A stretch of DNA of 64,000 bases from assembly GCA_945872365.1 (NCBI GenBank), contig CAMBZJ010000005.1, positions 1-64,000 on the forward strand, given 5' to 3'. The translations under genes and the position numbers were made by a program. The notes below the pieces were generated by a model. That model did no database searches, was not told the DNA's origin, and worked only from the letters and a program-made list of their open reading frames with translations. This DNA is from Klebsiella pneumoniae (GTDB lineage: Bacteria > Desulfobacterota > Binatia > UBA12015). Shown here in pieces: positions 1 to 64,000 of the stretch (the first letter of the stretch is position 1; each line of letters starts with the position of its first letter).

Positions 1-6
1 CGCATC

Positions 7-690
7 CTACGGCTTGTGCGGACCGGGATTTCCTGCGGACAGACTGTCGTAGAGTCGAAGAATATCGTCTTCGGTTAAATCGACGAACGTGTCGATGCTG
101 CGTACCGCCGCCACCACCGCCTCATGGGAAATTCCGGTGCGGGCTGCGACGGGCGATCTGGGGTGGTGAAAACGGGCAGGATATCTCCGCCAAGGGAACC
201 AAAAGTTGTAGGCGACGGCAAACAGCACGATACCCAGTGCGTTCATGCCGACCGGCCACAGGGCGAAGGAATACCCCAAGTCGCTCACCTTCTGGCCCGC
301 AATCACGGCAATGAGAGCAGTCGATCCTCCCGGCGGATGAAGGCAGCCCAAGAGTTGCATGCCGAGAATGGCAAAGCTGACTGCGCATGCAGCCGCCAGC
401 ACCGTGTCGGGAATGAACTTGCGACAGGCGACGCCGACCAGCGCCGAAAGTACCTGTCCCGCAAGCACCGACCACGGCTGGGAAAACTTGCTTAGAGGGG
501 CCGCGAAGAGCAGAAACACCGTGGCCCCCATCGAGAAGGCGAGAAACGATTCGGGGGCAGGCCCGTAGAATTGCCGACCCAATCCGATCATTCCGGCGAT
601 TGCCAAAAAGGCACCCACAGACGCGATGAGCTTTTCCTGCCATCCAGTCTCGTCCCATTCGATTCCCAGCCACGCTTGGATTTCATTCAT
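7..690 (-). CDS. HPP family integral membrane protein
   Basis: A 227-residue membrane protein with about five hydrophobic segments (roughly residues 22-38, 50-66, 72-90, 95-116 and 142-163). The family-naming HPP tripeptide is visible at residues 118-120 (LGCLHPPGGSTALI), followed by a soluble C-terminal tail of about 60 residues. HPP proteins are inner-membrane proteins; a cyanobacterial member has been linked to nitrite transport, but the substrate here is unknown. The ATG at 690 is chosen because AGGA lies just upstream and the HPP domain begins there; the frame stays open upstream but codes low-complexity sequence. It is the last minus-strand gene at the window edge, separated from the glycosyltransferase by about 200 bp. 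Confidence 0.85.
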   Translation of the reverse strand: MNEIQAWLGIEWDETGWQEKLIASVGAFLAIAGMIGLGRQFYGPAPESFLAFSMGATVFLLFAAPLSKFSQPWSVLAGQVLSALVGVACRKFIPDTVLAAACAVSFAILGMQLLGCLHPPGGSTALIAVIAGQKVSDLGYSFALWPVGMNALGIVLFAVAYNFWFPWRRYPARFHHPRSPVAARTGISHEAVVAAVRSIDTFVDLTEDDILRLYDSLSAGNPGPHKP

Positions 691-863
691 AGTTCCTGAG
701 AGGAATTGAGCGGATCCCGGAAAAAGGCAAACTCGTCGCAGGCCTACACCGTGGCGCGCACCCGCGCTTCGCCAAAGGGGAAGACGGCAAGCTGACCGTG
801 TGCACCGGTCAAGAACCGGCCGGTGCCGGGAGCAGGTCGTGGCCCGACCGCGGGCTATCACGC

Positions 864-894
864 CTGGAGCGCGGCAGCCCCCCTCCGGCTCCAG
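864..894 (-). terminator. Hairpin directly after the glycosyltransferase stop
   Basis: CTGGAGC (864-870) pairs with GCTCCAG (888-894), a 7-bp stem that starts two bases after the TGA of the minus-strand glycosyltransferase. No T-run follows, so it is at best a factor-dependent or processing-related end. The rest of the 691-896 gap shows no gene. Confidence 0.35.
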
Positions 895-896
895 CA

Positions 897-2078
897 TCAA
901 AACGGCAATCGCTTTGTATAGCGGCGGAGCGCGGGTGGCACGTGGGCCCGCCAGCCGAGGCGGGAACGTGGCGCCGTTCTGCGGGCTGCCGGCGTGGCAA
1001 ATCGGCCAGCACGGATCTGCTCGAGCAACGTGGCCAGTTCGCCCGCCATGACCTCCCGCGAAAAGACCCGCCGCGTCCGCTCGACCCCGGCGCTGCTCAT
1101 GCTCTTCCAGCGGTCGGGATCGGCCAACGCGACGAGTTGTTCGGCGAAGGCCGCCGCGTCCCCCTCCGGCGCGAGGAGCCCCGTCACGCCTTCTTCGATC
1201 GCATAGTCGGAAATCCCCGGCAGCTTCGTGGCGACCGGCACGCATCCGTTGACCTGAGCCTCCAGAAGCACGAGTCCCAGCCCCTCACCCTGACCGGCCG
1301 TCCAGAGCAGGCCGTGGTGCTCCCGCAGCGCCTGGTAAAGCTCCGCCTGCGTGGGGATCGATCGGAACGTGATCCGATCGATCACCCCGAGATCCCGCGC
1401 GGCGGTCTCGAGCGGCATGCGGTCGGGACCCTCGCCGACGATCGTCAGCCTCGCATCGAGGCCCCGGCGACGGCACTCCGCGAGCACCGGCGGCATCACG
1501 AGCACGTTCTTCCGTCCGAAAAGGCGGCCCACGGAAATCAGCCGCAGGGGAACCTCGAGCGCCGTGCGATTCGCCACCAGCGCCGGATCGGGAAAGTCGA
1601 TCGCGTGCGTCAGCATGCGCACTGGCCTGCCCGGCACCCGTCGCTCCACCTCGCGCTGCAATCCCGGGCTGATCGTCAGTGCCACGTTCCAGAGTCGGGC
1701 GGTCCGCACCGCCGGTTCATAGACGTGCTCGCGGTCACCCAGGATGGCCGGCAGAAGCGCCGTCGAGTCGGGCAGCAGGCGGTAGGCCTCCTCGATCCGG
1801 GGGATCGGCAGCCCGGTCAGGACCACCAGCACGTCGAACCGTTGTTCGGCAAACGTCCGGCCCAGCCGCCGGATGAGCGCGGCATCGCTCTCCCATCGCG
1901 TTGGCCCGAGGTCGATGAACGACCATCTTCGACCGGCGGCGCCGCTGGCCGCTGCCCCCACGACCGGCGACAGGAGCGTCACGTCGTGGCCGGCATCGAG
2001 CAGCGTCTCAGCAAGCACATACGCCGTGCTGCTGTTTCCGTCCGTCTGGATGGCACGGACACAGATTCCCACCTTCAC
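897..2078 (-). CDS. Glycosyltransferase family 4 (GT-B fold)
   Basis: A 393-residue GT4-type glycosyltransferase that would move a sugar from a nucleotide donor to a surface glycan or lipid-linked acceptor in the cytoplasm. The C-terminal half carries the GT-B donor-binding pattern: LRLISVGRLFGRKN, then LTIVGEGPDRMPLE, then a glycine-rich GQGEGLGLVLLEAQVNGCVP segment holding the E-x7-E type motif, then a TGLLAPEGD loop. The GTG start at 2078 is chosen because it overlaps the sulfotransferase stop (GTGA) and gives a normal N-terminus (VKVGICVRAIQ). Overlap with the sulfotransferase, which itself overlaps the SGNH hydrolase gene, indicates one translationally coupled surface-glycan unit. Acceptor and donor cannot be told. 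Confidence 0.85.
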   Translation of the reverse strand: MKVGICVRAIQTDGNSSTAYVLAETLLDAGHDVTLLSPVVGAAASGAAGRRWSFIDLGPTRWESDAALIRRLGRTFAEQRFDVLVVLTGLPIPRIEEAYRLLPDSTALLPAILGDREHVYEPAVRTARLWNVALTISPGLQREVERRVPGRPVRMLTHAIDFPDPALVANRTALEVPLRLISVGRLFGRKNVLVMPPVLAECRRRGLDARLTIVGEGPDRMPLETAARDLGVIDRITFRSIPTQAELYQALREHHGLLWTAGQGEGLGLVLLEAQVNGCVPVATKLPGISDYAIEEGVTGLLAPEGDAAAFAEQLVALADPDRWKSMSSAGVERTRRVFSREVMAGELATLLEQIRAGRFATPAARRTAPRSRLGWRAHVPPALRRYTKRLPF

Positions 2079-3106
2079 CAGTTCACCCGCGCTTTGATCC
2101 GCTTCACGAACCGCCTTGCCGGCTCCAGGGCGGGATGGAGAAGCCGTATCGTCACCTGTCGCACGTGGGCCCCGATGCTGTAGGTGCGACGTGGGCGCGA
2201 CTGATACCTGCTCCACTGCTCCCGAAACCGCTCGGTGGCGAAAGCGTAGATCTCCCGGTCGTGGGAAGTCAGTTCCTCCAACTGGGCCAGGAGCTTCGGC
2301 GGCAGCTTATCGCGGTAGTGGGATGCCGTCCCGGCGCGGCCGGGGTTCGCATTGAGCATCGGCAGGTGCGCGGGAAAGGGAATCCCCAGCAGGTCGCTCA
2401 CCATGAGCACCGACTCGCGATACTGCTCGGTCGTGCCGACGACGTCGATCCCGGAAAGCCAGCGCTTGGCATTGGCGAGCAGTTGCGACTTGTCGTCGAC
2501 GTCCATGAGCGGTGGCAGAGAATAGGGCCGGAGGACGCTGCGGCCACTCGTCGCGTCGGGGCTCCCCTTGAAGAGCGGCGTGTAGTCCTCCATCACGCCG
2601 AGTGTGCGGATCTGGCTGTCGCAGGCGTGGGCGAACGCCTCGTGCTCGACGCAGTCCTCGAGCGAAGCATTGACGATCGGAGCAACCGAAGCGAGATACT
2701 CAGGGGTGAACGTGTGGGGCATCTCGCGGACGATCCGCTGCAGGTAGAGCATCTGCGACACCGACCGCTCCACCGGATCGCGCACCATCGTGATCGTGAG
2801 CAGATCGGACCGCCCCGTCATCTCGAGGAGTTGCCGGCCCTGATGAAAGGAATGGTAGAAGCGGAAGCGGCGAAACCGCTCGAGCGACACCGTCCGCATG
2901 ACCGGAGGATTGAGCCGCACTCGGTCCCAGGGGAGGTATGCATCCTCGAGGAGCCGGCCGAGCGAAATGCCACCCGTCTTCGGTACATGCACGAAATAGG
3001 CCGGTGGCGGCTCGATCGTCCAGGTCATCGCATCACCATCGATGGTCCATACGACACGGCTTCCTTCCGCCCGGAATGCGAGCAGTTCATCGAGGAACGA
3101 CTCCAT
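2075..3106 (-). CDS. Sulfotransferase family protein (PAPS-dependent)
   Basis: A 343-residue protein with both cofactor signatures of PAPS-dependent sulfotransferases: the 5'-phosphosulfate loop VHVPKTGGISLGRLL (about residues 39-53) and the 3'-phosphate motif MVRDPVERSVSQ. It would transfer sulfate from PAPS to a hydroxyl, most likely on a glycan given its neighbours. The spacing resembles the Gal/GlcNAc-type sulfotransferases that share the HVPKTGG loop. The ATG at 3106 lies inside the 3' end of the upstream SGNH gene (20-bp overlap); its own stop overlaps the GTG of the downstream glycosyltransferase. The frame continues upstream without homology, so the internal ATG is preferred. Confidence 0.8.
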   Translation of the reverse strand: MESFLDELLAFRAEGSRVVWTIDGDAMTWTIEPPPAYFVHVPKTGGISLGRLLEDAYLPWDRVRLNPPVMRTVSLERFRRFRFYHSFHQGRQLLEMTGRSDLLTITMVRDPVERSVSQMLYLQRIVREMPHTFTPEYLASVAPIVNASLEDCVEHEAFAHACDSQIRTLGVMEDYTPLFKGSPDATSGRSVLRPYSLPPLMDVDDKSQLLANAKRWLSGIDVVGTTEQYRESVLMVSDLLGIPFPAHLPMLNANPGRAGTASHYRDKLPPKLLAQLEELTSHDREIYAFATERFREQWSRYQSRPRRTYSIGAHVRQVTIRLLHPALEPARRFVKRIKARVNW

Positions 3107-4400
3107 TTGGCGGGTGGCCGTAGGGTGGTTCCACCGCGGGCGCGGGGCGCGCGTGCACGACGCCCATCGCCTCCAGCTTGGCGGCAACCACCTCGGCCGA
3201 CAACCGCTGCGCGAGTTCATTGGGGTGATGGTCGACCGGGTGCGCCTGGAGCGATTCGGCGCTGTGGCCGGCATAGGCGTCGCGCAGGTCGACCCAAGGC
3301 GTGCCGTGCTTTTCGAGGATCCCTTCCAGCACCCGGTGGGCCTTGGCGAAGGGGTAGGCGTCGCCCAGATCGAACAGGATCGGATAGACCGCGACGAGCA
3401 CCTTGGCGCCGGTCGAGCGCACGTCGTCGGCGAAGGTGTCCACCATGAACTCGGTCTTGGCCAGGCCCTCGGGGTTCACCTCGACGTCGAACGCATCGAT
3501 GTACGAGTCGCGCGTAAGCGCGGTGATCTTGCGCTGCTCGGCGCGCGTGGCGATGAGGTCGTAAAGGCGGGACCAGCGCCGCAGCTCCTTCCGCCAGCCG
3601 CTCGAGCCCTCCATGAAGCCGGGTCGGATGATGATCATGTTGTCCGCCCTCTGCCTCTTGGCGTCCCCGGCGTCGACCCGCAAGGCGTCGTTCAGCACGT
3701 AGCCGAGTACGACCACGTCGGCATCGAGATCGAGGTGCTCCCGGTGGATGGTGATCTCGACCTCGGTATTGATCCCCGTCATGCCCAGGTTGACCACCTC
3801 GACGGCAAGCTCCGGGTGACTGGCCTGCAGGACGGCCTGGAGCTGCGCCGGCATGGTGTCGCCGTCCTTGACGCCCTCGCCGAAGATGAAGGAGTCGCCC
3901 ACGGCCAGGACGCGGAAGGTGTTGGGCGCACGCTCCTTCCTGTGGTCGGCGCCGCGGTGCGCGTGGCTGTTGGTGCGAAACTCGGCGCAGAAGGGCGTGT
4001 TCTCGACGCGCTCCAGCGGGATCGCCTTGTAGTGCTCGGTCTCGATCGCGTACGCGCCCTTCCAGGCCTCGGGTTCGAAGCGGTCGAAGTAGCCGCGCGG
4101 GTTCGATGGGTAGCAGTCGGCGCCGTGGTTGTCGGGATCGCGGTGCTGCCTGGGGGTGTAGCTGATGATCTGCTTGCCCTGAACCTGGGGTGAGGCGAAG
4201 AACAGGCGCACGAACAGCTCGAGCAGCGCGGTCGCGACGACGATCGATTCGACGACGAGCATGCTTGCGTACAGGACGCGCCGGCCCGGCGTCGGCGGCG
4301 GCGCAGGTGTGGACGTGCCCGGCGGGGCCGGCTTCGCCTCGGGCGATGCTTCAGGCAACGCCGGCGTGACCGGCCTCGTACTCGGGGATCGACCGCACAT
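3087..4400 (-). CDS. Membrane-anchored SGNH/GDSL hydrolase-like protein
   Basis: A 437-residue protein with a proline-rich N-terminus, one membrane segment (about residues 43-69) and an SGNH-fold domain. The nucleophile block is VLAVGDSFIFGEGV with Ser170; the Gly/Asn blocks fit VVNLGMTGINT and VVLGYVLND; a C-terminal DHHPNELAQ supplies the Asp/His pair. Such proteins act as esterases or O-acetyl transferases on cell-envelope polysaccharides. It heads the overlapping cassette with the sulfotransferase and glycosyltransferase, so modification of the same glycan is the simplest role. The ATG at 4400 has only a weak SD-like AGG; Met47 at the membrane segment is an alternative start. Confidence 0.75.
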   Translation of the reverse strand: MCGRSPSTRPVTPALPEASPEAKPAPPGTSTPAPPPTPGRRVLYASMLVVESIVVATALLELFVRLFFASPQVQGKQIISYTPRQHRDPDNHGADCYPSNPRGYFDRFEPEAWKGAYAIETEHYKAIPLERVENTPFCAEFRTNSHAHRGADHRKERAPNTFRVLAVGDSFIFGEGVKDGDTMPAQLQAVLQASHPELAVEVVNLGMTGINTEVEITIHREHLDLDADVVVLGYVLNDALRVDAGDAKRQRADNMIIIRPGFMEGSSGWRKELRRWSRLYDLIATRAEQRKITALTRDSYIDAFDVEVNPEGLAKTEFMVDTFADDVRSTGAKVLVAVYPILFDLGDAYPFAKAHRVLEGILEKHGTPWVDLRDAYAGHSAESLQAHPVDHHPNELAQRLSAEVVAAKLEAMGVVHARPAPAVEPPYGHPPNGVVPR

Positions 4401-4428
4401 CCTATTTAACCCAGCCTTCCCTGCTGAC

Positions 4429-4455
4429 GAGTGCCCAGGCTTCCCCGGGGCACTC
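4429..4455 (-). terminator. Hairpin downstream of the TauE/SafE gene
   Basis: GAGTGCCC (4429-4436) pairs with GGGCACTC (4448-4455), an 8-bp stem just after the TauE stop at 4465 and before the SGNH start at 4400 on the same strand. No U-tract is visible, so termination strength is uncertain. Confidence 0.35.
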
Positions 4456-4464
4456 GCCCCTGCG

Positions 4465-5232
4465 TCACTGGAACATCCGCACCACGGACCCGACGACCGA
4501 CACGCTGATCAACCCGAGGATGATCCACCGCCACTGCGACTCCGGCATCTTGCCGAAAAAGCGGGAACCGACGGCATTGCCGGCCATCAGCGCGGGCGTC
4601 CCCGCCACGGCGAGCAGCGCCAGCGGGAGATCGATCCGTCCGAACGCCAGTGCGAGCAGTGCCACCATGAGGGGTCCCCAGAAGAAGATCACGATCATCG
4701 TGTCCCTGGACACGGTCGCCGGAATGCCGCTTCGCACGAAGTAGATGATCACGGGCGGCCCCGGGATGGCTGCAAAGGCCCCGAGAAAGCCCATCACCAG
4801 CCCGGCGATGATGACCGGGACGTCGCCAGGCGGCGGCAACGGAGCGCGCGGCAGGGCAATCACAAAGAACGCCGCCACGGCAATGGCGGCGATCAGCAGC
4901 CTCGACACGTCGGGCGGCGTGACGAACAGCGCATACATGCCGACCGGCATGGCGAGGGCCGCAGCCAGCATGAGCTTGATGATGCGGGGCCGGTCCACGT
5001 TCTTCCTGGCCTCGCGGTAGCCAAGTCCGCCGCCAAGGCTGGCGATCAGGATTGCGAGCAGAACGGTTCGCTCCGGCGGAATGACGAGGCTGATCAGCGG
5101 CACGAGGACGATCGCCAGTCCGAAGCCCGTCAGGCCCCGGATGAAGCCGGCAACGGCACACACGATCTCGATGAGGAAGAGTTGAAATGGGGCAACGCCG
5201 AGCCAGTCCGTGATCAAGCGCGTCTCCTCCAT
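4465..5232 (-). CDS. TauE/SafE family sulfite/anion exporter (TSUP)
   Basis: A 255-residue polytopic membrane protein. Hydrophobic stretches cover nearly the whole chain, and two internally similar glycine-rich segments (AGFIRGLTGFGLAIVLVPL near the N-terminus and GLVMGFLGAFAAIPGPPVII mid-protein) mark the inverted-repeat TSUP fold. Family members move sulfite, sulfoacetate, taurine-derived or other organosulfur anions across the inner membrane; the substrate is unknown here. The sulfotransferase downstream makes a sulfur anion attractive, but that is only context. Start ATG 5232 follows GAGGAG-poor sequence, yet the first membrane segment starts about 15 residues later, which fits. It is divergent from the HerA-like ATPase gene across 273 bp. 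Confidence 0.8.
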   Translation of the reverse strand: MEETRLITDWLGVAPFQLFLIEIVCAVAGFIRGLTGFGLAIVLVPLISLVIPPERTVLLAILIASLGGGLGYREARKNVDRPRIIKLMLAAALAMPVGMYALFVTPPDVSRLLIAAIAVAAFFVIALPRAPLPPPGDVPVIIAGLVMGFLGAFAAIPGPPVIIYFVRSGIPATVSRDTMIVIFFWGPLMVALLALAFGRIDLPLALLAVAGTPALMAGNAVGSRFFGKMPESQWRWIILGLISVSVVGSVVRMFQ

Positions 5233-5505
5233 GCCGTGGCAGGTCGGTTTCCGAAACGATGGGCACTCATCGGGAGCGAACCGGACTCCCCTGATGAATG
5301 CACGCCGGTGCCTTCTCGGCGCTTCGGCCCGGCCATTCCCGTCGCGGTGGGGCGTGGCCCGTCGCACCGTCGGCCTGACCGCGCAGCAGGCATCGGAATC
5401 CCCGCCGAAGGCTTCGGGACGAGGACACTCGACGGCGCGCGACCGGCGTCGTATGCACCCGGAGTCGCGCTGGATTCGGGCACGGCGTTCGCGGAGGCCA
5501 TCGTC

Positions 5506-7956
5506 ATGCAGGATTACGAGAAGCTCGGCGTCTTCTACCTCGGTCGGCGTTTCGACCTCGACGAGAAGACGACCCTCGACGAGCCGATCCTCTACGACTC
5601 GCGCAACCTGACGACCCATGCGGTCTGCGTCGGCATGACCGGCAGCGGCAAGACCGGCCTCTGCCTCGCCCTGCTCGAAGAGGCCGCCATCGACGGGATT
5701 CCGGCGATCGCGATCGATCCCAAGGGCGACCTCGGCAACCTGATGCTCACCTTCCCCGGGTTGCGACCGGAGGACTTCCGGCCATGGATCGACGAGGGCG
5801 AGGCGGTGCGCGCCGGACTCGATCCCGACGCCCACGCGGCCCAGGTCGCGGAGCGCTGGCGCAAGGGCCTCGCAGCATGGGACCAGGAGCCGGAGCGGAT
5901 CGCGCGCTTCCGCTCGGCGGTCGACGTCGCGATCTACACGCCGGGCAGTTCCGCGGGCCTGCCGATCTCGGTGCTGCGCTCGCTCGCGGCACCGCCGTCC
6001 GGAGCCGACCCCGAGGAACTCCGAGAACGCACGCTCGGCACGGTCTCCGCCCTGCTCGGGCTCCTCCGGATCGAGGCAGACCCGATTCGCAGCCGCGAAC
6101 ACGTGCTGCTCGCGAAACTGGTCGAGCTGGCCTGGTCCGAAGGGCGCGACGTCGAGTTGTCGACGCTGGTTCGCGAGATCCAGTCGCCGAAGATCGACCG
6201 TGTCGGCGCGCTCGACCTGGAGTCGTTCTTCCCGGCCAAGGACCGCTCGGCCCTCGCGCTCGCGCTCAACAACCTGCTCGCGTCACCCGGCTTCTCCGCC
6301 TGGCTCGACGGCGAGGCGCTCGACGTGGGACGCCTGCTCTGGACCGAGGAGGGCAAGCCGCGTCTCTCGATCCTGTCCATCGCGCACCTTTCCGACGCGG
6401 AGCGGATGTTCTTCGTCTCGCTCCTGCTCGAGGAGGTGCGGGCCTGGATGCGGCGACAGTCCGGGACCTCGAGCCTGCGCGCGATTCTCTACATGGACGA
6501 GGTGGCAGGGTTCTTCCCGCCGGTCGCAGCGCCGCCGTCGAAGGCGCCGATGCTCTCGCTGCTCAAACAGGCGCGCGCATTCGGCCTCGGCGTGGTGCTC
6601 GCGACGCAGAACCCGGTGGACATCGACTACAAGGGACTCTCCAACGCCGGCACCTGGTTCCTCGGCCGCCTGCAGACCGAGCGCGACAAGGCGCGCGTGC
6701 TCGAAGGGCTCGAGGGCGCATCCGCCGCTGCGGGACGCGAACTCGACCGGGCGCGGATGGACAAGATCCTGTCCGGGCTCGGCCAACGGGTTTTTCTCAT
6801 GAACGACGTGCACGGGGACGGGCCGCTGGTCTTCCAGAGCCGCTGGGCCTTGTCGTACCTGCGTGGGCCGCTCACCCGCGTGCAGATCCAGAAGCTCATG
6901 GCGGACCGCCGCGCGGCGGCGGGCCCGAGCACGGGCAGCGCGGGAGCACGCGCCGACGAGGCTCCCGCGGGCTACGAGCCGAGCGGCGCGGGTCGGGCCG
7001 TCGCCGCCGGCATGGAACGCCCGCTCCTGCCGCACGACGTAAAGGAGAGCTTCGCCGCGGTCGTGCGGCCACGGCCGGCCGGTGCCCGGCTCGTCTATCG
7101 ACCGGCGGCCTGCGCCGGGGCACGGCTCCACTACCTGGAGGCAAAGGGCGGCATCGACCTGTGGCAGGACACGGTCTCGATCGCGCTACTCGATGCCGGC
7201 ACCGACGAACCGGACTGGGATGCGGCCGAGCGGCCGGAGTCGCGCCCCGACTGCGAGTCGGAGCCGCGCGAGCAGGCTGCCTTCGCCCCGCTTCCCGGCG
7301 CGGCCTCCCGCGCAAAGAGCTATGCAGTGTGGCAGAAGACGCTCGCCGACAACCTCTATCGCACGCGTGTGCTCGAGCTCCCCTGGTGCCCGTCGCTGGA
7401 GACCTGGGCCAAGCCGGGGGAGAATCGGCGCGACTTCCAGATCAGGATGAACCAGGTGGGACACGAGCGGCGCGATGCAGAGGTGGACAAGATCCGCCAG
7501 AAATTCGCCGCCCGCATCGAGCGCGCACGCGACGCGGTCACTCGCGCCGACAGCCGCGTCGAGCAGCGCGGGGCCGAACTCACCCAGCGCAAGGCCGAGA
7601 GCTGGATTTCGGTCGGGGCGGGCCTGCTCAACTTCGTGGTAGGCGGTCCCAGGCTGAGCGCGACGAACGTGGGGCGCGCAACCGCCGCCGCCCGTTCGAT
7701 CCAGCGGGCAAACCAGAAACGGGATCAGATCGACGTCGCCGCCTCCGAGAAGGCGACGCAGGAGGAGCGGCTGCTGGAGCTGCAACGCGACGTCGATCTC
7801 GCGATCGACCAAATCGAACTCGAGTGGGACACGCCGCGGCTCGAACTCGCCCGGATCACCCCGCGCAAGACCGACGTGTCGGTCGAAACGCCGATCCTCG
7901 TCTGGCTTCCCGCGTGGGAGCGGGAGGACGGCAGCACCGAGCCGGCCTGGAAGTGA
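5506..7956 (+). CDS. HerA/DUF853-like P-loop ATPase with C-terminal coiled coil
   Basis: An 816-residue cytoplasmic ATPase. Walker A is GMTGSGKTGL at about residues 42-51; Walker B is ILYMDEVAGFFPP at about 327-339; a sensor-like VVLATQNPVDIDY follows, typical of the HerA/FtsK clan. Residues 655-690 and 735-770 are charge-alternating and look coiled-coil, separated by a small hydrophobic stretch (VGAGLLNFVVGG). HerA-type proteins translocate DNA or act as remodelling ATPases; this long form lacks an adjacent NurA nuclease gene, so DNA-end resection is not supported. The start at 5506 has GGAGG eight bases upstream. The frame is open far upstream but reads low-complexity sequence there. It is convergent with yjbQ. 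Confidence 0.8.
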   Translation: MQDYEKLGVFYLGRRFDLDEKTTLDEPILYDSRNLTTHAVCVGMTGSGKTGLCLALLEEAAIDGIPAIAIDPKGDLGNLMLTFPGLRPEDFRPWIDEGEAVRAGLDPDAHAAQVAERWRKGLAAWDQEPERIARFRSAVDVAIYTPGSSAGLPISVLRSLAAPPSGADPEELRERTLGTVSALLGLLRIEADPIRSREHVLLAKLVELAWSEGRDVELSTLVREIQSPKIDRVGALDLESFFPAKDRSALALALNNLLASPGFSAWLDGEALDVGRLLWTEEGKPRLSILSIAHLSDAERMFFVSLLLEEVRAWMRRQSGTSSLRAILYMDEVAGFFPPVAAPPSKAPMLSLLKQARAFGLGVVLATQNPVDIDYKGLSNAGTWFLGRLQTERDKARVLEGLEGASAAAGRELDRARMDKILSGLGQRVFLMNDVHGDGPLVFQSRWALSYLRGPLTRVQIQKLMADRRAAAGPSTGSAGARADEAPAGYEPSGAGRAVAAGMERPLLPHDVKESFAAVVRPRPAGARLVYRPAACAGARLHYLEAKGGIDLWQDTVSIALLDAGTDEPDWDAAERPESRPDCESEPREQAAFAPLPGAASRAKSYAVWQKTLADNLYRTRVLELPWCPSLETWAKPGENRRDFQIRMNQVGHERRDAEVDKIRQKFAARIERARDAVTRADSRVEQRGAELTQRKAESWISVGAGLLNFVVGGPRLSATNVGRATAAARSIQRANQKRDQIDVAASEKATQEERLLELQRDVDLAIDQIELEWDTPRLELARITPRKTDVSVETPILVWLPAWEREDGSTEPAWK

Positions 7957-8010
7957 GCCGGGGAGCGCGGGCCGCGGCGCGAGGCGTGCAGGCCGAACGC
8001 GGGCCCGTCC

Positions 8011-8430
8011 TCAGTCGCCGACGTAGTGCAGCACGACCGCGCGGTCGTGCGGTGCGTGGCGGTGCTCCCAGAGAAAGAGTCCCTGCCAGGTCCCGAGCAT
8101 CATCGCCCCGCGATCCACCGGGATCGCGATCGAGGTCTGGGTGAGCGCGCCGCGCACGTGTGCCGACATGTCGTCCGGCCCCTCCTCGGTGTGGAGGAAG
8201 AGCGGGTCGCCATCGGGCACCGCGCGCGCGAACCAGCGCTCGAGGTCACGGAGCACCTCGGGGTCGGCGTTCTCCTGGATGAGCAAGCTCGCCGAGGTGT
8301 GCCGGACGAAGACGGTCAGCAGCCCGCAGAGCGCGGACCGCTCCGCGAGCCAGCCGTCCACCGCCCGCGTGATCTCCACGATGCCCCGCCCCCGGGTGCG
8401 CACCGGGAGAATACCCTGCCCCTGCCTCAC
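8011..8430 (-). CDS. YjbQ/UPF0047 family (secondary thiamine-phosphate synthase-like)
   Basis: A 139-residue single-domain protein matching the usual YjbQ length. The family signature is clear: TVFVRHTSASLLIQENADP with the conserved His, then HTEEGPDDMSAHVRGALTQ, then GTWQGLFLWEHR. E. coli YjbQ has weak thiamine-phosphate synthase activity and the true role is unsettled. The GTG at 8430 is chosen because it gives the family's normal N-terminus (QGQGILPVRTRGRG); the open frame upstream is Arg-rich and unlike the family. It is divergent from mlaC across 113 bp. Confidence 0.85.
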   Translation of the reverse strand: MRQGQGILPVRTRGRGIVEITRAVDGWLAERSALCGLLTVFVRHTSASLLIQENADPEVLRDLERWFARAVPDGDPLFLHTEEGPDDMSAHVRGALTQTSIAIPVDRGAMMLGTWQGLFLWEHRHAPHDRAVVLHYVGD

Positions 8431-8505
8431 CGCGTTCGCGTAGGGATTCCGCCGGGCAGCGGCAAGGCGCGACACGGGATTGCGCGATCCGGGCGCGGCT
8501 GCGCG

Positions 8506-8534
8506 TTGGTCGACGGCCCCGCCTCTGCTAGATT
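8506..8534 (+). promoter_or_regulatory. Sigma-70-type promoter of mlaC, probably leaderless
   Basis: TTGGTC (8506-8511), 17-bp spacer, TAGATT (8529-8534). Expected transcription start is about 8541, only 3 nt before the mlaC ATG at 8544, and no Shine-Dalgarno is visible. This predicts a leaderless mRNA. Confidence 0.5.
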
Positions 8535-8543
8535 CGGGGCGCA

Positions 8544-9191
8544 ATGGCACTCGTGTTGCGGCAGCAGTCCGGTCCCGGGCAACTCGCGCTCGGGATGCTG
8601 GCCCTCGTTCTGTCGATCTTCTCGGCGTCCGCGCGCGCGGACGCCGCGGGTGGGGCTTCGGAAGCGATCGACGCCCTCCACGCAACGATGCTGTCGGTCA
8701 TCCGCGAGGCCGCGACGACCACCTACCAGCAGCGCTTCGATACGCTCGCCCCGGCCCTCGACACCGCCTACGACCTCGACTTCATGGGCCGGAAGTCCCT
8801 CGGGAAGGGCTTCGACACGCTTTCGCCGGGGGACCAGAAGCGCTGGCTCGCCGCGTTTCGCAGCTACATGATCGCGAACTTCGCCGGTCGCTTCCGCCAT
8901 TACGACGGCCAGAAGTTCGAGACGCTCGGGGAGGAGCCGGCGGCCCAAGACACCGTGCTCGCGAAGAGCCGCATGATCGATCCCAAGGAGACCGTCGACC
9001 TCAACTACCGCATGCGCAAGACCGAGAGCGGGGCATGGAAGGTCGTCGACGTATACCTGAAGGGAACCGTCAGCGAACTCGCCCTGCGACGCTCGGACTT
9101 CACCGCGACGCTCGACCGCGAAGGCTTCCCGGCACTTCTTCAGAGCGTCGAAGGCAAGATCGCCGACCTGGCGGCCGGCAAGGCGACCTGA
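8544..9191 (+). CDS. mlaC: MlaC/Tgt2 family phospholipid-binding periplasmic protein
   Basis: A 215-residue protein with a signal peptide (hydrophobic residues 14-28, cleavage likely after ARA at about 30-32) and an MlaC domain. Typical features are the YDLDFMGRKSLGKGF segment, WLAAFRSYMIANFAGRF, and the closing VVDVYLKGTVSELALRRSDF. MlaC ferries phospholipid between the MlaA outer-membrane complex and the MlaFEDB inner-membrane transporter to preserve outer-membrane asymmetry. The gene ends 7 bp from the convergent mlaA; mlaF, mlaE, mlaD and mlaB are not in the window. An ATG with no SD but an upstream promoter suggests leaderless translation. Confidence 0.85.
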   Translation: MALVLRQQSGPGQLALGMLALVLSIFSASARADAAGGASEAIDALHATMLSVIREAATTTYQQRFDTLAPALDTAYDLDFMGRKSLGKGFDTLSPGDQKRWLAAFRSYMIANFAGRFRHYDGQKFETLGEEPAAQDTVLAKSRMIDPKETVDLNYRMRKTESGAWKVVDVYLKGTVSELALRRSDFTATLDREGFPALLQSVEGKIADLAAGKAT

Positions 9192-9198
9192 GCGCGAC

Positions 9199-10368
9199 CT
9201 ACGGCGTGGCGACGGCACCCGCCGCGGGGCCGGACGCCCCGGCCGGCACGCCGTCCGCTGCCGCTTTGCCCGCTCCGTCCGCAGGAGGCGCAACCGCAGC
9301 ATCCGGCGCCGACGGCGGTCCTGCGGCGGTGAGGGGCGGCCCGTCGCTGCCGATCTCGGCGATCCGGTTCTGGTAGTAGGCGCTGCGCAGTGCCGCGTAG
9401 TAGTCGGTCGATCCCTCTTCGAGCCGCTTCAGGTCGCGGTCGTGGCGCTCGCGTTCGACGATGCCCGATGCGCTCGTGCCGACCCCGACCGATAGCAGGG
9501 GCGACGAGACGATCGGGGTCGCGATGTACATAGCCGGGTTCATCGCCGTGTCGACGATCGCACCGAAGCCGTCGCGCACGGTCGTCGGTCCGAGAATCGG
9601 CACGACCAGGAAGGGGCCGCTGCCGACTCCCTTCTTCGCGAGCGTCTGCCCGAAGTCGGCGTCGTGCGGCAGAATTCCGACGTAGTTGGCCGTGTCGATG
9701 AACCCGCCGAGGCCGGCGACCGTATTGATCGCGAAACGCGCCGCGGTGTTGCCGGCGTTGGAAAACTGCCCCTGCAGCACGTCGTTCACCAGGCGAACGG
9801 GCGAGGCGATGTTGAAGAGGAAGTTGCGCACCCCGACCTTCGCGGGACGCGGCATGAGGAACCCGTAGGTCCGGGAGACCGGCGCGATCACCCAGGCATC
9901 GACCTTGCGGTTGAAGGCGAACATGCGCCGGTTCATCCGCTCGAAGGGGTCGGGAAAGCCGGACGGCTGCTCGTCGAGGTCGATGTCGAAATCCGCGGAC
10001 GTGGTCGCGACCGCGCCCTCGCCTTGTGGAGCGGTGCCGGCCGCAACGTCCGGAGCGCCGGCCGCGACGGTCGCGCTGCGCGACTGCTCCACCCGAGTGC
10101 CGGCCGCGGTGGGGGCGGCGACGGCGACGGATTCGGACGCGGGTGCAGTCGTCGGCGCGGCGGGGACGGTCGCCGGCGCGGCGCCCTCGTTCGCCGCAGT
10201 CCCCGCCACCGCATCGGGCGCCGCCGGCGCGCTCGCGGACGCGACCGCACTCGCTTCGGCCGGTACCGGCCGGGTCGCGACCGGAGCACAGCCCGAGGCC
10301 GCAAGGCCACCCCAGAGACACGCGACCAACACGGGACCGGGCGAGGGCTTTCCGAAGGGAAACCGCAT
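9199..10368 (-). CDS. mlaA: MlaA/VacJ family outer-membrane lipoprotein
   Basis: A 389-residue lipoprotein with a lipobox ending at Cys27 (GLAASGC). A roughly 110-residue Ala/Thr/Val/Pro linker follows, then the MlaA domain from PDPFERMNRRMFAFNRKVD to about residue 330, and a second low-complexity Ala/Pro/Gly tail. The domain has the usual NDVLQGQFSNAGNTAARFAIN and GGPFLVVPILGPTTVRDGFG-like helices. MlaA removes mislocalised phospholipid from the outer leaflet and passes it to MlaC. E. coli MlaA is about 250 residues, so linker and tail are lineage additions. It is convergent with mlaC. Confidence 0.85.
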   Translation of the reverse strand: MRFPFGKPSPGPVLVACLWGGLAASGCAPVATRPVPAEASAVASASAPAAPDAVAGTAANEGAAPATVPAAPTTAPASESVAVAAPTAAGTRVEQSRSATVAAGAPDVAAGTAPQGEGAVATTSADFDIDLDEQPSGFPDPFERMNRRMFAFNRKVDAWVIAPVSRTYGFLMPRPAKVGVRNFLFNIASPVRLVNDVLQGQFSNAGNTAARFAINTVAGLGGFIDTANYVGILPHDADFGQTLAKKGVGSGPFLVVPILGPTTVRDGFGAIVDTAMNPAMYIATPIVSSPLLSVGVGTSASGIVERERHDRDLKRLEEGSTDYYAALRSAYYQNRIAEIGSDGPPLTAAGPPSAPDAAVAPPADGAGKAAADGVPAGASGPAAGAVATP

Positions 10369-10650
10369 TCGCTGATTCCGTCACGACCCTAACCGCCCAT
10401 TTGCCGTTCGGCCACCTCGCCCGTCCCCGATCGGCGATAGGGCCCTGATCTCGGCGCCGGTGGCGTCCCGGGCAGGAGGAAGCGCAGCCTCGGGAGCGCT
10501 TGAGGGTCGCCTGCGGCTTTCCACGGCGGGCGCGGGTCCGACGAGCGATGCGATCGCCGAAAACGGTCGCGGGGCGCGGGCGGCTCCTTGCCCCGCCGCA
10601 CCGGCTGTGGTCGAGTCGGCGCGCACGGCGAAGCCGGGAGGAACGACGAC

Positions 10651-11262
10651 GTGATCCGATTGCATGGTGGACCGAGGTCGCGGGCGATCCGCCCGTTGTG
10701 GCTGCTCGAAGAACTCGGCGTGCCCTACGAGTGCGTGAAGACCGACTTCGCCGCCGGCGCCACGCGGACGCCGGAGTTCCTCGCGATCAATCCCAACGGA
10801 CATGTACCCGCACTCGAGGACGGCGACGTGAAGCTCTTCGAGTCGCTCGCGATCAACCTCTACCTGGCGCGGCGCTACGACGACCGGCGGGGATTCTGGC
10901 CGTCGGACGTCGCCGACGAGGGTCGCACCTGGCAGTGGACGATCTGGGCGATGACCGAACTGGAGGAGCCGATCGTCACCGCGCTCGTGCACCGATCCTT
11001 CCTGCCCGAGGCGCAGCGCGACCCGCGCAAGGCCGAGCAGGCCGAGAAGCGCCATGCCAAGCGTCTTGCCGTCCTCGACGGTGCGCTCGCCGGGCGGACC
11101 TGGCTGGTCGGCGACGGCTTCTCGGTCGCCGACCTGAACGTCGCCTCGGTGCTGTGGTGGTCGTCGATGGCGAGCCTGCCGGTCGCGCAGTCGCCCCACG
11201 CTGCCGCATGGCTGGAGCGCTGCACCTCGCGCCCGGCACTCGCGCGAGCGCTCGCGGCCTGA
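10651..11262 (+). CDS. Glutathione S-transferase family protein
   Basis: A 203-residue soluble GST. The N-terminal thioredoxin-like domain shows LHGGPRSRAIRPLWLLEELG and the glutathione-binding stretch NPNGHVPALEDGDVKLFESL (cis-Pro and Glu-Ser). The C-terminal helical domain ends with the normal GRTWLVGDGFSVADLNVASV N-capping motif. The substrate is unknown; detoxification or an isomerase-type step is possible. The GTG at 10651 has AGGA eight bases upstream and starts exactly at the first beta strand. The Dabb-domain gene follows after 2 bp. The 282-bp gap from mlaA holds no gene I can support. Confidence 0.85.
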   Translation: MIRLHGGPRSRAIRPLWLLEELGVPYECVKTDFAAGATRTPEFLAINPNGHVPALEDGDVKLFESLAINLYLARRYDDRRGFWPSDVADEGRTWQWTIWAMTELEEPIVTALVHRSFLPEAQRDPRKAEQAEKRHAKRLAVLDGALAGRTWLVGDGFSVADLNVASVLWWSSMASLPVAQSPHAAAWLERCTSRPALARALAA

Positions 11263-11264
11263 CC

Positions 11265-11573
11265 ATGATCGAGCGCGTCGCGATCCTCAAGCTCCTGCCG
11301 GAGCACGCGAACCCGGCGGGGCGCGCCGACCTCGTGCGTCGCGCACTCGAAGTCCTGCGCCCCCTTCCGGGCGTCCTCTCGCTCACCGCCGGCGTGCCGG
11401 CGGATGCGGAGAGCGAGGCGTCCTGGGACGTCGTCATCACGGTCCGCTGCGCGTCGGCGGCGGATCTCGAGGCCTACCGTGCCCACCCGGTGCACCGGAG
11501 GTTCGTCGAGGAGGTCGTCGTGCCGCGCTCCCAGGTGCGAAAGGCCTGGTCGTTCGAGGTCGAGTCGCGCTGA
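11265..11573 (+). CDS. Dabb (stress-responsive alpha/beta barrel) domain protein
   Basis: A 102-residue protein covering one Dabb domain: a hydrophobic first strand (MIERVAILKLLPE), a helix (LVRRALEVLRPLPGVLSLTAG), a second strand (WDVVITVRCASAADLEAYRAHPVHRRFVEEV) and the closing aromatic WSFEVES. These small ferredoxin-like barrels dimerise and may be enzymes or stress proteins; nothing in the sequence gives a substrate. It begins 2 bp after the GST stop, so the two are almost certainly co-transcribed. Confidence 0.75.
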   Translation: MIERVAILKLLPEHANPAGRADLVRRALEVLRPLPGVLSLTAGVPADAESEASWDVVITVRCASAADLEAYRAHPVHRRFVEEVVVPRSQVRKAWSFEVESR

Positions 11574-11735
11574 AGTCGCGGCGCGGCCGCGCGCGGCGCG
11601 CGGCGCCGACGGAACCGCGGTCGGCAACTGCATCCTGCGGCATCGCGGTTGTCGCCGCCGGCCGATTGGCGTAGGCAGGACGGCGCGCGGCCGGGCCGCG
11701 AGACACATCCGGGGCAATGCCCCGAGGGGGCGAGG

Positions 11736-12674
11736 ATGAGCGTGATCGGCACCACGACCGACGGAAGGGCGGTGCGGCACCGCGGAGCGCGCCTGCGCCT
11801 GGTCGGCTTCACCCTGCTCGCGGGGCTGCTCGTCCGGACCGGGCCTGCGGCCGCGCAGGAGCCCGCGACCACGCCTCCGGCCGCGGCTACCGGCGATGCG
11901 CGCACCGCCGCATCCCCCTCAGCCCCGCAGGCAGCGCCGCTCCCCGCGGAGTTGAAGGTCGGAATCACTCCCAACTACCCGCCGCTCGCCTTCGAGCGCG
12001 ACGGCAAGATCGTCGGCATCGAGCCGGATCTCGCAGCCGCTCTCGCCAAGCAGACCGGCACCCGTTTCGTCCTGGTCTCGACACCCTGGGACGAACTTCC
12101 CGAGGCGCTGAACTCGCGCGAGGTCGACGTCGTGATGTCGGGCGTGTCGATCACCGAGAGGCGCAAGCAGACCGTCGCGTTCACTTCGCCCTACCTCGCG
12201 ATCGGCCAGATGGCGGTCGTCCGCAGCGAAGACCTCGCCCGGCTCGGCGGGGCCGGTGCGCTCGACCAGAAGGGCGTGCGCGTCGGCGTGCAGCGCCTGA
12301 CCACCGGGGCGCGCTACGCCCGCGACGAACTGAACCGCGCGACGCTGGTCGAGTTCGGATCGGTCGAGTCCGGGATCGAGGCGCTGCGCGAGAAGCGGAT
12401 CGACGCCTTCATCCACGACGCGCCCACCGTCTGGCGCCTGACCGGGCGCTTCGAGGACGACTCGAGCCGCGCGCTCGCCGGACTCTACCGGCCGCTCACC
12501 GACGAGAAGATCGCCTGGGCCGTGCGCAAGGCCGATGCCGGCACGATCGGCGCGGCGCTCGACGCCGGCCTCGCGAAACTGCGCGCCGACGGTACCTTGG
12601 AGCAGATCATCGATCGCTGGATCACCGTCCGAAAGGTCGCCAAGGGGCCCGCGGAACTCGCACCCGCGAAGTGA
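11736..12674 (+). CDS. Extracellular solute-binding protein, family 3
   Basis: A 312-residue periplasmic binding protein: signal peptide (about residues 17-35, TLLAGLLVRTGPAAAQ), a 30-residue Ala/Pro/Thr spacer, then the SBP_bac_3 domain. Diagnostic stretches are LKVGITPNYPPLAFERDGKI, VGIEPDLAAALAKQ, VDVVMSGVSITERRKQTVAF and LREKRIDAFIHDAPTV. The family binds amino acids or related small polar ligands. No permease or ATPase gene is adjacent, so it is an orphan that could serve a distant ABC transporter or a sensor. Start ATG 11736 follows a GGGGGCGAGG purine stretch. Confidence 0.8.
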   Translation: MSVIGTTTDGRAVRHRGARLRLVGFTLLAGLLVRTGPAAAQEPATTPPAAATGDARTAASPSAPQAAPLPAELKVGITPNYPPLAFERDGKIVGIEPDLAAALAKQTGTRFVLVSTPWDELPEALNSREVDVVMSGVSITERRKQTVAFTSPYLAIGQMAVVRSEDLARLGGAGALDQKGVRVGVQRLTTGARYARDELNRATLVEFGSVESGIEALREKRIDAFIHDAPTVWRLTGRFEDDSSRALAGLYRPLTDEKIAWAVRKADAGTIGAALDAGLAKLRADGTLEQIIDRWITVRKVAKGPAELAPAK

Positions 12675-12774
12675 CCGACGCCCGCGGCGCGCGGCGGGCG
12701 AACCCCGGGCGACCAGCCCGCGCATGGCGATTTCCTCCTTGCCAGCCAGCTGGACCCGTCGTAAGTCCGAAGGC

Positions 12775-13938
12775 ATGGATGCATCCAACCGACTCCGGCT
12801 TTCCCTCGCCCTCGTCTCGACCCTCTGCGGCCTCGCCTGTTCCGACAGCCAGTCCGTCGATCCCGTCGGCGGCGGTGGCGGCTACTCGAGCCCGGTCTAC
12901 GCCGACGCCGACAAGTGGCTCTGCCGCCCGGGCCTGGACAACAGCCCCTGCGAGCAGGACTTCGACGCGACGCTGGTCGCGGCCTCGGGCGAAACGAGTT
13001 TCGAGCCCTGGGTCGAGGCCCAGGACCCGGCGGTCGACTGCTTCTACGTCTACCCGACGATCAACTACGGCGCCGAGGCGAATGCGCCCTTCGACGGCAA
13101 CTACGGCGCCGAACTCTCGATCCTGAACCTGCAGGCGGTCCGCTTCGGCTCGGTCTGCCGCGTGATCGCCCCGCTCTACCGACAGTTCCAGTTCGGCGGA
13201 CAGCCCGAGCCCGGCGTGAATCCGGGCGATGTCGCCTACGGCGACGTGCGCGACGCGTTCCGCCACTACATGGGCCAGTACAATCGCGGCCGCGGCTTCA
13301 TCCTCATGGGCCACTCGCAGGGCTCGAGCCTGCTGACCCGCCTGGTGCGCGAGGAGATCGATCCGAATCCCGGGCTACGCGACCAGATGGTCTCAGCGAT
13401 GCTCATCGGGTCGACCGTGCGCGTGCCCGAGGGCGCCGACGTGGGCGGCGACTTCCAGAGCATCCCGGCCTGCCGCTCGCTGACGGACACCGGCTGCGTC
13501 GTGTCCTATGCGTCGTTCAACGTCGACTCCCCGCCACCGCCGACGTCGTTCTTCGCCCGCCCCCGCAGCGGCGAAGGCCGCGCACTCTGCGTGAATCCGG
13601 CCGACCCGCGCGACGGTCTGGCCACCGTCTTCCACCCCTACTTCCAGGGCAACTTCCAGTACGTCTACGCACCGGGAGTCCAGGCGCCGGTGATCGGGAC
13701 TCCCTTCGTCGGGCTGCCCGGGCTCACCAGCGGGCGCTGCGTGGACCGTGGCGAATTCACCTACCTCGAGGTCACGGTGAACAGCGATCCGTCGGACCCG
13801 CGCGCCGATGAGATCGGCGGCCAGATCTCCCCCGACTGGGGCCTGCACGCGATCGACTACCAGGTCGCCTACGGCGAACTCGTGGCCCTCGCGGACTCCG
13901 AGGCTCAGGCCTGGACCATGAACCACCGCGGGCAATAG
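12775..13938 (+). CDS. DUF3089-type alpha/beta hydrolase lipoprotein
   Basis: A 387-residue lipoprotein: lipobox GLAC at Cys22, then a glycine linker and a DUF3089 domain. The sequence VDCFYVYPTINY near residue 85 is the DUF3089 hallmark, and FILMGHSQGSSLLTRLV places the nucleophile Ser at about residue 181. The DWGLHAIDYQVAYGEL segment near the C-terminus provides the conserved His/Asp region. It is probably an esterase or lipase facing the periplasm or cell surface. The substrate is unknown; CaiB and another hydrolase-like lipoprotein lie next door. The frame is open upstream without a signal peptide, so the ATG at 12775 is used although its SD is poor. Confidence 0.8.
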   Translation: MDASNRLRLSLALVSTLCGLACSDSQSVDPVGGGGGYSSPVYADADKWLCRPGLDNSPCEQDFDATLVAASGETSFEPWVEAQDPAVDCFYVYPTINYGAEANAPFDGNYGAELSILNLQAVRFGSVCRVIAPLYRQFQFGGQPEPGVNPGDVAYGDVRDAFRHYMGQYNRGRGFILMGHSQGSSLLTRLVREEIDPNPGLRDQMVSAMLIGSTVRVPEGADVGGDFQSIPACRSLTDTGCVVSYASFNVDSPPPPTSFFARPRSGEGRALCVNPADPRDGLATVFHPYFQGNFQYVYAPGVQAPVIGTPFVGLPGLTSGRCVDRGEFTYLEVTVNSDPSDPRADEIGGQISPDWGLHAIDYQVAYGELVALADSEAQAWTMNHRGQ

Positions 13939-14004
13939 GCCGCGGACCCTCCGTCCGGCGGTCGGAGCGTCGACGACGCCCGGCCGCTGTGGGAGAGGTT
14001 GGCC

Positions 14005-14024
14005 GACGCCGGGAGCCCGGCGTC
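14005..14024. terminator. Hairpin between convergent genes
   Basis: GACGCCGG (14005-14012) and CCGGCGTC (14017-14024) form an 8-bp stem with a 4-nt loop between the DUF3089 gene (end 13938) and the caiB gene (end 14033). No U-tract is seen on either strand. A bidirectional end is possible. Confidence 0.35.
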
Positions 14025-14032
14025 GCGACCCT

Positions 14033-15283
14033 TCAGCCGAGAGCGCCCGACGCGCGCAGCTTCTCGATCCGGGCGCGATCGTAGCCGAGCACGCCGCCGA
14101 GGACTTCGTCGGCGTCGCGACCCGGTTCGACCGCCGCGCGTTCGAGCACCGGCAGGTCCTCGCCGACCATGCGGATCGGTGGCGGCATCAGCTCGGTGCC
14201 CGCCTCGCCGTGGGGGCGGAACGGCAGGCGCGCCCGGAACTGCGGGTCGCGCGTGATCGACTTCACGTCGTTCACCGGGCAGAGCGGCGTGTTCACCTCC
14301 TGCCCGAAGCGCACCCATTCCACGGTCGTGCGGGTCGCGAAGATCTCGGCGAGCGTGCGTCGCAGCTCGACGTTGCCGCGCGCATGATCGGCGTATTTTG
14401 CCCCCGGGTTCTGGTCGAAGAGCTCGGGACGCCCCACGCCGTAGGCGAAGTTCTTCCAGAACTCGCGCTCGGAGGCCATGAACAGGACGAGGCCATCCTT
14501 CGATCGGTAGTACTGGTAGCGCACCGACTCGGTCATGCTGTTGTCGCCGACCGGGCGCCGCGGCCCCTTGCCGTCCCCGTCGTTGCCGGTGACCTCGTCC
14601 TCGGGCCGCTCGTAGGCCTTGTTGCCCTCGATGCCGTTCCAGTTGAAGGCGGCCGCCGCGTCGCTCTGCGCGACCTCGAAGCGGCAACCGACGCCGGTCG
14701 CGCGCGCGCGGAGAATCCCCGCGAGGATGCCGAGCGCCGCATAGAGCGGCCCCGCGTTGATGCCGACCGCCGTATAGCTCGGGATCGTCGGGAAGCCGTT
14801 GGCGTCGGTCGTCGGTCGCGCGACGCCCGCCCACGCGTCGTAGGCGATGCCGTGGCTCGGCATGTCCTTGTAGGGGCCCGTCGCGCCATAGCCGGAGATC
14901 GTGCAGAAGACGATGCGCGGGTTGGTCTCCCGCAGGCGGTCCCAGCCGAGACCGCGTCGCTCGAGCGAACCCGGCCGCATGCCCTCGATGACCGCGTCGG
15001 CGCCGCGCACGAGATCGAGGTAGGCGTCCACCGCCTCCGGCTTGCGCAGGTCGAGGATGATGCTCTTCTTGCCGCGGTTCAGGTGCCAGTGGAGAAGTGA
15101 GATGCCGTCGACGATCGGGAACGCCATCTTGCGGACGTAGTCGCCGCCCGGCCCCTCGACCTTGATCACCTCGGCACCGAGGTCGGCGAGGTTCATGCCG
15201 ACCGCGCCCGGCCCGAGCATCGCGCTCTCGACGATGCGCACTCCGGCGAGCAGACCGCCGTTCGCATCCGTGGATCCAGCCAT
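14033..15283 (-). CDS. CaiB/BaiF family CoA transferase (class III)
   Basis: A 416-residue formyl-CoA transferase-like enzyme that moves CoA from one acid to another in the cytoplasm. Seen motifs: LLAGVRIVESAMLGPGAVG at the N-terminus, LADLGAEVIKVEGPGGDYVR, NRGKKSIILDLRKPEAVD, and RFEVAQSDAAAAFNWNG in the region of the catalytic Asp. The C-terminal domain carries EVNTPLCPVNDVKSITRDPQ. Substrates in such clusters include steroid or bile-acid-like and branched acids; none can be fixed here. GGGGGAG lies 6 nt before ATG 15283; an ATG at 15289 abuts the SD and is less likely. The hydrolase-like lipoprotein gene lies 29 bp upstream on the same strand. Confidence 0.85.
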   Translation of the reverse strand: MAGSTDANGGLLAGVRIVESAMLGPGAVGMNLADLGAEVIKVEGPGGDYVRKMAFPIVDGISLLHWHLNRGKKSIILDLRKPEAVDAYLDLVRGADAVIEGMRPGSLERRGLGWDRLRETNPRIVFCTISGYGATGPYKDMPSHGIAYDAWAGVARPTTDANGFPTIPSYTAVGINAGPLYAALGILAGILRARATGVGCRFEVAQSDAAAAFNWNGIEGNKAYERPEDEVTGNDGDGKGPRRPVGDNSMTESVRYQYYRSKDGLVLFMASEREFWKNFAYGVGRPELFDQNPGAKYADHARGNVELRRTLAEIFATRTTVEWVRFGQEVNTPLCPVNDVKSITRDPQFRARLPFRPHGEAGTELMPPPIRMVGEDLPVLERAAVEPGRDADEVLGGVLGYDRARIEKLRASGALG

Positions 15284-15312
15284 GTACATCTCCCCCCGGT
15301 TGCGGATTCGAC

Positions 15313-17388
15313 TCAGCGCGCGATGACGCAGGCGCCGCCGCTGCAGACGTCGATCACCGCCCCGTTGCTGCGCAGGAACTCGGACTTCTGCACGCGGGCG
15401 GGGGCGAAGCTGCGCGGATCGCCGTGCGGGTCGCGCCCCTGGCTCGGTGCGAGGTTCACGGTCGGCGGCGCCGGCGTCCCACTGTCCCACACCACGATCG
15501 CCGACCCGCCCCACGGATAGGAGGGGATGGCGTCGATGCCCCAGTTGGGCTCCATGTCGACGTTGTGCTCCGGCGAGATCGAGGGCCGGTGGATCCGGGC
15601 GCCGATCGTGCGCGCCTCGACGTCGGCGGCGGCCATCGCCACCTGCCAGTCGCCGAAGGCCACGTGCATGAGAACCGTGTGCGGCGGCGTGTTCGGCAGC
15701 GGGTCGTCGGTCAGGTGCTGGGCGTAGCCGTTGGCCTCGCCGCGGTCCCAGAGCATCTGGATCAGGCCGAGGCCGAACGCCCGCTCCATCTCCACCGGGT
15801 AGGAAGGATCGTAGATGGTCCGGTAGGTGTCCCAGTCGACGCTGCGCTGGAGAAGCGTCGAGTAGTTCATGCCGGTCACGCCCAGTACGGCGCGCCGGAA
15901 GTCGGTCGAGAGCGCGGTGAGCGCCCCGCCCATGATGCCGCCCTGGCTGTTGCCGTCGTAGAAGAGCTCGCTGCCGTCGATGACGGAACGTCCGTCGGCC
16001 GACTGAAAGGCGGGGTGCGAGCCCAGCCCCTGCGGGTGGATCATCAGGCGACCGAGGAAGAGGAAGTCGAGGAATCCCTGCTGGGTGCGGTCGGCCAGCG
16101 TCGGGAAGTTCGAGAGGTCCTGCAGGATGGCGACCGCGTTCTCGATGTCGTCCTCGGACATGCCGAGCCACTTGGTCGCGCAGAACACGAAGTCGTGCTC
16201 CTCGGCCATCGAGCGAACGTTGCCCGAGGCGACCTCGCCCTCGTCGCCCAGGAGACCGTGGCCGTAGAGCGAGGGACGGGCCGGGCGCGGCGCCCCGGTG
16301 CGGTCGCCGAGAGCGACGTGCGGCACGATGCACTCGAAGACGGCGGTGAAGACGCCGTCGGCGGCCGGTAGGCCGTCGGGACCATAGTTGATGCGGGTCG
16401 GTGCCTTGCCTGTGCCGGTCAGGTACTTGGGTACGTCGAACGTTCCCTTCACGCGGCGCGCGACGCGATCGTCCACGTTCTCCTGCACCTCGGTCACGCG
16501 GAACGCCGGCGCCGCGGCCCCGAGCCGGGCGAAGGCGTCGTCGCGCATACGCAGCACCCGCTCGGTCAGGTTGCGACGGCTTGCGACCGTGAAGTCCCAG
16601 GCGAGGTAGAGGTCGCTGCGCGCGATGCCGGCGCGCTCCAGGTCGGCGAAGACGCGCTCGAACTGCGGGCGACGGGCGTCGAACTCCGGCACGTTCGTCC
16701 GCAGCTTGTCGCGCATCGCACGGAAGGCGTCACCCGCAGGAATCGGGGCTCCGTCGCGACCGAAGAGGCCTCGGATCGCGACGACGTGGCGGTGGCCCTC
16801 CTGCAGGTTGACCGCGGGCCGGATGAGCAGGGCGCGCTCCTCGTCGCTGGAAACGCTCGCGTCGAGTTCGGCCCACAGCGGCTTGCGCTCGCCGGTGTCG
16901 GCGTCGACGAGCACGATCGGTGCGTCCTCGCGCAACGAAGCGCCGATGTCGGTCACCGGCGCGATGCCGCTCGCGACCGGGTCGAGGCCGGGTACGAAGG
17001 TCTCGATGAGCGCACCGGGGCTGAAGCCGTCGTTGCGGTTCCACTCGGTGGGGTCGACGTGGCTTCCGGCGACGTTGGCCGGCATCGACTCGCGGGCGAG
17101 GTTCAGGCGCAGCCCCGTGTCGGTGCCGGCATCCGCCACCGCGTAAAAGTCGTTGGGGAAGGGAAACAGGCAGATCTGCGTGTCGAGCAGGTCGCAGCGG
17201 TCGGCGTTCGGCGCATCGAGGACGACCACCGGGGGCGCCCCGCCCCCACCCGAGGAGCTGCCGCAGGCCGCCGATCCGGCGACCAGGGCGAAGGCGCCGA
17301 GGGCGGCCGCGAGTCGGTCGAGGTGGCCGCGGCGCGGGGAGATGGGTCGGTCCGGGAGGGGGAACGGGAAGCGGTCCGGCTTGGTCAT
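15313..17388 (-). CDS. Large hydrolase-like lipoprotein with GNSQGG elbow
   Basis: A 691-residue lipoprotein (lipobox SAAC at Cys42, then Ser/Gly spacer). The C-terminal half has an alpha/beta-hydrolase-type nucleophile elbow, LFYDGNSQGGIMGG, with Ser at about residue 477, and the upstream HGLLGDEGEV oxyanion-like segment. The N-terminal half (about residues 60-300) has repeated FPFPNDFYAV and LLIRPAVNLQEGHRHVVAIR features seen in bacterial Ig-like esterase relatives. It probably acts on the cell surface or in the periplasm. Co-orientation with caiB and its distance of 29 bp suggest one unit: release of an acid outside, CoA activation inside. The specific reaction is not known. Confidence 0.65.
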   Translation of the reverse strand: MTKPDRFPFPLPDRPISPRRGHLDRLAAALGAFALVAGSAACGSSSGGGGAPPVVVLDAPNADRCDLLDTQICLFPFPNDFYAVADAGTDTGLRLNLARESMPANVAGSHVDPTEWNRNDGFSPGALIETFVPGLDPVASGIAPVTDIGASLREDAPIVLVDADTGERKPLWAELDASVSSDEERALLIRPAVNLQEGHRHVVAIRGLFGRDGAPIPAGDAFRAMRDKLRTNVPEFDARRPQFERVFADLERAGIARSDLYLAWDFTVASRRNLTERVLRMRDDAFARLGAAAPAFRVTEVQENVDDRVARRVKGTFDVPKYLTGTGKAPTRINYGPDGLPAADGVFTAVFECIVPHVALGDRTGAPRPARPSLYGHGLLGDEGEVASGNVRSMAEEHDFVFCATKWLGMSEDDIENAVAILQDLSNFPTLADRTQQGFLDFLFLGRLMIHPQGLGSHPAFQSADGRSVIDGSELFYDGNSQGGIMGGALTALSTDFRRAVLGVTGMNYSTLLQRSVDWDTYRTIYDPSYPVEMERAFGLGLIQMLWDRGEANGYAQHLTDDPLPNTPPHTVLMHVAFGDWQVAMAAADVEARTIGARIHRPSISPEHNVDMEPNWGIDAIPSYPWGGSAIVVWDSGTPAPPTVNLAPSQGRDPHGDPRSFAPARVQKSEFLRSNGAVIDVCSGGACVIAR

Positions 17389-17539
17389 GCGACCTCCTTA
17401 TCCGAAGCCCGCGACGTTGCGCCAGACCCTTTGGACACGAAGCGCCACCCACCCTTCGCACTCTGCCGCCGAATCTGGTCTTCTGGGCCGGACGATCCCC
17501 GCCGGATCTGGCGGGGCGTGCTTCTCGGAGGATGGATTC

Positions 17540-18721
17540 ATGGCGAAGGTGGCAGTCATCGGTGCGGGTGCCTGGGGAACGGCCCTGGCGGCTCATGCGT
17601 CGCGACTCGAACATGTGGTCAACCTCTGGGCCCGCGAGCCACAGGTGGTCGAGGCGATCAACGAGCGACAGGAGAACAGCTTCTACCTGCCCGGGGTCCC
17701 GCTCTCGCCCGACCTCGTCGCCTCGACGAACCTCGAGGCGGTCCTCGAGGGAGCGCAACTGGTGATCCTCGTGCCGCCGGCCCAGCACATGCGCGAGACG
17801 TCGAAGGCGGCTGCACCCGCGATCTCGAAGAAGGCGGTCGTCGCCGTCGCTGCCAAGGGCATCGAGGAGAGCCGGCTCGCGCTCATGAGCGAGGTCGTCG
17901 CCGACACCTTGCCGCAGGTCGGCGCCGAGCGCCTCGCCTTCCTCTCCGGACCGACCTTCGCGCGCGAGGTCGCGAGCGGACTCCCGACCGACGTCGTCGC
18001 GGCATCGGTCGACATGAAGGCGGCGCGCAGGCTGCAGGCCTGGCTGCACTCCCCGACCTTCCGCGTGTATTCGAGCGACGACCCGATCGGGGTCGAGGTC
18101 GGCGGCGCGCTGAAGAACGTGATCGCCGTGGCCGCCGGGGCCTGCGACGGCCTCTCGCTCGGGAACAACGCCCGCGCGGCGCTGATCACCCGCGGTCTCG
18201 CCGAGATCACCCGGCTCGGCGTGGCGCTCGGCGCCAATCCGCTCACCTTTCTCGGGCTCGCCGGTGTCGGCGACCTGGTGCTCACCTGCACCGGCGACCA
18301 GTCGCGCAACCGCACGCTCGGGATGAAGGTTGCCGGGGGCTTCGACGCGGAGGCCTGGCTCACGAGCCAGCGCACCGTCGCCGAGGGCTTCCACACCGCG
18401 GCGGCCGCGCGCAACCTCGCCCGCAAGCGGGGCGTCGACATGCCGATCACCGAGCAGGTGTTCGACGTACTGCATCGCAAGCGGACGATCCTCGACGCGT
18501 TGAAGCAGTTGCTTGAGCGCGAGTTCACCGACGAATTGCGCGGCATCCGCCGTCCACGCGGCACCCCCGGGGACGTGCGCACCGCCCGGGGCCCTGCCGC
18601 GCACCCGAAGCCCGCCGCCGGCGAAAAGCGCGCGACGATCGACCGCAAGCGGTCGGTCGCAAAGAAGTCGGCGAAGCCCGCCGCCCCCGACGCGAAAAAG
18701 AACCGCCGCGGGGGGCGCTAG
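17540..18721 (+). CDS. gpsA: NAD(P)-dependent glycerol-3-phosphate dehydrogenase
   Basis: GpsA makes sn-glycerol-3-phosphate from dihydroxyacetone phosphate for phospholipid synthesis. The 393-residue protein has the Rossmann loop VAVIGAGAWGTALAAHASR at residues 4-22, PPAQHMRE, the FLSGPTFAREVASG block, and the catalytic-Lys segment VGGALKNVIAVAAG at about residue 191, then the CTGDQSRNRTLGMKVAGG loop. Normal family length is about 330; here about 55 extra Lys/Arg/Ala/Pro-rich residues are appended after LLEREFTDELRG. The last codons of that tail also form the amtB terminator. GGAGG precedes ATG 17540 by seven bases. Confidence 0.95.
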   Translation: MAKVAVIGAGAWGTALAAHASRLEHVVNLWAREPQVVEAINERQENSFYLPGVPLSPDLVASTNLEAVLEGAQLVILVPPAQHMRETSKAAAPAISKKAVVAVAAKGIEESRLALMSEVVADTLPQVGAERLAFLSGPTFAREVASGLPTDVVAASVDMKAARRLQAWLHSPTFRVYSSDDPIGVEVGGALKNVIAVAAGACDGLSLGNNARAALITRGLAEITRLGVALGANPLTFLGLAGVGDLVLTCTGDQSRNRTLGMKVAGGFDAEAWLTSQRTVAEGFHTAAAARNLARKRGVDMPITEQVFDVLHRKRTILDALKQLLEREFTDELRGIRRPRGTPGDVRTARGPAAHPKPAAGEKRATIDRKRSVAKKSAKPAAPDAKKNRRGGR

Positions 18722-18738
18722 GCCCACCGCGGCGGTTC
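18692..18738 (-). terminator. Intrinsic terminator of amtB, inside the gpsA 3' end
   Basis: GAACCGCCGCGG (18700-18711) and CCGCGGCGGTTC (18727-18738) form a perfect 12-bp stem. Read on the minus strand it is followed by TTTTTCGCG, a good U-tract, 30 bp after the amtB stop. The lower arm and T-run sit inside the last codons of gpsA. Confidence 0.8.
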
Positions 18739-18768
18739 GCCGACCCGATCAGTCGAGACAGGGGCGCA

Positions 18769-20457
18769 TCACTCGCGCACGCCGCCTCCGCGGTGCAACT
18801 GGAAGTCGGGGTAGGCGAGCGTGCCCATTTCGCCGATGTCTTGGCCCTCGACCTCGATCTCCTCGGAGACCCGCAGCGGGGTAATCTTGTCGCTGAGCTT
18901 GAACCAGACATAGGCCATCGTGGCCCCGAAGACGATCACCACGAGCGAGTTGATGAGCTGCATCACCAACTGTCCGGGGTCACCGTAGAGCAGACCGCGG
19001 ACGCCGTCGGAGCCGTAGGTCTTGACGAAGGACTCCCGGACGACGCCGTTCCAGCCCGCGCCGTACTGGCCGTTGGCGAAGATGCCGAGCGAGATCAGGC
19101 CCCAGATGCCGTTCACGCCGTGCACCGAGACCGCGCCGACGGGATCGTCGAGGCCGCGATTCTCGAAGAAGAACACTGCCACCACGACCAGCCAGCCGGC
19201 GATCAGGCCGATGACCGCCGCCGCCCAGGGGGAGACGAACGCGCACGGCGCGGTGATCGCCACCAGCCCGGCGAGCATGCCGTTGCAGAGCATCGTCGGA
19301 TCGGGCTTCAGCCCCTTGGCCTGCAGCGTCAGCATGGTCGCGATCGCCGCGACGATCCCGGCGAGCATCGTGTTCACCACGACGAAACTGATGCGCAGGT
19401 CGGTCCCGGCCATCGTCGATCCGGGATTGAAGCCGAACCAGCCGAAGGCGAGGATGAAGGTGCCCAGGATCACGATGTTCACGTTGTGGGCCGGGATCGC
19501 CTGCGGCTTACCCTTCACGTATTTGCCGATGCGCGGGCCGATGACCGCCGCACCGACGAGCGCGATCACGCCCCCCATCGCGTGCACGACGCCGGAGCCG
19601 GCGAAGTCGACCGCGCCATGGCCGAGCCCCCAGTTGAGGCCGCCCTGGGCGAGAAAGCCGCCGCCCCAGACCCAGTTCGCATACAGGCAGTAGGGAAGCG
19701 CGACCCAGAGCGAGAACAGGCAGAAGTTCTTCCACGCCCAGCGCTCCGCCATCGAGCCGGTCGGGATGGTCGCGGTAGTGTCCATGAAGACCATCATGAA
19801 GAAGAAGAACGCCATCACGCCGACGTCGTCTACACCATGGAGGAACCAGCCCTTGAGACCGATGAGTCCGTAGCTGAAGACACCGGTCGCTTGGCCGGCC
19901 GCATCGGTCGCGGCGCCGAGCCCCCACCCGCTGTTCAGCACGGAGAGCCCGGGCCCGAGGGCCGGATACCAGCCGGGCGGGACCGGACCGTTCCACCAGT
20001 TGCCCCAGCCGATCGCGAAACCGTAGGCCCAGAACGCAAGGCATCCCAGCGGGTACACCATGAAGTTCATGGCCGAGATGTGGGCTGCGTTCTTCGCGCG
20101 ACAGAGCCCCGTCTCGACGAGCATGAACCCGGCCTGCATGAACATGACGAGGAAGCCCGAGATCAGCATCCACACGAAGTTGATCGAGTAGAGGTTGTGG
20201 GCCATGCGATCGTAGACGTCGGCGATGGACATTCCGCCCGGCACGTCGCCCTTGCCGTCGCCGGCGGGCGTCGCCCAGGTTCCCGAGGCGGCTCCGGTCG
20301 GATCGGGCCAGACGGGCTTGGCCGGATCGTTCGTCGCGCTGAAGTAGGCCGGCAGCTCGGGGGCGTCGTCGGCCCTGGCGACCTGCGGCGGAGCGAATGC
20401 CCCGACGGCGATCGCGCCGAGAACCAGCAGCCAGATCCATCTCTCTCGCAGTTTCAT
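18769..20457 (-). CDS. amtB: Ammonium transporter AmtB
   Basis: A 562-residue ammonium channel of the inner membrane with a cleavable signal peptide (residues 8-30, ending ARA) and eleven hydrophobic segments. Hallmarks: FMQAGFMLVETGLCRAKN, the first pore-lining His in GSGVVHAMGGVIALVGA, FILAFGWFGFNPGST, and the second pore His in VGAVSVHGVNGIWG. About 70 polar residues separate the signal peptide from the first channel helix, which is longer than in E. coli AmtB. AGGAGAG precedes ATG 20457. GlnK, which plugs AmtB when nitrogen is ample, is encoded upstream on the same strand, but two other genes intervene. A strong terminator follows. Confidence 0.95.
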   Translation of the reverse strand: MKLRERWIWLLVLGAIAVGAFAPPQVARADDAPELPAYFSATNDPAKPVWPDPTGAASGTWATPAGDGKGDVPGGMSIADVYDRMAHNLYSINFVWMLISGFLVMFMQAGFMLVETGLCRAKNAAHISAMNFMVYPLGCLAFWAYGFAIGWGNWWNGPVPPGWYPALGPGLSVLNSGWGLGAATDAAGQATGVFSYGLIGLKGWFLHGVDDVGVMAFFFFMMVFMDTTATIPTGSMAERWAWKNFCLFSLWVALPYCLYANWVWGGGFLAQGGLNWGLGHGAVDFAGSGVVHAMGGVIALVGAAVIGPRIGKYVKGKPQAIPAHNVNIVILGTFILAFGWFGFNPGSTMAGTDLRISFVVVNTMLAGIVAAIATMLTLQAKGLKPDPTMLCNGMLAGLVAITAPCAFVSPWAAAVIGLIAGWLVVVAVFFFENRGLDDPVGAVSVHGVNGIWGLISLGIFANGQYGAGWNGVVRESFVKTYGSDGVRGLLYGDPGQLVMQLINSLVVIVFGATMAYVWFKLSDKITPLRVSEEIEVEGQDIGEMGTLAYPDFQLHRGGGVRE

Positions 20458-20578
20458 GCGACTCTCCTGGCGCCCGCAGGCGCGTGAACGGACCGCGTCC
20501 CGCAGCGGGCGCGGGCGGTGCCCGCGGCGGGGGATTCGGTGCGTGGTACGTGGAGCCGGCCGGCGGCGCGTGCGCCGC

Positions 20579-21274
20579 TCAGCGAGGGGCCGGCAGGGCG
20601 AGGCCCAGGCGCTCGCAGAGCCGTCCCAGGTCCTCGGGTGGAGGCGAAGTGACGACGATCCGCGGCTGCGCCGCCGTCGGCGCGAGCGCGATCGTCCAGG
20701 AGTGGAGCGCGACCCTCGAGTGCAGGTCGCATGGCGGCGATGCGTAGCGTCCCTCGCCGAGCAGCGGCAGACCGACGTACGCGAGGTGCACCCGCACCTG
20801 GTGCGTTCGCCCCGAGGCAATCGAAAGCTCGAGGAGCGAGCACCCGCTCGCCTTCGCAACGACCCGCACGTCGGTCCGTGCCGGCCGGCCGTCCGGCGCG
20901 ACCGAGATCACGCCACCGCGCGGCGTCTCGCGCCTCGCGATCGGCAGCGCGATCGAAAACCGCTCGGAGTCCGCTTCTCCCCGGCAGATCGCCAGGTAGA
21001 CCTTTCGTCCGAGCGGTGGCCGCATCCGACGCGAGGTAGCCTCGACGAGCGACTTCCGCTCGGCGAACAGGATCGCGCCCGAAGTCGAGGCGTCGAGCTG
21101 GTGCACGGCCCAGAGCATCCGACCGCGTGCAAGGATCAGCTGCGACTGGAGGCAGTCCGGATCCGCCAGCGTCCGCCCGGTCGAGGGAAGGCCCGCGGGC
21201 TTGTCCGCCACGACGAGTCCGTGGCCCTCCCAGAGGATTGCCGGCGCCGCTCCACCCATGCCCCGCTTCTGCAC
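20579..21274 (-). CDS. RluA-family pseudouridine synthase
   Basis: A 231-residue RNA-modifying enzyme of the RluA type, lacking an S4 domain. The catalytic motif is HQLDASTSG with Asp61 (the usual motif is HRLDxxTSG). Other expected pieces are DKPAGLPSTGR, RKVYLAICRG (Lys/Tyr pair), LLELSIASGRTHQVRVHLA and GLPLLGEGRY. The target uridine cannot be predicted; the short form resembles RluC/TruC-like enzymes. The gene lies between glnK and amtB, which is unusual, and would be co-transcribed with them. Start 21274 is used; Met6 (GGAAPAILWEG follows) is an alternative. Confidence 0.8.
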   Translation of the reverse strand: MQKRGMGGAAPAILWEGHGLVVADKPAGLPSTGRTLADPDCLQSQLILARGRMLWAVHQLDASTSGAILFAERKSLVEATSRRMRPPLGRKVYLAICRGEADSERFSIALPIARRETPRGGVISVAPDGRPARTDVRVVAKASGCSLLELSIASGRTHQVRVHLAYVGLPLLGEGRYASPPCDLHSRVALHSWTIALAPTAAQPRIVVTSPPPEDLGRLCERLGLALPAPR

Positions 21275-21346
21275 CGCGAGGGCGAGGGGCGCCAGCGCTG
21301 CCGGCCGGTGGACGGGTGATTCCGATGCGGTTCATGGCGGGAATCC

Positions 21347-21496
21347 TCAGGCCGCCTTCCGGTTGCGGCGGCGCAGTACGAGCGTCGTCGCGGCCAGGCA
21401 GCCGGCGAGCACCGGCACGAGGGGCGCCCGCATCAGGAAGAGCGTCGGCGCGCAGAGCGCGATCGCACCGAGCAGCGATCTGGTGATGGGTTTCAT
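21347..21496 (-). CDS. Small membrane protein (49 aa) after glnK
   Basis: A 49-codon reading frame starting 14 bp after the glnK stop. It has a strong SD (GAGGAGA, 6 nt before the ATG at 21496) and ends with TGA at 21347. It encodes a hydrophobic stretch of about 35 residues (SLLGAIALCAPTLFLMRAP then LVPVLAGCLAATTLVL), then a basic tail RRRNRKAA. This fits a one- or two-pass inner-membrane peptide with a positive-inside C-terminus. No family is recognised. Position between glnK and amtB suggests an accessory to ammonium uptake or signalling, but that is inference. Confidence 0.6.
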   Translation of the reverse strand: MKPITRSLLGAIALCAPTLFLMRAPLVPVLAGCLAATTLVLRRRNRKAA

Positions 21497-21510
21497 GACT
21501 TCTCCTCGGC

Positions 21511-21849
21511 CTAGATGGCTGCCTCGCCGCGCTCGCCGGTCCGGATGCGAACGGCGTCCCCGATGTCCACGACGAAGATCTTCCCGTCGCCGACCCGCCC
21601 GGTCATCGCCGCTTTGCGGATCGCGTCGGTCACTCCGGGGACGAGTTCCTCTTCGATGAGCATCTCGACCTTCAGCTTCGGGACGAAATCGACCACGTAC
21701 TCGGCACCCCGGTAGAGCTCGCCGTGACCGCGCTGGCGGCCGAAGCCGCGCACCTCCGAGATCGTCATGCCGCGGGCCCCGGCCCTCTCGACGGCCTCCC
21801 GAACGTCCTCGAGCTTGAACGGCTTGATGATGGCTTCGATCTTCTTCAC
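21511..21849 (-). CDS. glnK: Nitrogen regulatory protein P-II (GlnK/GlnB)
   Basis: A 112-residue PII trimer subunit of exactly family length. It senses ATP/ADP and 2-oxoglutarate and controls AmtB and nitrogen regulators. The T-loop (residues 37-55) holds GRQRGHGELYRGAEYVVDF with the uridylylation Tyr51; PII signature 2 is seen as TGRVGDGKIFVVDI. A GTG at 21849 (VKKIEAIIKPFKLEDVREAV) matches the invariant PII N-terminus and has GAGG upstream. A sigma-54 promoter at 21916-21931 and the downstream amtB support the name glnK over glnB. Confidence 0.95.
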   Translation of the reverse strand: MKKIEAIIKPFKLEDVREAVERAGARGMTISEVRGFGRQRGHGELYRGAEYVVDFVPKLKVEMLIEEELVPGVTDAIRKAAMTGRVGDGKIFVVDIGDAVRIRTGERGEAAI

Positions 21850-21915
21850 GTCCTCGGGCCTCCGGGGCGGCTTCGACGCGCGTCCCTCACGCCGCGTTGC
21901 CCCGACACGGGAGTC

Positions 21916-21931
21916 AGCAACCGATGTGCCA
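21916..21931 (-). promoter_or_regulatory. Sigma-54 (RpoN) promoter of the glnK-amtB unit
   Basis: On the minus strand the sequence TGGCACATCGGTTGCT spans 21931-21916. It matches the -24/-12 consensus TGGCAC-N5-TTGC(A/T) in every conserved position, with GG and GC correctly spaced. Transcription would start about 21905, giving a leader near 55 nt before the glnK GTG. This is the expected control for a nitrogen-starvation operon under NtrC. No convincing NtrC box was found upstream by eye. Confidence 0.85.
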
Positions 21932-22103
21932 CCGCCTGAAACCGGGCTGCCGCATGTATTGCGGGCGACACGCCCGAATGGGTGCCCGTCCGGGAGGCAT
22001 GTGCCTTCGAATGAAGCAGGCTGGCCCGTTCCGAGCGCCTCGAGTCGCCCGAGTGGGCGGGCGGGCGGAGGAATCGCTGCAGCGAGCAACGACGGCAACC
22101 TGA

Positions 22104-22145
22104 CAAAAAGAAAGCGGCCGGTGGAGGAGGGATTTTCCACCGGCC
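22104..22145 (-). terminator. Strong intrinsic terminator upstream of glnK
   Basis: GGCCGGTGGA (22116-22125) and TCCACCGGCC (22136-22145) form a perfect 10-bp stem with a 10-nt loop; on the minus strand GCTTTCTTTTTGT follows. It ends transcription before the sigma-54 promoter. No protein gene ends just upstream (the nearest stop is at 22451), which points to a non-coding transcript. Confidence 0.85.
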
Positions 22146-22310
22146 ACAAACTCGGTGTGCCTTCCCACGTGCCACGGCCTCTCCGCGGTCGCAGTCCAAG
22201 GCTGCACCAGGATCGGGCGACGGACCAAAGCCCGACGACCCGCGCCTGCCGGACCGCGACGACGGAGTCTGCATCGCCGCGTCCCGACCTGCGCATCCTG
22301 CGCAATGAGC
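22104..22310 (-). ncRNA. ssrS: Candidate 6S RNA (SsrS)
   Basis: Between the I9-like gene (ends 22451) and glnK lies about 300 bp of non-coding minus-strand sequence ending at a strong terminator. It folds as a long rod. GTCGCGGTCC pairs fully (one G-U) with GGACTGCGAC; outside that CTCCG pairs with CGGAG; further out CGCGGC pairs with GCCGTG; the tip is TCGGGC/GCCCGA with GGTCCGTC in the loop. E. coli 6S RNA carries the same order of elements, GGUCCGUCCGAG then GCCUUAAAACUGCGAC, and here GGTCCGTCGCCCGA is followed by GCCTTGGACTGCGAC. 6S RNA mimics an open promoter and binds sigma-70 holoenzyme. The 5' end is a guess. Confidence 0.6.
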
Positions 22311-22450
22311 AACCGCCGTGCCGAGCCCGGGAGGCGCCCTGGCGGCTCTCGGGCGGCGACGGTCGCCGGGGCCTGCGCAAGCGCGCGGCAGTGCACGCCG
22401 ATTCAGCGCGGGCGCGGCCTCGGACACGACGCCGACGGCGTCGGCAAGGG

Positions 22451-22819
22451 TCAGGGTTCGGAGCGGCCGGTGCCCGTCGGCGCCGCGAGCGAATCCGCCG
22501 AGATGCTCTCGACGAGCGGGGAAGCACGCAAGGCTTCGAGCCCGGCCGGCGAGACCTCGAGCGCGACGGCCGCGATGGCCGAATACTCCCGGGTCAGCCG
22601 GAACCCGTCCGTGGGAAGAATGGCGAGAAGCTGCGCGCGTGCCGCTGCGCGCGCCGCCGGGTCGTTCGAGGGGCTGCGAAACCGCACGATGACCCGCGCG
22701 AACGCGGGTGTCGGGGTCGATCGAGGCTCCGCGAGAGCGCGAGGCGGGAACGCGCAAGCGGCGAGCAGGAGGGCGGCCGGCCAGGCGAGCAGGCGGCCGG
22801 TCTTCGTTCGTCGTCGCAA
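22451..22819 (-). CDS. Small lipoprotein with inhibitor-I9-like domain
   Basis: A 122-residue protein starting at a TTG with GGAGG eight bases upstream, 14 bp after the porin stop. A signal sequence ends in a lipobox-like LLAAC (about residues 18-22). Residues 38-108 resemble the propeptide/inhibitor I9 fold of subtilases: a first strand FARVIVRFR, helices rich in Ala/Arg, then AIAAVALEVSPAGLEALRAS and a last strand VESISADS. Stand-alone I9 proteins inhibit or chaperone S8 proteases. No subtilase gene is present here, so either the partner is elsewhere or this is a remnant of one. Co-transcription with the porin is likely. Confidence 0.6.
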   Translation of the reverse strand: MRRRTKTGRLLAWPAALLLAACAFPPRALAEPRSTPTPAFARVIVRFRSPSNDPAARAAARAQLLAILPTDGFRLTREYSAIAAVALEVSPAGLEALRASPLVESISADSLAAPTGTGRSEP

Positions 22820-22833
22820 GTTCCCGGCCTCCC

Positions 22834-24285
22834 TCAGAGCGCGAACTGGAAGCGGCCGATCACGGCATCCTCGGTCGGACGGTTGTAGGTACCGCTGTTC
22901 CAACCGCCCTTGAATCGCGTGTGATAGTAGTCGAGCGCGAACTTGACGTTGCGGCTCCAGATCCAGTTGAGACCACCGCCGAAACCCATGTCCTTGCGGA
23001 CCGACTTCTCGGGATCGGCAAATGCGAGCCGGAAGGCGTCGGGATCGATGCGCAGCGCATCGACCCGACCGACGATCTCCACCGCGCCCCACTGACCGGT
23101 CCAGCGCTCGGTGAACGGTGCGAAGGGCTGCGTCGGGACCACGCCGCGCCAGGCCTCCGCCTCGCCGGTGAGCGCGTAGGAGGCGGTCACCGCCCAGGCT
23201 TGGTTGTTCAGGGTGGCGCTCGTGTCGCCCCGACGGACCGGGGTGCGGGAGGAGACGTACTCGGCCTCGACGCCGAGCGGTCCAACGTACCAGGAGGCCT
23301 GCGGGTTCCAGCGGCTCGCGATGCCGTCGGCGAGCGCGATCCGCTCGGGATCGACCCCGAGCGCGTAGGAGAAGATCGAAGACTGCCCGAAGCTCCGGTA
23401 GACGGGCAGGTTGGGGTTCGCCACGTTGCCCTGCTCCATGCCGTAGGAGCCGGCGATCCCGACGCCGATCCCCTTGATCCAGGCGATGTCGGTGGTCGCG
23501 AAGGGCTGACTGAACACGCGCCCGATGAAGTCGAAGTCGTCGAAGAGCTGTCCATCGACGTTGGAGAGGTCCGGCGCCTGGTCGAAGACGCCGAGTTCGT
23601 AGCCGATCGAGTTGCCGAAGTACGATGCCCAGAGTTCGGCGCCGAGGCCGCGCACGGGGACCAAGTTCGTGGGCGCGCCGCGCTCGACGAGCGGCAGCAC
23701 CGTGGCGGGCTGCAGACGCTCGAGTCCGACCGGCACCTTGAACTTGCCGAGACGTACCTTCACCCAGTCGCCGAAAGGCTTCACGTCGGCATATGCGTCG
23801 AACAGCTTCGCCTGGCTGGAGAAGTCCTCTTGGAACTTGAAGTCGAGGTAGGGGCCCAGCGATCCCTCCAGGGTGAGCCGCGCGCGGCGCACCAGGAACT
23901 GGTCGGGATTGATGCTCTCGGGATCTCCCGGGAAGAACCGTCCGTCGAGTTGGACATAACTGCCCACGCGCAGGACGTAGTCACCCTTCTGGTTCTGGAT
24001 GAAGAAACCGCCGGGCTTGTAACCGGCGACCGGGCTCGCCTTCTCCGCCTGCTCGACCCGCTCTTCGACAACCTGCCCTGCGGCCTTGTCCGACTGCTTG
24101 AGTCGATCGACCTCCTCCTGGAGTTGCTGGATCTGCTTCTCGAGCCGCTCGATATCGGCCGCGGTCGCCGGCGCGGCGAGCGTCGGGAAGGGTCGGCCGC
24201 ACACGGCCACCGCCGCCAGCGCGAGACCGGCGAACCACCGCACCGCGAAAGCCGACCGCCCCGCGGTTCGAGTCCCAAACGCCAC
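22834..24285 (-). CDS. Phosphate-selective porin O/P-like outer-membrane protein
   Basis: A 483-residue porin: signal peptide (about residues 17-38), an N-terminal periplasmic coiled coil (IERLEKQIQQLQEEVDRLKQ, residues 44-63) that should trimerise or contact peptidoglycan, then a beta-barrel from GDYVLRVGSYVQLDGRFF. The LRRARLTLEG-like stretch (here VRRARLTLEGSLGPYLDFKF) and the C-terminal strand ending VIGRFQFAL with a terminal hydrophobic residue are typical of OprO/OprP. It would pass phosphate or polyphosphate, though specificity cannot be read from sequence. It is upstream of the I9-like lipoprotein gene, and a second copy's tail lies 125 bp upstream. Confidence 0.85.
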   Translation of the reverse strand: MAFGTRTAGRSAFAVRWFAGLALAAVAVCGRPFPTLAAPATAADIERLEKQIQQLQEEVDRLKQSDKAAGQVVEERVEQAEKASPVAGYKPGGFFIQNQKGDYVLRVGSYVQLDGRFFPGDPESINPDQFLVRRARLTLEGSLGPYLDFKFQEDFSSQAKLFDAYADVKPFGDWVKVRLGKFKVPVGLERLQPATVLPLVERGAPTNLVPVRGLGAELWASYFGNSIGYELGVFDQAPDLSNVDGQLFDDFDFIGRVFSQPFATTDIAWIKGIGVGIAGSYGMEQGNVANPNLPVYRSFGQSSIFSYALGVDPERIALADGIASRWNPQASWYVGPLGVEAEYVSSRTPVRRGDTSATLNNQAWAVTASYALTGEAEAWRGVVPTQPFAPFTERWTGQWGAVEIVGRVDALRIDPDAFRLAFADPEKSVRKDMGFGGGLNWIWSRNVKFALDYYHTRFKGGWNSGTYNRPTEDAVIGRFQFAL

Positions 24286-24337
24286 CCTTCGTACCTATCA
24301 AGGGCGGCTGCCTTCCGTAAAATGCCACGCGCGGGGC

Positions 24338-24367
24338 GGAATCCGGCGAACAGGAACTCCGGATTCC
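24338..24367. repeat. Inverted repeat between porin remnant and porin
   Basis: GGAATCCGG (24338-24346) and CCGGATTCC (24359-24367) form a perfect 9-bp stem with a 12-nt loop. On the minus strand it lies after the porin remnant and before the intact porin. No U-tract follows; it could be an old terminator or an RNA-processing site. Confidence 0.5.
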
Positions 24368-24410
24368 ACCCTGCGGGCGACCTGCTCGCCGGGCGCGCGA
24401 ACCACCCGGT

Positions 24411-24520
24411 TCACCGCCGAAGCCGCTCGAGGGCGAACTGGACGCGACCGATGACCGTGTCCTCGGTCGGACGGTTGTAGGTTCCGCGCTTCTGTCCACC
24501 CAGGAAGTCGGTGTCGAGAG
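24411..24520 (-). pseudogene. Remnant: C-terminus of a second OprO/OprP-type porin
   Basis: Read on the minus strand, the segment encodes LDTDFLGGQKRGTYNRPTED and continues TVIGRVQFALERLRR to a TGA at 24411. This matches the C-terminal end of the intact porin (GTYNRPTEDAVIGRFQFAL) and shares an exact 23-nt run with it (24460-24482 against 22868-22890). Nothing porin-like is seen upstream before the ferredoxin stop at 24598. It is therefore the tail of a tandem paralogue removed by deletion. The rest of the 24286-24597 gap holds only the inverted repeat. Confidence 0.8.
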
Positions 24521-24597
24521 CCGAGCAGGCTCGCGACTGGTTGCCAGCAGGGCGACGCACTCCCGCGCGACGGGGGGTCCGCCGCGCGGGAACGGGT

Positions 24598-24789
24598 TCA
24601 GTCGCGGACGGCTATCGCTTGGCGGGGGCAGCGACGCACCGCCTCCATCACCTTCGCCCGCAGGGACTCGTCGGGTGTCTCGGTCACCAGATAGAGGTTG
24701 TCGTCGTCGCGGAGTTCGAAGACCTCCGGGCACACCTTCATGCAGATCGCGTTCGCCTCGCAGCGGTCATAGTCCACGATGATCTTCAT
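24598..24789 (-). CDS. Single-cluster ferredoxin, P450-associated type
   Basis: A 63-residue ferredoxin that should pass electrons to the adjacent P450. The cluster motif is CEANAIC, then MKVCPEVFEL, then RRCPRQAIAV near the C-terminus. The second ligand position of the usual CxxCxxC is Asn, as in the [3Fe-4S] ferredoxins next to actinobacterial and other P450 genes, where this position is variable (His, Tyr, Asn). An extra Cys in CP context is present and probably not a ligand. GGAGG precedes ATG 24789. It lies 52 bp downstream of the P450 stop. No reductase gene is nearby. Confidence 0.85.
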   Translation of the reverse strand: MKIIVDYDRCEANAICMKVCPEVFELRDDDNLYLVTETPDESLRAKVMEAVRRCPRQAIAVRD

Positions 24790-24841
24790 GCGTCCTCCCG
24801 GCACGAGCCGGTCCCGATCCTGATCGATTCCGCGGCCCGAC

Positions 24842-26062
24842 TCAAGCGGCGACGGCTGGGCTCGGGGTGAAGCGGACCGGCATCTCCTTGATCCCGTTGA
24901 TGAAGTTCGAGCGCAGGCGGCGCACCGGCCCCGCGAGTTCGATGTCGGGCATGCGGCGGATCACCTCCTCGAAGATCGCGCGGATCTCGAGGCGGGCCAG
25001 GTTCGCCCCCAGGCAAAAGTGCTCGCCGATGCCGAACGCGAGGTGGTTGTTCGGGCTTCGGCCGACGTCGAAGCTCGTCGGGTTGGGGAAGAAGTCCTCG
25101 TCGCGATTGGCCGACGGATACCACATGATGACCTTGTCGCCCTCGCGCAGCTTCTGTCCTCGGATTTCGGTGTCGCGCGTGACCGTCCGCCGGAAGTGGT
25201 TCACCGGGCTCACCCAGCGCAGCATCTCCTCGACCGCGGTGTTGAGCAGTGCGGGGTTCTCCTTCAGGCGCTTCCACTCGGCCGGGTGCTCGATGAGCGC
25301 GCGCATGCCGCCCGAGATCAGGTTGCGAGTGGTCTCGTTGCCGGCGACCGCGAGCAGCAGGAAGAAGGAGTCGAAGTCCACCTCGGAGAGCTTCTCGCCG
25401 TCGACTTCGCCCATCATGAGTGCGCTCACCAGGTCGTCGCGGGGATCCTTCTTGCGCTGCTCGGCCAGCTCGTTCGCATAGAGCCACATCTCCATGGCCG
25501 CCTGCTTGCCGACCTCCGCGGTGTTGCCGAATTCCGGGTCGTCGAAGCCGATCAGCCGGTTGCTCCACTCGAAGACCTTGTGGCGGTCCTCGAGCGGCAC
25601 GCCGACCAGCTCGGCGATGACGATGAGCGGCAATTCGGCCGCGACGTCGCGCACGAAGTCGCAGTGGCCGAGCGGGGTCACGCGGTCGAGGATCTCAGCG
25701 GTCGTCTGCCGGATCCGGGGCTCCAAGCGCGCCGTCATGCGGGGCGTGAACCCCTGGCTCACGAGCTTGCGGTACTTCGAGTGCTGCGGCGGATCCATGT
25801 TCAGCATGATGGTGCGCGTGTTGTCGAGATCCTCCTTGGGGAGATCGCGCATCATGGTGCTGCCGCGCCAGGACGAATAGGTCTGGGGATCCTTGGAGAT
25901 CGTGACCAGGTCCTCGTACTTCGTGATCGCGTAGAAGCCCTGGCCGTCCGGCAAGTCCTGCCAGAACACCGGGGCCTCGTCGCGCAGTAGGCGGAAGGCC
26001 TCGTGGGGGACGTCCTCCACCCAGTTCTCGGGATCGACCAGATCGATGTCAGAGAGCTTCAT
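24842..26062 (-). CDS. Cytochrome P450, class I bacterial
   Basis: A 406-residue soluble P450. The I-helix oxygen-activation motif is LLAVAGNETTRNLISGG (about residues 236-252); the K-helix ExxR is in AVEEMLRWVSP; the heme loop is AFGIGEHFCLGANLARLE with the Cys ligand at about residue 349. The N-terminus (DPENWVEDVPHEAFRLLRDE) and DPPQHSKYRKLVSQGFTPR recall the CYP125/142/124 group that hydroxylates sterol side chains and branched lipids; that assignment is by memory of motifs and is not certain. GAGG lies before ATG 26062. The ferredoxin gene follows directly. Confidence 0.9.
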   Translation of the reverse strand: MKLSDIDLVDPENWVEDVPHEAFRLLRDEAPVFWQDLPDGQGFYAITKYEDLVTISKDPQTYSSWRGSTMMRDLPKEDLDNTRTIMLNMDPPQHSKYRKLVSQGFTPRMTARLEPRIRQTTAEILDRVTPLGHCDFVRDVAAELPLIVIAELVGVPLEDRHKVFEWSNRLIGFDDPEFGNTAEVGKQAAMEMWLYANELAEQRKKDPRDDLVSALMMGEVDGEKLSEVDFDSFFLLLAVAGNETTRNLISGGMRALIEHPAEWKRLKENPALLNTAVEEMLRWVSPVNHFRRTVTRDTEIRGQKLREGDKVIMWYPSANRDEDFFPNPTSFDVGRSPNNHLAFGIGEHFCLGANLARLEIRAIFEEVIRRMPDIELAGPVRRLRSNFINGIKEMPVRFTPSPAVAA

Positions 26063-26204
26063 CGGAACCTCGTTTCGGCTGGAGCGGACGCCGCCCGGCA
26101 GGCGTTCGCGGAACGCGAAGACGCCTACCAGAACCAACGTTCGTTCGTCAATCGGAAGCGCCAGTTCTTGTAGGCCCGACGGGCCTCTGGTTCACTCCGG
26201 GCAC

Positions 26205-27554
26205 ATGCAGACCCTCCGTCTCCTCGGCTGGACCGCCCTCTCCCTCATCGTCCTGGTCGCAACGGCCGCCCGGCCCTCGATGGCCGACGAGCCGCCGGTT
26301 TCAAAGACCGCCCCGGTCGCCGCGACCACTTCGCCGACCCCGTCCGACGCCGCGCCGACCTCGCCCGACGCCGCGCCGACCCCGCCCGACGCCGCGCCGA
26401 GCGCGCCGCGGCGCGAGTCCCTCTCCGCGCCGGCCGCCCCGGCCTTGCTCGTCGTGCAGGCGCAGTTCACCGAGAGGCCCGGCCCCGGTGGCAAGTCGCT
26501 TCCGGCGCCCGGCGCCGCCAAACTCACGATCCTGCGCCGCAGCCCCTCGGGCTGGCAGGCCACGGTCGTGGAGGATCCCGACAGCAACGTCTTCCACAAG
26601 GCGCTGCCCTGGGATGGCGGCGTCCTGACGATCGGCGCGACGAAGGCGATGCTCAAAACCTGGAAGTTCGAAGGCGGCAAGTGGACCGAGAAGGTGCGCT
26701 GGAACCCGACCTTCGGCGGGAAGTTCGACCGGCTGCGCGACGTGGAGGCGGGCGACGTCGACGGCGACGGCAAGGACGACCTGGTGATCGCGACCCACGA
26801 CCAAGGAGTGATCGCGATCGTCCACCCCGCGCAGGACTGGAAGGTCGAGGAGATCGACCGCCAGCCCGACACGTTCGTGCACGAGATCGAGATCGGCGAC
26901 GTCGACGGCGACGGCAAGCGCGAGATCTTCACAACGCCGAGCCGCCCGAACAAGCTCGACGCGGCGCAGGCGGGCGAGGTGCGCATGTATTCGCTCGTGC
27001 CGGGCAAGGGCTGGGTCCGTTCGGTCGTCGACGCCCCGGGCGACACGCACGCGAAGGAGATCCTCACCGCCGACACCGACCGGGACGGCAAGGACGAACT
27101 CTTCATCGTCTGGGAGGGCGCGATCGCGCAGGGCGGCTCGGTGGCCCGACCGGTCACGATCAAGCAGTACCGACGCAAGGGCGACGCCTGGGAGTCGAGT
27201 GTCGTCGCGACCGTACCCGACCGCCAGATGCGCTCGATGGCGGCGGGCGACGTGAACGGCGACGGAAAGATCGACCTCGTCGCGGGCGGGTTGTCGTCGG
27301 GCCTGTGGCTGCTCGAGCAGAAGCCCGAGGGCGGCTGGTCCTCGACGCAGATAGACGCGAAATCCTCGGGCTTCGAGCACCCGGTACTGCTCGCCGACCT
27401 CGACGGGGACGGAAAGCTCGAGATCTACGTCGCGGCCGAGGACCAGCGCGAACTCCGTCTCTACCGGTGGAAGGACGGCAAGTTCGTCTCCGAGGTGGTG
27501 AGCACGCTGCAGAAGGGCGACATCACCTGGAACCTCACCGCCGGCAAGCTCTGA
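26205..27554 (+). CDS. Secreted FG-GAP/VCBS repeat protein
   Basis: A 449-residue exported protein: signal peptide (residues 1-27, ending SMADEPP), then four near-repeats of SPDAAPTPPDAAP (Ala/Pro-rich spacer to about residue 68), then a beta-propeller-like domain. At least four Ca-binding-type loops are visible: AGDVDGDGKDDLVIA, GDVDGDGKREIF, DTDRDGKDELFIV and GDVNGDGKIDLVAGG, plus DLDGDGKLEIYVA. Such propellers usually mediate adhesion or ligand binding outside the cell; no catalytic motif is seen. The ATG lies 8 nt after a TTCACT box with TTGTAG 17 bp before it, so a leaderless transcript is possible. The SGNH gene follows after 19 bp. Confidence 0.8.
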   Translation: MQTLRLLGWTALSLIVLVATAARPSMADEPPVSKTAPVAATTSPTPSDAAPTSPDAAPTPPDAAPSAPRRESLSAPAAPALLVVQAQFTERPGPGGKSLPAPGAAKLTILRRSPSGWQATVVEDPDSNVFHKALPWDGGVLTIGATKAMLKTWKFEGGKWTEKVRWNPTFGGKFDRLRDVEAGDVDGDGKDDLVIATHDQGVIAIVHPAQDWKVEEIDRQPDTFVHEIEIGDVDGDGKREIFTTPSRPNKLDAAQAGEVRMYSLVPGKGWVRSVVDAPGDTHAKEILTADTDRDGKDELFIVWEGAIAQGGSVARPVTIKQYRRKGDAWESSVVATVPDRQMRSMAAGDVNGDGKIDLVAGGLSSGLWLLEQKPEGGWSSTQIDAKSSGFEHPVLLADLDGDGKLEIYVAAEDQRELRLYRWKDGKFVSEVVSTLQKGDITWNLTAGKL

Positions 27555-27573
27555 GCGATCGGTCGGAGGCGCG

Positions 27574-28833
27574 GTGCTGAAGCGAGTCGGCCGCGCCGCC
27601 GTCGGCCTCGCGTGCTCGCTCGCACTCGCCGAACTGCTCGTGCGTGGGCTCGGCACGACCGATGAGGACGGGTGTTTCAGCCTCTTCGGCCGACCACTCC
27701 CGCCCGACCCGATCCCGCTCGCCTCGACCCGCAGGCACCTCGCGGCGTACCTGGCTTCGCAGGAGAGTTTCCTCGTGCACGATCCGGACACCGGCTGGGC
27801 GCCGCGTCCGGGCGGGCGCTCCGGGCCCTTCCATGCGAACGCCGACGGGCTTCGCGACGAGCGCGACTTCCCGGAGGAGGCGACGCCCGGCGTCCTGCGG
27901 GTCGCGATCTTCGGCGACTCGTACACCTTCGGCGACGAAGTCGCGTTCGCCGACACCTGGGGCGAGCACCTCGAAGCCGATCTTGCGGCGCGGGGCGTGC
28001 CCGCCGAGGTCCTGAATTTCGGCGTCAGCGCCTACGGCATGGACCAGGCCTACCTGCGCTGGAAGCAGATCGGCCGCCGCTTCCATCCCGACGTCGTCGT
28101 CTTCGGTCTCCAACCGGAGAACGCACTGCGCAACCTGAACGTCTTCCGCTCGCTCTACTTCCACAACACGGGCGTCCCGCTCTCCAAGCCGCGCTTCGTC
28201 CTGCGCGAGGGAGGCCTCGAGCCGATCAACCTGCCGGCGCTGCCGCCGGAGCGGGTCGAGGCGGCGCTCGCCGGGCTGCGCGACGACCCGCTCGGTCGCG
28301 ACGACGCCTTTCTCGCACTCTACCCGCGGCCGTGGTGGCGACACAGTCGACTCGCGGCTCTCGTCGCCGCAACCCTGGCCCCGGAGCCGCGCCTCGACGT
28401 CGAGACCCTCGGGCGCAGCGAGGAGACGCGAGTCCTCGCTCGGCGCGTCCTCGCGGAATTCGCCGCCGATGCCCGCGGCCGCGGGGCCGCGTTCCTCTTC
28501 GCCTACATGCCGATGCAGTCCGACCTCCGGGTCCGCCTCCGTGGCGGCACTCCATGGGACGAGGACATCGTGCGTGACGCGGGCGCGATCGCCCCCGTGG
28601 TCGGACTCGGCAGTGCGGTCGCCCCCCTGCGCGACGACGATTTCCACCCCGGCGGTCACTGGGCGGCGCGACTCGACCGGGCGATCGCCGCAGCACTCGT
28701 CGAGCCGGTGCTTGCGGCCGCCTGCGCGGATACGGCGCGCCGCGGTTCGCTGCCGGCCTGCACCGACGTCAGCCGAACTGCATCTCCCGGCAGTCGCTCG
28801 CGACCCGCAACGGCGCCCCCATCGCCGCCCTGA
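27574..28833 (+). CDS. SGNH/GDSL hydrolase-like protein with N-terminal membrane segment
   Basis: A 419-residue protein with an N-terminal signal anchor (VGLACSLALAELLVRGL) and an SGNH-type domain: nucleophile block VAIFGDSYTFGDEV at about residues 110-123, LNFGVSAYGMDQAYLRW, and a C-terminal DDDFHPGGHWAARLD segment with the Asp/His pair. It resembles the hydrolase at 3087-4400 in layout (FGDSYTFG against VGDSFIFG), so the two may be paralogous esterases or O-acyl transferases acting on envelope glycans. It starts with GTG after GGAGG. The last 65 bp overlap the convergent CoA-transferase gene; the tail coded there (Ser/Pro/Arg-rich) looks non-functional. Confidence 0.7.
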   Translation: MLKRVGRAAVGLACSLALAELLVRGLGTTDEDGCFSLFGRPLPPDPIPLASTRRHLAAYLASQESFLVHDPDTGWAPRPGGRSGPFHANADGLRDERDFPEEATPGVLRVAIFGDSYTFGDEVAFADTWGEHLEADLAARGVPAEVLNFGVSAYGMDQAYLRWKQIGRRFHPDVVVFGLQPENALRNLNVFRSLYFHNTGVPLSKPRFVLREGGLEPINLPALPPERVEAALAGLRDDPLGRDDAFLALYPRPWWRHSRLAALVAATLAPEPRLDVETLGRSEETRVLARRVLAEFAADARGRGAAFLFAYMPMQSDLRVRLRGGTPWDEDIVRDAGAIAPVVGLGSAVAPLRDDDFHPGGHWAARLDRAIAAALVEPVLAAACADTARRGSLPACTDVSRTASPGSRSRPATAPPSPP

Positions 28834-30190
28834 CGTCGTCGGCGGTCACGCCGGGAGCGATCTCGCGGAGCAGGAAACCGCCTTCGGCGACGTCGATCCA
28901 GGCGAGGTCGGTGACGACCGAGGTCACGCAGCCCAGTGCGGTCGCCGGGTAGTCGAGCTTCTCGACGAGCTTCGAACGCCCACCGCGCTCGAGCTGGTAG
29001 AGCATCGCGATCACCCGCGCGCCGCCCGCGGCGAGATCCATCGCGCCGCCGATCCCGCCCCCCCCGCCGCCGCCGGGCAGGCTCCAGTTCGCGAGGTCGC
29101 CGGCCTGCGACACCTGGAAGGCGCCGAGGATCACGGTCGAGACCCGCCCGGTGCGCGCCATCGCAAAGGAGACGGTCGAGTCGAAGTAGGCGGTCTCCGG
29201 CAGCGCGGTCACCAGCTGGCCGCTGGCGTTGTAGAGGTCGACGTCCTCCTCGCCCTCGGGCGGAAACGGGCCGTAGCCGAGAATGCCGTTCTCCGCGTGG
29301 AGCGTCACCCCGCGGCCCTCGATGAAGTTCGAGACCAGCGTCGGGAGACCGATGCCGAGGTTCACATACTCGCCGTCGCGCAGCAGCGCGGCCGCCTTCA
29401 TCGCCATCAGGTCCGCCGGCAGGCCGGTCGGCCCGCCGTCGCGCACGGGGCGCCCCTCCATGTTGTTCACGCGTCCGACCGAAGACAGGATGTAGCGCAG
29501 GACGCCGATGTCGATGTGGGTCGTGGTCTTGACGATGCGGTCGACGAAGATCCCGGGCGTGACCACGCTCTCGGGATCGAGCGAGCCGGTCGGCACGATC
29601 TCCTTCACCTCCGCGATCGTGCGATGCGCGCCCATCGCGAAGCCCGGAGCGAAGTTCCGCATGCCGCGCCGGTAGACCAGGTTGCCGACGTGGTCGGCGG
29701 CGTGCGCCTGCAGGAGGGCCCAGTCGGCGCGGAGCGCCCGCTCGAAGACGTAGCGCCTGCCGTCGAAGACGCGCTCCTCCTTGCCGACCGCCGTCTGCGT
29801 CCCGATGCCGGTCGGCGTGTAGAAACCGGCGAGGCCGGCGCCCCCCGCGCGCACCCGCTCGATGAGCGTCCCCTGCGGCACCATCTCGACCTCGATCTCG
29901 CCCGCGCGGACCTGCTCGGAAATCTCGGTCGTGAGCGTCGGCGACGACACGTAGGAGCAGATGAGCTTGCGGATCTGCTTCTTGGGCGCGAGCACGTTGA
30001 GCGAGGTCGGGCCGCCCGCCGGCGTATTGCAGACGACGGTCAGGTCCTTCACGCCGCGCTCGGCGAGCGCGAGCAGGCAGTCGGTCGGCCAAGCCTGCGG
30101 CGGGCCGAAGCTGTGCACCAGGATCGAGTCGCCGTCGCGGATGTCGGCGACGGCTTGGAGGGCGGTCTCGCAGATCTGCTTGGTCGGCAT
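28769..30190 (-). CDS. 3-oxoacid CoA-transferase, fused A and B subunits
   Basis: A 473-residue class I CoA transferase (SCOT type) with the A domain at about residues 1-215 and the B domain at about 245-473. In A, LVHSFGPPQAWPTDCLLALAE and GFYTPTGIGTQTAVGKEE are seen; in B, GEYVNLGIGLPTLVSNFIEG and the catalytic-Glu motif HAENGILGYGPFPPEGEEDV with Glu at about residue 300. It would move CoA from succinyl-CoA or another donor onto a 3-oxoacid, so that the thiolase at 34.2 kb could cleave the product. A run of seven glycines occurs in the B domain (LPGGGGGGGIGGAMDL). A fused form is less common in bacteria than separate subunits. Confidence 0.85.
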   Translation of the reverse strand: MPTKQICETALQAVADIRDGDSILVHSFGPPQAWPTDCLLALAERGVKDLTVVCNTPAGGPTSLNVLAPKKQIRKLICSYVSSPTLTTEISEQVRAGEIEVEMVPQGTLIERVRAGGAGLAGFYTPTGIGTQTAVGKEERVFDGRRYVFERALRADWALLQAHAADHVGNLVYRRGMRNFAPGFAMGAHRTIAEVKEIVPTGSLDPESVVTPGIFVDRIVKTTTHIDIGVLRYILSSVGRVNNMEGRPVRDGGPTGLPADLMAMKAAALLRDGEYVNLGIGLPTLVSNFIEGRGVTLHAENGILGYGPFPPEGEEDVDLYNASGQLVTALPETAYFDSTVSFAMARTGRVSTVILGAFQVSQAGDLANWSLPGGGGGGGIGGAMDLAAGGARVIAMLYQLERGGRSKLVEKLDYPATALGCVTSVVTDLAWIDVAEGGFLLREIAPGVTADDVRAAMGAPLRVASDCREMQFG

Positions 30191-30306
30191 CGCGCCCGCT
30201 TCCCACGAAGCCGTGTCCCCCGCAAGACCCCGCCACCGGCCCCTGCGGCCCGCCCCGCGAAAGCGCCGAGGGCACGCCCTCGGCGCCCCCCGCGGTCGAG
30301 CAAGCG

Positions 30307-30915
30307 CTACGCCGCCGGCGCGGTCGCGACGGCGCTCGGTCGCGCGAGCATCCGCTCGGTCCAGGCCGCGACCCCGGGCGGCGCCGCGACCTCCATGAGC
30401 GGCAGGAACTGGACCAGCGGCGTATAGCAGACCTCGACCAGCGAGTAGGCGTCGCCGACCATCCATGCCCGGCCGTGGATCTGCTTCTCGACGATCTCGA
30501 GGTGGCGCTCGATCTCCTTCTTTGCCTGCGCCATGGCCTCTTCGTTCCAGCGCTCGCGGGGCAGGAAGCGCTTGGGGAAGATGATCGCACCGGTCTGCCG
30601 GGCGACTTGGATGTCGCAGAGCTTCATGTGCATGTCGACGAGCGCGCGGCCGCGGGCGTCGGCGGGTACGAGCGGCGGCTCGGGATGCGTCGCCTCGAGG
30701 TAGCCGAGGATCGCCGTCGACTCGTAGAGGACGAAGTCGTCCTCCTCGAGGGTCGGCACACGCCCGTAGGGATTGAGCGCGTGGTAGGCGGGCTTCCTGT
30801 GCTCGCCCGCTGCCATGTCGACGTCGACCAGTTGGCACGGGATGTCCTTCTCGAGCAGCGCGATGCGCACGCGGCGCGCATAGGTCGAAAAGGGATGCTG
30901 GTGCAGTCGTCTCAT
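30307..30915 (-). CDS. Glutathione S-transferase family protein
   Basis: A 202-residue GST distinct from the one at 10.7 kb. The thioredoxin-like domain has HQHPFSTYARRVRIALLEKD and the glutathione site NPYGRVPTLEEDDFVLYESTAI; the helical domain ends with HGRAWMVGDAYSLVEVCYTP. The form resembles maleylacetoacetate isomerase or dichloromethane-dehalogenase-like bacterial GSTs, but no specific assignment is safe. AGGAGGAG lies 7 nt before ATG 30915. It lies 116 bp upstream of the CoA transferase on the same strand. Confidence 0.85.
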   Translation of the reverse strand: MRRLHQHPFSTYARRVRIALLEKDIPCQLVDVDMAAGEHRKPAYHALNPYGRVPTLEEDDFVLYESTAILGYLEATHPEPPLVPADARGRALVDMHMKLCDIQVARQTGAIIFPKRFLPRERWNEEAMAQAKKEIERHLEIVEKQIHGRAWMVGDAYSLVEVCYTPLVQFLPLMEVAAPPGVAAWTERMLARPSAVATAPAA

Positions 30916-31305
30916 GTCGTGGCTCCTCCTCCGGCCGAGCCGGCTACCGCCGACGAGAGTCGATGCCACGGCTCGGGCTGCTGCGGATTCCGGCGATCGC
31001 CATCACCCCGATCGGTCGATGGAGATCCGAGCGAGGCGACGCTGGACCCGGGTTGCGAGTTCGTCGTCGATTCCGGTTTCCCCCGTGACGGGCCCCTTGG
31101 CAAGACGCGGCGGCGGCGGCGAGCAGGCCTGGTGCCCACCGAGGGGTCATTTTCACGGGGCTCCTCGACTTCCGCGCGGGACTGGCAGGTTCACGGAAGC
31201 GCCCGCGGGTGCGCGGCCGGCGTCCGGGCGTACGCGCCTCGGAGAGCCTGCAGGCTCGATCGCCGGAAATACTTCGGGGCCCCCCTGGCGAGGAGACTCT
31301 TGTCG
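30916..31305. other. Non-coding gap between GST and Tat-leader ORF
   Basis: About 390 bp with no reading frame that looks like a protein, no tRNA and no terminator with a U-tract. A short (CGG)n tract occurs near 31110. The gap should hold the divergent promoters of the GST gene and the Tat/oxidase pair, but no clear -35/-10 pair was recognised. Confidence 0.5.
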
Positions 31306-31407
31306 ATGTCGGAGCGAAACCAGGGCATGTCACGTCGTTCCCTGCTGAAGGGCGTTGCGGCGAGCGGCGTGGTCGTCGCGGTTGGCGGACTCGTTCCGGA
31401 GAGTTAG
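31306..31407 (+). CDS. Tat signal peptide ORF (33 aa) ending in an in-frame amber codon
   Basis: A 33-codon ORF encoding MSERNQGMSRRSLLKG followed by a hydrophobic run (VAASGVVVAVGGLVP) and then TAG. This is a textbook twin-arginine leader with nothing behind it. AGGAGA lies upstream of ATG 31306. The FAD oxidase ORF begins 9 nt after the TAG in the same reading frame, with GGGAGG in the gap. The simplest readings are a nonsense mutation that cut an exported oxidase away from its leader, or a programmed arrangement in which most oxidase is cytosolic and read-through gives exported enzyme. It is not known as a free functional peptide. Confidence 0.7.
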   Translation: MSERNQGMSRRSLLKGVAASGVVVAVGGLVPES

Positions 31408-31416
31408 GGAGGCGAT

Positions 31417-32853
31417 ATGACTCATGGGTCGGCCGAAGTGCCACAATCGAACTCGGATTGGTTCTCGCAGCGTCTCTGGAGCCTCAGCGGCAACAAGGTG
31501 CCGATGAAGGGTGGCGGTGCGATTCCCGTGAAGAGCCTCGCTCCGCGCGTCTTCCTGCCCCGCTCCGCCCAGGAGATCGCCGACCTGGTGAAGTCCCTGC
31601 CGGCGACGACGCCGATCGCGTGCGTGGGCGGCGCTCACGAATCCTCGAACGTGGCCATGCTCGCCAGCAGCGAGGCCGTGATCCTGGACCTGGCCAACCT
31701 GAAGACCATCGAGTTCCAGGGTGACGTCGAAGACGCGCTGGTGACGGTGGGTGCAGGTGTGGTCTTTCGCGAGCTCGTCGAGGCGGTGAATACGCATCGA
31801 GGCGCCCTGCCGGTCGGCACCGGCCCGGGCGTCGGTGTGGTCGGGTATCTCGTCAATGGTGGCCTGAGCGGTTACTTCTCACGGCGACTCGGGTTGCTGG
31901 GGCAACGCGTGGTGAAACTCACCGTGGTCACGCCGGCGGGCGACCTCCGCGTCGTCACGCCACGGGATGAACTCTTCGTGGCCATGCTGGGTGCCGGCAG
32001 CGCGCTCGGCATCGTCGTCGATGCGACGATCCGCATGGAACCCGAAAGTGTGATTCGGGGTGCGGAGCAACGGGTCGTCGCGTTCGAGACGCGCGAACAG
32101 GCGGTGGCGTTCTCGCGCGGCGCCCTGCGCTTCATGAGGGATCGGGCCTTTCCGGACGAATCCGTCTCCATGGAGCTGGTGGTCACAGGCACGAAGGCGC
32201 TGGTGGCGACCGTGGTCTTCTACGACTCCTTCCAAGGGAGCACCGCGGCATTCGTGAAGCCGCTGGAAGACCTGGCGGTCCGCCTGAATCTTCCGGTGGT
32301 GGCGCAATCCCGCTGGGGATCGTGGTACGAGACTGCCGCCGCCTTGTGGCCCGTGATCACCGCACAGAAGGGCAACCCACTCGCCACGCTGCAGCACTGC
32401 ATGGGCACCAAGGGCACGCCCGACGACGCGATCCTGGACTTCATCTGCAACACGATCATCGCCGAGGCGCCGCTGGACGAAGCGACGCTGTCGCTGGTGG
32501 AGATCCGAACGCTGGGCGGCGCGGTCCTGTCGGAAAGGAAGCTTCCGAGCGGCAATTGCGATCACGCGTTCTTCGTCGACCTGATCACCCTGTACGACGC
32601 CGGGAACAAGACGGGCGCCGAGCGGCAGACCATCGTCGATCTGACCAGAAACGTGATCGACAAGGCCCGACGTGTGGACGGCCTGACCGTGGACTTCAGT
32701 GGCACGCACTCGCAGCCCGACGATCCGGATCGAAGCGCTTCGCCGACGGTGATCTTCGGCTCCCAGGCGATGGCGGAAACCGTGAAGAGACTGAAGAAGG
32801 AGATGGACCCGGGCAATCGCCTCCGATTCAGTCCATTCGCGAAGCTCCTGTGA
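31417..32853 (+). CDS. FAD-binding PCMH-type oxidoreductase
   Basis: A 478-residue flavoprotein. The PCMH FAD domain covers about residues 40-215: PRVFLPRSAQEIADLVKSL, TPIACVGGAHESSN (the region where GGHS-type enzymes bind FAD through His), VTVGAGVVFRELVEAVN, and GTGPGVGVVGYLVNGGLSGY. The C-terminus closes with KKEMDPGNRLRFSPF, as in D-arabinono-lactone oxidase and berberine-bridge-like enzymes. The substrate is unknown. The start has GGGAGG but no leader; the Tat leader is in frame immediately upstream behind a TAG. The gene uses more CTG and GTG codons than its CTC/GTC-rich neighbours, a hint of separate origin. Confidence 0.8.
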   Translation: MTHGSAEVPQSNSDWFSQRLWSLSGNKVPMKGGGAIPVKSLAPRVFLPRSAQEIADLVKSLPATTPIACVGGAHESSNVAMLASSEAVILDLANLKTIEFQGDVEDALVTVGAGVVFRELVEAVNTHRGALPVGTGPGVGVVGYLVNGGLSGYFSRRLGLLGQRVVKLTVVTPAGDLRVVTPRDELFVAMLGAGSALGIVVDATIRMEPESVIRGAEQRVVAFETREQAVAFSRGALRFMRDRAFPDESVSMELVVTGTKALVATVVFYDSFQGSTAAFVKPLEDLAVRLNLPVVAQSRWGSWYETAAALWPVITAQKGNPLATLQHCMGTKGTPDDAILDFICNTIIAEAPLDEATLSLVEIRTLGGAVLSERKLPSGNCDHAFFVDLITLYDAGNKTGAERQTIVDLTRNVIDKARRVDGLTVDFSGTHSQPDDPDRSASPTVIFGSQAMAETVKRLKKEMDPGNRLRFSPFAKLL

Positions 32854-32954
32854 TCGATGTCGATCGCGTGAATCCGGGTGGGGCGACGACCTGAGCGCAA
32901 ACGAGGTGCTCACGGCCGAGCGTTCCCTCGATCGGGGACGGCGCGCGGCGACGC

Positions 32955-33989
32955 TCAGCGGGAGTAATGAGCCGCCGCCGCCCGCACCTGCTGGCGTACG
33001 TAGTCGCGCAGGTCGGCCGGCTCGATCACCTCGACGTCCCCACCCCAGGAGAGGATCCACCAAGCGAGTTCCTGCCAGCCGCGCACCGTGAAGCGCATGA
33101 GCGTCGCGCCGCCGCGCAGCGGCGCGAAATTCTGCGACGGATGGACGAGCCGCTCGGGGATCTGCTCGGCGGCGCGCCCGGTCAGACGCAGCGCGACCTG
33201 GGTCTCCGGTCCAGACCAGATGCCGAACACTCCGTCGGTGTACTGCGCCGGGTCGAATCCCGCCGGGTAGGAGAAGCGCGTCCCGGTCGGCTCGACCTTC
33301 TCGATGCGGTCGATCGCGAGCCAGATCGGCTTTGCGTGCCGGCTCGACTGTCCGAGCAGGTAGAGGCCGTCGCGATAGAGGACGAAGCTGTAGATGGAAA
33401 ACTCGTGGGCATGGACCCGCCCATCGGCCCGCCGGTAGCGCAGCTTCACCATCTCCTGGCGCAGCACCGCCTTCATGAGCAGGCCCAGGCTCTCGTCGAG
33501 CCGTTCGTAGTTCTTCGCGGCGAAGGGCACGTAGAAGAACTTGCGCTCGATCAGGTGGAGCGCCTCGCGGGTCTTCTGCGGCAGGGTCTGTTTGAACTTG
33601 TCCCAGACCTCGTCGGCGCCGTCGCCGACCACGGTGCCCTGGAGGGAGCGCAGGGCTGCCGCGGCGAGGAACATCGACGCCGCCTGGAATTCGCTCGAGT
33701 GCATGTCGTCGAGACCGGAGCGCAGGCGCAGGCGGGGCTTGCCGCCCGGACGCACCAGTTCCACCAACGGGAGCCCGTCCTGGCCCGGAACCTCGTTCAG
33801 GAGCACGCGCGCGTAGCGGTCCGCGGTCTTGCGCGAGATGCTCATCTCGTCGGCAAGCGCATCGAGATCGCGACCGCGGGGCGAGCGCAGCAGCGAGATG
33901 AAGAGGCGCACGAGCCGACTCCCCGAGCCGTAGGTCGGGCGTCGCGACTGCTTGTCGGCGGGGCGACGCGGGCGGGATGCGGGCGGCAT
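32955..33989 (-). CDS. WYL-domain transcriptional regulator
   Basis: A 344-residue regulator: a basic N-terminus, a helix-turn-helix of DeoR/HTH_11 type ([20 protein letters not shown] then [17 protein letters not shown], residues 28-70), and a WYL domain (about 170-330). The WYL strand series is seen in [35 protein letters not shown] and [19 protein letters not shown] domains bind nucleotides or small ligands and regulate varied systems, including phage defence and DNA damage. No defence genes lie nearby. It is divergent from the thiolase gene, which it may control. The ATG at 33989 has a weak GGGAAG; the frame is open further upstream. Confidence 0.8.
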
Positions 33990-34196
33990 CGCTTCCCGTC
34001 GCACGACCGATCCGTCGGAGCAAGCGCCGGTCGTCGAGCGCCCAGATTCTGTCCCTCGCGCATCGAGGCGCTCCGCGGAGCGCGGGCGGGCTCTCCGGAT
34101 GGTCGGCGGAGGGTTTGCCGCGAGCGCCATGGACCGGCTACCGTGCCGGGCATGACCGGTCGGGCACGTCGTTCCGGCCGCCCCTGGAGGGACGAA

Positions 34197-35426
<1,230 letters not shown>

Positions 35427-35478
35427 GCCGCGGGTTCGCAGCGGGACGGAGGGCCCCGTCGCGAACCCGCCGGGGCGA

Positions 35479-36156
35479 TCATCCCCGCGGGCGAGCCTTC
35501 CCGGCGATCCACCGCGCCACGAACGGCAAGGCCCCGAGCAGCGCGAACGAGATCAGCATCCCCGGCGAGAGGATCCCGTCGAGCGAGCGGATCTCCGCGA
35601 GCCGCGTGCCCGCGTTCACGTAGACGACCGTCGCAGGCAGCATGCCGAGCTGGCTCACCCAGGCGAACGTCCGGGCCGGAAGCGAGGTCAGCCCGACCAG
35701 CGGATTCACGAGGAAGTAGGGGAACACCGGGACGAGCCGCAGCGTGAAGAGGTAGGCCGCGCCCTCGCGCGCGATCCCCTCGTCGACCGCACGCAGCCGG
35801 TCGCCGAAACGCGCCGTCACCGCGTCGCGGAACAGGTAGCGCGACGCGAGAAACGAGAGCGTCGCCCCGAGGGTCGAGGCGAACGAGACCAGCAGCGTTC
35901 CGCGCAAGAGCCCGAAGATCGCGCCCGCCGCGATCGTCAGCACGGCGGCGCCCGGAATCGCGAGCAGGGCGACCGCGACGTAGATCGCGAAGAACGCAGC
36001 CGCGGTCGCAAACGGCCTGGCACCGAATGCCTCGACGAGCGCGCCGCGCCGGCCCTGCAACTCCTCGAGCCGCAGGAAGCGGCCGAGGTCGAGCACCACC
36101 CAGGCCGCGACCAGGATGGCCAGGAGCAGCGCGAGGGCGAGTCGTTGCCGGGCCAT
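35479..36156 (-). CDS. TVP38/TMEM64 (VTT/DedA-like) membrane protein
   Basis: A 225-residue inner-membrane protein with six hydrophobic segments and the VTT domain core: [19 protein letters not shown], then [19 protein letters not shown], then [19 protein letters not shown] with the conserved Arg and Pro, then [23 protein letters not shown]/DedA relatives scramble or flip lipids and support membrane homeostasis. The start is unsure: ATG 36156 ([12 protein letters not shown]) puts the first membrane helix at the N-terminus; ATG 36186 adds ten polar residues and neither has a clear SD. Confidence 0.8.
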
Positions 36157-36466
36157 TATCGCCCGGGTTAGACCATGGCTCTGCATGGACGCAACGGTCG
36201 GGAGCGCGAAGTCCGCGGACGCGCCTCGTCCGCGCCGACCGGAAGTCGTCGCCTGGGCCGGTTACGCGCTGGTCGCGCTCGGGAGATCGACCACCTGGGT
36301 CGGCGGATCCAGTCGATTCGCGAGGACGACTCCGAGGCCGTTCTCTACGACTTCGACGAGTCACCTGCGGGGGCCGACGCCGCCCCGTGAAGCCATCCGG
36401 GGAAGCCCGGGTACGACGTCCGCGCGGGCGCGCCCGCCGTGCGCGGGCCGGGCGACGCTCGCTCGC
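36157..36466. other. Gap with a doubtful 71-codon frame
   Basis: About 310 bp between the VTT gene and the small dehydrogenase subunit. A plus-strand frame from ATG 36175 to TGA 36390 encodes an Arg-rich start and then [20 protein letters not shown] and [16 protein letters not shown]. The acidic second half looks more protein-like than the first, but there is no SD and no family match I know. A degraded or small gene is possible. Nothing else is seen here. Confidence 0.3.
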
Positions 36467-36946
36467 TCAGGCTTCGCGCCAGAGCCGACCGCGGCTACGC
36501 ACCGGCTCGAGCAACGAAGGATCGTTCGGCGCCATCGCGTGTCCGAGCGGGTGCGGCGGCCGGGCCTCGAAGCGCAGCCCTTCGAGCACGCCGCGGTCCG
36601 CGTAGTAGCTCACGTAGGCGAGGAACATGAGCGTCGGCACGAAGCCGGGATCGGCCACGGCGACCTCCTCGAGCACGCCGCGGCGCTCCTCGGCCGAGAG
36701 ATCGGCGAAACAGCCGCGCCCCCGCGTCGCCGCCGTGCGGTCGAGCGCGTCGAGTCCGAAGGCGATCGGCACGCGCATGTCGGGCAGCAGCCGGAAGGTC
36801 GCTTCGAGCAGACCCGCCGCGACCGTGAATCCGGCGCCCGGCAGGCGTCCGTCCGCGCTCGCCGGGATGATCTCGTCGAGCACGGCGACGAGCGCCCGCT
36901 CGCGCGCCGGGGTGAAGCCGTCCTGATTTCCGCCGCTGTCGCTCAT
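36467..36946 (-). CDS. Gluconate 2-dehydrogenase subunit 3-like protein
   Basis: A 159-residue helical protein of the gluconate-2-dehydrogenase small-subunit family. The start FTPARERALVAVLDEIIPAS and ADGRLPGAGFTVAAGLLEATF matches the family signature (LDxIIPxDxxxPGA); the end GVLEGLRFEARPPHPLGHAM carries the usual GYPPP-like loop in altered form. Such subunits accompany GMC-type flavoprotein dehydrogenases and usually carry a Tat signal, which is absent here. The gene starts 24 bp after the GMC stop, so the two form a pair. A cytochrome c subunit is not found nearby. Confidence 0.75.
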   Translation of the reverse strand: MSDSGGNQDGFTPARERALVAVLDEIIPASADGRLPGAGFTVAAGLLEATFRLLPDMRVPIAFGLDALDRTAATRGRGCFADLSAEERRGVLEEVAVADPGFVPTLMFLAYVSYYADRGVLEGLRFEARPPHPLGHAMAPNDPSLLEPVRSRGRLWREA

Positions 36947-36970
36947 CGCGTGCTCCGCCGCCGCCCGCGG

Positions 36971-38584
36971 TCAATCGAGGAGGTTCGCCAGGTTGCGCTT
37001 CATCGCGTCGCCGATGCGCAGCGCCAAGGCCTGAATCGTGTTGGTCGGGTTCACGGCCCCGGCGGTGGGGAAGATGCTGCCATCGACGACGAAGAGGTTC
37101 TTCACGTCGTGGCAGCGGCCCCACTCGTTCACCACCGAGGTCGCCGGGTCGGTGCCCATGCGTGCCGTGCCCATCAGGTGCCAGCCGGCGACGCGTAACA
37201 GCGGCTCGGCGAAGGTCTCGCGTGCCCCCGCCGCGTCGAGCAGTTCCTTTGCCCGGGCCGCACCGTGCGACATGAGCCGCTCGCTGTTCTCGCCCAGCCG
37301 GTAGGTGATCTTCGGCGCGGGGATGCCGCTGCCGTCCACCAGCGTCGGGTCCAGCGTCACCGTGTTCGTCTCCTCGGGAAGATCCTCGCCGATGACGACC
37401 AGGCCCGCCGTGCGGTCGAAGATCTCCGCGTAGGATCGATGGTGGTCGGCGCCCCACGGCAGTCGTCCCCAGCCGAATCCCATGAGAGCCGTGAATACCG
37501 GACCGAGGCCGCGCAGGATCTCGAACGAGTAGCCGCGGGCGAAGCCGCGCGCGGCGTCGGTCTCGTAGAACTCCTGGCTCATGATGCAGCAGCCGGTCGC
37601 CCCCTTGTAGCCCTCGAGCGGCTCGTCGAAGAGCCCGGTGACCATCGCGTAGGGATGGAACATGAGGTTGCGACCGACGAGCCCGCTGCGGTTGGCGAGA
37701 CCGCCGGGAAAGAGCTTCGACTTCGAGTTGAGCAGGATGCGCGGCGTACCGATGCCGTTGCAGGCGAGCACGACGACGTGGGCGCGCTGGCGGCGCTCGA
37801 CCCCCTCGGCGTCGTAGTAGATCACGCCGTCGGCGAGACCGTTTTCGTCGAGCGTGACCTCGCGCACCCGGCAGCCGGTCTCGAGCCGCACGCCGCTGCG
37901 CAGCGCCGGCGGCCAGTAGGTGACGTCAGTGCTCGACTTCGCACCCTGGGCGCAGCCGGCGAGGCAGGTTCCGGCGTTGATGCAGGGCGCGCGTCCCTCC
38001 CAGGGTTCGCTGATGATCGCGCTGTCCGACGGCCACCAGTGCCAGCCGAGCCGATTGAAGCCGTGCGCCAGCGTCTCGCCGAGTTTGCCGAGCGGCAGCG
38101 GCGGAAGCGGCGGCCGCTTGGGCGGGTCGGCGGGATAGGCGGGGTCACCGGCGAGTCCGGAGACGCCGGTCATGCGCTCGTTCAGGTCGTAGAACGGGGC
38201 AAGCGTGCGGTAGTCGAGCGGCCAGTCGACGCCGACGCCGTCGAGGCTGCGGGCGCGGAAGTCCGACGGGCGGAGCCGCGGGAAGTGGCCCGCGAACAGG
38301 ATCGTGCTGCCGCCGACGGCATTGAACATCGAGACCGCGATCGGTGACTCCGCGTCGTTCACCGGGTAGTCGGCGGGCAGCTTGCGGTCGTTCGGCGACA
38401 ATCCGAAGTCGGCGAGCCGTCGCAGCTCCCAGTCGATCGAATTGCTCGGGAACTCCTCCTGCTTCATCCAGCCGCCCTGTTCGAGGCAGAGGATGTCCAT
38501 CTTCGTCTCGGCCAGCGTCCAGGCGAGCGCCGCGCCCGAGGCCCCGGCACCCACGATCAGCACGTCGACGATTCGCTCCGACAT
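36971..38584 (-). CDS. GMC-family FAD oxidoreductase
   Basis: A 537-residue flavoprotein. The N-terminal ADP-binding fold is VDVLIVGAGASGAALAWTL (residues 6-24); GMC signature 1-like residues are in NAVGGSTILFAGHFPRLRPS; a cysteine-rich stretch INAGTCLAGCAQGAKSSTD lies mid-protein; the C-terminal catalytic pair is in AGWHLMGTARMG (His) and AVNPTNTIQALALR (Asn). Family members oxidise alcohols, sugars or sterols. The cysteine pattern and partner subunit point to a dehydrogenase that passes electrons onward rather than to oxygen. GAGGGAG lies about 12 nt before ATG 38584. Confidence 0.85.
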   Translation of the reverse strand: MSERIVDVLIVGAGASGAALAWTLAETKMDILCLEQGGWMKQEEFPSNSIDWELRRLADFGLSPNDRKLPADYPVNDAESPIAVSMFNAVGGSTILFAGHFPRLRPSDFRARSLDGVGVDWPLDYRTLAPFYDLNERMTGVSGLAGDPAYPADPPKRPPLPPLPLGKLGETLAHGFNRLGWHWWPSDSAIISEPWEGRAPCINAGTCLAGCAQGAKSSTDVTYWPPALRSGVRLETGCRVREVTLDENGLADGVIYYDAEGVERRQRAHVVVLACNGIGTPRILLNSKSKLFPGGLANRSGLVGRNLMFHPYAMVTGLFDEPLEGYKGATGCCIMSQEFYETDAARGFARGYSFEILRGLGPVFTALMGFGWGRLPWGADHHRSYAEIFDRTAGLVVIGEDLPEETNTVTLDPTLVDGSGIPAPKITYRLGENSERLMSHGAARAKELLDAAGARETFAEPLLRVAGWHLMGTARMGTDPATSVVNEWGRCHDVKNLFVVDGSIFPTAGAVNPTNTIQALALRIGDAMKRNLANLLD

Positions 38585-38746
38585 CGGTTCGCTCGCTCCC
38601 TCCGCGGCCGGGATCCGCCCGCGACGACGAATCCACCCCCCCGCGCGGCGTCCATGAAACACGACCCGGGCCCCGAAGCCAGAGTCGACGGCCCGCGTTG
38701 CGGGCTCGGCGGGGCGCCTCTAGTAGAGAGAGCACAGGCCGCGATC

Positions 38747-39748
38747 GTGACCGAGGATCCCCGCACCGACCATTCCCACGCGCCCGGCGGTGCACGACCG
38801 GCAGCAGCGGCGGCGCCCTCCGCGCATCGGGAGGGCACCCGCCGCCCCCGTCGGTCCTCGATTCCCGATCGACCTTCTTGGAGCGCGGGCCCGCTCGGCG
38901 CGCTTCTCGAGCGCGCCGTCGCCGGCCTCGGCCTGGTCGCCCCCGGCCACCTGCGCGAGATCGATGCCGAGGTCGAGGCGCGCATCGCGCGCTCGCCGAT
39001 GGACCTGAACGAGTACGGCTACGACCCGTGGGGCTTCCAGCGCGACGTCGCGAGGCGCGCGATGGTGCTCTCCACCCTGCTCTACCGGCACTACTTCCGC
39101 GTCGAGACCACCGGGATCGGCAACGTCCCGGCCGGGCGCGTCCTGCTGATCTCGAACCACGCCGGGCAGGTGGCGATCGACGGGGTCATGATCGCGACCG
39201 CCTGCCTGCTCGAAGCCGAGCCGCCCCGGCTGCCGCGCGCGATGGGCGAATACTGGCTGCCCACGCTGCCGTTCGTGAACGTCCTCATGGTGCGCACCGG
39301 GAGCGTCGTCGGGACGCCGCGCAACTGCGTGGACCTGCTCGAGCGCGGCGAGGCCGTACTCGCCTTTCCCGAGGGCGTGCGCGGCATGAACAAGAGCTTC
39401 ACCGAGCGCTATCGCCTGATGCGCTTCGGCCACGGCTTCATGCGGCTCGCACTGCAGACCGACACGCCGATCGTGCCGATCGCGGTGGTCGGCTCCGAGG
39501 AGCAGATGCCCTCGCTCGGCGACTTCCGGCCGCTCGCCCGCCTGCTCGGCATGCCGGCTTTTCCGCTCGTACTCACGCCACTGCCGCTACCGGTGCGCTA
39601 CCACGTCCGGTTCGGCGAGCCGATGCGCTTCACCGGCAGCCACGCCGACGAGGACGCGATCGTCGGCGAGAAGGTCAGCCAGGTGAAGTCGCGCATCCGC
39701 GCCATGCTCGACGAGGGCTTGCGCGCGCGACGGGGCATCTTCGCCTGA
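38747..39748 (+). CDS. Lysophospholipid / 1-acylglycerol-3-phosphate acyltransferase-like protein
   Basis: A 333-residue PlsC-family acyltransferase. The HX4D active site is LISNHAGQVAIDGVM; the acceptor-binding motifs are RTGSVVGTPRN and LAFPEGVRGMNKSF; IVPIAVVGSEEQMP follows. It would acylate a lysophospholipid or glycolipid at the inner face of the membrane. The N-terminal 70 residues are poorly conserved; the GTG at 38747 is preferred over the ATG at 38654, but the start is uncertain because neither has a good SD. Plant-chloroplast-like long PlsC homologues have a similar RHYFRVETTGIGNVP lead-in. The next gene also carries an acyltransferase-like domain, making this a lipid-modifying locus. 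Confidence 0.75.
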   Translation: MTEDPRTDHSHAPGGARPAAAAAPSAHREGTRRPRRSSIPDRPSWSAGPLGALLERAVAGLGLVAPGHLREIDAEVEARIARSPMDLNEYGYDPWGFQRDVARRAMVLSTLLYRHYFRVETTGIGNVPAGRVLLISNHAGQVAIDGVMIATACLLEAEPPRLPRAMGEYWLPTLPFVNVLMVRTGSVVGTPRNCVDLLERGEAVLAFPEGVRGMNKSFTERYRLMRFGHGFMRLALQTDTPIVPIAVVGSEEQMPSLGDFRPLARLLGMPAFPLVLTPLPLPVRYHVRFGEPMRFTGSHADEDAIVGEKVSQVKSRIRAMLDEGLRARRGIFA

Positions 39749-39790
39749 TGGGTGCGCAGCGCGGTCCGGGCGCGCCGGAACGCTTCACCG

Positions 39791-39810
39791 GGTCGACCGC
39801 GCGGTCGACC
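39791..39810. repeat. Perfect 20-bp palindrome
   Basis: GGTCGACCGCGCGGTCGACC at 39791-39810 reads identically on both strands. It lies between the acyltransferase stop (39748) and the GTG of the large fusion gene (39827). It could be a dimeric-regulator operator or an mRNA hairpin. No U-tract follows. Confidence 0.6.
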
Positions 39811-39826
39811 GGGTCGCGGTGAGGTC

Positions 39827-42800
39827 GTGTTCCGCGACCGCGACCTGCCGTTTCGCCTGATCGCGGCCACGCTCCCGCCGCGCCTGGGCTACGCTCTCTC
39901 GCGCCGGGCGACGCCGCTCGTCGGCGGCGAGCGGATGCGCGGGATCGAGCGCGTGGTGACGGCGCATGCGCTCGAGTTCCTCGGCGACCCGGTGCTGGCC
40001 GCCGAGACGGGCCGCCGCTTCGCCGGATCGATCGCCTGCGACGACCTCGACGGCCTGATCGCGCGACTCTGGCCCCGGGCCCTGCGCCGCCGCACGCTGC
40101 GCGTCGAGGGCGCGGACCTGCTCCCGCCGGCGGGCCGCGCGGTGTTCGCGACCTTCCACGTCGGCGGCGGCTTCCGGGTCTACGACGCGCTCCTCGATCG
40201 CGGCTTCCGTCCGGCGGTGCTCGCGGCCCCACCCGCACCGGGCGGCAACCTCTACCAACGCGCGATCGACCGCGCCCGTTTTGGCTACCTCGCCGACGCA
40301 CTCGGCGACGGCGTCCTGCCGGTCGGCCCCCACGCCGCACGCGCGGCGCTGCGCAGCCCGGCGCCGCACCTCGCCTCGGGCGGGGCGGTGATCGCCGTGC
40401 TCGACGTCGCGCCCGAAGCCCTCGGCCTGCGCGACGCGCTTCCCGCGACCCTGCTCGGGCACCGCGTCGAACTCCCCGCCGGATTGCTCCGCCTCGCGGC
40501 TTCTTCCGCGACGCCGGTCGTGCCGTTCGACGCGCGCCTCGAGAATGGACGGCGGGTGATCCGCTTCCACCCGCCGATCCGCTCGACGGATCCCGCCGTC
40601 CTGCTCGCCGGCGTCGTCGGTGCACTGGAGCGTTCGATCCGGGAGCGCCCCTGGGACTGGCAGGGATGGATCGACGTGCACCGCCTGCTCGGTCCGGCGG
40701 TCGCGACCCGGCCGGCAGGGGACCCGTCGACCCCGCCCGCTGCACCGGGGGCCGATGCGACGTCCGCGTCCGCCGCCGGGGGCTTCCGCGGCGGCACCGA
40801 CGGCGACGCGGACGCCGGGACGGCGATCGTCGTCGCGATCCATGACGCCGCCGAGGACGTGCGCCGCTGCATCGGCTCCGTCCTCGACAACGCACCCGCC
40901 GACGCGGCCATCCTGCTCGTCGACGACGCGAGCCGCGACGCGGGGCTGCGCGCGTGGCTCGAGGCGATTCCCGCGCGCGACGCGCGCGTGCGCCTGCTGC
41001 GCAACGAGACGAACCGCGGTTTCGTCGCCTCCGCGAACCGCGGCTTCGCCGAGGCCGGCGGACGCGACGTCCTGCTGCTCAACAGCGACACCGTCGTGCC
41101 CCCGGGTTTCGTCGAGCGCCTGCGGGCGGCCGCGCGCGCGACGCCGCGCACCGGGATCGTGACGCCCTTCACGAATCACGGCACCATCTTCACGATCCCC
41201 GGACTCGACCTCCCCGACGGCGTACCGGGGACCGGCGACGTGGAGCGTTGCGACGCGATGATCGCCGGCACCAGCCCGTGCGAGCGGCCGGAGGTACCCA
41301 CCGCGCACGGCTTCTGCATGTACGTGCGCGCCGCCGTGCCGCGGTGCATCGGCGCCTTCGACGAGGCGAACTTCGGGCGTGGCTACGGCGAGGAGAACGA
41401 CTTCTGCGAGCGGGCCCGCGCGGCCGGCTTCGAGGTCCGGGCGTGCGACGACCTCTTCGTCTGGCACCGCGGCGGCGCGTCCTTCGGCGGAGAGGCTACG
41501 ACCCTCGTCGCCGCCCACCTCACTCGGCTCGAGGAACTCCACCCCGGGTACCGGGAACGGATCGCCGCCTTCGTCGCGCGCGATCCGCTGGCGACGCACC
41601 GCGAGCGCGCGGCCTTCCACGCCTCTCGACGCCGGGTACGCCGCAGCCCGGCGATGCTCTTCGTCCTGCATGCGAACCCGTTCGCCGACCCGCGCCGCGA
41701 GAACATGGGCGGTACGCAGTACCACGTGCTCGACCTGGTGCGCGGACTCGCGCTGCCTCGCACCCTCGTCGCCTGGCCCGACGAAGCCGGCAGCGCGGTG
41801 GCGGAAATCGAGGATGGCGACCTGCCGGGGACGCGCCTTTTGCGCTTCGCGCACGCGCGCCCGCCGGGCGGCCTCGCGGCGAGCCGCTTCACGCTGCGCG
41901 ACCAGGCTTGGGAACACGCTCTCGGGGGCCTCGTCGACTCCCTCGACGTCGGCGCCGCGCACCTGCACCACCTCGCCTTCTGGCCGGTCGGCCTGCACCG
42001 CGTGCTCGCCGAGCGCGGGATTCCCTGGCTCTACACGGTCCAGGACTACTACTGCGTCTGCCCGAGCTGGAACCTGCTCGACCTCTCGACCGCGGAGCGC
42101 TGCGGCTGCACGGCGCCACCCGACGAGCGCGCCCGCTGCCTGCGCACCTGGTACGACGCCTGCGGTCTCGACGCCCCGGCCGATCCGGAGGCGCTGCTGC
42201 GCGCGCATCGCGCGGAGTTCGCGGGCGTGCTGCGCGGCGCGCATGCAGTGATCGCGGGATGCGACGCGACCCGCGACGTCGTCGCCCGCGCGTTTCCCGA
42301 CGAGGCGCTCCGCTGGCAGGTCGTACCCTACGGCTACGACCGCGAACGCACCGGCGAGGCGCGGAGGCGCGGCGGGTCCCTGCGCATCGCGCTCGTCGGC
42401 GCGGTCGCGGCGCCGTGGAAGGGTTCCGAGCAGGTGCTGCGCACGATGCGGCTCACCCGCGACCTCCCCCTCGAGTGGCACGTCTTCGGCGACTCCGACG
42501 CGCACGGCTTTCCCGAGCGCGCGCGGCAGGCGGCCGGGGGCGGGGAGCGGATCCGCTTCCACGGTCGATACGAGCGCGCCGACGTCGTCGAGCGGCTGCG
42601 CGGGGCGCGGATCGACGCGAGCCTGCTGCTCTCGCCGTGGGACGAAACCTTCTGCTACACGCTGAGCGAGTCCTGGGCGGCCGGTGCGCCGGCGATCGTC
42701 TCGGACCGTGGCGCGCTCGCCGAGCGAACCCGCGCGACGGGGGCGGGACTCGTCGCGCGCGATCCCGAGGAAGCGGCGGCGGCGCTGCGCCGGCTCGCCG

Positions 42801-42997
42801 ACGACCCGGTCCTGCTCGCGGGACTGCAGCGGGCCGCGACGGGGCACCGCGAGCCGACGGTCGCCGAGAACGCGGAGCGCCACCGCGCGATCTGGGGCGG
42901 CCTCCTCTCCCGGCTCGGCGAGCGGGGCGACGATCCTCCGTGGGGGGAACCCGACCGGGCGCTCCTGGCCGCCTTCCTGCAAGCGCGGCACGCCTGA
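39827..42997 (+). CDS. Three-domain fusion: acyltransferase-like, GT2 and GT4 glycosyltransferases
   Basis: A 1056-residue protein with three parts. Residues 1-290 resemble lipid A-type/LPLAT acyltransferases (ATFHVGGGFRVYDALLDRG, GGAVIAVLDVAPEALGLRD, a C-terminal WDWQGWIDVHRLLGP). Residues 330-600 are a GT2 domain (TAIVVAIHDAAEDVRRCIGS, ILLVDDASRDAG, DVLLLNSDTVVPPGF, GRGYGEENDFCERARAAGF). Residues 605-1056 are a GT4 domain (FVLHANPFADPRRENMGGTQ, WLYTVQDYYCVCPSWNLLDL, LRIALVGAVAAPWKGSEQVL, ETFCYTLSESWAAGAPAI). The acyltransferase part lacks the classical HX4D spacing (HVGGGFRVYD), so activity is doubtful. GTG 39827 has GGTGAGG just before it. A membrane-associated glycolipid assembly enzyme is the inferred role. 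Confidence 0.8.
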   Translation: MFRDRDLPFRLIAATLPPRLGYALSRRATPLVGGERMRGIERVVTAHALEFLGDPVLAAETGRRFAGSIACDDLDGLIARLWPRALRRRTLRVEGADLLPPAGRAVFATFHVGGGFRVYDALLDRGFRPAVLAAPPAPGGNLYQRAIDRARFGYLADALGDGVLPVGPHAARAALRSPAPHLASGGAVIAVLDVAPEALGLRDALPATLLGHRVELPAGLLRLAASSATPVVPFDARLENGRRVIRFHPPIRSTDPAVLLAGVVGALERSIRERPWDWQGWIDVHRLLGPAVATRPAGDPSTPPAAPGADATSASAAGGFRGGTDGDADAGTAIVVAIHDAAEDVRRCIGSVLDNAPADAAILLVDDASRDAGLRAWLEAIPARDARVRLLRNETNRGFVASANRGFAEAGGRDVLLLNSDTVVPPGFVERLRAAARATPRTGIVTPFTNHGTIFTIPGLDLPDGVPGTGDVERCDAMIAGTSPCERPEVPTAHGFCMYVRAAVPRCIGAFDEANFGRGYGEENDFCERARAAGFEVRACDDLFVWHRGGASFGGEATTLVAAHLTRLEELHPGYRERIAAFVARDPLATHRERAAFHASRRRVRRSPAMLFVLHANPFADPRRENMGGTQYHVLDLVRGLALPRTLVAWPDEAGSAVAEIEDGDLPGTRLLRFAHARPPGGLAASRFTLRDQAWEHALGGLVDSLDVGAAHLHHLAFWPVGLHRVLAERGIPWLYTVQDYYCVCPSWNLLDLSTAERCGCTAPPDERARCLRTWYDACGLDAPADPEALLRAHRAEFAGVLRGAHAVIAGCDATRDVVARAFPDEALRWQVVPYGYDRERTGEARRRGGSLRIALVGAVAAPWKGSEQVLRTMRLTRDLPLEWHVFGDSDAHGFPERARQAAGGGERIRFHGRYERADVVERLRGARIDASLLLSPWDETFCYTLSESWAAGAPAIVSDRGALAERTRATGAGLVARDPEEAAAALRRLADDPVLLAGLQRAATGHREPTVAENAERHRAIWGGLLSRLGERGDDPPWGEPDRALLAAFLQARHA

Positions 42998-43011
42998 GCT
43001 AACCGTCGGGG

Positions 43012-44163
43012 ATGCCGCCAACCTGCTGGATTGCCGACCCCGAGGCCCTCGAAGGGCTGATCGAACGCCTCTCCGGCGTGCCCGCCTACGCGCTCGACAC
43101 CGAGTTCCACCGCGAGAAGACCTACTTCCCGCACCTGGCGCTGGTGCAGATCGCCTCGGCCGACGAGGTCGCCGTGATCGACCCGCTCGCCGTCGACATC
43201 GCCCCGCTGCGGCGGTTGCTCGAGAGCGAGTCGCTCGCGGTCCTGCACGCCGCCGAACAGGATCTCGAGGTCCTGCGCCAAGCCTGCGGCACCGTGCCCC
43301 GCCGGCTCTTCGATACGCAGATGGCTGCGGCATTCCTCGGCATGGGCTTCGCCTCGCTCTCCCGGCTGGTCGAGCGCGTGGTCGGTCAGAGCCTGCCCAA
43401 GGGCGACCGCCTCACCGACTGGACGCGACGCCCGCTCGACGCGGGCCAGATCGCCTACGCGGCCTCCGACGTCGAGCACCTCCTCGCCGTCGAGGCGGCT
43501 TTGCGCGCGCGCGCGACGGAGACCGGCGTGGCGGCCTGGGTCGAAGAGGAATGCGAACGCCTGCGCCAGAAGCCGAGCGGCCCCTGCGAACCCGAGACCG
43601 CGTGGTGGCGCATCAAGGGAAGTCGCAGCCTGCGCGGCAAGGCGCGCGGCGTGGCACAGGAGGTCGCGGCATGGCGCGAGCGGGTCGCCCAGTCGCGCGA
43701 CATCCCGCCGCGCTTCGTCCTCTCCGACCTCGCGCTCGCCGGGATCGTCCACCGACCGCCCGCGACGGTCGAACAACTCCGCGAGTTGCGCGGACTCGAC
43801 TCGCGCGCGCTGCGCGACGGAACGGCGGCCGCGATCCTCGCCGCCGCCGCAGCCGGACAGGAGATGTCATCCGAGAATCTGCGCATGCCGCCCGCGGGCG
43901 AGTCGGTCGACGAGGGCCGCGGCCCGGGCGTGGCGCTCGCTCTAGCGCTCGTCGCACAGATCGCCGACGAGCGCGGCATCGAGCCGACGCTGCTCGCGAC
44001 CCGTCTCGACGTTCAAACGCTCGCGTCGGGTAAGACCACCGGACGACTCGGATCGGGCTGGCGCGGCGAACTCGTAGGCGAGCCGTTGCGCCGCCTTCTC
44101 GCCGGGGAGGTCGCGCTCACCGGTGCGAGTGACGGCGGCGCTCGCCTCGTCGAACTGGCCTAG
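43012..44163 (+). CDS. rnd: Ribonuclease D
   Basis: A 383-residue 3'-5' exoribonuclease involved in tRNA and stable-RNA end maturation. The DEDD catalytic residues lie in YALDTEFHREKTYFP (Exo I), LHAAEQDLEVLRQACG with LFDTQMAAAFLG (Exo II) and YAASDVEHLLAVEAAL (Exo III). The C-terminus has an HRDC-like region (FVLSDLALAGIVHRPPATVE then LRGLDSRALRDG). Length and order match E. coli RNase D (375). It starts 14 bp after the fusion gene. Its stop TAG shares CTAG with the stop of the convergent GH133 gene. Confidence 0.9.
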   Translation: MPPTCWIADPEALEGLIERLSGVPAYALDTEFHREKTYFPHLALVQIASADEVAVIDPLAVDIAPLRRLLESESLAVLHAAEQDLEVLRQACGTVPRRLFDTQMAAAFLGMGFASLSRLVERVVGQSLPKGDRLTDWTRRPLDAGQIAYAASDVEHLLAVEAALRARATETGVAAWVEEECERLRQKPSGPCEPETAWWRIKGSRSLRGKARGVAQEVAAWRERVAQSRDIPPRFVLSDLALAGIVHRPPATVEQLRELRGLDSRALRDGTAAAILAAAAAGQEMSSENLRMPPAGESVDEGRGPGVALALALVAQIADERGIEPTLLATRLDVQTLASGKTTGRLGSGWRGELVGEPLRRLLAGEVALTGASDGGARLVELA

Positions 44164-46205
44164 GTCGCGACCTCGGGCGGTGCCCCCGACGCCGGCGCGC
44201 CCGGCTCCGCGAGCAGCAGCGCATCGAGGCGCAGCGCCTCGCCGACCGACCAGGCCTGGAACGGGCAGCCGCGCGGCGCGTACGGCGGTTCGGCATCGGC
44301 GATCTCGGGCAGGTGGCCGAGGCCCGCGACGTCGAGACGCGCGAGAAGCGGTTCGAGGAAACGGCGGCGCGCCTCGGCGCGCGCTGCCGCGGTCGCGCCG
44401 CGCACGCGCACCCAGGCCTCGACGAACGGACCCGCGAGCCAGGGCCATGCGGTCCCCTGGTGGTAGGCGCTGTCGCGCTCGGCCACCCCGCCCTCGTAGC
44501 GGGTGCGGTAGCCGGACTCCCCCGGTGCGAGCGAACGCAGGCCGAACGGCGTCCACAGCCGGCGCTCGACCTCGTCGACGACGCGGCGGGCCCGGGGTGG
44601 ATCGAGCAGGACGAGCGGGAGTCCGCCCACCGCCAGGACCTGGTTCGGACGGAACGTCGCGTCGACGCCTCCCGGCACGCGATCCGCATCGACCACATCG
44701 GCGAGGAATCCGCGCCGCGCGTCCCAGAAGCGCGCGACGAAACTCGAACGGCCGCGCCCGAGCAGGCCGGCGCAGCCGGGGTCGCGCTCCGCCGCTCCGG
44801 CGAGCACGTTCAGCCACAGCGCCTGCACCTCGACCGGCTTGCCGATCCGCGGGGTAACGACTCGATCGCCGACCTTCGCATCCATCCAAGTGAGCTGCAC
44901 GCCGGGTTCGCCCGCAGACACGAGCCCGTCGTCGTCACAGCAGATTCCGTGTCGCGTGCCGCGGCGGTAGCCGGCGATGATCGCGTCCACGGCCGCCTCC
45001 AGCCGCGTCCGGTCCGCGGCCGCGAGTGGGGCCCCGGACGCGGCGGCAAGCGCGATCGTCTCGTGCGCTGCGACCGCGAACCACAGGGCCGCATCCACGC
45101 TGTTGTACTCCGGCACCCCGCCCGCCAGGCGGTTGGGGAGCAGTCCGTCCGAGATCCGCTCGGCCCACGCGAGCAGGAGGTGGCGCGCCGTGTCGAAGCG
45201 ACCAGTGGCGAGGCAGAGACCGCGCAGCGAGACGAACGTGTCGCGGCCCCACTCGCCGAACCACGGGTACCCGGCGACGATGCCCGGCCGGTCCCCGCGA
45301 TCGACCAGGTAGGCATCCGCGGCTCGGCGGAGTCGGCTGCCGAATCCGGCGCGGCGCGCGCGCTCCCGGTCGCGCATCCCCGCGGCGAGGATCCCGACCG
45401 CGCTTCGACCGTCCATGCTCGCCGCGACGGCCTCGCGCAGGGCGGCATCGCGCCCTTCGACCGCGAAGGCGAGCAGGGCCTCGCCGCGCGCGAGATCGAA
45501 GCGGAACACGCCCGGGGTCGCGAGGTCCTCGCGATCGTCGAGCCCGCGCTCGCGTTCGCGCAGGTAGAGAAAGTCGCGATACCAGTCGGGCGACGCCTCC
45601 CATGAACCGCCCCGGAGTGCCACGATACCGTCGACGTCATGGTAGGGTCGCCAGGCGACGCACGGCCCGTCGACGCGCGAGTCGAAGCGGAAGAACGGGT
45701 TCTCGTGGTGCGTCGCATGCATGTCCCGCCCCGAGAGCAGCGGCCGGACGGCGAGCGTCGCCGCTGCGGGGATCGCGTCTGGACGCCAGGAGAGCAGCGT
45801 GACCGCGGCCCCGGGCTCGACGAGCACCTCGTGCAGGATCGATCCGCCACCGGGTAGGCGGAGGCGCCACGCGGGCCACGGTTCCGACCGGAAGGTCGCC
45901 AACCGCGACCGGACGTCGTGGAAGACGACCCCCGAGCCGTACATCTGCGAGCTGAGCGGGATGGTTCCGGCGGAGGTCTCCAGCCAGGCCTCGACGCCGT
46001 TGAGCAGCGCCATCGGCTCGCCCACGCCGCCGCGCGGCGCGAGCAGCAGCGCGTGGTAGCGGCGGGTGCGGATCCCTGCAGCCGTACCCGCGGCGTATCC
46101 GCCGTGGCCATCGGGTTCGAGCCACTCCAGGTCGAGGCCGCGGGCGGCGAGTGACTCCGTTCCCCATTCGACGACAGGCGTCGACCGCATGCCGCTTTCG
46201 TCCAC
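44160..46205 (-). CDS. Amylo-alpha-1,6-glucosidase / glycogen-debranching-type GH133 protein
   Basis: A 681-residue protein with the N-terminal GDE domain (DLEWLEPDGHGGYAAGTAAG, TRRYHALLLAPRGG) and an (alpha/alpha)6 catalytic barrel. The catalytic region is seen as AGYPWFGEWGRDTFVSLRGL and QLTWMDAKVGDRVVTPRIGK, then PVEVQALWLNVLA and HQGTAWPWLAGPFVEAWVR. It would remove alpha-1,6-linked glucose from glycogen branch points. Length fits the bacterial archaeal-type debranching enzymes, which lack the 4-alpha-glucanotransferase half. A GTG at 46205 has GGGAGG six bases before; ATG 46190 is the alternative. It shares its stop bases with rnd. Confidence 0.85.
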   Translation of the reverse strand: MDESGMRSTPVVEWGTESLAARGLDLEWLEPDGHGGYAAGTAAGIRTRRYHALLLAPRGGVGEPMALLNGVEAWLETSAGTIPLSSQMYGSGVVFHDVRSRLATFRSEPWPAWRLRLPGGGSILHEVLVEPGAAVTLLSWRPDAIPAAATLAVRPLLSGRDMHATHHENPFFRFDSRVDGPCVAWRPYHDVDGIVALRGGSWEASPDWYRDFLYLRERERGLDDREDLATPGVFRFDLARGEALLAFAVEGRDAALREAVAASMDGRSAVGILAAGMRDRERARRAGFGSRLRRAADAYLVDRGDRPGIVAGYPWFGEWGRDTFVSLRGLCLATGRFDTARHLLLAWAERISDGLLPNRLAGGVPEYNSVDAALWFAVAAHETIALAAASGAPLAAADRTRLEAAVDAIIAGYRRGTRHGICCDDDGLVSAGEPGVQLTWMDAKVGDRVVTPRIGKPVEVQALWLNVLAGAAERDPGCAGLLGRGRSSFVARFWDARRGFLADVVDADRVPGGVDATFRPNQVLAVGGLPLVLLDPPRARRVVDEVERRLWTPFGLRSLAPGESGYRTRYEGGVAERDSAYHQGTAWPWLAGPFVEAWVRVRGATAAARAEARRRFLEPLLARLDVAGLGHLPEIADAEPPYAPRGCPFQAWSVGEALRLDALLLAEPGAPASGAPPEVAT

Positions 46206-46324
46206 GGGGCACCTCCCATCAGGATCGCCCGGCCATCGCAACCGCCCGCGGCCAGTGGTCCCCGCCGAGCCCGCACGGGCGGTGTGGATTGAACTCGCTC
46301 CGGCGCCCGATAAGCTTCCGAGCG

Positions 46325-46945
46325 ATGGTTGCCGGGAGGCGATTCGTGCCGGTGGCGCATGGCCGGCTGGAGGGGATCCACAAGCTCGCAGCCGAGGGTT
46401 CGGGGGTGGCCCTGGTTCTGCATCCGCACCCGCTCTACGGCGGCACGATGCACAATCCGGTCGTATTCCACTGCGAGCGTGCGCTGCGCGAGGCCGGCTT
46501 CTCCACGCTGCGCCTGAACTTCCGCGGTGTCGGAGAGAGCACCGGCCGCCACGACGACGGCCGCGGCGAGGTCGAGGACGCACGGGCCGGCCTCGACTTC
46601 CTGCTCGCCGAGCACCCGGGAGCTTCCGACGTCGTCGCGGCCGGTTTCTCGTTCGGGGCCGCGATCGCCTTGCGACTCGCCGAGTCCGACACCCGGGTCG
46701 GTCGCGTGATCGCGATCGGAACACCGGTGTCGATGCTCGAACCCGGGACGCTCGCCGATGAAACCCGGCCGCGGCTCTTCCTCCACGGCGAGCGCGACGA
46801 CGTCGCGCCGCTCGCCGGTCTGCGCTCGGCCCTTTACGGCGCCGGGGAGCTGACCCGACTGCACGTCGTGCCCGGCGCGACCCACTTCTTCGAAGACGGC
46901 ACGGACGACCTTCGCGCCGCGGTCGATGCCTTCGTGGCGCGGTGA
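46325..46945 (+). CDS. Alpha/beta hydrolase (dienelactone-hydrolase-like)
   Basis: A 206-residue cytoplasmic alpha/beta hydrolase. The oxyanion region is LVLHPHPLYGGTMHNPVV, the helix LRLNFRGVGESTGRHDDGRG follows, the nucleophile elbow is AAGFSFGAAIALRLAE (Ser about residue 120), and the charge relay is LHGERDDVAPLAGL and PGATHFFEDGTDDL. It belongs to the short YcjX/YpfH-like esterases with HPHPxxGGxM; the substrate is unknown. The porin gene overlaps its stop by four bases (GTGA), so both are translated as a unit. A GATAAG box lies about 10 nt before the ATG. Confidence 0.85.
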   Translation: MVAGRRFVPVAHGRLEGIHKLAAEGSGVALVLHPHPLYGGTMHNPVVFHCERALREAGFSTLRLNFRGVGESTGRHDDGRGEVEDARAGLDFLLAEHPGASDVVAAGFSFGAAIALRLAESDTRVGRVIAIGTPVSMLEPGTLADETRPRLFLHGERDDVAPLAGLRSALYGAGELTRLHVVPGATHFFEDGTDDLRAAVDAFVAR

Positions 46946-48534
46946 AGCGCCCGCTGCATCGCGGCGCATGGTCGCCCGGCCGCGCGACGGCGATCGTGCT
47001 TGCCGTCGCCCTCAACCTCTCGCCCGCCCGGGCGCATGCGGCGCCCGACCGAGGGGAGGAGGCCGCGGCCGCCGAGGGCGAACCGGGTGCGCGGAACCCG
47101 GCCGACGTTCGCGTGGAAAGTCTCCCGGGATCGCACACCCGCGGACGCCTTCGGAACCAGCGCCGCACTGGCGCCCGGTCGCGCCCGGGTGCGGTCGGCG
47201 CCCCCGCGCCGAGGGCACCCGGCGGTTCCGGCCCCGTCCCGTCCGGAGGGCGCGGCGCCCCGACGGCCACGACGGTCGAGCCCGCGGAGGTCCCCGCCGA
47301 CCCGTTCTCGTCGATGAGCCACGAGGCACCGATGAGCTCGGCGGAAGTCGAACGGATTCTCGAAGCGGAGGCCACGGCAGCTCCGAGCAACAGCATCTTC
47401 GCCTACAAGCAGAAACTCGTCGACGCGGGGATCACGCCGTCGATCCAGTACAGCGGCCTGCTCTGGTCGAACGTGCACGGTGGAAAGTCGACGGGCACGC
47501 AGTTGACGAGCTTCTTCGCCGCGGCCTTCGATCTCGACCTCGAGAAGCTGCTCGGCACCTGGCACGGACTCACCTTCCGCATCGGCTGGAACTGGTACGC
47601 AGGCCCCTCCCCGACCGCCAGCCTGCTCGGCGGCCTCGGCAGCATGTCGATCAGCTTCTACGAGGCCTCCAACGCGTTGCGCTTCTACGAAATCCACCTG
47701 CGCCAGGACTTCGGCGAGAGCGATCGCTGGTCGATCGAAGTCGGCCAGATGGCGGCGGACATGGACTTCATGGTGTCGCGCTACGGCGCGATCTTCCAGA
47801 ACGGAACCTTCGGCGCCTTCAGCTCGTTCGCGAGCTTCCGCAACACCACCGAGGTCTTTCGCGCGCCGGTCTACCCGCTCGCGGCCCCCGGCCTCCTGCT
47901 CCGACTGGCACCCTTCGACGGGTTCCTCGGCCGCCTCGGCGTCTACACCGCCGACGCCGGCCAGGACACCGACGCGAACTGGGGCTTCGGCTGGCGTCTC
48001 GGGCACGGGGGCGGCGCCACGCTCTTCTGGGAGGCCGAGCACGACTTCCGGCCCGCCGGGCGGCCCGGCGCGCTCACGATCGGCGGCTGGGCCGTGGTCG
48101 GCCAGGAGCGCAGCCGCGAGCTTCCGGAACTGCGCCCGAGCAACCTCTCCTTCTACGCGATGCTCGACCAGGCCCTTCTCGCCGACGCGGCCGGCGAGCC
48201 CAAGCTCGGGTTCTTCGCCCGGATGGGCGCCAACGAGAAACTGAACGCGAACCCGATCTCGCTGAGCGCCGAAGCCGGCCTGAATCTCTACGAGCCGATC
48301 GAGGCACGCCCCGACGATATCGTCGGCCTCGCATTCGGCACGACGCGGTTCGGCGACGACCTGCGGCGACTGCTCGGGGACATCCCGCGCGGCGAGTCGC
48401 TGCTCGAACTGACCTGGACGGCGAAACTCGCGTCGTGGCTCATGCTGCAGCCCGACCTGCAGTACTTCTTCTCCCCGACGTTCAGCCGGCGCGACTCGCT
48501 CGTCTTTGGCTTGGAGTTGTCGGCGACGTATTGA
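46942..48534 (+). CDS. OprB-like carbohydrate-selective porin
   Basis: A 530-residue outer-membrane protein: signal peptide (residues 14-33, ending AHA), a 110-residue low-complexity Pro/Arg/Gly segment, then a short helix (SSAEVERILEAEATAA) and a beta-barrel from GITPSIQYSGLLWSNVHGG. OprB-type features include FDLDLEKLLGTWHGLTFRIG, SISFYEASNALRFYEIHLRQ, and GRLGVYTADAGQDTDANWGF, ending with a terminal aromatic (SATY). It would let sugars or other small solutes cross the outer membrane. It overlaps the hydrolase upstream and precedes the gutted P-type ATPase by 8 bp. Confidence 0.8.
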   Translation: MKRPLHRGAWSPGRATAIVLAVALNLSPARAHAAPDRGEEAAAAEGEPGARNPADVRVESLPGSHTRGRLRNQRRTGARSRPGAVGAPAPRAPGGSGPVPSGGRGAPTATTVEPAEVPADPFSSMSHEAPMSSAEVERILEAEATAAPSNSIFAYKQKLVDAGITPSIQYSGLLWSNVHGGKSTGTQLTSFFAAAFDLDLEKLLGTWHGLTFRIGWNWYAGPSPTASLLGGLGSMSISFYEASNALRFYEIHLRQDFGESDRWSIEVGQMAADMDFMVSRYGAIFQNGTFGAFSSFASFRNTTEVFRAPVYPLAAPGLLLRLAPFDGFLGRLGVYTADAGQDTDANWGFGWRLGHGGGATLFWEAEHDFRPAGRPGALTIGGWAVVGQERSRELPELRPSNLSFYAMLDQALLADAAGEPKLGFFARMGANEKLNANPISLSAEAGLNLYEPIEARPDDIVGLAFGTTRFGDDLRRLLGDIPRGESLLELTWTAKLASWLMLQPDLQYFFSPTFSRRDSLVFGLELSATY

Positions 48535-48542
48535 GGGAGTCG

Positions 48543-49249
48543 ATGCAACCCTCCCACGCAGGCCCGTTCGGTGAACTCGCCGCGGCTGCCGGAGTCGATC
48601 CTGCCACGGGACTCGACGAGGCCGAGGCGCTGCGTCCGGCGGCAACGTCGCCGAACTCGCGGTCGTGCTCGTCGCGGTGCTGCTCGGCTGGCCGCTCCCG
48701 CTCCTGCCGGTCCACCTGCTCTGGATCAACCTCGTGACCGACGGCCTGCCGGCGCTCGCACTCGCCACCGGTCCGGTCGATCCCGACGTCCTGCTTCACC
48801 CGCCGAGACGGCGGGACGCATCGATCGTGGACGGTTCGTTCCTGCGCCGGGTTCTGCTGGTCGGCAGCCTGGTCGCGGCCTGCACTCTGGCCGGTTTCGC
48901 CTGGGAATTGCACTTCGGCGACGGACTCGAACACGCACGGGCGGCGGCCTTCGGAATCGTTGTCCTCGGCCAGATGTTCGTCGCGTTCGGCATGCAGGGC
49001 GGCGATCGTCCGCTCACGCCGCTGCGCCTGCTGGCCGACCTGCGACTGCTCGGGGTGGTCGTGACGAGCCTCGTGCTGCAGCTCGCTATCCACCAGGCCC
49101 CTTGGCTGCAACGCGTCTTTGGCACCTCCGCGGTCACCGGCGCGCAACTCGCGGCCTGGTGCGCTCTCGCCCTCGTGCCGCTCAGCGTGCTCGAGGCCGT
49201 GAAGGGGCTCGGGCATCCGCACGTCCCACCGGGCGCCGCCCGGAACTGA
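48543..49249 (+). pseudogene. Cation P-type ATPase with a large internal deletion and frameshift
   Basis: The ATG at 48543 has an intact SD (GGGAG) and begins MQPSHAGPFGELAAAAGVDP, then ATGLDEAEALR, the typical N-terminal cation-ATPase leader. After about 31 codons, near 48637, another frame takes over with GGNVAELAVVLVAVLLGWPL and LLWINLVTDGLPALALATGP. That is the M5-M6 and C-terminal region of Ca/Mg-type P-type ATPases, and it runs to the TGA at 49249. The actuator, phosphorylation (DKTGT) and nucleotide-binding domains, several hundred residues, are missing, and the junction is out of frame. An isolated membrane stub cannot pump ions. Confidence 0.85.
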
Positions 49250-49359
49250 ACGGGCGGCCCGTGGACCGCCGCAGAGCCACGGCGGTGCCCCGTCGCCCGC
49301 ATCGTCTGCCGCGAGGTGCGCGGCTTTCCGGTCGACCCGCCGGCTGGTAGGACGCACCC

Positions 49360-49569
49360 ATGCTCGCGAAGAAGAAGCGCTACCGCGTGACCGTCAAGGC
49401 GGTTCACCCCGCATCGGGCGAGACCGCGGTCGGAACGGTTCTCGTCGAGGCGAAGGACCGCGAGGGCGCCTTGCGGCTCGGGCGCGAGAAACTGTGGACC
49501 GCCGAGCATGAAGCCTCGGGGGCGAGCGCCGAGGTGCACGCCGAGCGGATCGCCGGCGAGGGCGGCTGA
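49360..49569 (+). CDS. Small protein of unknown function (69 aa)
   Basis: A 69-residue soluble protein: a basic start (MLAKKKRYRVTVKAVHPASG), a likely beta hairpin (ETAVGTVLVEAKDREGALRL) and a polar tail (SGASAEVHAERIAGEGG). Codon use matches the neighbours. A TAGGAC box sits 8 nt before the ATG with TTCCGG 16 bp further up, suggesting its own leaderless promoter. I do not recognise a family. Confidence 0.5.
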   Translation: MLAKKKRYRVTVKAVHPASGETAVGTVLVEAKDREGALRLGREKLWTAEHEASGASAEVHAERIAGEGG

Positions 49570-49594
49570 ACCGCCCGTCGCCGGCCGTACACGC

Positions 49595-49885
49595 TCAGTG
49601 CGCGCCGTGCAGCATCTCGATCTTTGGCGGCCCCGCCGCGAAGTCCTTCATCTTCCCGAAGAACTCGAGGAAGTAGGGCGTCGACGAGTGGGTCTTGAGC
49701 GCTTCCTGGTCGGCATACGCTTCGACGACCACGAAGGTGCTCGGCGACTCGACGGAGCGGCAAAGATCGTAGCGGAGGCAGCCCTTCTCGTTCTCCTTCA
49801 CCTGCCGGGCGAGGGCGGCGAAGACCTGCTCGAACTCGGCGGCCTTGTCGGGCCGGATCGGCAGCGTGGCAATGACGTGCAGCAT
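49595..49885 (-). CDS. Antibiotic biosynthesis monooxygenase (ABM/YgiN-like) domain protein
   Basis: A 96-residue ferredoxin-like fold protein. The first strand is MLHVIATLPIRPDKAAEFEQ, followed by NEKGCLRYDLCRSVESPSTF, then VVVEAYADQEALKTHSSTPY, matching YgiN-type quinol monooxygenase relatives. These proteins dimerise and may oxidise quinols or act as small cofactorless oxygenases; the substrate is unknown. GGAGA lies before ATG 49885. It is a single gene, convergent with the 69-codon ORF. Confidence 0.85.
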   Translation of the reverse strand: MLHVIATLPIRPDKAAEFEQVFAALARQVKENEKGCLRYDLCRSVESPSTFVVVEAYADQEALKTHSSTPYFLEFFGKMKDFAAGPPKIEMLHGAH

Positions 49886-50079
49886 CGGTTGGTCTCCTTG
49901 ATGGGGAACCCCGCAGGGGCGCGGGAACCGGTCGCCTATCGACCCCGGCGGCGCAACGCAAACCGCGCCGGGGCGGGAATTCGCGGACGCCGGCCGGTGC
50001 GGACGACGCGCCACGTCCCCACCCACCGGTCGGCCGGGACGCCGCTTGCCGCGCCGGGCGCAGTGGACGAAAACCCGGC

Positions 50080-50493
50080 GTGCCCGACGTGATCCCGCGA
50101 TGGCTCGCCTTGCTGCACCCGCTGCTCTCGGTCGTGGCGCTGACGCTGCTCGCCGCGGCCGCCTCCCTCGGCCTGCGCTCGCGAGAGCGCGGTGGCGCGG
50201 CCCTGCGGCTGCGCCATGCGAGCCTCGCGCCCTGGGCCTTCGCGCTGACCGCCGCGAACACCGCGCTCGGTGTGCTCTCGACATGGCTCTGGCGGCCGGA
50301 GCTCGAACTCGCGGGCGGATGGCACTTCCGGCTCGGCGCGGCGATCCTGCTGCTGCTCGCCGGCGGGGCCGCGCTGTCGCGCCGACTGCCGCACAGCGAA
50401 CGGGCGCGCCTGCTCCACCCCCTGCTCGGCCTCGGCGCGCTGCTGCTCGCGCTCGTGCAGGTCTTCTTCGGACTCTCCCTGCTGCCACCCTGA
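50080..50493 (+). CDS. Small four-helix membrane protein (DUF4079-like)
   Basis: A 137-residue membrane protein with four hydrophobic segments (about residues 9-30, 46-66, 82-98 and 115-134). Each pair begins with a His-Pro (LLHPLLSVVALTLL and LLHPLLGLGALLLALVQ) and charged loops lie between (GLRSRERGGAALRLRH). The repeated LLHPLL motif suggests an internal duplication of a two-helix unit, as in DUF4079 or cytochrome b561-like proteins; heme binding is possible but untested. The GTG start at 50080 is one choice and GTG 50089 another. Confidence 0.6.
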   Translation: MPDVIPRWLALLHPLLSVVALTLLAAAASLGLRSRERGGAALRLRHASLAPWAFALTAANTALGVLSTWLWRPELELAGGWHFRLGAAILLLLAGGAALSRRLPHSERARLLHPLLGLGALLLALVQVFFGLSLLPP

Positions 50494-50521
50494 TCGGGTC
50501 GGCGGCGCGCCGCGTCGGAGG

Positions 50522-50962
50522 TCAGGCCCCGGGCATCCTCGCGATCGCCGCGTTGGCGAGCCGGTCGGCGCGCTCGTTCTCCGGGTGTCCGTCGTGGCCG
50601 CGCACCCAGTGCCAGTGCGCGTGGTGGCGCGCCGCCTCCGCGTCGAGTTCACGCCAGAGATCGCCGTTCTTCACCGGCTTGCGATCGGCCGTCTTCCACC
50701 CGCTCCGCTTCCAGTTGGCGATCCAGAACTTCATGCCGTCGACCACATAACGGGAGTCGGTCCACACCTCGACGTCGCAGGACTCGTGCAGTGCGCGCAG
50801 CCCCTCGATCACGGCGCGCAACTCCATCTGGTTGTTCGTCGTCGCCGGCACCGCGCCCGAGAGTTCGCGCTCGTTGCCCTCCCAACGAAGGATCGCACCC
50901 CACCCGCCCGGCCCGGGATTGCCGTGGCAGGAACCGTCGGTGAACAACTTGACGTGCTTCAC
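50522..50962 (-). CDS. rnhA: Ribonuclease HI
   Basis: A 146-residue RNase HI that cuts the RNA strand of RNA-DNA hybrids. All active-site residues are present: Asp9 ([19 protein letters not shown]), Glu47 (NNQMELRAV), Asp69 ([11 protein letters not shown]), His123 and Asp133 ([17 protein letters not shown]). The basic handle ([20 protein letters not shown]) is also present, as in E. coli RNase HI. It starts with GTG 10 bp after the hemQ stop and is probably translated by coupling. Confidence 0.95.
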
Positions 50963-50972
50963 GAACGGGGCG

Positions 50973-51845
50973 TCAGAGGTGCAGGGCTTCGCCGATCTCC
51001 GACGGCGCGAAGCGGACGCTCACGTAGAATGGGCCGAAGAGACCGTAGAGGGCACTGCCCTCGTCGTAGCGCATCTCGTAGACGATGTCGCGAATCGGCT
51101 TGGGTTCACGGGCGAAGAGCGTGACGCCCCACTCCCAGTCGTCGAGCCCCGTCGAGCTGGTGACGAGCTGGGTCACCCGGTCGGCGTAGCGACGGCCGGC
51201 CTCGGCGTGTGATGCCATGAGGCGCTTGCGCTCATTGAAGGGCAGCCGGTACCAGTTGTTGGTCTCGCCCCGGGCCTTGCTCATCGGGTAGAAGCAGAGG
51301 ACGCCGAACTCCCGGCCCGGCAACTGCGGATGGATCCGGGACTCGGCGTAGGCGCCCATGCGCCGATCGAAGGCCCCGAGCTGCTTCTGGAAGTCGGGGG
51401 AGTCCACCGCGAGTCCGTCCTCGTCGAGGAGCTTCTTCGCCTGGTCGCCGGTGGTGGAGATGTACTCGCTCCTCTCCGAGATCGACAAGAAGGAGTCGAC
51501 CGGAAGAAGGCAGGCGCCGAGCGTGGTGGCGGCGAGTTCCTGGGTGAGTCGCTGCAGCCGGAGAAGGTCGGCATGGACCGCCAGCAGCGACAGGTCGGCC
51601 TTGCCGACGACACCGCTCGAGATCGTCTGGAGCCCCTCTTCCGCCTCCAGGCCGGCGAGAAAGGCCCGCGCCTCCTCGATGCCTTGGGCGCGTTCGCCTT
51701 CCGACAGGCTCCGCCATCGCGCGCGGTCGATGCGGAAGAAGAGGTGCAGGACGGGCCAACCAGCCGTGCCTGCCTGGCCGACCGACGCCCCTGCAGGACG
51801 CGGGGCCGGGCGCCCAGCGGGGGCGGATTCGCGTGCATCCGACAT
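50973..51845 (-). CDS. hemQ: Coproheme decarboxylase HemQ (chlorite-dismutase-fold)
   Basis: A 290-residue HemQ, which converts coproheme III to protoheme with peroxide in the coproporphyrin-dependent heme route. The conserved block [20 protein letters not shown] is followed by [20 protein letters not shown], holding the proximal His and the basic residues seen in HemQ rather than in true chlorite dismutases. [20 protein letters not shown] then [20 protein letters not shown] completes the domain. The first 27 residues are a Pro/Ala-rich tail. GGAGG precedes ATG 51845. HemQ is characteristic of Gram-positive bacteria, but occurs in some Gram-negative phyla. Confidence 0.85.
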
Positions 51846-52000
51846 CGTCGTTCCTCCGTGGGCGGGGATCTAAGCCGCCCGTCGCGATCGTCGCAACCGC
51901 GGCGCGCGGCCGGCAGGTCGGCAACCGGAATCCCGGACCGGGGTCGGTGCAGATCAGGCGTTCCTGAACTTCTTTTTCAGCAGTCCAAGATTTGGCCTCC

Positions 52001-52018
52001 GGGGGGTTGTGTCCCCCC
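52001..52018 (+). promoter_or_regulatory. G6/C6 hairpin in the leader of the NTF2-like gene
   Basis: GGGGGG (52001-52006), loop TTGTGT, CCCCCC (52013-52018), located 35 bp before ATG 52053. A six-pair all-GC hairpin could affect mRNA stability or end transcription from upstream. Function is not known. Confidence 0.35.
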
Positions 52019-52052
52019 ACCCCGAGCCATATCGTCGGCTCGGAGGAGACAC

Positions 52053-52523
52053 ATGGCACCCACGCGAACGACGACGACGAAGAAGGCTCCGGCCACGACG
52101 AGAAAGATGGTCCCGGTCGCAACCACCCGCGCCGTGGCGGCCCCCAAGGGTGCGGCGACGCTCGCCGAGCTTCGGCGGGTTGCACGCGCGATCGTCACCT
52201 CGACGTCGGTGCACGACGAGAAGCGCATGCTCGCGCTCTACGCAGACTCGATCGAGTCGCAGGAGGCGAGCCAGTTGCCGATCTACGGCATCGAGGCCGT
52301 CAAGCTGAAGAGCGAGCAGTGGCGCAAGATGGTCTCCGACTCGCGCTGGCATGCGCGCAACATGTGGTGCGACGGCCAGACCGTCGTGATCGAGTGGGAA
52401 GCCCAACTCACGCTGCGCCCCGGGAGCCGCAAGGTCCTCCTCCGCGAGATCGCGGTGCACGAGGTCCGCGAGGGCAAGATCGTCCGCGAGCGCTTCTACT
52501 ACGACCCGTCGCTCCTGCGCTGA
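52053..52523 (+). CDS. SnoaL/NTF2-like domain protein
   Basis: A 156-residue protein with a Thr/Lys-rich N-terminal tail (APTRTTTTKKAPATTRKMVP) and a SnoaL-type cone: LRRVARAIVTSTSVHDEKRM, then LYADSIESQEASQLPIYGIE, then RWHARNMWCDGQTVVIEWEA and the last strands VREGKIVRERFYYDPSLLR. NTF2-fold proteins are isomerases, hydrolases or ligand binders; this one has the His/Asp-poor pocket typical of uncharacterised members. CGGAGGAG lies before ATG 52053. The LplA-like gene follows after 27 bp. Confidence 0.75.
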   Translation: MAPTRTTTTKKAPATTRKMVPVATTRAVAAPKGAATLAELRRVARAIVTSTSVHDEKRMLALYADSIESQEASQLPIYGIEAVKLKSEQWRKMVSDSRWHARNMWCDGQTVVIEWEAQLTLRPGSRKVLLREIAVHEVREGKIVRERFYYDPSLLR

Positions 52524-52550
52524 GCGGCGGCGGGCGATCCCTCGGGACGC

Positions 52551-53657
52551 ATGGCCGACCGGCGACTGTACGCGAGTTCCGCAGCGTCGGTCGAGCCTTG
52601 GGCCCAGTCGCTCGCGGAGCGCGAACTCCTCGATGCAGCGGCCGGGGGTGAGTTGCGCCTGCATGCCTCCACGCTGCGAGGCGAGGTCCTCTCGATCGGC
52701 GCCCATGCGGCGGAGCCCGGGGCCGCGCGGCCGACGGCCCGCGCGGAGGACGGCCGCACCTGGCGGCGCAGGACCGGCGGCCGCCCGGTCGCCTGCGGCG
52801 AGGGATTCGCCCTCCTGACCCTCGCTCTCCCCCACCGCGCGGCCCTGCTCGGCCCCTCGGGGAGCGCGCTGGCGCCCGAGCAGGTCATGAATCGCGCGGT
52901 GCGGGGCCTGCTTGCCATGCTCCGCGGGGCGGGCTTGGAACCGATCTACCCGGGGCTCGACACCGTCACCGTCGGCGGCCGGATCGTCGCCCACACGAGT
53001 TTCGCGGAGACGGCTGCGGGCAGCGTCCTCTTTCAGTCGATCCTCGGGTGCCGCCGCTCGATCGCCGAAAGCACGCGACTTCTCGACCGGCTCGACCCGC
53101 AGGGGCGCATCGCGACGCCGCCCGTCGCGGAAACCGCCGCGACCTCGCTTGCGGCACTCGCCGACATGGCTCGGGGACGCGGGTCCAGCGCCGCGGCGGC
53201 CCTGGACGATCTCGCGGCGGCCGACCCGGCGCGGCTCGCGGTGCACGCGGCGGCGGCCTGGGCCGACGTGTTCGGGCTCGAGGTCGCGAGTCCATCCACC
53301 GCGACGATCGGCTCGCTCGATCGCGTGCCCCCACCCTTCGAGCCCGGTGAGTACGACATGTTCGCACCCGCACACGGGGCCGCATCGGCCAGCGTCGTCG
53401 GCCGCCTCGGCATCGTCACCGCCTGGGTTCTCGCCCGCGACGCGCGCATCGCGGCCGCCGGCCTGGGCGGCGACTTGATCGCTCCCGAGGGCGCGACCAG
53501 GCGCATCGCCGCCGCGCTCGAAGGGCTGCCGCTCGACGGGCCGGCGATCGTGGCCGGGCTCGACAGGGTCCTCGATCGCGATCGCAACTGGGTCCTCGGC
53601 CCGACACCCGGCGAACTCGCGCACCTCTTCGCACGCGCCGCCGCAGAGGCGGCATGA
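52551..53657 (+). CDS. LplA/BPL-fold protein lacking the catalytic lysine
   Basis: A 368-residue protein with the biotin/lipoate protein ligase fold. Recognised pieces: RRTGGRPVACGEGFALLTLA (the RRxSGGGxV motif, altered), ALAPEQVMNRAVRGLLAMLR, and the YPGLDTVTVGGRIVAHTSF strand, where active ligases have a GRKIxG segment with the catalytic Lys. Here the Lys position is Ile (GGRIVAH), so adenylate-transfer chemistry is unlikely. The C-terminal 180 residues are Ala-rich without a clear match. It overlaps the HEAT gene by four bases (ATGA) and lies upstream of bioB, hinting at a cofactor-related binding role. Confidence 0.65.
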   Translation: MADRRLYASSAASVEPWAQSLAERELLDAAAGGELRLHASTLRGEVLSIGAHAAEPGAARPTARAEDGRTWRRRTGGRPVACGEGFALLTLALPHRAALLGPSGSALAPEQVMNRAVRGLLAMLRGAGLEPIYPGLDTVTVGGRIVAHTSFAETAAGSVLFQSILGCRRSIAESTRLLDRLDPQGRIATPPVAETAATSLAALADMARGRGSSAAAALDDLAAADPARLAVHAAAAWADVFGLEVASPSTATIGSLDRVPPPFEPGEYDMFAPAHGAASASVVGRLGIVTAWVLARDARIAAAGLGGDLIAPEGATRRIAAALEGLPLDGPAIVAGLDRVLDRDRNWVLGPTPGELAHLFARAAAEAA

Positions 53658-54496
53658 TGGGCGACGTCGCCCCGACGCAGCACCTCGCCGAGTGCCTCGG
53701 CGGCACGGCGGCCGAGCGCGCCGCCGCGCTCGCGGAGATCGCTGCGCTCACGCCGGCCCGGCGCGCGCAACTCGTCGACGCGACGCTCGCCGCCGCGATG
53801 GTCGCCGTGCTCGCGAGCGAGAGCCGTACCGAGCAGCGCGCGGCCGCCGAGGCGCTGGCGCCGCTCGTCGAAGCCTTGCCCGTCCTCGAAGGAGCCCTCG
53901 ACGCGGCACTCGCCGATCCACGGCAGCGCCTGCGCTGGGGGGCGGCGTTCACCCTCGCGCGAGCCGGGCGGGGCACGCCCCGGCGTCTCTGGCCGGCGGC
54001 GCGCGAAGCGCTCTCGCTCGCGGATGGCGACCAGCGCTGGGCGGCCGCCGAACTCGCCGCGCGTCTCGCGAGGACCGATCCGGGCATCGCGAAGTCGCTG
54101 CACGCCGCGGCGCGCGATCCGTCGGCCGTGCTGCGCAGGATGGCGCTCTACTGCCTGCGCGAGATCGATGCCGCGGGTCTCGGCGACGTCGCCCGGCATG
54201 CGCTCGGCGACCCCGAGGCGACCGTCCGACTTGCAGCACTCGCCGCACTCGTCGCCGCAGCCCCGCGCGACCTGGTGGACCGGGACGCGACCGCGCAGCG
54301 CACCGCGCAGCAGATGGCAGAGGACCCCGATCCGGGCGTCCGGCGTGCCGCGGCCGCCGCGCTCGGCCGGCTCGGCTCGTCGCATCCCGAGGTCGCCGAG
54401 GCCCTCGTCGCGGCGGCGGCCTCGCCCGATTCGAGCCTCGCACGCGCGGCGCGCAACGCCCTCGATCGACTGCACCCGGCTCGGGCTGCGCGTTGA
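53654..54496 (+). CDS. HEAT-repeat protein
   Basis: A 280-residue all-helical protein of HEAT or PBS-lyase-type repeats. Each about 30 residues long, they recur as AALAEIAALTPARRAQLVDA, AEALAPLVEALPVLEGALDA, GAAFTLARAGRGTPRRLWPA, LRRMALYCLREIDAAGLGDV, VRLAALAALVAAAPRDLVDR and VRRAAAAALGRLGSSHPEVA. Such solenoids are scaffolds or bind phycobilin/cofactor proteins. No enzymatic motif is seen. It is coupled to the LplA-like gene by ATGA overlap. Its stop lies inside the bioB promoter. Confidence 0.8.
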   Translation: MMGDVAPTQHLAECLGGTAAERAAALAEIAALTPARRAQLVDATLAAAMVAVLASESRTEQRAAAEALAPLVEALPVLEGALDAALADPRQRLRWGAAFTLARAGRGTPRRLWPAAREALSLADGDQRWAAAELAARLARTDPGIAKSLHAAARDPSAVLRRMALYCLREIDAAGLGDVARHALGDPEATVRLAALAALVAAAPRDLVDRDATAQRTAQQMAEDPDPGVRRAAAAALGRLGSSHPEVAEALVAAAASPDSSLARAARNALDRLHPARAAR

Positions 54497-54520
54497 CCGG
54501 GGTGGGGCGTCTGGTAGATC
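54493..54520 (+). promoter_or_regulatory. Promoter of bioB, predicted leaderless
   Basis: TTGACC (54493-54498), 16-bp spacer, TAGATC (54515-54520). The -35 box overlaps the HEAT-gene stop codon. The expected start of transcription is at or just before the ATG at 54529, and no SD is seen, so the mRNA would be leaderless. Confidence 0.55.
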
Positions 54521-54528
54521 CGACCGGC

Positions 54529-55557
54529 ATGAACCCGGTCCCGTTGGATCTCGAGGCGCCGCCGACGGCCTTCGACCGGCTGGCCGAGCACACGCTCGGC
54601 GGGGCCGCCCTTTCCCGGGTCGAATCCCGCGAGGTCCTGCTCACCCCGGACGAGTCGCTACCCGACCTGCTGCGCGCGGCCTTCCGGGTGCGTTCGAGAC
54701 ACTGGGGCAAGCGGGTCAAGATCTGCGTCCTGCAGAACGCGCGTTCAGGGCTCTGCCCGGAGGACTGCGGCTACTGCTCGCAGTCCGCGGTTTCGACCGC
54801 CGACATCGACACCTACCGGCTGCTGCCGCAGGAGGAACTGCTCGCGGCGGCCCGGGCCGCGATCGAGCGCGGCGCGCGCCGCTACTGCATGGTCACCAGC
54901 GGCCGGGGGCCGAGCGACCGCGACGTCGAACATTTCTGCGCGGCCACCCGCGAGATCAAGCAACTCTACCCCGACCTCGAGATCTGCGTCTCGCTCGGGC
55001 TCATGGACGAGCCCAAGGCGCGCCGCCTGGCCGATGCAGGCGTCGGCTGGGTGAACCACAACCTGAACACGAGCGAGCGCCATCACCCGGCGATCTGCAG
55101 CACGCATACCTACGCCGACCGCGTCGCGACCGTGCTCGCCGCGAAGGCGGCCGGACTCAACACCTGCTGCGGCGGAATCATCGGCATGGGCGAGTCCGAC
55201 GAGGACGTGATCGACCTGGGATTCGCGCTGCGCGAACTCGGCGTCGATTCCCTGCCGCTCAACTTCCTGCACCCGATCCCGGGCACGCCGCTGGGTGCGA
55301 CGCCGTCGATGGCCGCGGGACGCGCGCTGCGCGCGCTCTGCCTGATGCGCTTCCTCAACCCGGAAGCGGACATCCGCGCGGCCGGCGGTCGCGAGCGCAC
55401 GCTCGGCGACTGGCAATCGCTCGTGCTGTACCCGGCCAACTCGATCTTCGTGAACGGCTACCTGACCACGCCGGGCCAGGCCGCTGCCGAGGCACGCACG
55501 ATGTGCGAGACGCTCGGGTTCGCGCTCGAGAACGAGATCGAAACCGTCGCCGGCTGA
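54529..55557 (+). CDS. bioB: Biotin synthase
   Basis: A 342-residue radical-SAM enzyme that inserts sulfur into dethiobiotin. The 4Fe-4S motif is GLCPEDCGYCSQS with Cys76, Cys80 and Cys83; the 2Fe-2S cluster ligands fall in YCMVTSGRGPS, ICVSLGLMDE and LNTCCGGIIGMGESDEDVID; the conserved ending is IFVNGYLTTPGQAAAEARTM. Length matches E. coli BioB (346). No other biotin gene is adjacent, so it is an orphan bioB behind the LplA-like and HEAT genes. The ATG at 54529 is preferred on the promoter position; TTG 54493 is a possible upstream start. Confidence 0.95.
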   Translation: MNPVPLDLEAPPTAFDRLAEHTLGGAALSRVESREVLLTPDESLPDLLRAAFRVRSRHWGKRVKICVLQNARSGLCPEDCGYCSQSAVSTADIDTYRLLPQEELLAAARAAIERGARRYCMVTSGRGPSDRDVEHFCAATREIKQLYPDLEICVSLGLMDEPKARRLADAGVGWVNHNLNTSERHHPAICSTHTYADRVATVLAAKAAGLNTCCGGIIGMGESDEDVIDLGFALRELGVDSLPLNFLHPIPGTPLGATPSMAAGRALRALCLMRFLNPEADIRAAGGRERTLGDWQSLVLYPANSIFVNGYLTTPGQAAAEARTMCETLGFALENEIETVAG

Positions 55558-55569
55558 ATCCCCGGCCGC

Positions 55570-55982
55570 CTACTTGGGCGGAGCTTCGCGACGGGTCTGG
55601 GGGATGCCGACCGGCTGGAGGTGCTCGGCGAACGCGGCGTCGAAGTTGGCGGCGATCTCGCCCGCCGTCCACCCTCCTTCCTTGTACATCGCGGCGACGG
55701 GCCGCGGCGTCTGGAAGAGCGTGAAGGCGAAGCCGCGACGGCCGAAGACCTGGCCGTTCACATGCGCGGCCCTCTCCGAGGCGAGGAACGCGACGATCGC
55801 GCCGTTCAAGTCGGGGTTCATCTCGGGGGCGACCGGGCGGTTCTCCATGCCCGGCATGCTGCCGACCATGCGGGTCATCCCCGAAGGGGCGAGCGCGTTC
55901 ACCGTGATGCCGTGCTTGCCGAGTTCGAGCGCCCAGGTGAACGTGATACCCATGAGCGCGGCCTTCGCCGCCGAGTAGTTTC
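55570..55982 (-). pseudogene. Truncated short-chain dehydrogenase (C-terminal half only)
   Basis: From about 55982 leftward the minus strand encodes NYSAAKAALMGITFTWALEL, GKHGITVNALAPSGMTRM and then a tail ending RREAPPK at 55570. This is the second half of an SDR: the YxxxK catalytic pair (here YSAAK) and the substrate loop. The NAD-binding Rossmann half and catalytic Ser, roughly 150 residues, are gone. The sequence to its right does not encode them in any frame I can see, and a pair of 11-bp direct repeats sits at the break. The tail beyond residue 240 resembles SDRs of steroid-like pathways. Confidence 0.75.
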
Positions 55983-55989
55983 GGCGACG

Positions 55990-56016
55990 CCGGCCACGGG
56001 AGCCCCCGGCCACGGG
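55990..56016. repeat. 11-bp direct repeat at the SDR breakpoint
   Basis: CCGGCCACGGG occurs at 55990-56000 and again at 56006-56016, five bases apart, immediately outside the point where SDR homology ends. Short repeats of this kind are common at deletion junctions. Confidence 0.6.
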
Positions 56017-56198
56017 CCGCCGGCGCCTACCATGGCGACGCGAGGGGCGTCAATTTGCCTGCCGTGGCGCAGGCCCACGGCCGACGGCCGGGATTTGACA
56101 CTTCGGCGACCGGCCGCGAGAGTCCGTTCCCGCAGCACCTCGGCTGCGACCTTCCCGGCGACCACCACCGAAACGGAGGCGCACGGGCCGGATCGTGC

Positions 56199-57656
56199 AT
56201 GCGCCACCGACTCCAACCCATCGTGAGCGAGCGGCGGAGCCGCTTCCGACTGACCCTCCCCACCATCCTCCTGCCTTTTTTCGTACTGGTACTGCTCGGC
56301 CGCGGCGAGAGGATCCGCTCGCCACTCGACGAGCGCGAGGCGGACCTCGCCCTCGCGGCGCAGCCGGCGAACTGGTCGGCGAGCGCGACGCGCGCGCGCC
56401 CTGCGTCCTCGTGGACGCCGACAGCCACCGCGCTCGCCTCGATCGCTCCGCTCACGCTCGGGTCCGCCGAAAGGCACCTGCGACTGCCCGGAGTCTTCGC
56501 GGGGGCCGCCGCCGCAGCGCTCGCCGTCGTGCTCGGCGAACGTCTCTACGCGACCCGGGTCGGATTGTTCGCGAGCCTGTTGCTGATCCTGCTGCCCGCA
56601 GCACCCGTCCTCCTCGGCGACCGCTACGGGGTGGAACCCTGGTACTTGGTCGCGATGCTCGCGGCGCTCGTCGCGATCCGCGACTTCGACGAGTCGAGGC
56701 GGGCGGCGCGCGTCGCGGGCGTGGCCTGCGGCGTCGCCATCGCGCTCGTCGGTCGCGACGCCGCCTGGCTCCCGGCACTGGCACTGGCATGGCTCTGGCT
56801 GCGCCGCAGTCTCGACGCGCGCAGCGCGCTCGGCGTACTCGTGCCGTGCGCGGCGACCGCAGCCGGACTTTCGCTCGCGACCGAGCTCGCCCTCGACCCC
56901 TCGGGCGGCCTCGACGGGCTGCCGGCACGACTGTGGGCACGCCACCTGCTCGCCCGGCCCGATGCACCCGAGGGTCTCCTGCGCTGCCTCGTGCCGCTCG
57001 GCCCGCTGGTGATCCTCGGCCTGGCGCGCCTTCCGTCGAACTGGCGGAGCGACGACTCGTTTCGCTTCCTGCTCGCGTGGCTGCTGCTCGCACTCGTCGA
57101 CCTGCACCGAGGCGGATCGGCGATCACGCCCTGGGTCGGGCTCCTGTTCCTCGCCGCCACGCTCGCCGCCTGGGGCATCGCGCGCGCACGCTGGCCCGCC
57201 GCGCTTGCGGCGACCGCGCTTGCCGCAGCACTCGCCGCCATGCTCCTGCCGCCGCCGTGGATGAGCCGTTTCCGGACGCCCCTCGACGAGTGGGCGGCGC
57301 GGGAGACCGCGCGCTTCGTCCGCCGCACGATTCCGCCCGAGACGCCGGTCGGAACCGAAGCCCCGGGGATCGGGCGCCGACTCGCCTACTACGCCAAGCG
57401 CATGATCCTCCCACCCGAAGAGATCGATCGGGCCGAGATCGCGATTCTGGGACAGGAACGCTTCCGGGCGCTCGCCGCGCGCGTCGCAAGTCGCGACGAA
57501 CCGGCTGCGACCGACCCGCACCCCCGCATGATCGCGCAATTCGGCCCCTGGGTGGTCGCGCGAACGCGGGGCTCGCGAGCCGGGGCGAAAGGCGGGCTGC
57601 CGGGGCTTTCGCCGGAGCCCGGTCCGCCGCCGGGCGACGGTCAAAAACCTCAATAA
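56199..57656 (+). CDS. ArnT/PMT-like polytopic glycosyltransferase (GT-C fold)
   Basis: A 485-residue membrane protein with about ten hydrophobic segments. The first periplasmic loop holds the DE pair expected of GT-C enzymes (SPLDEREADLALAAQ), followed by TLGSAERHLRLPGVFAGAAA, then GERLYATRVGLFASLLLILL and the LLGDRYGVEPWYLVAML segment seen in ArnT/PMT-2 proteins. A soluble C-terminal part (about residues 360-485) follows. It would use a polyprenyl-phosphate sugar to modify protein or lipid in the periplasm. Donor and acceptor are unknown. The 56014-56198 gap before it has no gene. ATG 56199 is 20 nt after an ACGGAGG. Confidence 0.65.
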   Translation: MRHRLQPIVSERRSRFRLTLPTILLPFFVLVLLGRGERIRSPLDEREADLALAAQPANWSASATRARPASSWTPTATALASIAPLTLGSAERHLRLPGVFAGAAAAALAVVLGERLYATRVGLFASLLLILLPAAPVLLGDRYGVEPWYLVAMLAALVAIRDFDESRRAARVAGVACGVAIALVGRDAAWLPALALAWLWLRRSLDARSALGVLVPCAATAAGLSLATELALDPSGGLDGLPARLWARHLLARPDAPEGLLRCLVPLGPLVILGLARLPSNWRSDDSFRFLLAWLLLALVDLHRGGSAITPWVGLLFLAATLAAWGIARARWPAALAATALAAALAAMLLPPPWMSRFRTPLDEWAARETARFVRRTIPPETPVGTEAPGIGRRLAYYAKRMILPPEEIDRAEIAILGQERFRALAARVASRDEPAATDPHPRMIAQFGPWVVARTRGSRAGAKGGLPGLSPEPGPPPGDGQKPQ

Positions 57657-57689
57657 ATCCAGATACTTGAACCGAGCCGTTGGGCAAAA

Positions 57690-57718
57690 TTGACATCCCG
57701 GGAGGCCCCTTCTACCGT
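57690..57718 (+). promoter_or_regulatory. Sigma-70-type promoter upstream of the zincin gene
   Basis: TTGACA (57690-57695), exact -35 consensus, 17-bp spacer, TACCGT (57713-57718). It lies in the least GC-rich stretch near this junction and 40 bp before ATG 57758. Confidence 0.55.
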
Positions 57719-57757
57719 CTGTGCTCCTCCCCTCGAAACCCAGGCAGGTGAACGGCG

Positions 57758-58276
57758 ATGCGGATGCTCTTGCCCCCGGTCAGCGAACGGCGCGCGATCG
57801 ATCGGTTGCTCTCGGCGTTCTTTCGCGAGCATCGGCCGCTCGCGTTCCGGCAGGCGCTCTCCCGGATCGCCCGCTACTACCGGCTGTCGACGCCGCGCTA
57901 CACCTGGTTCGAGTACCTCGACTGGGGCAAGAGCGGCGGGCGGACTTATGAAAACGGCCAGATCCACCTCGTGCATCCCGAACACTGGAAGCGGGGCCGG
58001 AAGTACAACTCCGAGCGGCAGTGGATCAACATGATCTACCACGAGATGGGCCACTACATCCTGTGGACCGACGCGGAGCGGAAGGCCGACGCCTTCGCCG
58101 CCCGCATGGTACGCGGAATCGGGCCGCGCCGTCGAGCCGCGGAAAGCGGGGGAGCCGGGGTCGAGGCGATGCCGAGCGACCGCGTCGGTGCGGCGATGGT
58201 GGCGCGGCGCCGGGCGCCCTACCGGGCCGAGGGCCGCACGCGCGCGGCCGGGCCGAGGCGCCAGGCCCGTGGCTGA
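57758..58276 (+). CDS. Zincin-like metalloprotein with HExxH motif
   Basis: A 172-residue protein with a zinc-peptidase helix MIYHEMGHYILWTDAERKAD: His95, Glu96 and His99 with a downstream Glu107 in the gluzincin position. The N-terminal part (residues 14-70) is helical with an aromatic patch (RLSTPRYTWFEYLDWGKSGG). The C-terminal 60 residues are Arg/Ala-rich and probably disordered. It has no signal peptide, so the protein is cytoplasmic unless exported otherwise. SprT-like and IrrE-like proteases are the nearest idea; I do not recognise the family. The next gene overlaps or follows within 13 bp and is the probable partner. Confidence 0.65.
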   Translation: MRMLLPPVSERRAIDRLLSAFFREHRPLAFRQALSRIARYYRLSTPRYTWFEYLDWGKSGGRTYENGQIHLVHPEHWKRGRKYNSERQWINMIYHEMGHYILWTDAERKADAFAARMVRGIGPRRRAAESGGAGVEAMPSDRVGAAMVARRRAPYRAEGRTRAAGPRRQARG

Positions 58277-58289
58277 GGAGCGGCCCCGG

Positions 58290-58871
58290 GTGCCCCCGGT
58301 GGAGAAGCTGATCATCGAGCCGGCGGCGCCCGCCGACGAGGCTGCGAAACCCGCCGTAGACAACCGCTGGTGGGTGGACATGGGCAGCGCCCGGCGCAAC
58401 TCGGAGCGCACCGAGCCGACCGAAGGCGGCGAGAAGCCGGGGCCGACCTGGGTCATGGGATCGCGGCTCTTCCGCACCGACGAGGGCTTCGACCCGGACC
58501 GGGCGCGCAGTCACCTCTCGGGGTCCAACCTCGAGTGGCTGCGCGAGGCGAATCCGCCGGAGAACGGCTGGGCGTACCTCAAGCTGACCGACGACCGCCC
58601 CCGCGAGGACGTCGTCGAGAGGGTTCGCAAGGCGATCCGGCTTCCCCGGGGCGCGCGCGCGGTGTTGCTCGACTCCGGGCCGACGCTGCGCGCGATCGTG
58701 ACCGGGATGCCGATCGGGGAACGCGTCTGCGAGATCTCGCTCGGCAGCGAGTGCTGCCTCGACGCCTTCGTGCGCGGGGAGTGGGTGTGCGAGCGGGTCT
58801 TTCGCGGCCGGGAGCAGGCCCTGCGCGAGGTTCCGGACCTGCTGGAGCACTACCTGTCCGACGCCGACTGA
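58290..58871 (+). CDS. Protein of unknown function, partner of the zincin
   Basis: A 193-residue soluble protein. The N-terminus is Pro/Ala/Glu-rich and leads into DNRWWVDMGSARRNSERTEP; the C-terminal 120 residues form a compact alpha/beta-like domain with LIIEPAA earlier and cysteines in VCEISLGSECCLDAFVRGEW. No family is recognised. The GTG at 58290 has GAGGAG nine bases before; GTG 58269 overlaps the zincin stop and is an alternative. Tight spacing implies co-expression with the zincin. Confidence 0.55.
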   Translation: MPPVEKLIIEPAAPADEAAKPAVDNRWWVDMGSARRNSERTEPTEGGEKPGPTWVMGSRLFRTDEGFDPDRARSHLSGSNLEWLREANPPENGWAYLKLTDDRPREDVVERVRKAIRLPRGARAVLLDSGPTLRAIVTGMPIGERVCEISLGSECCLDAFVRGEWVCERVFRGREQALREVPDLLEHYLSDAD

Positions 58872-58965
58872 CCCGGCGGCCGGGCACCGCCTACCAATCG
58901 GAGACGAATTCGCGTAGCCCTGCCGTACACCCGCATACCGGCGGGCCGGAGAAGGAGTCGGAACG

Positions 58966-59274
58966 ATGGCGAAGAAGGTAGACGATTCGGCGGCGGAGCA
59001 GGTCAAGGAAGCAGCCTGGTGGTACACGCAGGCCATCCTGACCCTCTTGGCGACCTTCCTCGCCGGAACCTTCCTCGGCTGGCAGTTGTGGGGCCACGGC
59101 GACGACGGCGCCCCGGCGCTGCGCACCAAGGTCGTCACCATGGACCAGGAGATCAACCGCGTGAAGAACCAGCGCGAGGACTGCCAGAAGGTCCTCGAGG
59201 TGACGCGCGGCCGCCAGGGCGCCATCGAGAAGGAACTGACCTCGCTCAAGGCGAAGGGCGCCGCGACGCCCTGA
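58966..59274 (+). CDS. Small single-pass membrane protein with coiled coil
   Basis: A 102-residue protein with one membrane segment (about residues 21-43, YTQAILTLLATFLAGTFLGW) and a C-terminal alpha-helical stretch (residues 58-95, MDQEINRVKNQREDCQKVLE then RGRQGAIEKELTSLKAK) that looks coiled-coil. The single Cys in the coil could form a dimer disulfide. GGAGAAGGAG precedes ATG 58966. No family is recognised; the layout suits a small division or envelope scaffold. Confidence 0.6.
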   Translation: MAKKVDDSAAEQVKEAAWWYTQAILTLLATFLAGTFLGWQLWGHGDDGAPALRTKVVTMDQEINRVKNQREDCQKVLEVTRGRQGAIEKELTSLKAKGAATP

Positions 59275-59322
59275 CCGGGGTGGCCCCGATTCGCCCGGCA
59301 CGCCGCGTCGCAGGGGTGCGAT

Positions 59323-59595
59323 TCAGAGATACGGAACGAAGTTGCGCAGGGCGAAGAGCAACGCCTCGATGTCCGGGTAGGCCTCGAGTTCCCGGCACAG
59401 GAATGCGTACTGTCCGCGCGCGCGCGCCGGATCCTGATCTTCGGGCGGCAGGCCGACGGACTGCTCGAAGTCCTTGAGCATCGGCTGCGTCTGCAGCTTC
59501 ACGTCCATCGGGATCTCGTCGGACGTCGCGATCAGGAGACGGATCCGCCCGCAAAGGCGGCCGACGAAGTACTCGTCGCTGCGCTCCTCGGCCAC
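59323..59595 (-). CDS. Small protein of unknown function (90 aa)
   Basis: A 90-residue soluble protein: RSDEYFVGRLCGRIRLLIAT, a middle PMDVKLQTQPMLKDFEQSVG, and a helical end RELEAYPDIEALLFALRNFV. It starts with GTG five bases after the stop of the TPR gene, so both are one operon. I do not recognise the family. Codon use is that of the neighbours. Confidence 0.6.
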   Translation of the reverse strand: MAEERSDEYFVGRLCGRIRLLIATSDEIPMDVKLQTQPMLKDFEQSVGLPPEDQDPARARGQYAFLCRELEAYPDIEALLFALRNFVPYL

Positions 59596-59600
59596 CGGCG

Positions 59601-59963
59601 TCAGCCCTTCCCGTCGCCCTGGCCGGCTTCCTTCTGCTCGGCGAGTTGGCGCTTCCAGTCGAGCACCTTCGCCTTGGCCGCCTCCGCCTCCGCCTCCGCG
59701 ATCAGCCCGGCCATTTGGTAGAACTGCGAGAGGCTCGTGTGGGCGAGGATGTCGTCGGGTGCGAGTTCACAGAGCCGGCATCCGGCGGCGATCGCCGCGT
59801 CGAGTTCCCCGCGCTCCTTGTGAGCCATGGCGAGGGCGTGCACCGCGTCGACGTAGGCCGGGTCGATCGCGAGTGCGGCGCGGTACTTTTCGATCGCGCC
59901 GGCGAAGTCGCCATCGAAGGCGAGGTCGAGACCCTCGTCGTAGATCGACTCCTTGTCGGCCAT
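59601..59963 (-). CDS. TPR-repeat protein
   Basis: A 120-residue protein made of about three tetratricopeptide repeats: YDEGLDLAFDGDFAGAIEKY with RAALAIDPAYVDAVHALAMA, HKERGELDAAIAAGCRLCEL with APDDILAHTSLSQFYQMAGL, and AEAEAEAAKAKVLDWKRQLA. TPRs mediate protein contacts; no enzymatic part. ATG 59963 is chosen because the first repeat begins there. It is divergent from the luxE-like gene across 98 bp. Confidence 0.75.
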   Translation of the reverse strand: MADKESIYDEGLDLAFDGDFAGAIEKYRAALAIDPAYVDAVHALAMAHKERGELDAAIAAGCRLCELAPDDILAHTSLSQFYQMAGLIAEAEAEAAKAKVLDWKRQLAEQKEAGQGDGKG

Positions 59964-60046
59964 CGACCCGAGCCTACGCAGGGCAGAGCGGAGAGGCAAG
60001 CGCGACGGCGAGGCGACGGCCCCCGTGGCGATCCGGCGCCGCCTGC

Positions 60047-60052
60047 TACACT
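60047..60052 (+). promoter_or_regulatory. Extended -10 element of the luxE-like gene
   Basis: TGC followed by TACACT (60047-60052) nine bases before ATG 60062. No good -35 and no SD are seen. It fits an extended -10 promoter making a leaderless mRNA. Confidence 0.45.
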
Positions 60053-60061
60053 CGGCGGGTC

Positions 60062-61165
60062 ATGGCATCCCTCGACGATCTCGCGCGGGAGGTGCGCGGC
60101 TTCGTCGCCGACACCGGGGCCGGTGCGAGTCCACCCGACGACGAGGCTTTCGGTCGGCTCGCCTTGCGGGTCTTCGCGATGCAGTTCGAGCACAACCGGC
60201 CCTACCGCGCCTTCTGCGAGCGGCGGGGCGTGCAACCCGACCGCATCGACGGCTGGTCCGCAATCCCGGCGGTACCGACGAGCGCCTTCCGCTCCCTCGA
60301 CCTGGGCTGCGCCCCGACCGAGACGGTCTTCCTGACCAGCGGCACGACCGAGGGCACAGAGCGGCGCGGGCGCCACCCGGTGCCGCGGCCCGAGGTCTAT
60401 CGCGAGGCGGCGATCGCGCACTTCCGCCGCATGGTGCTGCCCGACGGGGCGCGGCCGCGCCTGGTCGCCCTGCTCGCCGGGCCCGATCTCCTGGCGCAGT
60501 CCTCGCTGGTGCGCATGGTGGACTGGATACGCGAGGACCTGGCCGGCGGCGACTGCGACTGGCTCGTCGAAGAAAACGGCTTCGACCCCGACCGCGCCGC
60601 CGACCGCCTCTCGGAAGCGGCGCGGGCGGGCGCACCGCTGTGCCTGGTCGGCGTGCGCGTGCTCTTCACGGCGTTGATCGAGCGCTGCCGCGAGCGTGGC
60701 CGCGAGATCGTCCTGCCCGCAAACACCAGAATCGTGGATACCGGCGGCCCCAAGGGCGGACGAGCCTTCTCCGACGCCGGCTTCCTCGCCGCCTGCTGGC
60801 GCACGCTCGGCGTACCGACCTACCAGTGCGTGAACGAGTACGGCATGACCGAACTCTGCTCGCAGTTCTACGACGACGTACTGGTCGAGCGCTTCGCCGG
60901 GTCCAATGCGAAGCGTCGCAAGCTCGGGCCGGCATGGACCCGGACTCTCTGCGTCGATCCGGCGACGCTCGCACCGCTGCCCGACGGCGAGCCGGGCATC
61001 CTCTGCCACTTCGATCTCGCCAACGTCGGCTCGGTCATGGCGGTGCAGACCGAAGACGTGGGCCTTTGCTACGGCGGGCGCTTCCTCCTGCGCGGACGCC
61101 TGCGCGGCGCACCGGCGCGCGGCTGTGCGCTCGCGCTCGCCGAACTTCTCGGGGAGGGCGCTTGA
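60062..61165 (+). CDS. LuxE-like acyl-protein synthetase
   Basis: A 367-residue ANL-fold enzyme of the LuxE family. LuxE activates a fatty acid as acyl-AMP and loads it on its own Cys as a thioester for the reductase LuxC. Visible motifs: FAMQFEHNRPYRAFCERRGV, the phosphate-binding FLTSGTTEGTERRGRH (residues 94-109), YQCVNEYGMTELCSQFYDDV, and GEPGILCHFDLANVGSVMAV. A Cys near the end (ARGCALALAELLGEG, about 13 residues from the C-terminus) sits where LuxE has its acylation Cys. It lacks luxA and luxB neighbours, so light production is not involved. Its stop overlaps the next start by 4 bp (TTGA). Confidence 0.85.
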   Translation: MASLDDLAREVRGFVADTGAGASPPDDEAFGRLALRVFAMQFEHNRPYRAFCERRGVQPDRIDGWSAIPAVPTSAFRSLDLGCAPTETVFLTSGTTEGTERRGRHPVPRPEVYREAAIAHFRRMVLPDGARPRLVALLAGPDLLAQSSLVRMVDWIREDLAGGDCDWLVEENGFDPDRAADRLSEAARAGAPLCLVGVRVLFTALIERCRERGREIVLPANTRIVDTGGPKGGRAFSDAGFLAACWRTLGVPTYQCVNEYGMTELCSQFYDDVLVERFAGSNAKRRKLGPAWTRTLCVDPATLAPLPDGEPGILCHFDLANVGSVMAVQTEDVGLCYGGRFLLRGRLRGAPARGCALALAELLGEGA

Positions 61166-63648
61166 CCCCGCTCGCCCCGGCCGGAGTCCCGGCGCTGGTC
61201 GAACGCCTGCGTGCAGCACACCTCGTCTGGCGGGGCGTGCCGCTCGACCGCCGGGTCATGCTCCTCGACCGCGCCTCCGGGCTCTGGCTCGACGACCGGG
61301 AGCGCCTCTCGGAAGCCGCCGACGCGGTGGCGCGCAACACCGGCTACGCCGCGACGATGGTGCGCGAGTGCCTCGCCCGCACGTTCGCCGCATGGCACGG
61401 CGCGGGGCTTCGCGAGGTCTTCGCCGAGGCGCGCGCCGCCCTCGCCCCGTCGGTCACCGGGGCCGTCGCGCATGCGCCGTCCTTGGTGGTCGCGGTGCTC
61501 GCCCAGAACACACCGGGACTCGCGATCGCGCCGGCCTTCTCCGCGCTCGCCCTCGGTTCGGCGCTCGCGATCAAGTCGTCGAGCGGCGAGGACGCGTTCG
61601 CTCCGCGGCTCGCCGGTTCCTTCGCCGAGATCGCCCCGGATCTCGGGCGGGCGTGCGCGGCACTCGCATGGCCGGGCGGGGAGGCCGCGATCGAGGCACC
61701 GCTCTTCGCTGCCGCCGACCGGGTGCTCGTCTTCGGCTCCGAAACGGCGGTCGCGGCGGTACGTGCGAAGGCGGGCGATCGCGCGGTGGTCCGCGGCCCA
61801 CGCACGAGCCTCGCAGTCGTCGGCCGCGTCGAACCCGGACCGGACGGCACCGCCGCGCGCCTCGCCCGCGAGATCGCCTTCCTCGACCAGCGCGGATGCC
61901 TCTCGCCGCAGGCGGTGCTGGTTGCACCGGGCGTCGACGCGGCCGCACTCGGCCGCGAGCTCGCGTCGTCGTTGCGTGACCTCGAGCGCGAGTGGCCGAG
62001 GCGACGCCTCGACCTGGAGGACGCGGGCGCCTTCCGCCGGGCGGTGGACGAGACCGAGGCCGCCGTAATCGCGGGCGAAGCCGCGGCCCTGCACGGCGGC
62101 GGCCCGGGCGAGCCCTGGGCAGTCACCGTCGAGCATGCCGGCCCGCTGCGCGCCTCGCCTCTCGATCGCTTCGTGCGACTCCACCCGTTCGAAGGACCGG
62201 CGGGCCTGCGTGCCGCCCTTGCCCCCCTGCGTGGCGCGCTCGAGTGCATCGGCTTCGAAGCCGAAGCCGACGAGCGGCACTCCTGGGAGGAGGTCTGCCG
62301 CGAAGCCGGTGCGTCGCGCCTCTGCCCGGTCGGTCGCATGCAGGATCCTCCGGCAACTTGGCACGCCTCGGGGCGGCGACCGCTCGACGACCTGCTCGCC
62401 TGGACTGTCGCGGAAGTCGACGAAGGGCGCGCCGGCGTCGAGTCGGGGCCGGAGCGCCGCGAGGTCTTCCTGCGCCACGTCGCGCAGACCTCGGACGCAC
62501 CGCGGGCGATCGAGGTCGCGAGCGCGGCCGGCTGCTGGATCCACGACACCGCCGGACGCGCCTGGCTCGACCTGCTCGCCGGCATCGGCGTCGCCTCGAT
62601 CGGCCACGGTCGCGCCGAGGTGGCCCGCGCCGTCGCACGCCAGGCCGCCCGCTACACCCACGTGATGGTCTACGGCGAGGACGTGATCGAGCCCCAGGTC
62701 GAACTCGCTCGCCGCCTCGCGCAGCACCTGCCGGCGGCGCTCGGCGTGATCTACTTCACGAACAGCGGGGCAGAGGGCATCGAAGGCGCCCTGAAACTCG
62801 TGCGCAAGGCAACCGGCCGGGAGCGGGTGCTGTCGTTCGAGGGCGCCTTCCACGGCGACACGACCGGCGCACTCGCCCTCGGCGGCAACCCGGTCTACCG
62901 CGAGCCGTTCCGCCCTCTCCTGCCGGGCCTCGCACAGATCCCCTGGAACGACCGGGCAGCGCTCGAACGGATCGACCGCGACGTAGCCGCGGTGTTCGCG
63001 GAACCGGTGCAGGCCGAGGCCGGCGTCCGGGTGCCCGATCCCGGCTTCCTGCCCGCGCTGCGCGAGCGCTGTCGCGAGGTGGGTGCGCTCCTCGTCCTCG
63101 ACGAGGTCGTAACCGGGCTCGGGCGCACCGGCCGCTGGTTCGGCTTCGAGCACTGGCCGGGCGCCGAGCCCGACGTGATCGTGCTCGCCAAGTCGCTCGG
63201 CGGAGGGCTTCCGCTCGGCGCCTTCGCCGCCTCGACCGAACTCATGTCGGTGCTCTCGCACGACCCGCCGCTCGGACACGTGACCACCTTCGGCGGCAAC
63301 CCCGTGTGCTGCGCGGCGGCCCTCGCGGCGCTCGACGTCGCCGAGCGCGAGGACCTTCCGGCACGCGCAGCAAGGGTCGGACGCGAGTTGCTCGCGGCAC
63401 TCGACACGCGGGTCGGGCGCGGCGGTCTCCGCGAAGTGCGCGGCCTGGGACTGCTGCTCGGCCTGGAGTTCGACTCCGCCTCCTCCACCGTGGACTTCGT
63501 CGAGCGCTGCCGCGAGCAGGGACTGCTGCTCGGCTGGACGCTGCACCGCGACCGGGTGGTGCGGATCGCCCCGCCGCTCGTCATCGACGAGAACGAGGTC
63601 GCGATCGCGCTCGGCGCGATCGACGCGGCACTCGGTGCGGACGCCTAG
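61162..63648 (+). CDS. LuxC-type acyl reductase fused to a class III aminotransferase
   Basis: An 828-residue two-domain enzyme. Residues 1-425 match LuxC acyl-CoA/acyl-protein reductase: [40 protein letters not shown], and the nucleophile segment [15 protein letters not shown] with Cys246. Residues 430-828 are a PLP-dependent class III aminotransferase: [74 protein letters not shown], and the PLP Lys677 in [17 protein letters not shown]. The reductase should make an aldehyde, which the second domain could convert to a primary amine. Start is TTG 61162 with GGGGAGGG four bases before and TTGA overlap with the luxE-like gene. Its TAG shares bases with the prfB stop. Confidence 0.85.
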
Positions 63649-64000
63649 GCGCCGGGCGGCGCCGCCGCGGTCGCCGTGTCGCCCTCGCCGGCGCGGCGCA
63701 GCAGTTCCGCCTCGATGAACGGGTCGAGGTCGCCGTCGAGCACGCCGTCGGCGTTGCCGACCTCGAAGTTCGTGCGGTGGTCCTTCACCATACGGTAGGG
63801 GTGGAGCACGTAGGAGCGGATCTGGCTCCCGAAGTTGATCTCGCGCTTCAGGCCGGTGATCTGCTCCTTCTTCTCGCGCTGCTTCTCGAGTTCCAGCTCG
63901 TACAGGCGCGAGCGCAGGATCTTCATGGCGGTCGCGCGATTCTTGTGCTGCGAGCGCTCGTTCTGGCAGGCGACGACGATCCCGGTCGCGAGGTGGGTCA
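63645..64000 (-). CDS. prfB: Peptide chain release factor 2, 3' part (truncated by the window edge)
   Basis: The last 118 codons of RF2, running off the right edge so that start and GGQ loop are outside. The C-terminal domain is unmistakable: [20 protein letters not shown] at the edge, then [20 protein letters not shown] and [36 protein letters not shown] short extra Ala/Thr/Pro tail follows. The QNERSQHKN loop follows the catalytic GGQ in RF1 and RF2; the [10 protein letters not shown]-like stretch is specific to RF2. The stop shares CTAG with the convergent LuxC-aminotransferase gene. Confidence 0.95.

Follow-up and report, generated by a model that had tools for sequence, protein, structure and literature searches.

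The locus at 31306-32853 of the window (the whole stretch of DNA that was analysed, 64,000 nucleotides) raises the question of why an amber codon stands between a Tat leader and an FAD oxidase. The region is one forward frame, which translates as MSERNQGMSRRSLLKGVAASGVVVAVGGLVPES*GGDMTHGSAE... and closes at TGA 32851-32853. The TAG at 31405-31407 is followed by GGA GGC GAT and then by ATG 31417, which begins ten bases past the last base of the TAG; the TAG overlaps the Shine-Dalgarno (SD) site of this ATG. The layout described in the initial annotation, with leader, TAG, three codons, SD-preceded ATG and oxidase reading frame all in one frame, was confirmed. The oxidase gene is the sole full copy in its own genome (contig C40 has a 31% partial match). 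The features of the locus are:

31290..31296, + strand: SD-like GAGGAGA of the leader reading frame, before TTG 31300 and ATG 31306 (anti-SD duplex -8.9 kcal/mol)
31306..31404, + strand: Tat leader of 33 codons, MSERNQGMSRRSLLKGVAASGVVVAVGGLVPES, with RR motif and hydrophobic core intact (PF10518, TIGR01409)
31405..31407, + strand: in-frame amber TAG, a sense codon in the nearest leader-fused relatives (CCT in L003 and L004, TCT in L007)
31405..31412, + strand: UAGGGAGG, the SD site of the internal start, which includes the stop codon (-11.8 kcal/mol)
31417..32853, + strand: stand-alone predicted PCMH/VAO-type FAD oxidase, 478 aa, complete (PF01565), ending in TGA

The leader alone passes the Pfam profile TAT_signal (PF10518: 23.8 bits, cut-off 22.7) and the NCBIfam profile TIGR01409 (25.6 bits, cut-off 16.7). 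It has a Tat motif of the S-R-R-x-x-L/F-K type and a moderately hydrophobic core near the N-terminus, SRRSLLKGVAASGVVVAVGG, and the Tat translocon is represented in the same genome by TatC (236.6 bits). The earlier description of the leader as intact applies to the n-region and the hydrophobic core; it does not apply to the c-region, since the residues before the TAG (LVPES) contain no A-x-A. On inspection, the best A-x-A in many relatives is just downstream of the TAG position. Under translation table 11 the in-frame TAG at 31405-31407 means that the leader is not joined to a folded passenger in one polypeptide, whereas in the relatives leader and passenger are parts of the same polypeptide. 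The adjacency of leader and oxidase is not due to chance, because the four best matches of the leader in the relatives' genomes each immediately precede the orthologue. The window leader is homologous to the orthologue-fused leaders of loci L003, L004, L006, L007 and L008, with 57% identity over 30 residues to that of L003 (genome G148).

The oxidase reading frame is intact. It matches FAD_binding_4 (PF01565; 66.2 bits, 3.3e-18) and aligns over its full length with homologues at 62-75% identity. The predicted structure is of moderate quality (mean pLDDT 65.7) and was used for the general fold only; its Foldseek fold matches are BBE-like and oligosaccharide oxidases. Searches by sequence and by fold place the protein, at low identity, among the PCMH/VAO-type flavin oxidases. 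It shares FAD_binding_4 and the general fold with such enzymes (BBE-like, glucooligosaccharide oxidase, 6-hydroxy-D-nicotine oxidase), but is only 14-20% identical to the solved structures of this type in the fold match and, unlike them, has no Pfam domain in its C-terminal half. H74 (in GGAHESSN) is invariant in an alignment of 19 sequences and lies at the position expected for the FAD-linking histidine; the covalent link is putative. Elsewhere in the window, at 36467-38662 on the minus strand, a gluconate 2-dehydrogenase subunit 3-like protein (PF13618) adjoins a GMC oxidoreductase. Such subunit 3-like proteins often carry a Tat leader; the reading frame in the window, as called, starts without an evident one.

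What stood at the TAG position before can be judged from the relatives. Eight loci, 66-75% identical, came from a scan of genome contigs; they lie in Gammaproteobacterial, Planctomycete and cyanobacterial MAGs and in one genome labelled Klebsiella pneumoniae. Searches around those eight loci added Planctomycete homologues, for a total of 22 near-complete homologues, the window included. An in-frame RR leader is directly fused to the oxidase in 16 of these 22, across Gammaproteobacteria and Planctomycetes. The refuting case named in the initial annotation, in which every orthologue would begin at the second ATG and lack an upstream leader, therefore does not apply. The frame is open through the TAG position in all leader-fused homologues, and no homologue has a stop there. 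L003 and L004 read ...VLAS-CCT-GGA-GGC-GAT-ATG and L007 reads ...LLAN-TCT-GGA-GGC-GAT-ATG, while the window reads ...VPES-TAG-GGA-GGC-GAT-ATG. As these relatives have both a fused leader and a sense codon, the TAG evidently took the place of a sense codon in an ancestor whose leader was fused. Export is accordingly ancestral in the oxidase family, and the TAG is specific to the window's genome.

Two of the relatives' records deserve comment. The L004 record is titled Klebsiella pneumoniae (MAG MH-08apr19-131), yet by whole genome it groups with the order of the uncultured Gammaproteobacterial MAGs, and the species label is probably wrong; its gene is 96% identical in DNA to that of L003. L038 (G766 contig C211) is a second, partial oxidase copy covering query residues 242-478 at 70% identity, in a genome that also has a full copy.

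Leader loss recurs in the oxidase family by other routes. L005 belongs by whole-genome taxonomy to the order that also contains L003, L004 and L007. It lacks the leader, which has been replaced by upstream sequence with in-frame stops, and starts at METV behind its own SD (-9.1 kcal/mol). The N-termini of L009 and L010 are similarly long but contain neither RR nor core, and the leader of L032 has GR in place of RR. At least five changes of leader state are forced by the starred branches of the tree, in which the window is placed beside the L003-L007 clade with moderate support (78/72). The Planctomycete locus L010 also has a frameshift near query residue 175, around locus position 3512, which together with the loss of its RR and core may reflect either decay or an assembly error. 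The L034 homologue (minus strand, from about 2895 downwards) lies close to a contig end; an in-frame TGA interrupts it early in the mature part, and no leader can be recognised. This damage makes L010 and L034 uncertain.

The initial annotation had offered, as its first alternative, a nonsense mutation confining the enzyme to the cytosol, and this is the best-supported explanation, since the orthologues have a leader and a sense codon. Probably a real, fairly recent nonsense mutation made a new start of an internal site that was already there, and the enzyme is now cytosolic. The gene would derive from a family of Tat-exported FAD oxidases, and in the lineage of the window's genome a sense codon just past the hydrophobic core of the leader would have become TAG. 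Ribosomes starting at the leader would make a free peptide of 33 residues and then stop. The oxidase would be made from the internal ATG, whose pre-existing SD GGAGG (coding for Gly-Gly in the relatives) would have been lengthened by the TAG to UAGGGAGG; ribosomes could start at this ATG directly or, having terminated at the TAG, re-initiate there. An oxidase made from the internal ATG lacks the leader and would therefore be cytosolic. This account takes the TAG to be real in the organism and the change to be recent, with the internal start presumably used and the enzyme presumably folded and active in the cytosol.

The computed strength of the SD sites agrees with an internal start. Anti-SD pairing before ATG 31417 is -11.8 kcal/mol. 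The leader start has -8.9 kcal/mol, and no other ATG in the oxidase coding sequence has a site stronger than -4.9. The internal GGAGGCGATATG is already present as coding sequence in the nearest leader-fused relatives: in L003, L004 and L007 the same ATG has -9.3 kcal/mol, in the top ~1% of the family's 340 internal ATGs. The TAG lengthens the site and gains about 1.5 to 2.5 kcal/mol over TCG, CCG, TCT or CCT. Selection for the SD is only a possible reason for the TAG, because many sense codons would strengthen the pairing as much.

The age of the TAG was approached through the constraint on the leader. Between the window and L003 the leader has a dN of 0.26 and a dS of 1.61 (dN/dS about 0.16, from 26 leader codons only), and the mature part a dN of 0.16 and a dS of 0.84 (dN/dS about 0.19). 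No excess of nonsynonymous change that would mark a relaxed leader was seen against L003 in the 26 codons. In a simple neutral simulation with 0.05 substitutions per site, 48% of cases kept RR and an uncharged core; the share fell to ~5% at 0.2 and <1% at 0.3. Because an unconstrained leader rarely survives such divergence, and the dS to L003 is about 0.8, either the TAG is recent compared with the divergence from the sampled relatives or the leader remains under constraint or in use. The simulation thereby sharpens the earlier wording, "young or selected", and ties the age to the L003 split.

A leader without excess decay also fits one that is still used, or a sequencing error. The evidence base for the TAG is one consensus codon in one assembly, and the main rival to a nonsense mutation is a one-base consensus or sequencing error in what is really a single leader-fused, Tat-exported oxidase like those of the relatives. 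This is unlikely, though the leader does look functional otherwise (RR and core intact, its own SD, no excess nonsynonymous change), TatC is present, and a miscall of one base makes TAG from TCG, with Ser found at that position in L007. However, neither codon seen in the relatives (CCT, TCT) is a single step away from TAG. The assembly is good (97% complete in 57 contigs), and apart from the TAG the frame of the gene is clean. Consensus errors are rare per base, and this one would have to fall between the leader and a strong SD-ATG.

A different reading extends to the clade of the window, L003, L004 and L007. Here GGAGGCGATATG would be a functional second start that gives both exported and cytosolic oxidase, and the TAG of the window would be a one-codon switch fixing the cytosolic form. 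In L003, L004 and L007 the SD of the internal start is stronger than that of the leader start itself, which is -5.6 kcal/mol or weaker. The proposal is nevertheless doubtful. No bacterial Tat enzyme dually localised by an internal start was found in the open-licence literature. Separately, selection on the internal SD was sought as synonymous conservation and is not supported: the window and L003 use the same codon at 61% of conserved residues, so that identical GGA GGC GAT would arise by chance with a frequency of about 0.23, which is not significant, and L003, L004 and L007 are too close to count separately in this test.

The gene is sporadic in its occurrence. Among 148 searched genomes of the window's class only the window's has the orthologue, the other 147 lacking it, and it is likewise absent from the other 394 of 395 genomes searched in a sample of the phylum. 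No relatives were found in the window's genus or family beyond the window itself, nor any on plasmids or viral contigs. No conserved neighbour or operon partner occurs in the flanking ORFs of the eight loci, except in the near-identical pair L003/L004. Because of this patchy occurrence and the lack of recurring neighbour genes, the gene counts as stand-alone and was probably moved horizontally. Such a distribution could also suit a little-used, horizontally acquired locus in which the TAG is the first step to a pseudogene, and the damage at some homologous loci (the L010 frameshift, the L034 in-frame stop) points the same way. Decay of this kind is quite improbable in the window, where the oxidase reading frame of 478 codons is intact, with conserved family residues and coding-like GC3. 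The dN/dS of the mature part also speaks against it, though this value is averaged over a long branch.

Programmed dual targeting, in which low-level amber read-through would yield an exported form and internal initiation a cytosolic one, is very improbable. It would draw on a frame open on both sides of the TAG, the intact leader, TatC and the strong internal SD, but there is no CUA anticodon among the 43 tRNAs found in the genome, the PylS profile for pyrrolysyl-tRNA synthetase reaches 27.7 bits, far under its cut-off of 178.15, and no stimulatory RNA fold beyond shuffled expectation lies 3' of the TAG (z 0.33). The stop is shared by no homologue, and a recent mutation accounts for the intact leader with no need of selection. 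Read-through plus internal initiation, the second alternative of the initial annotation, thus gained no positive support. TAG terminates 5 of the 33 heuristically called genes of the window, and the genetic code of the genome is ordinary. Recoding of TAG as a sense codon is rejected by the missing CUA tRNA, the PylS score below cut-off and the normal use of TAG as a stop here.

If the nonsense mutation is real, the change of one codon, readable at the level of individual bases, would have turned an exported enzyme into a cytosolic one in one step. The coding sequence of Gly-Gly-Asp-Met happens to read GGAGG-N4-ATG, and a stop placed before it would both end the exported form and improve the new start. 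With its repeated losses of the Tat leader, the family offers a small natural test of whether export is necessary for a Tat-exported flavoenzyme. There is also a warning for annotation: calling the gene from 31417 conceals the leader, and taking the TAG for an error conceals the relocation.

Dual targeting by stop-codon read-through is known in eukaryotes, and there too an in-frame stop lies between two segments of which one is a targeting signal. In the window, unlike in those cases, the targeting signal is encoded ahead of the stop, conservation of the stop is lacking and no read-through signal was found.

It is established that prokaryotic ribosomes re-initiate near a stop at an SD-preceded start (PMC5972666). 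Like termination-coupled re-initiation, which usually links two genes (PMC5972666), the window has a start codon with an SD only a few bases from a stop; the putative case here would instead connect a discarded leader with the enzyme of the same gene.

A close comparison is the loss of signal peptides among orthologous bacterial proteins, which in Enterobacterales is common and happens mostly by loss of the N-terminal region or a shifted start, with fewer losses by substitutions; that study covered Sec signals, and Tat clusters were excluded (PMC5952966). For such a loss by start shift, the tree and the leader states show an ancestral signal in the oxidase family, and a downstream SD-ATG, the predicted start, lies at 31405-31419. 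As in that study, the orthologues differ in their N-terminal export signal, and both start shift (window, L005) and substitution (L009, L032) are seen. The window differs in having a Tat signal, a single in-frame stop and an old leader that is still readable. The event is thus most likely an ordinary, known process, the loss of an export signal by start shift, in a well-preserved state.
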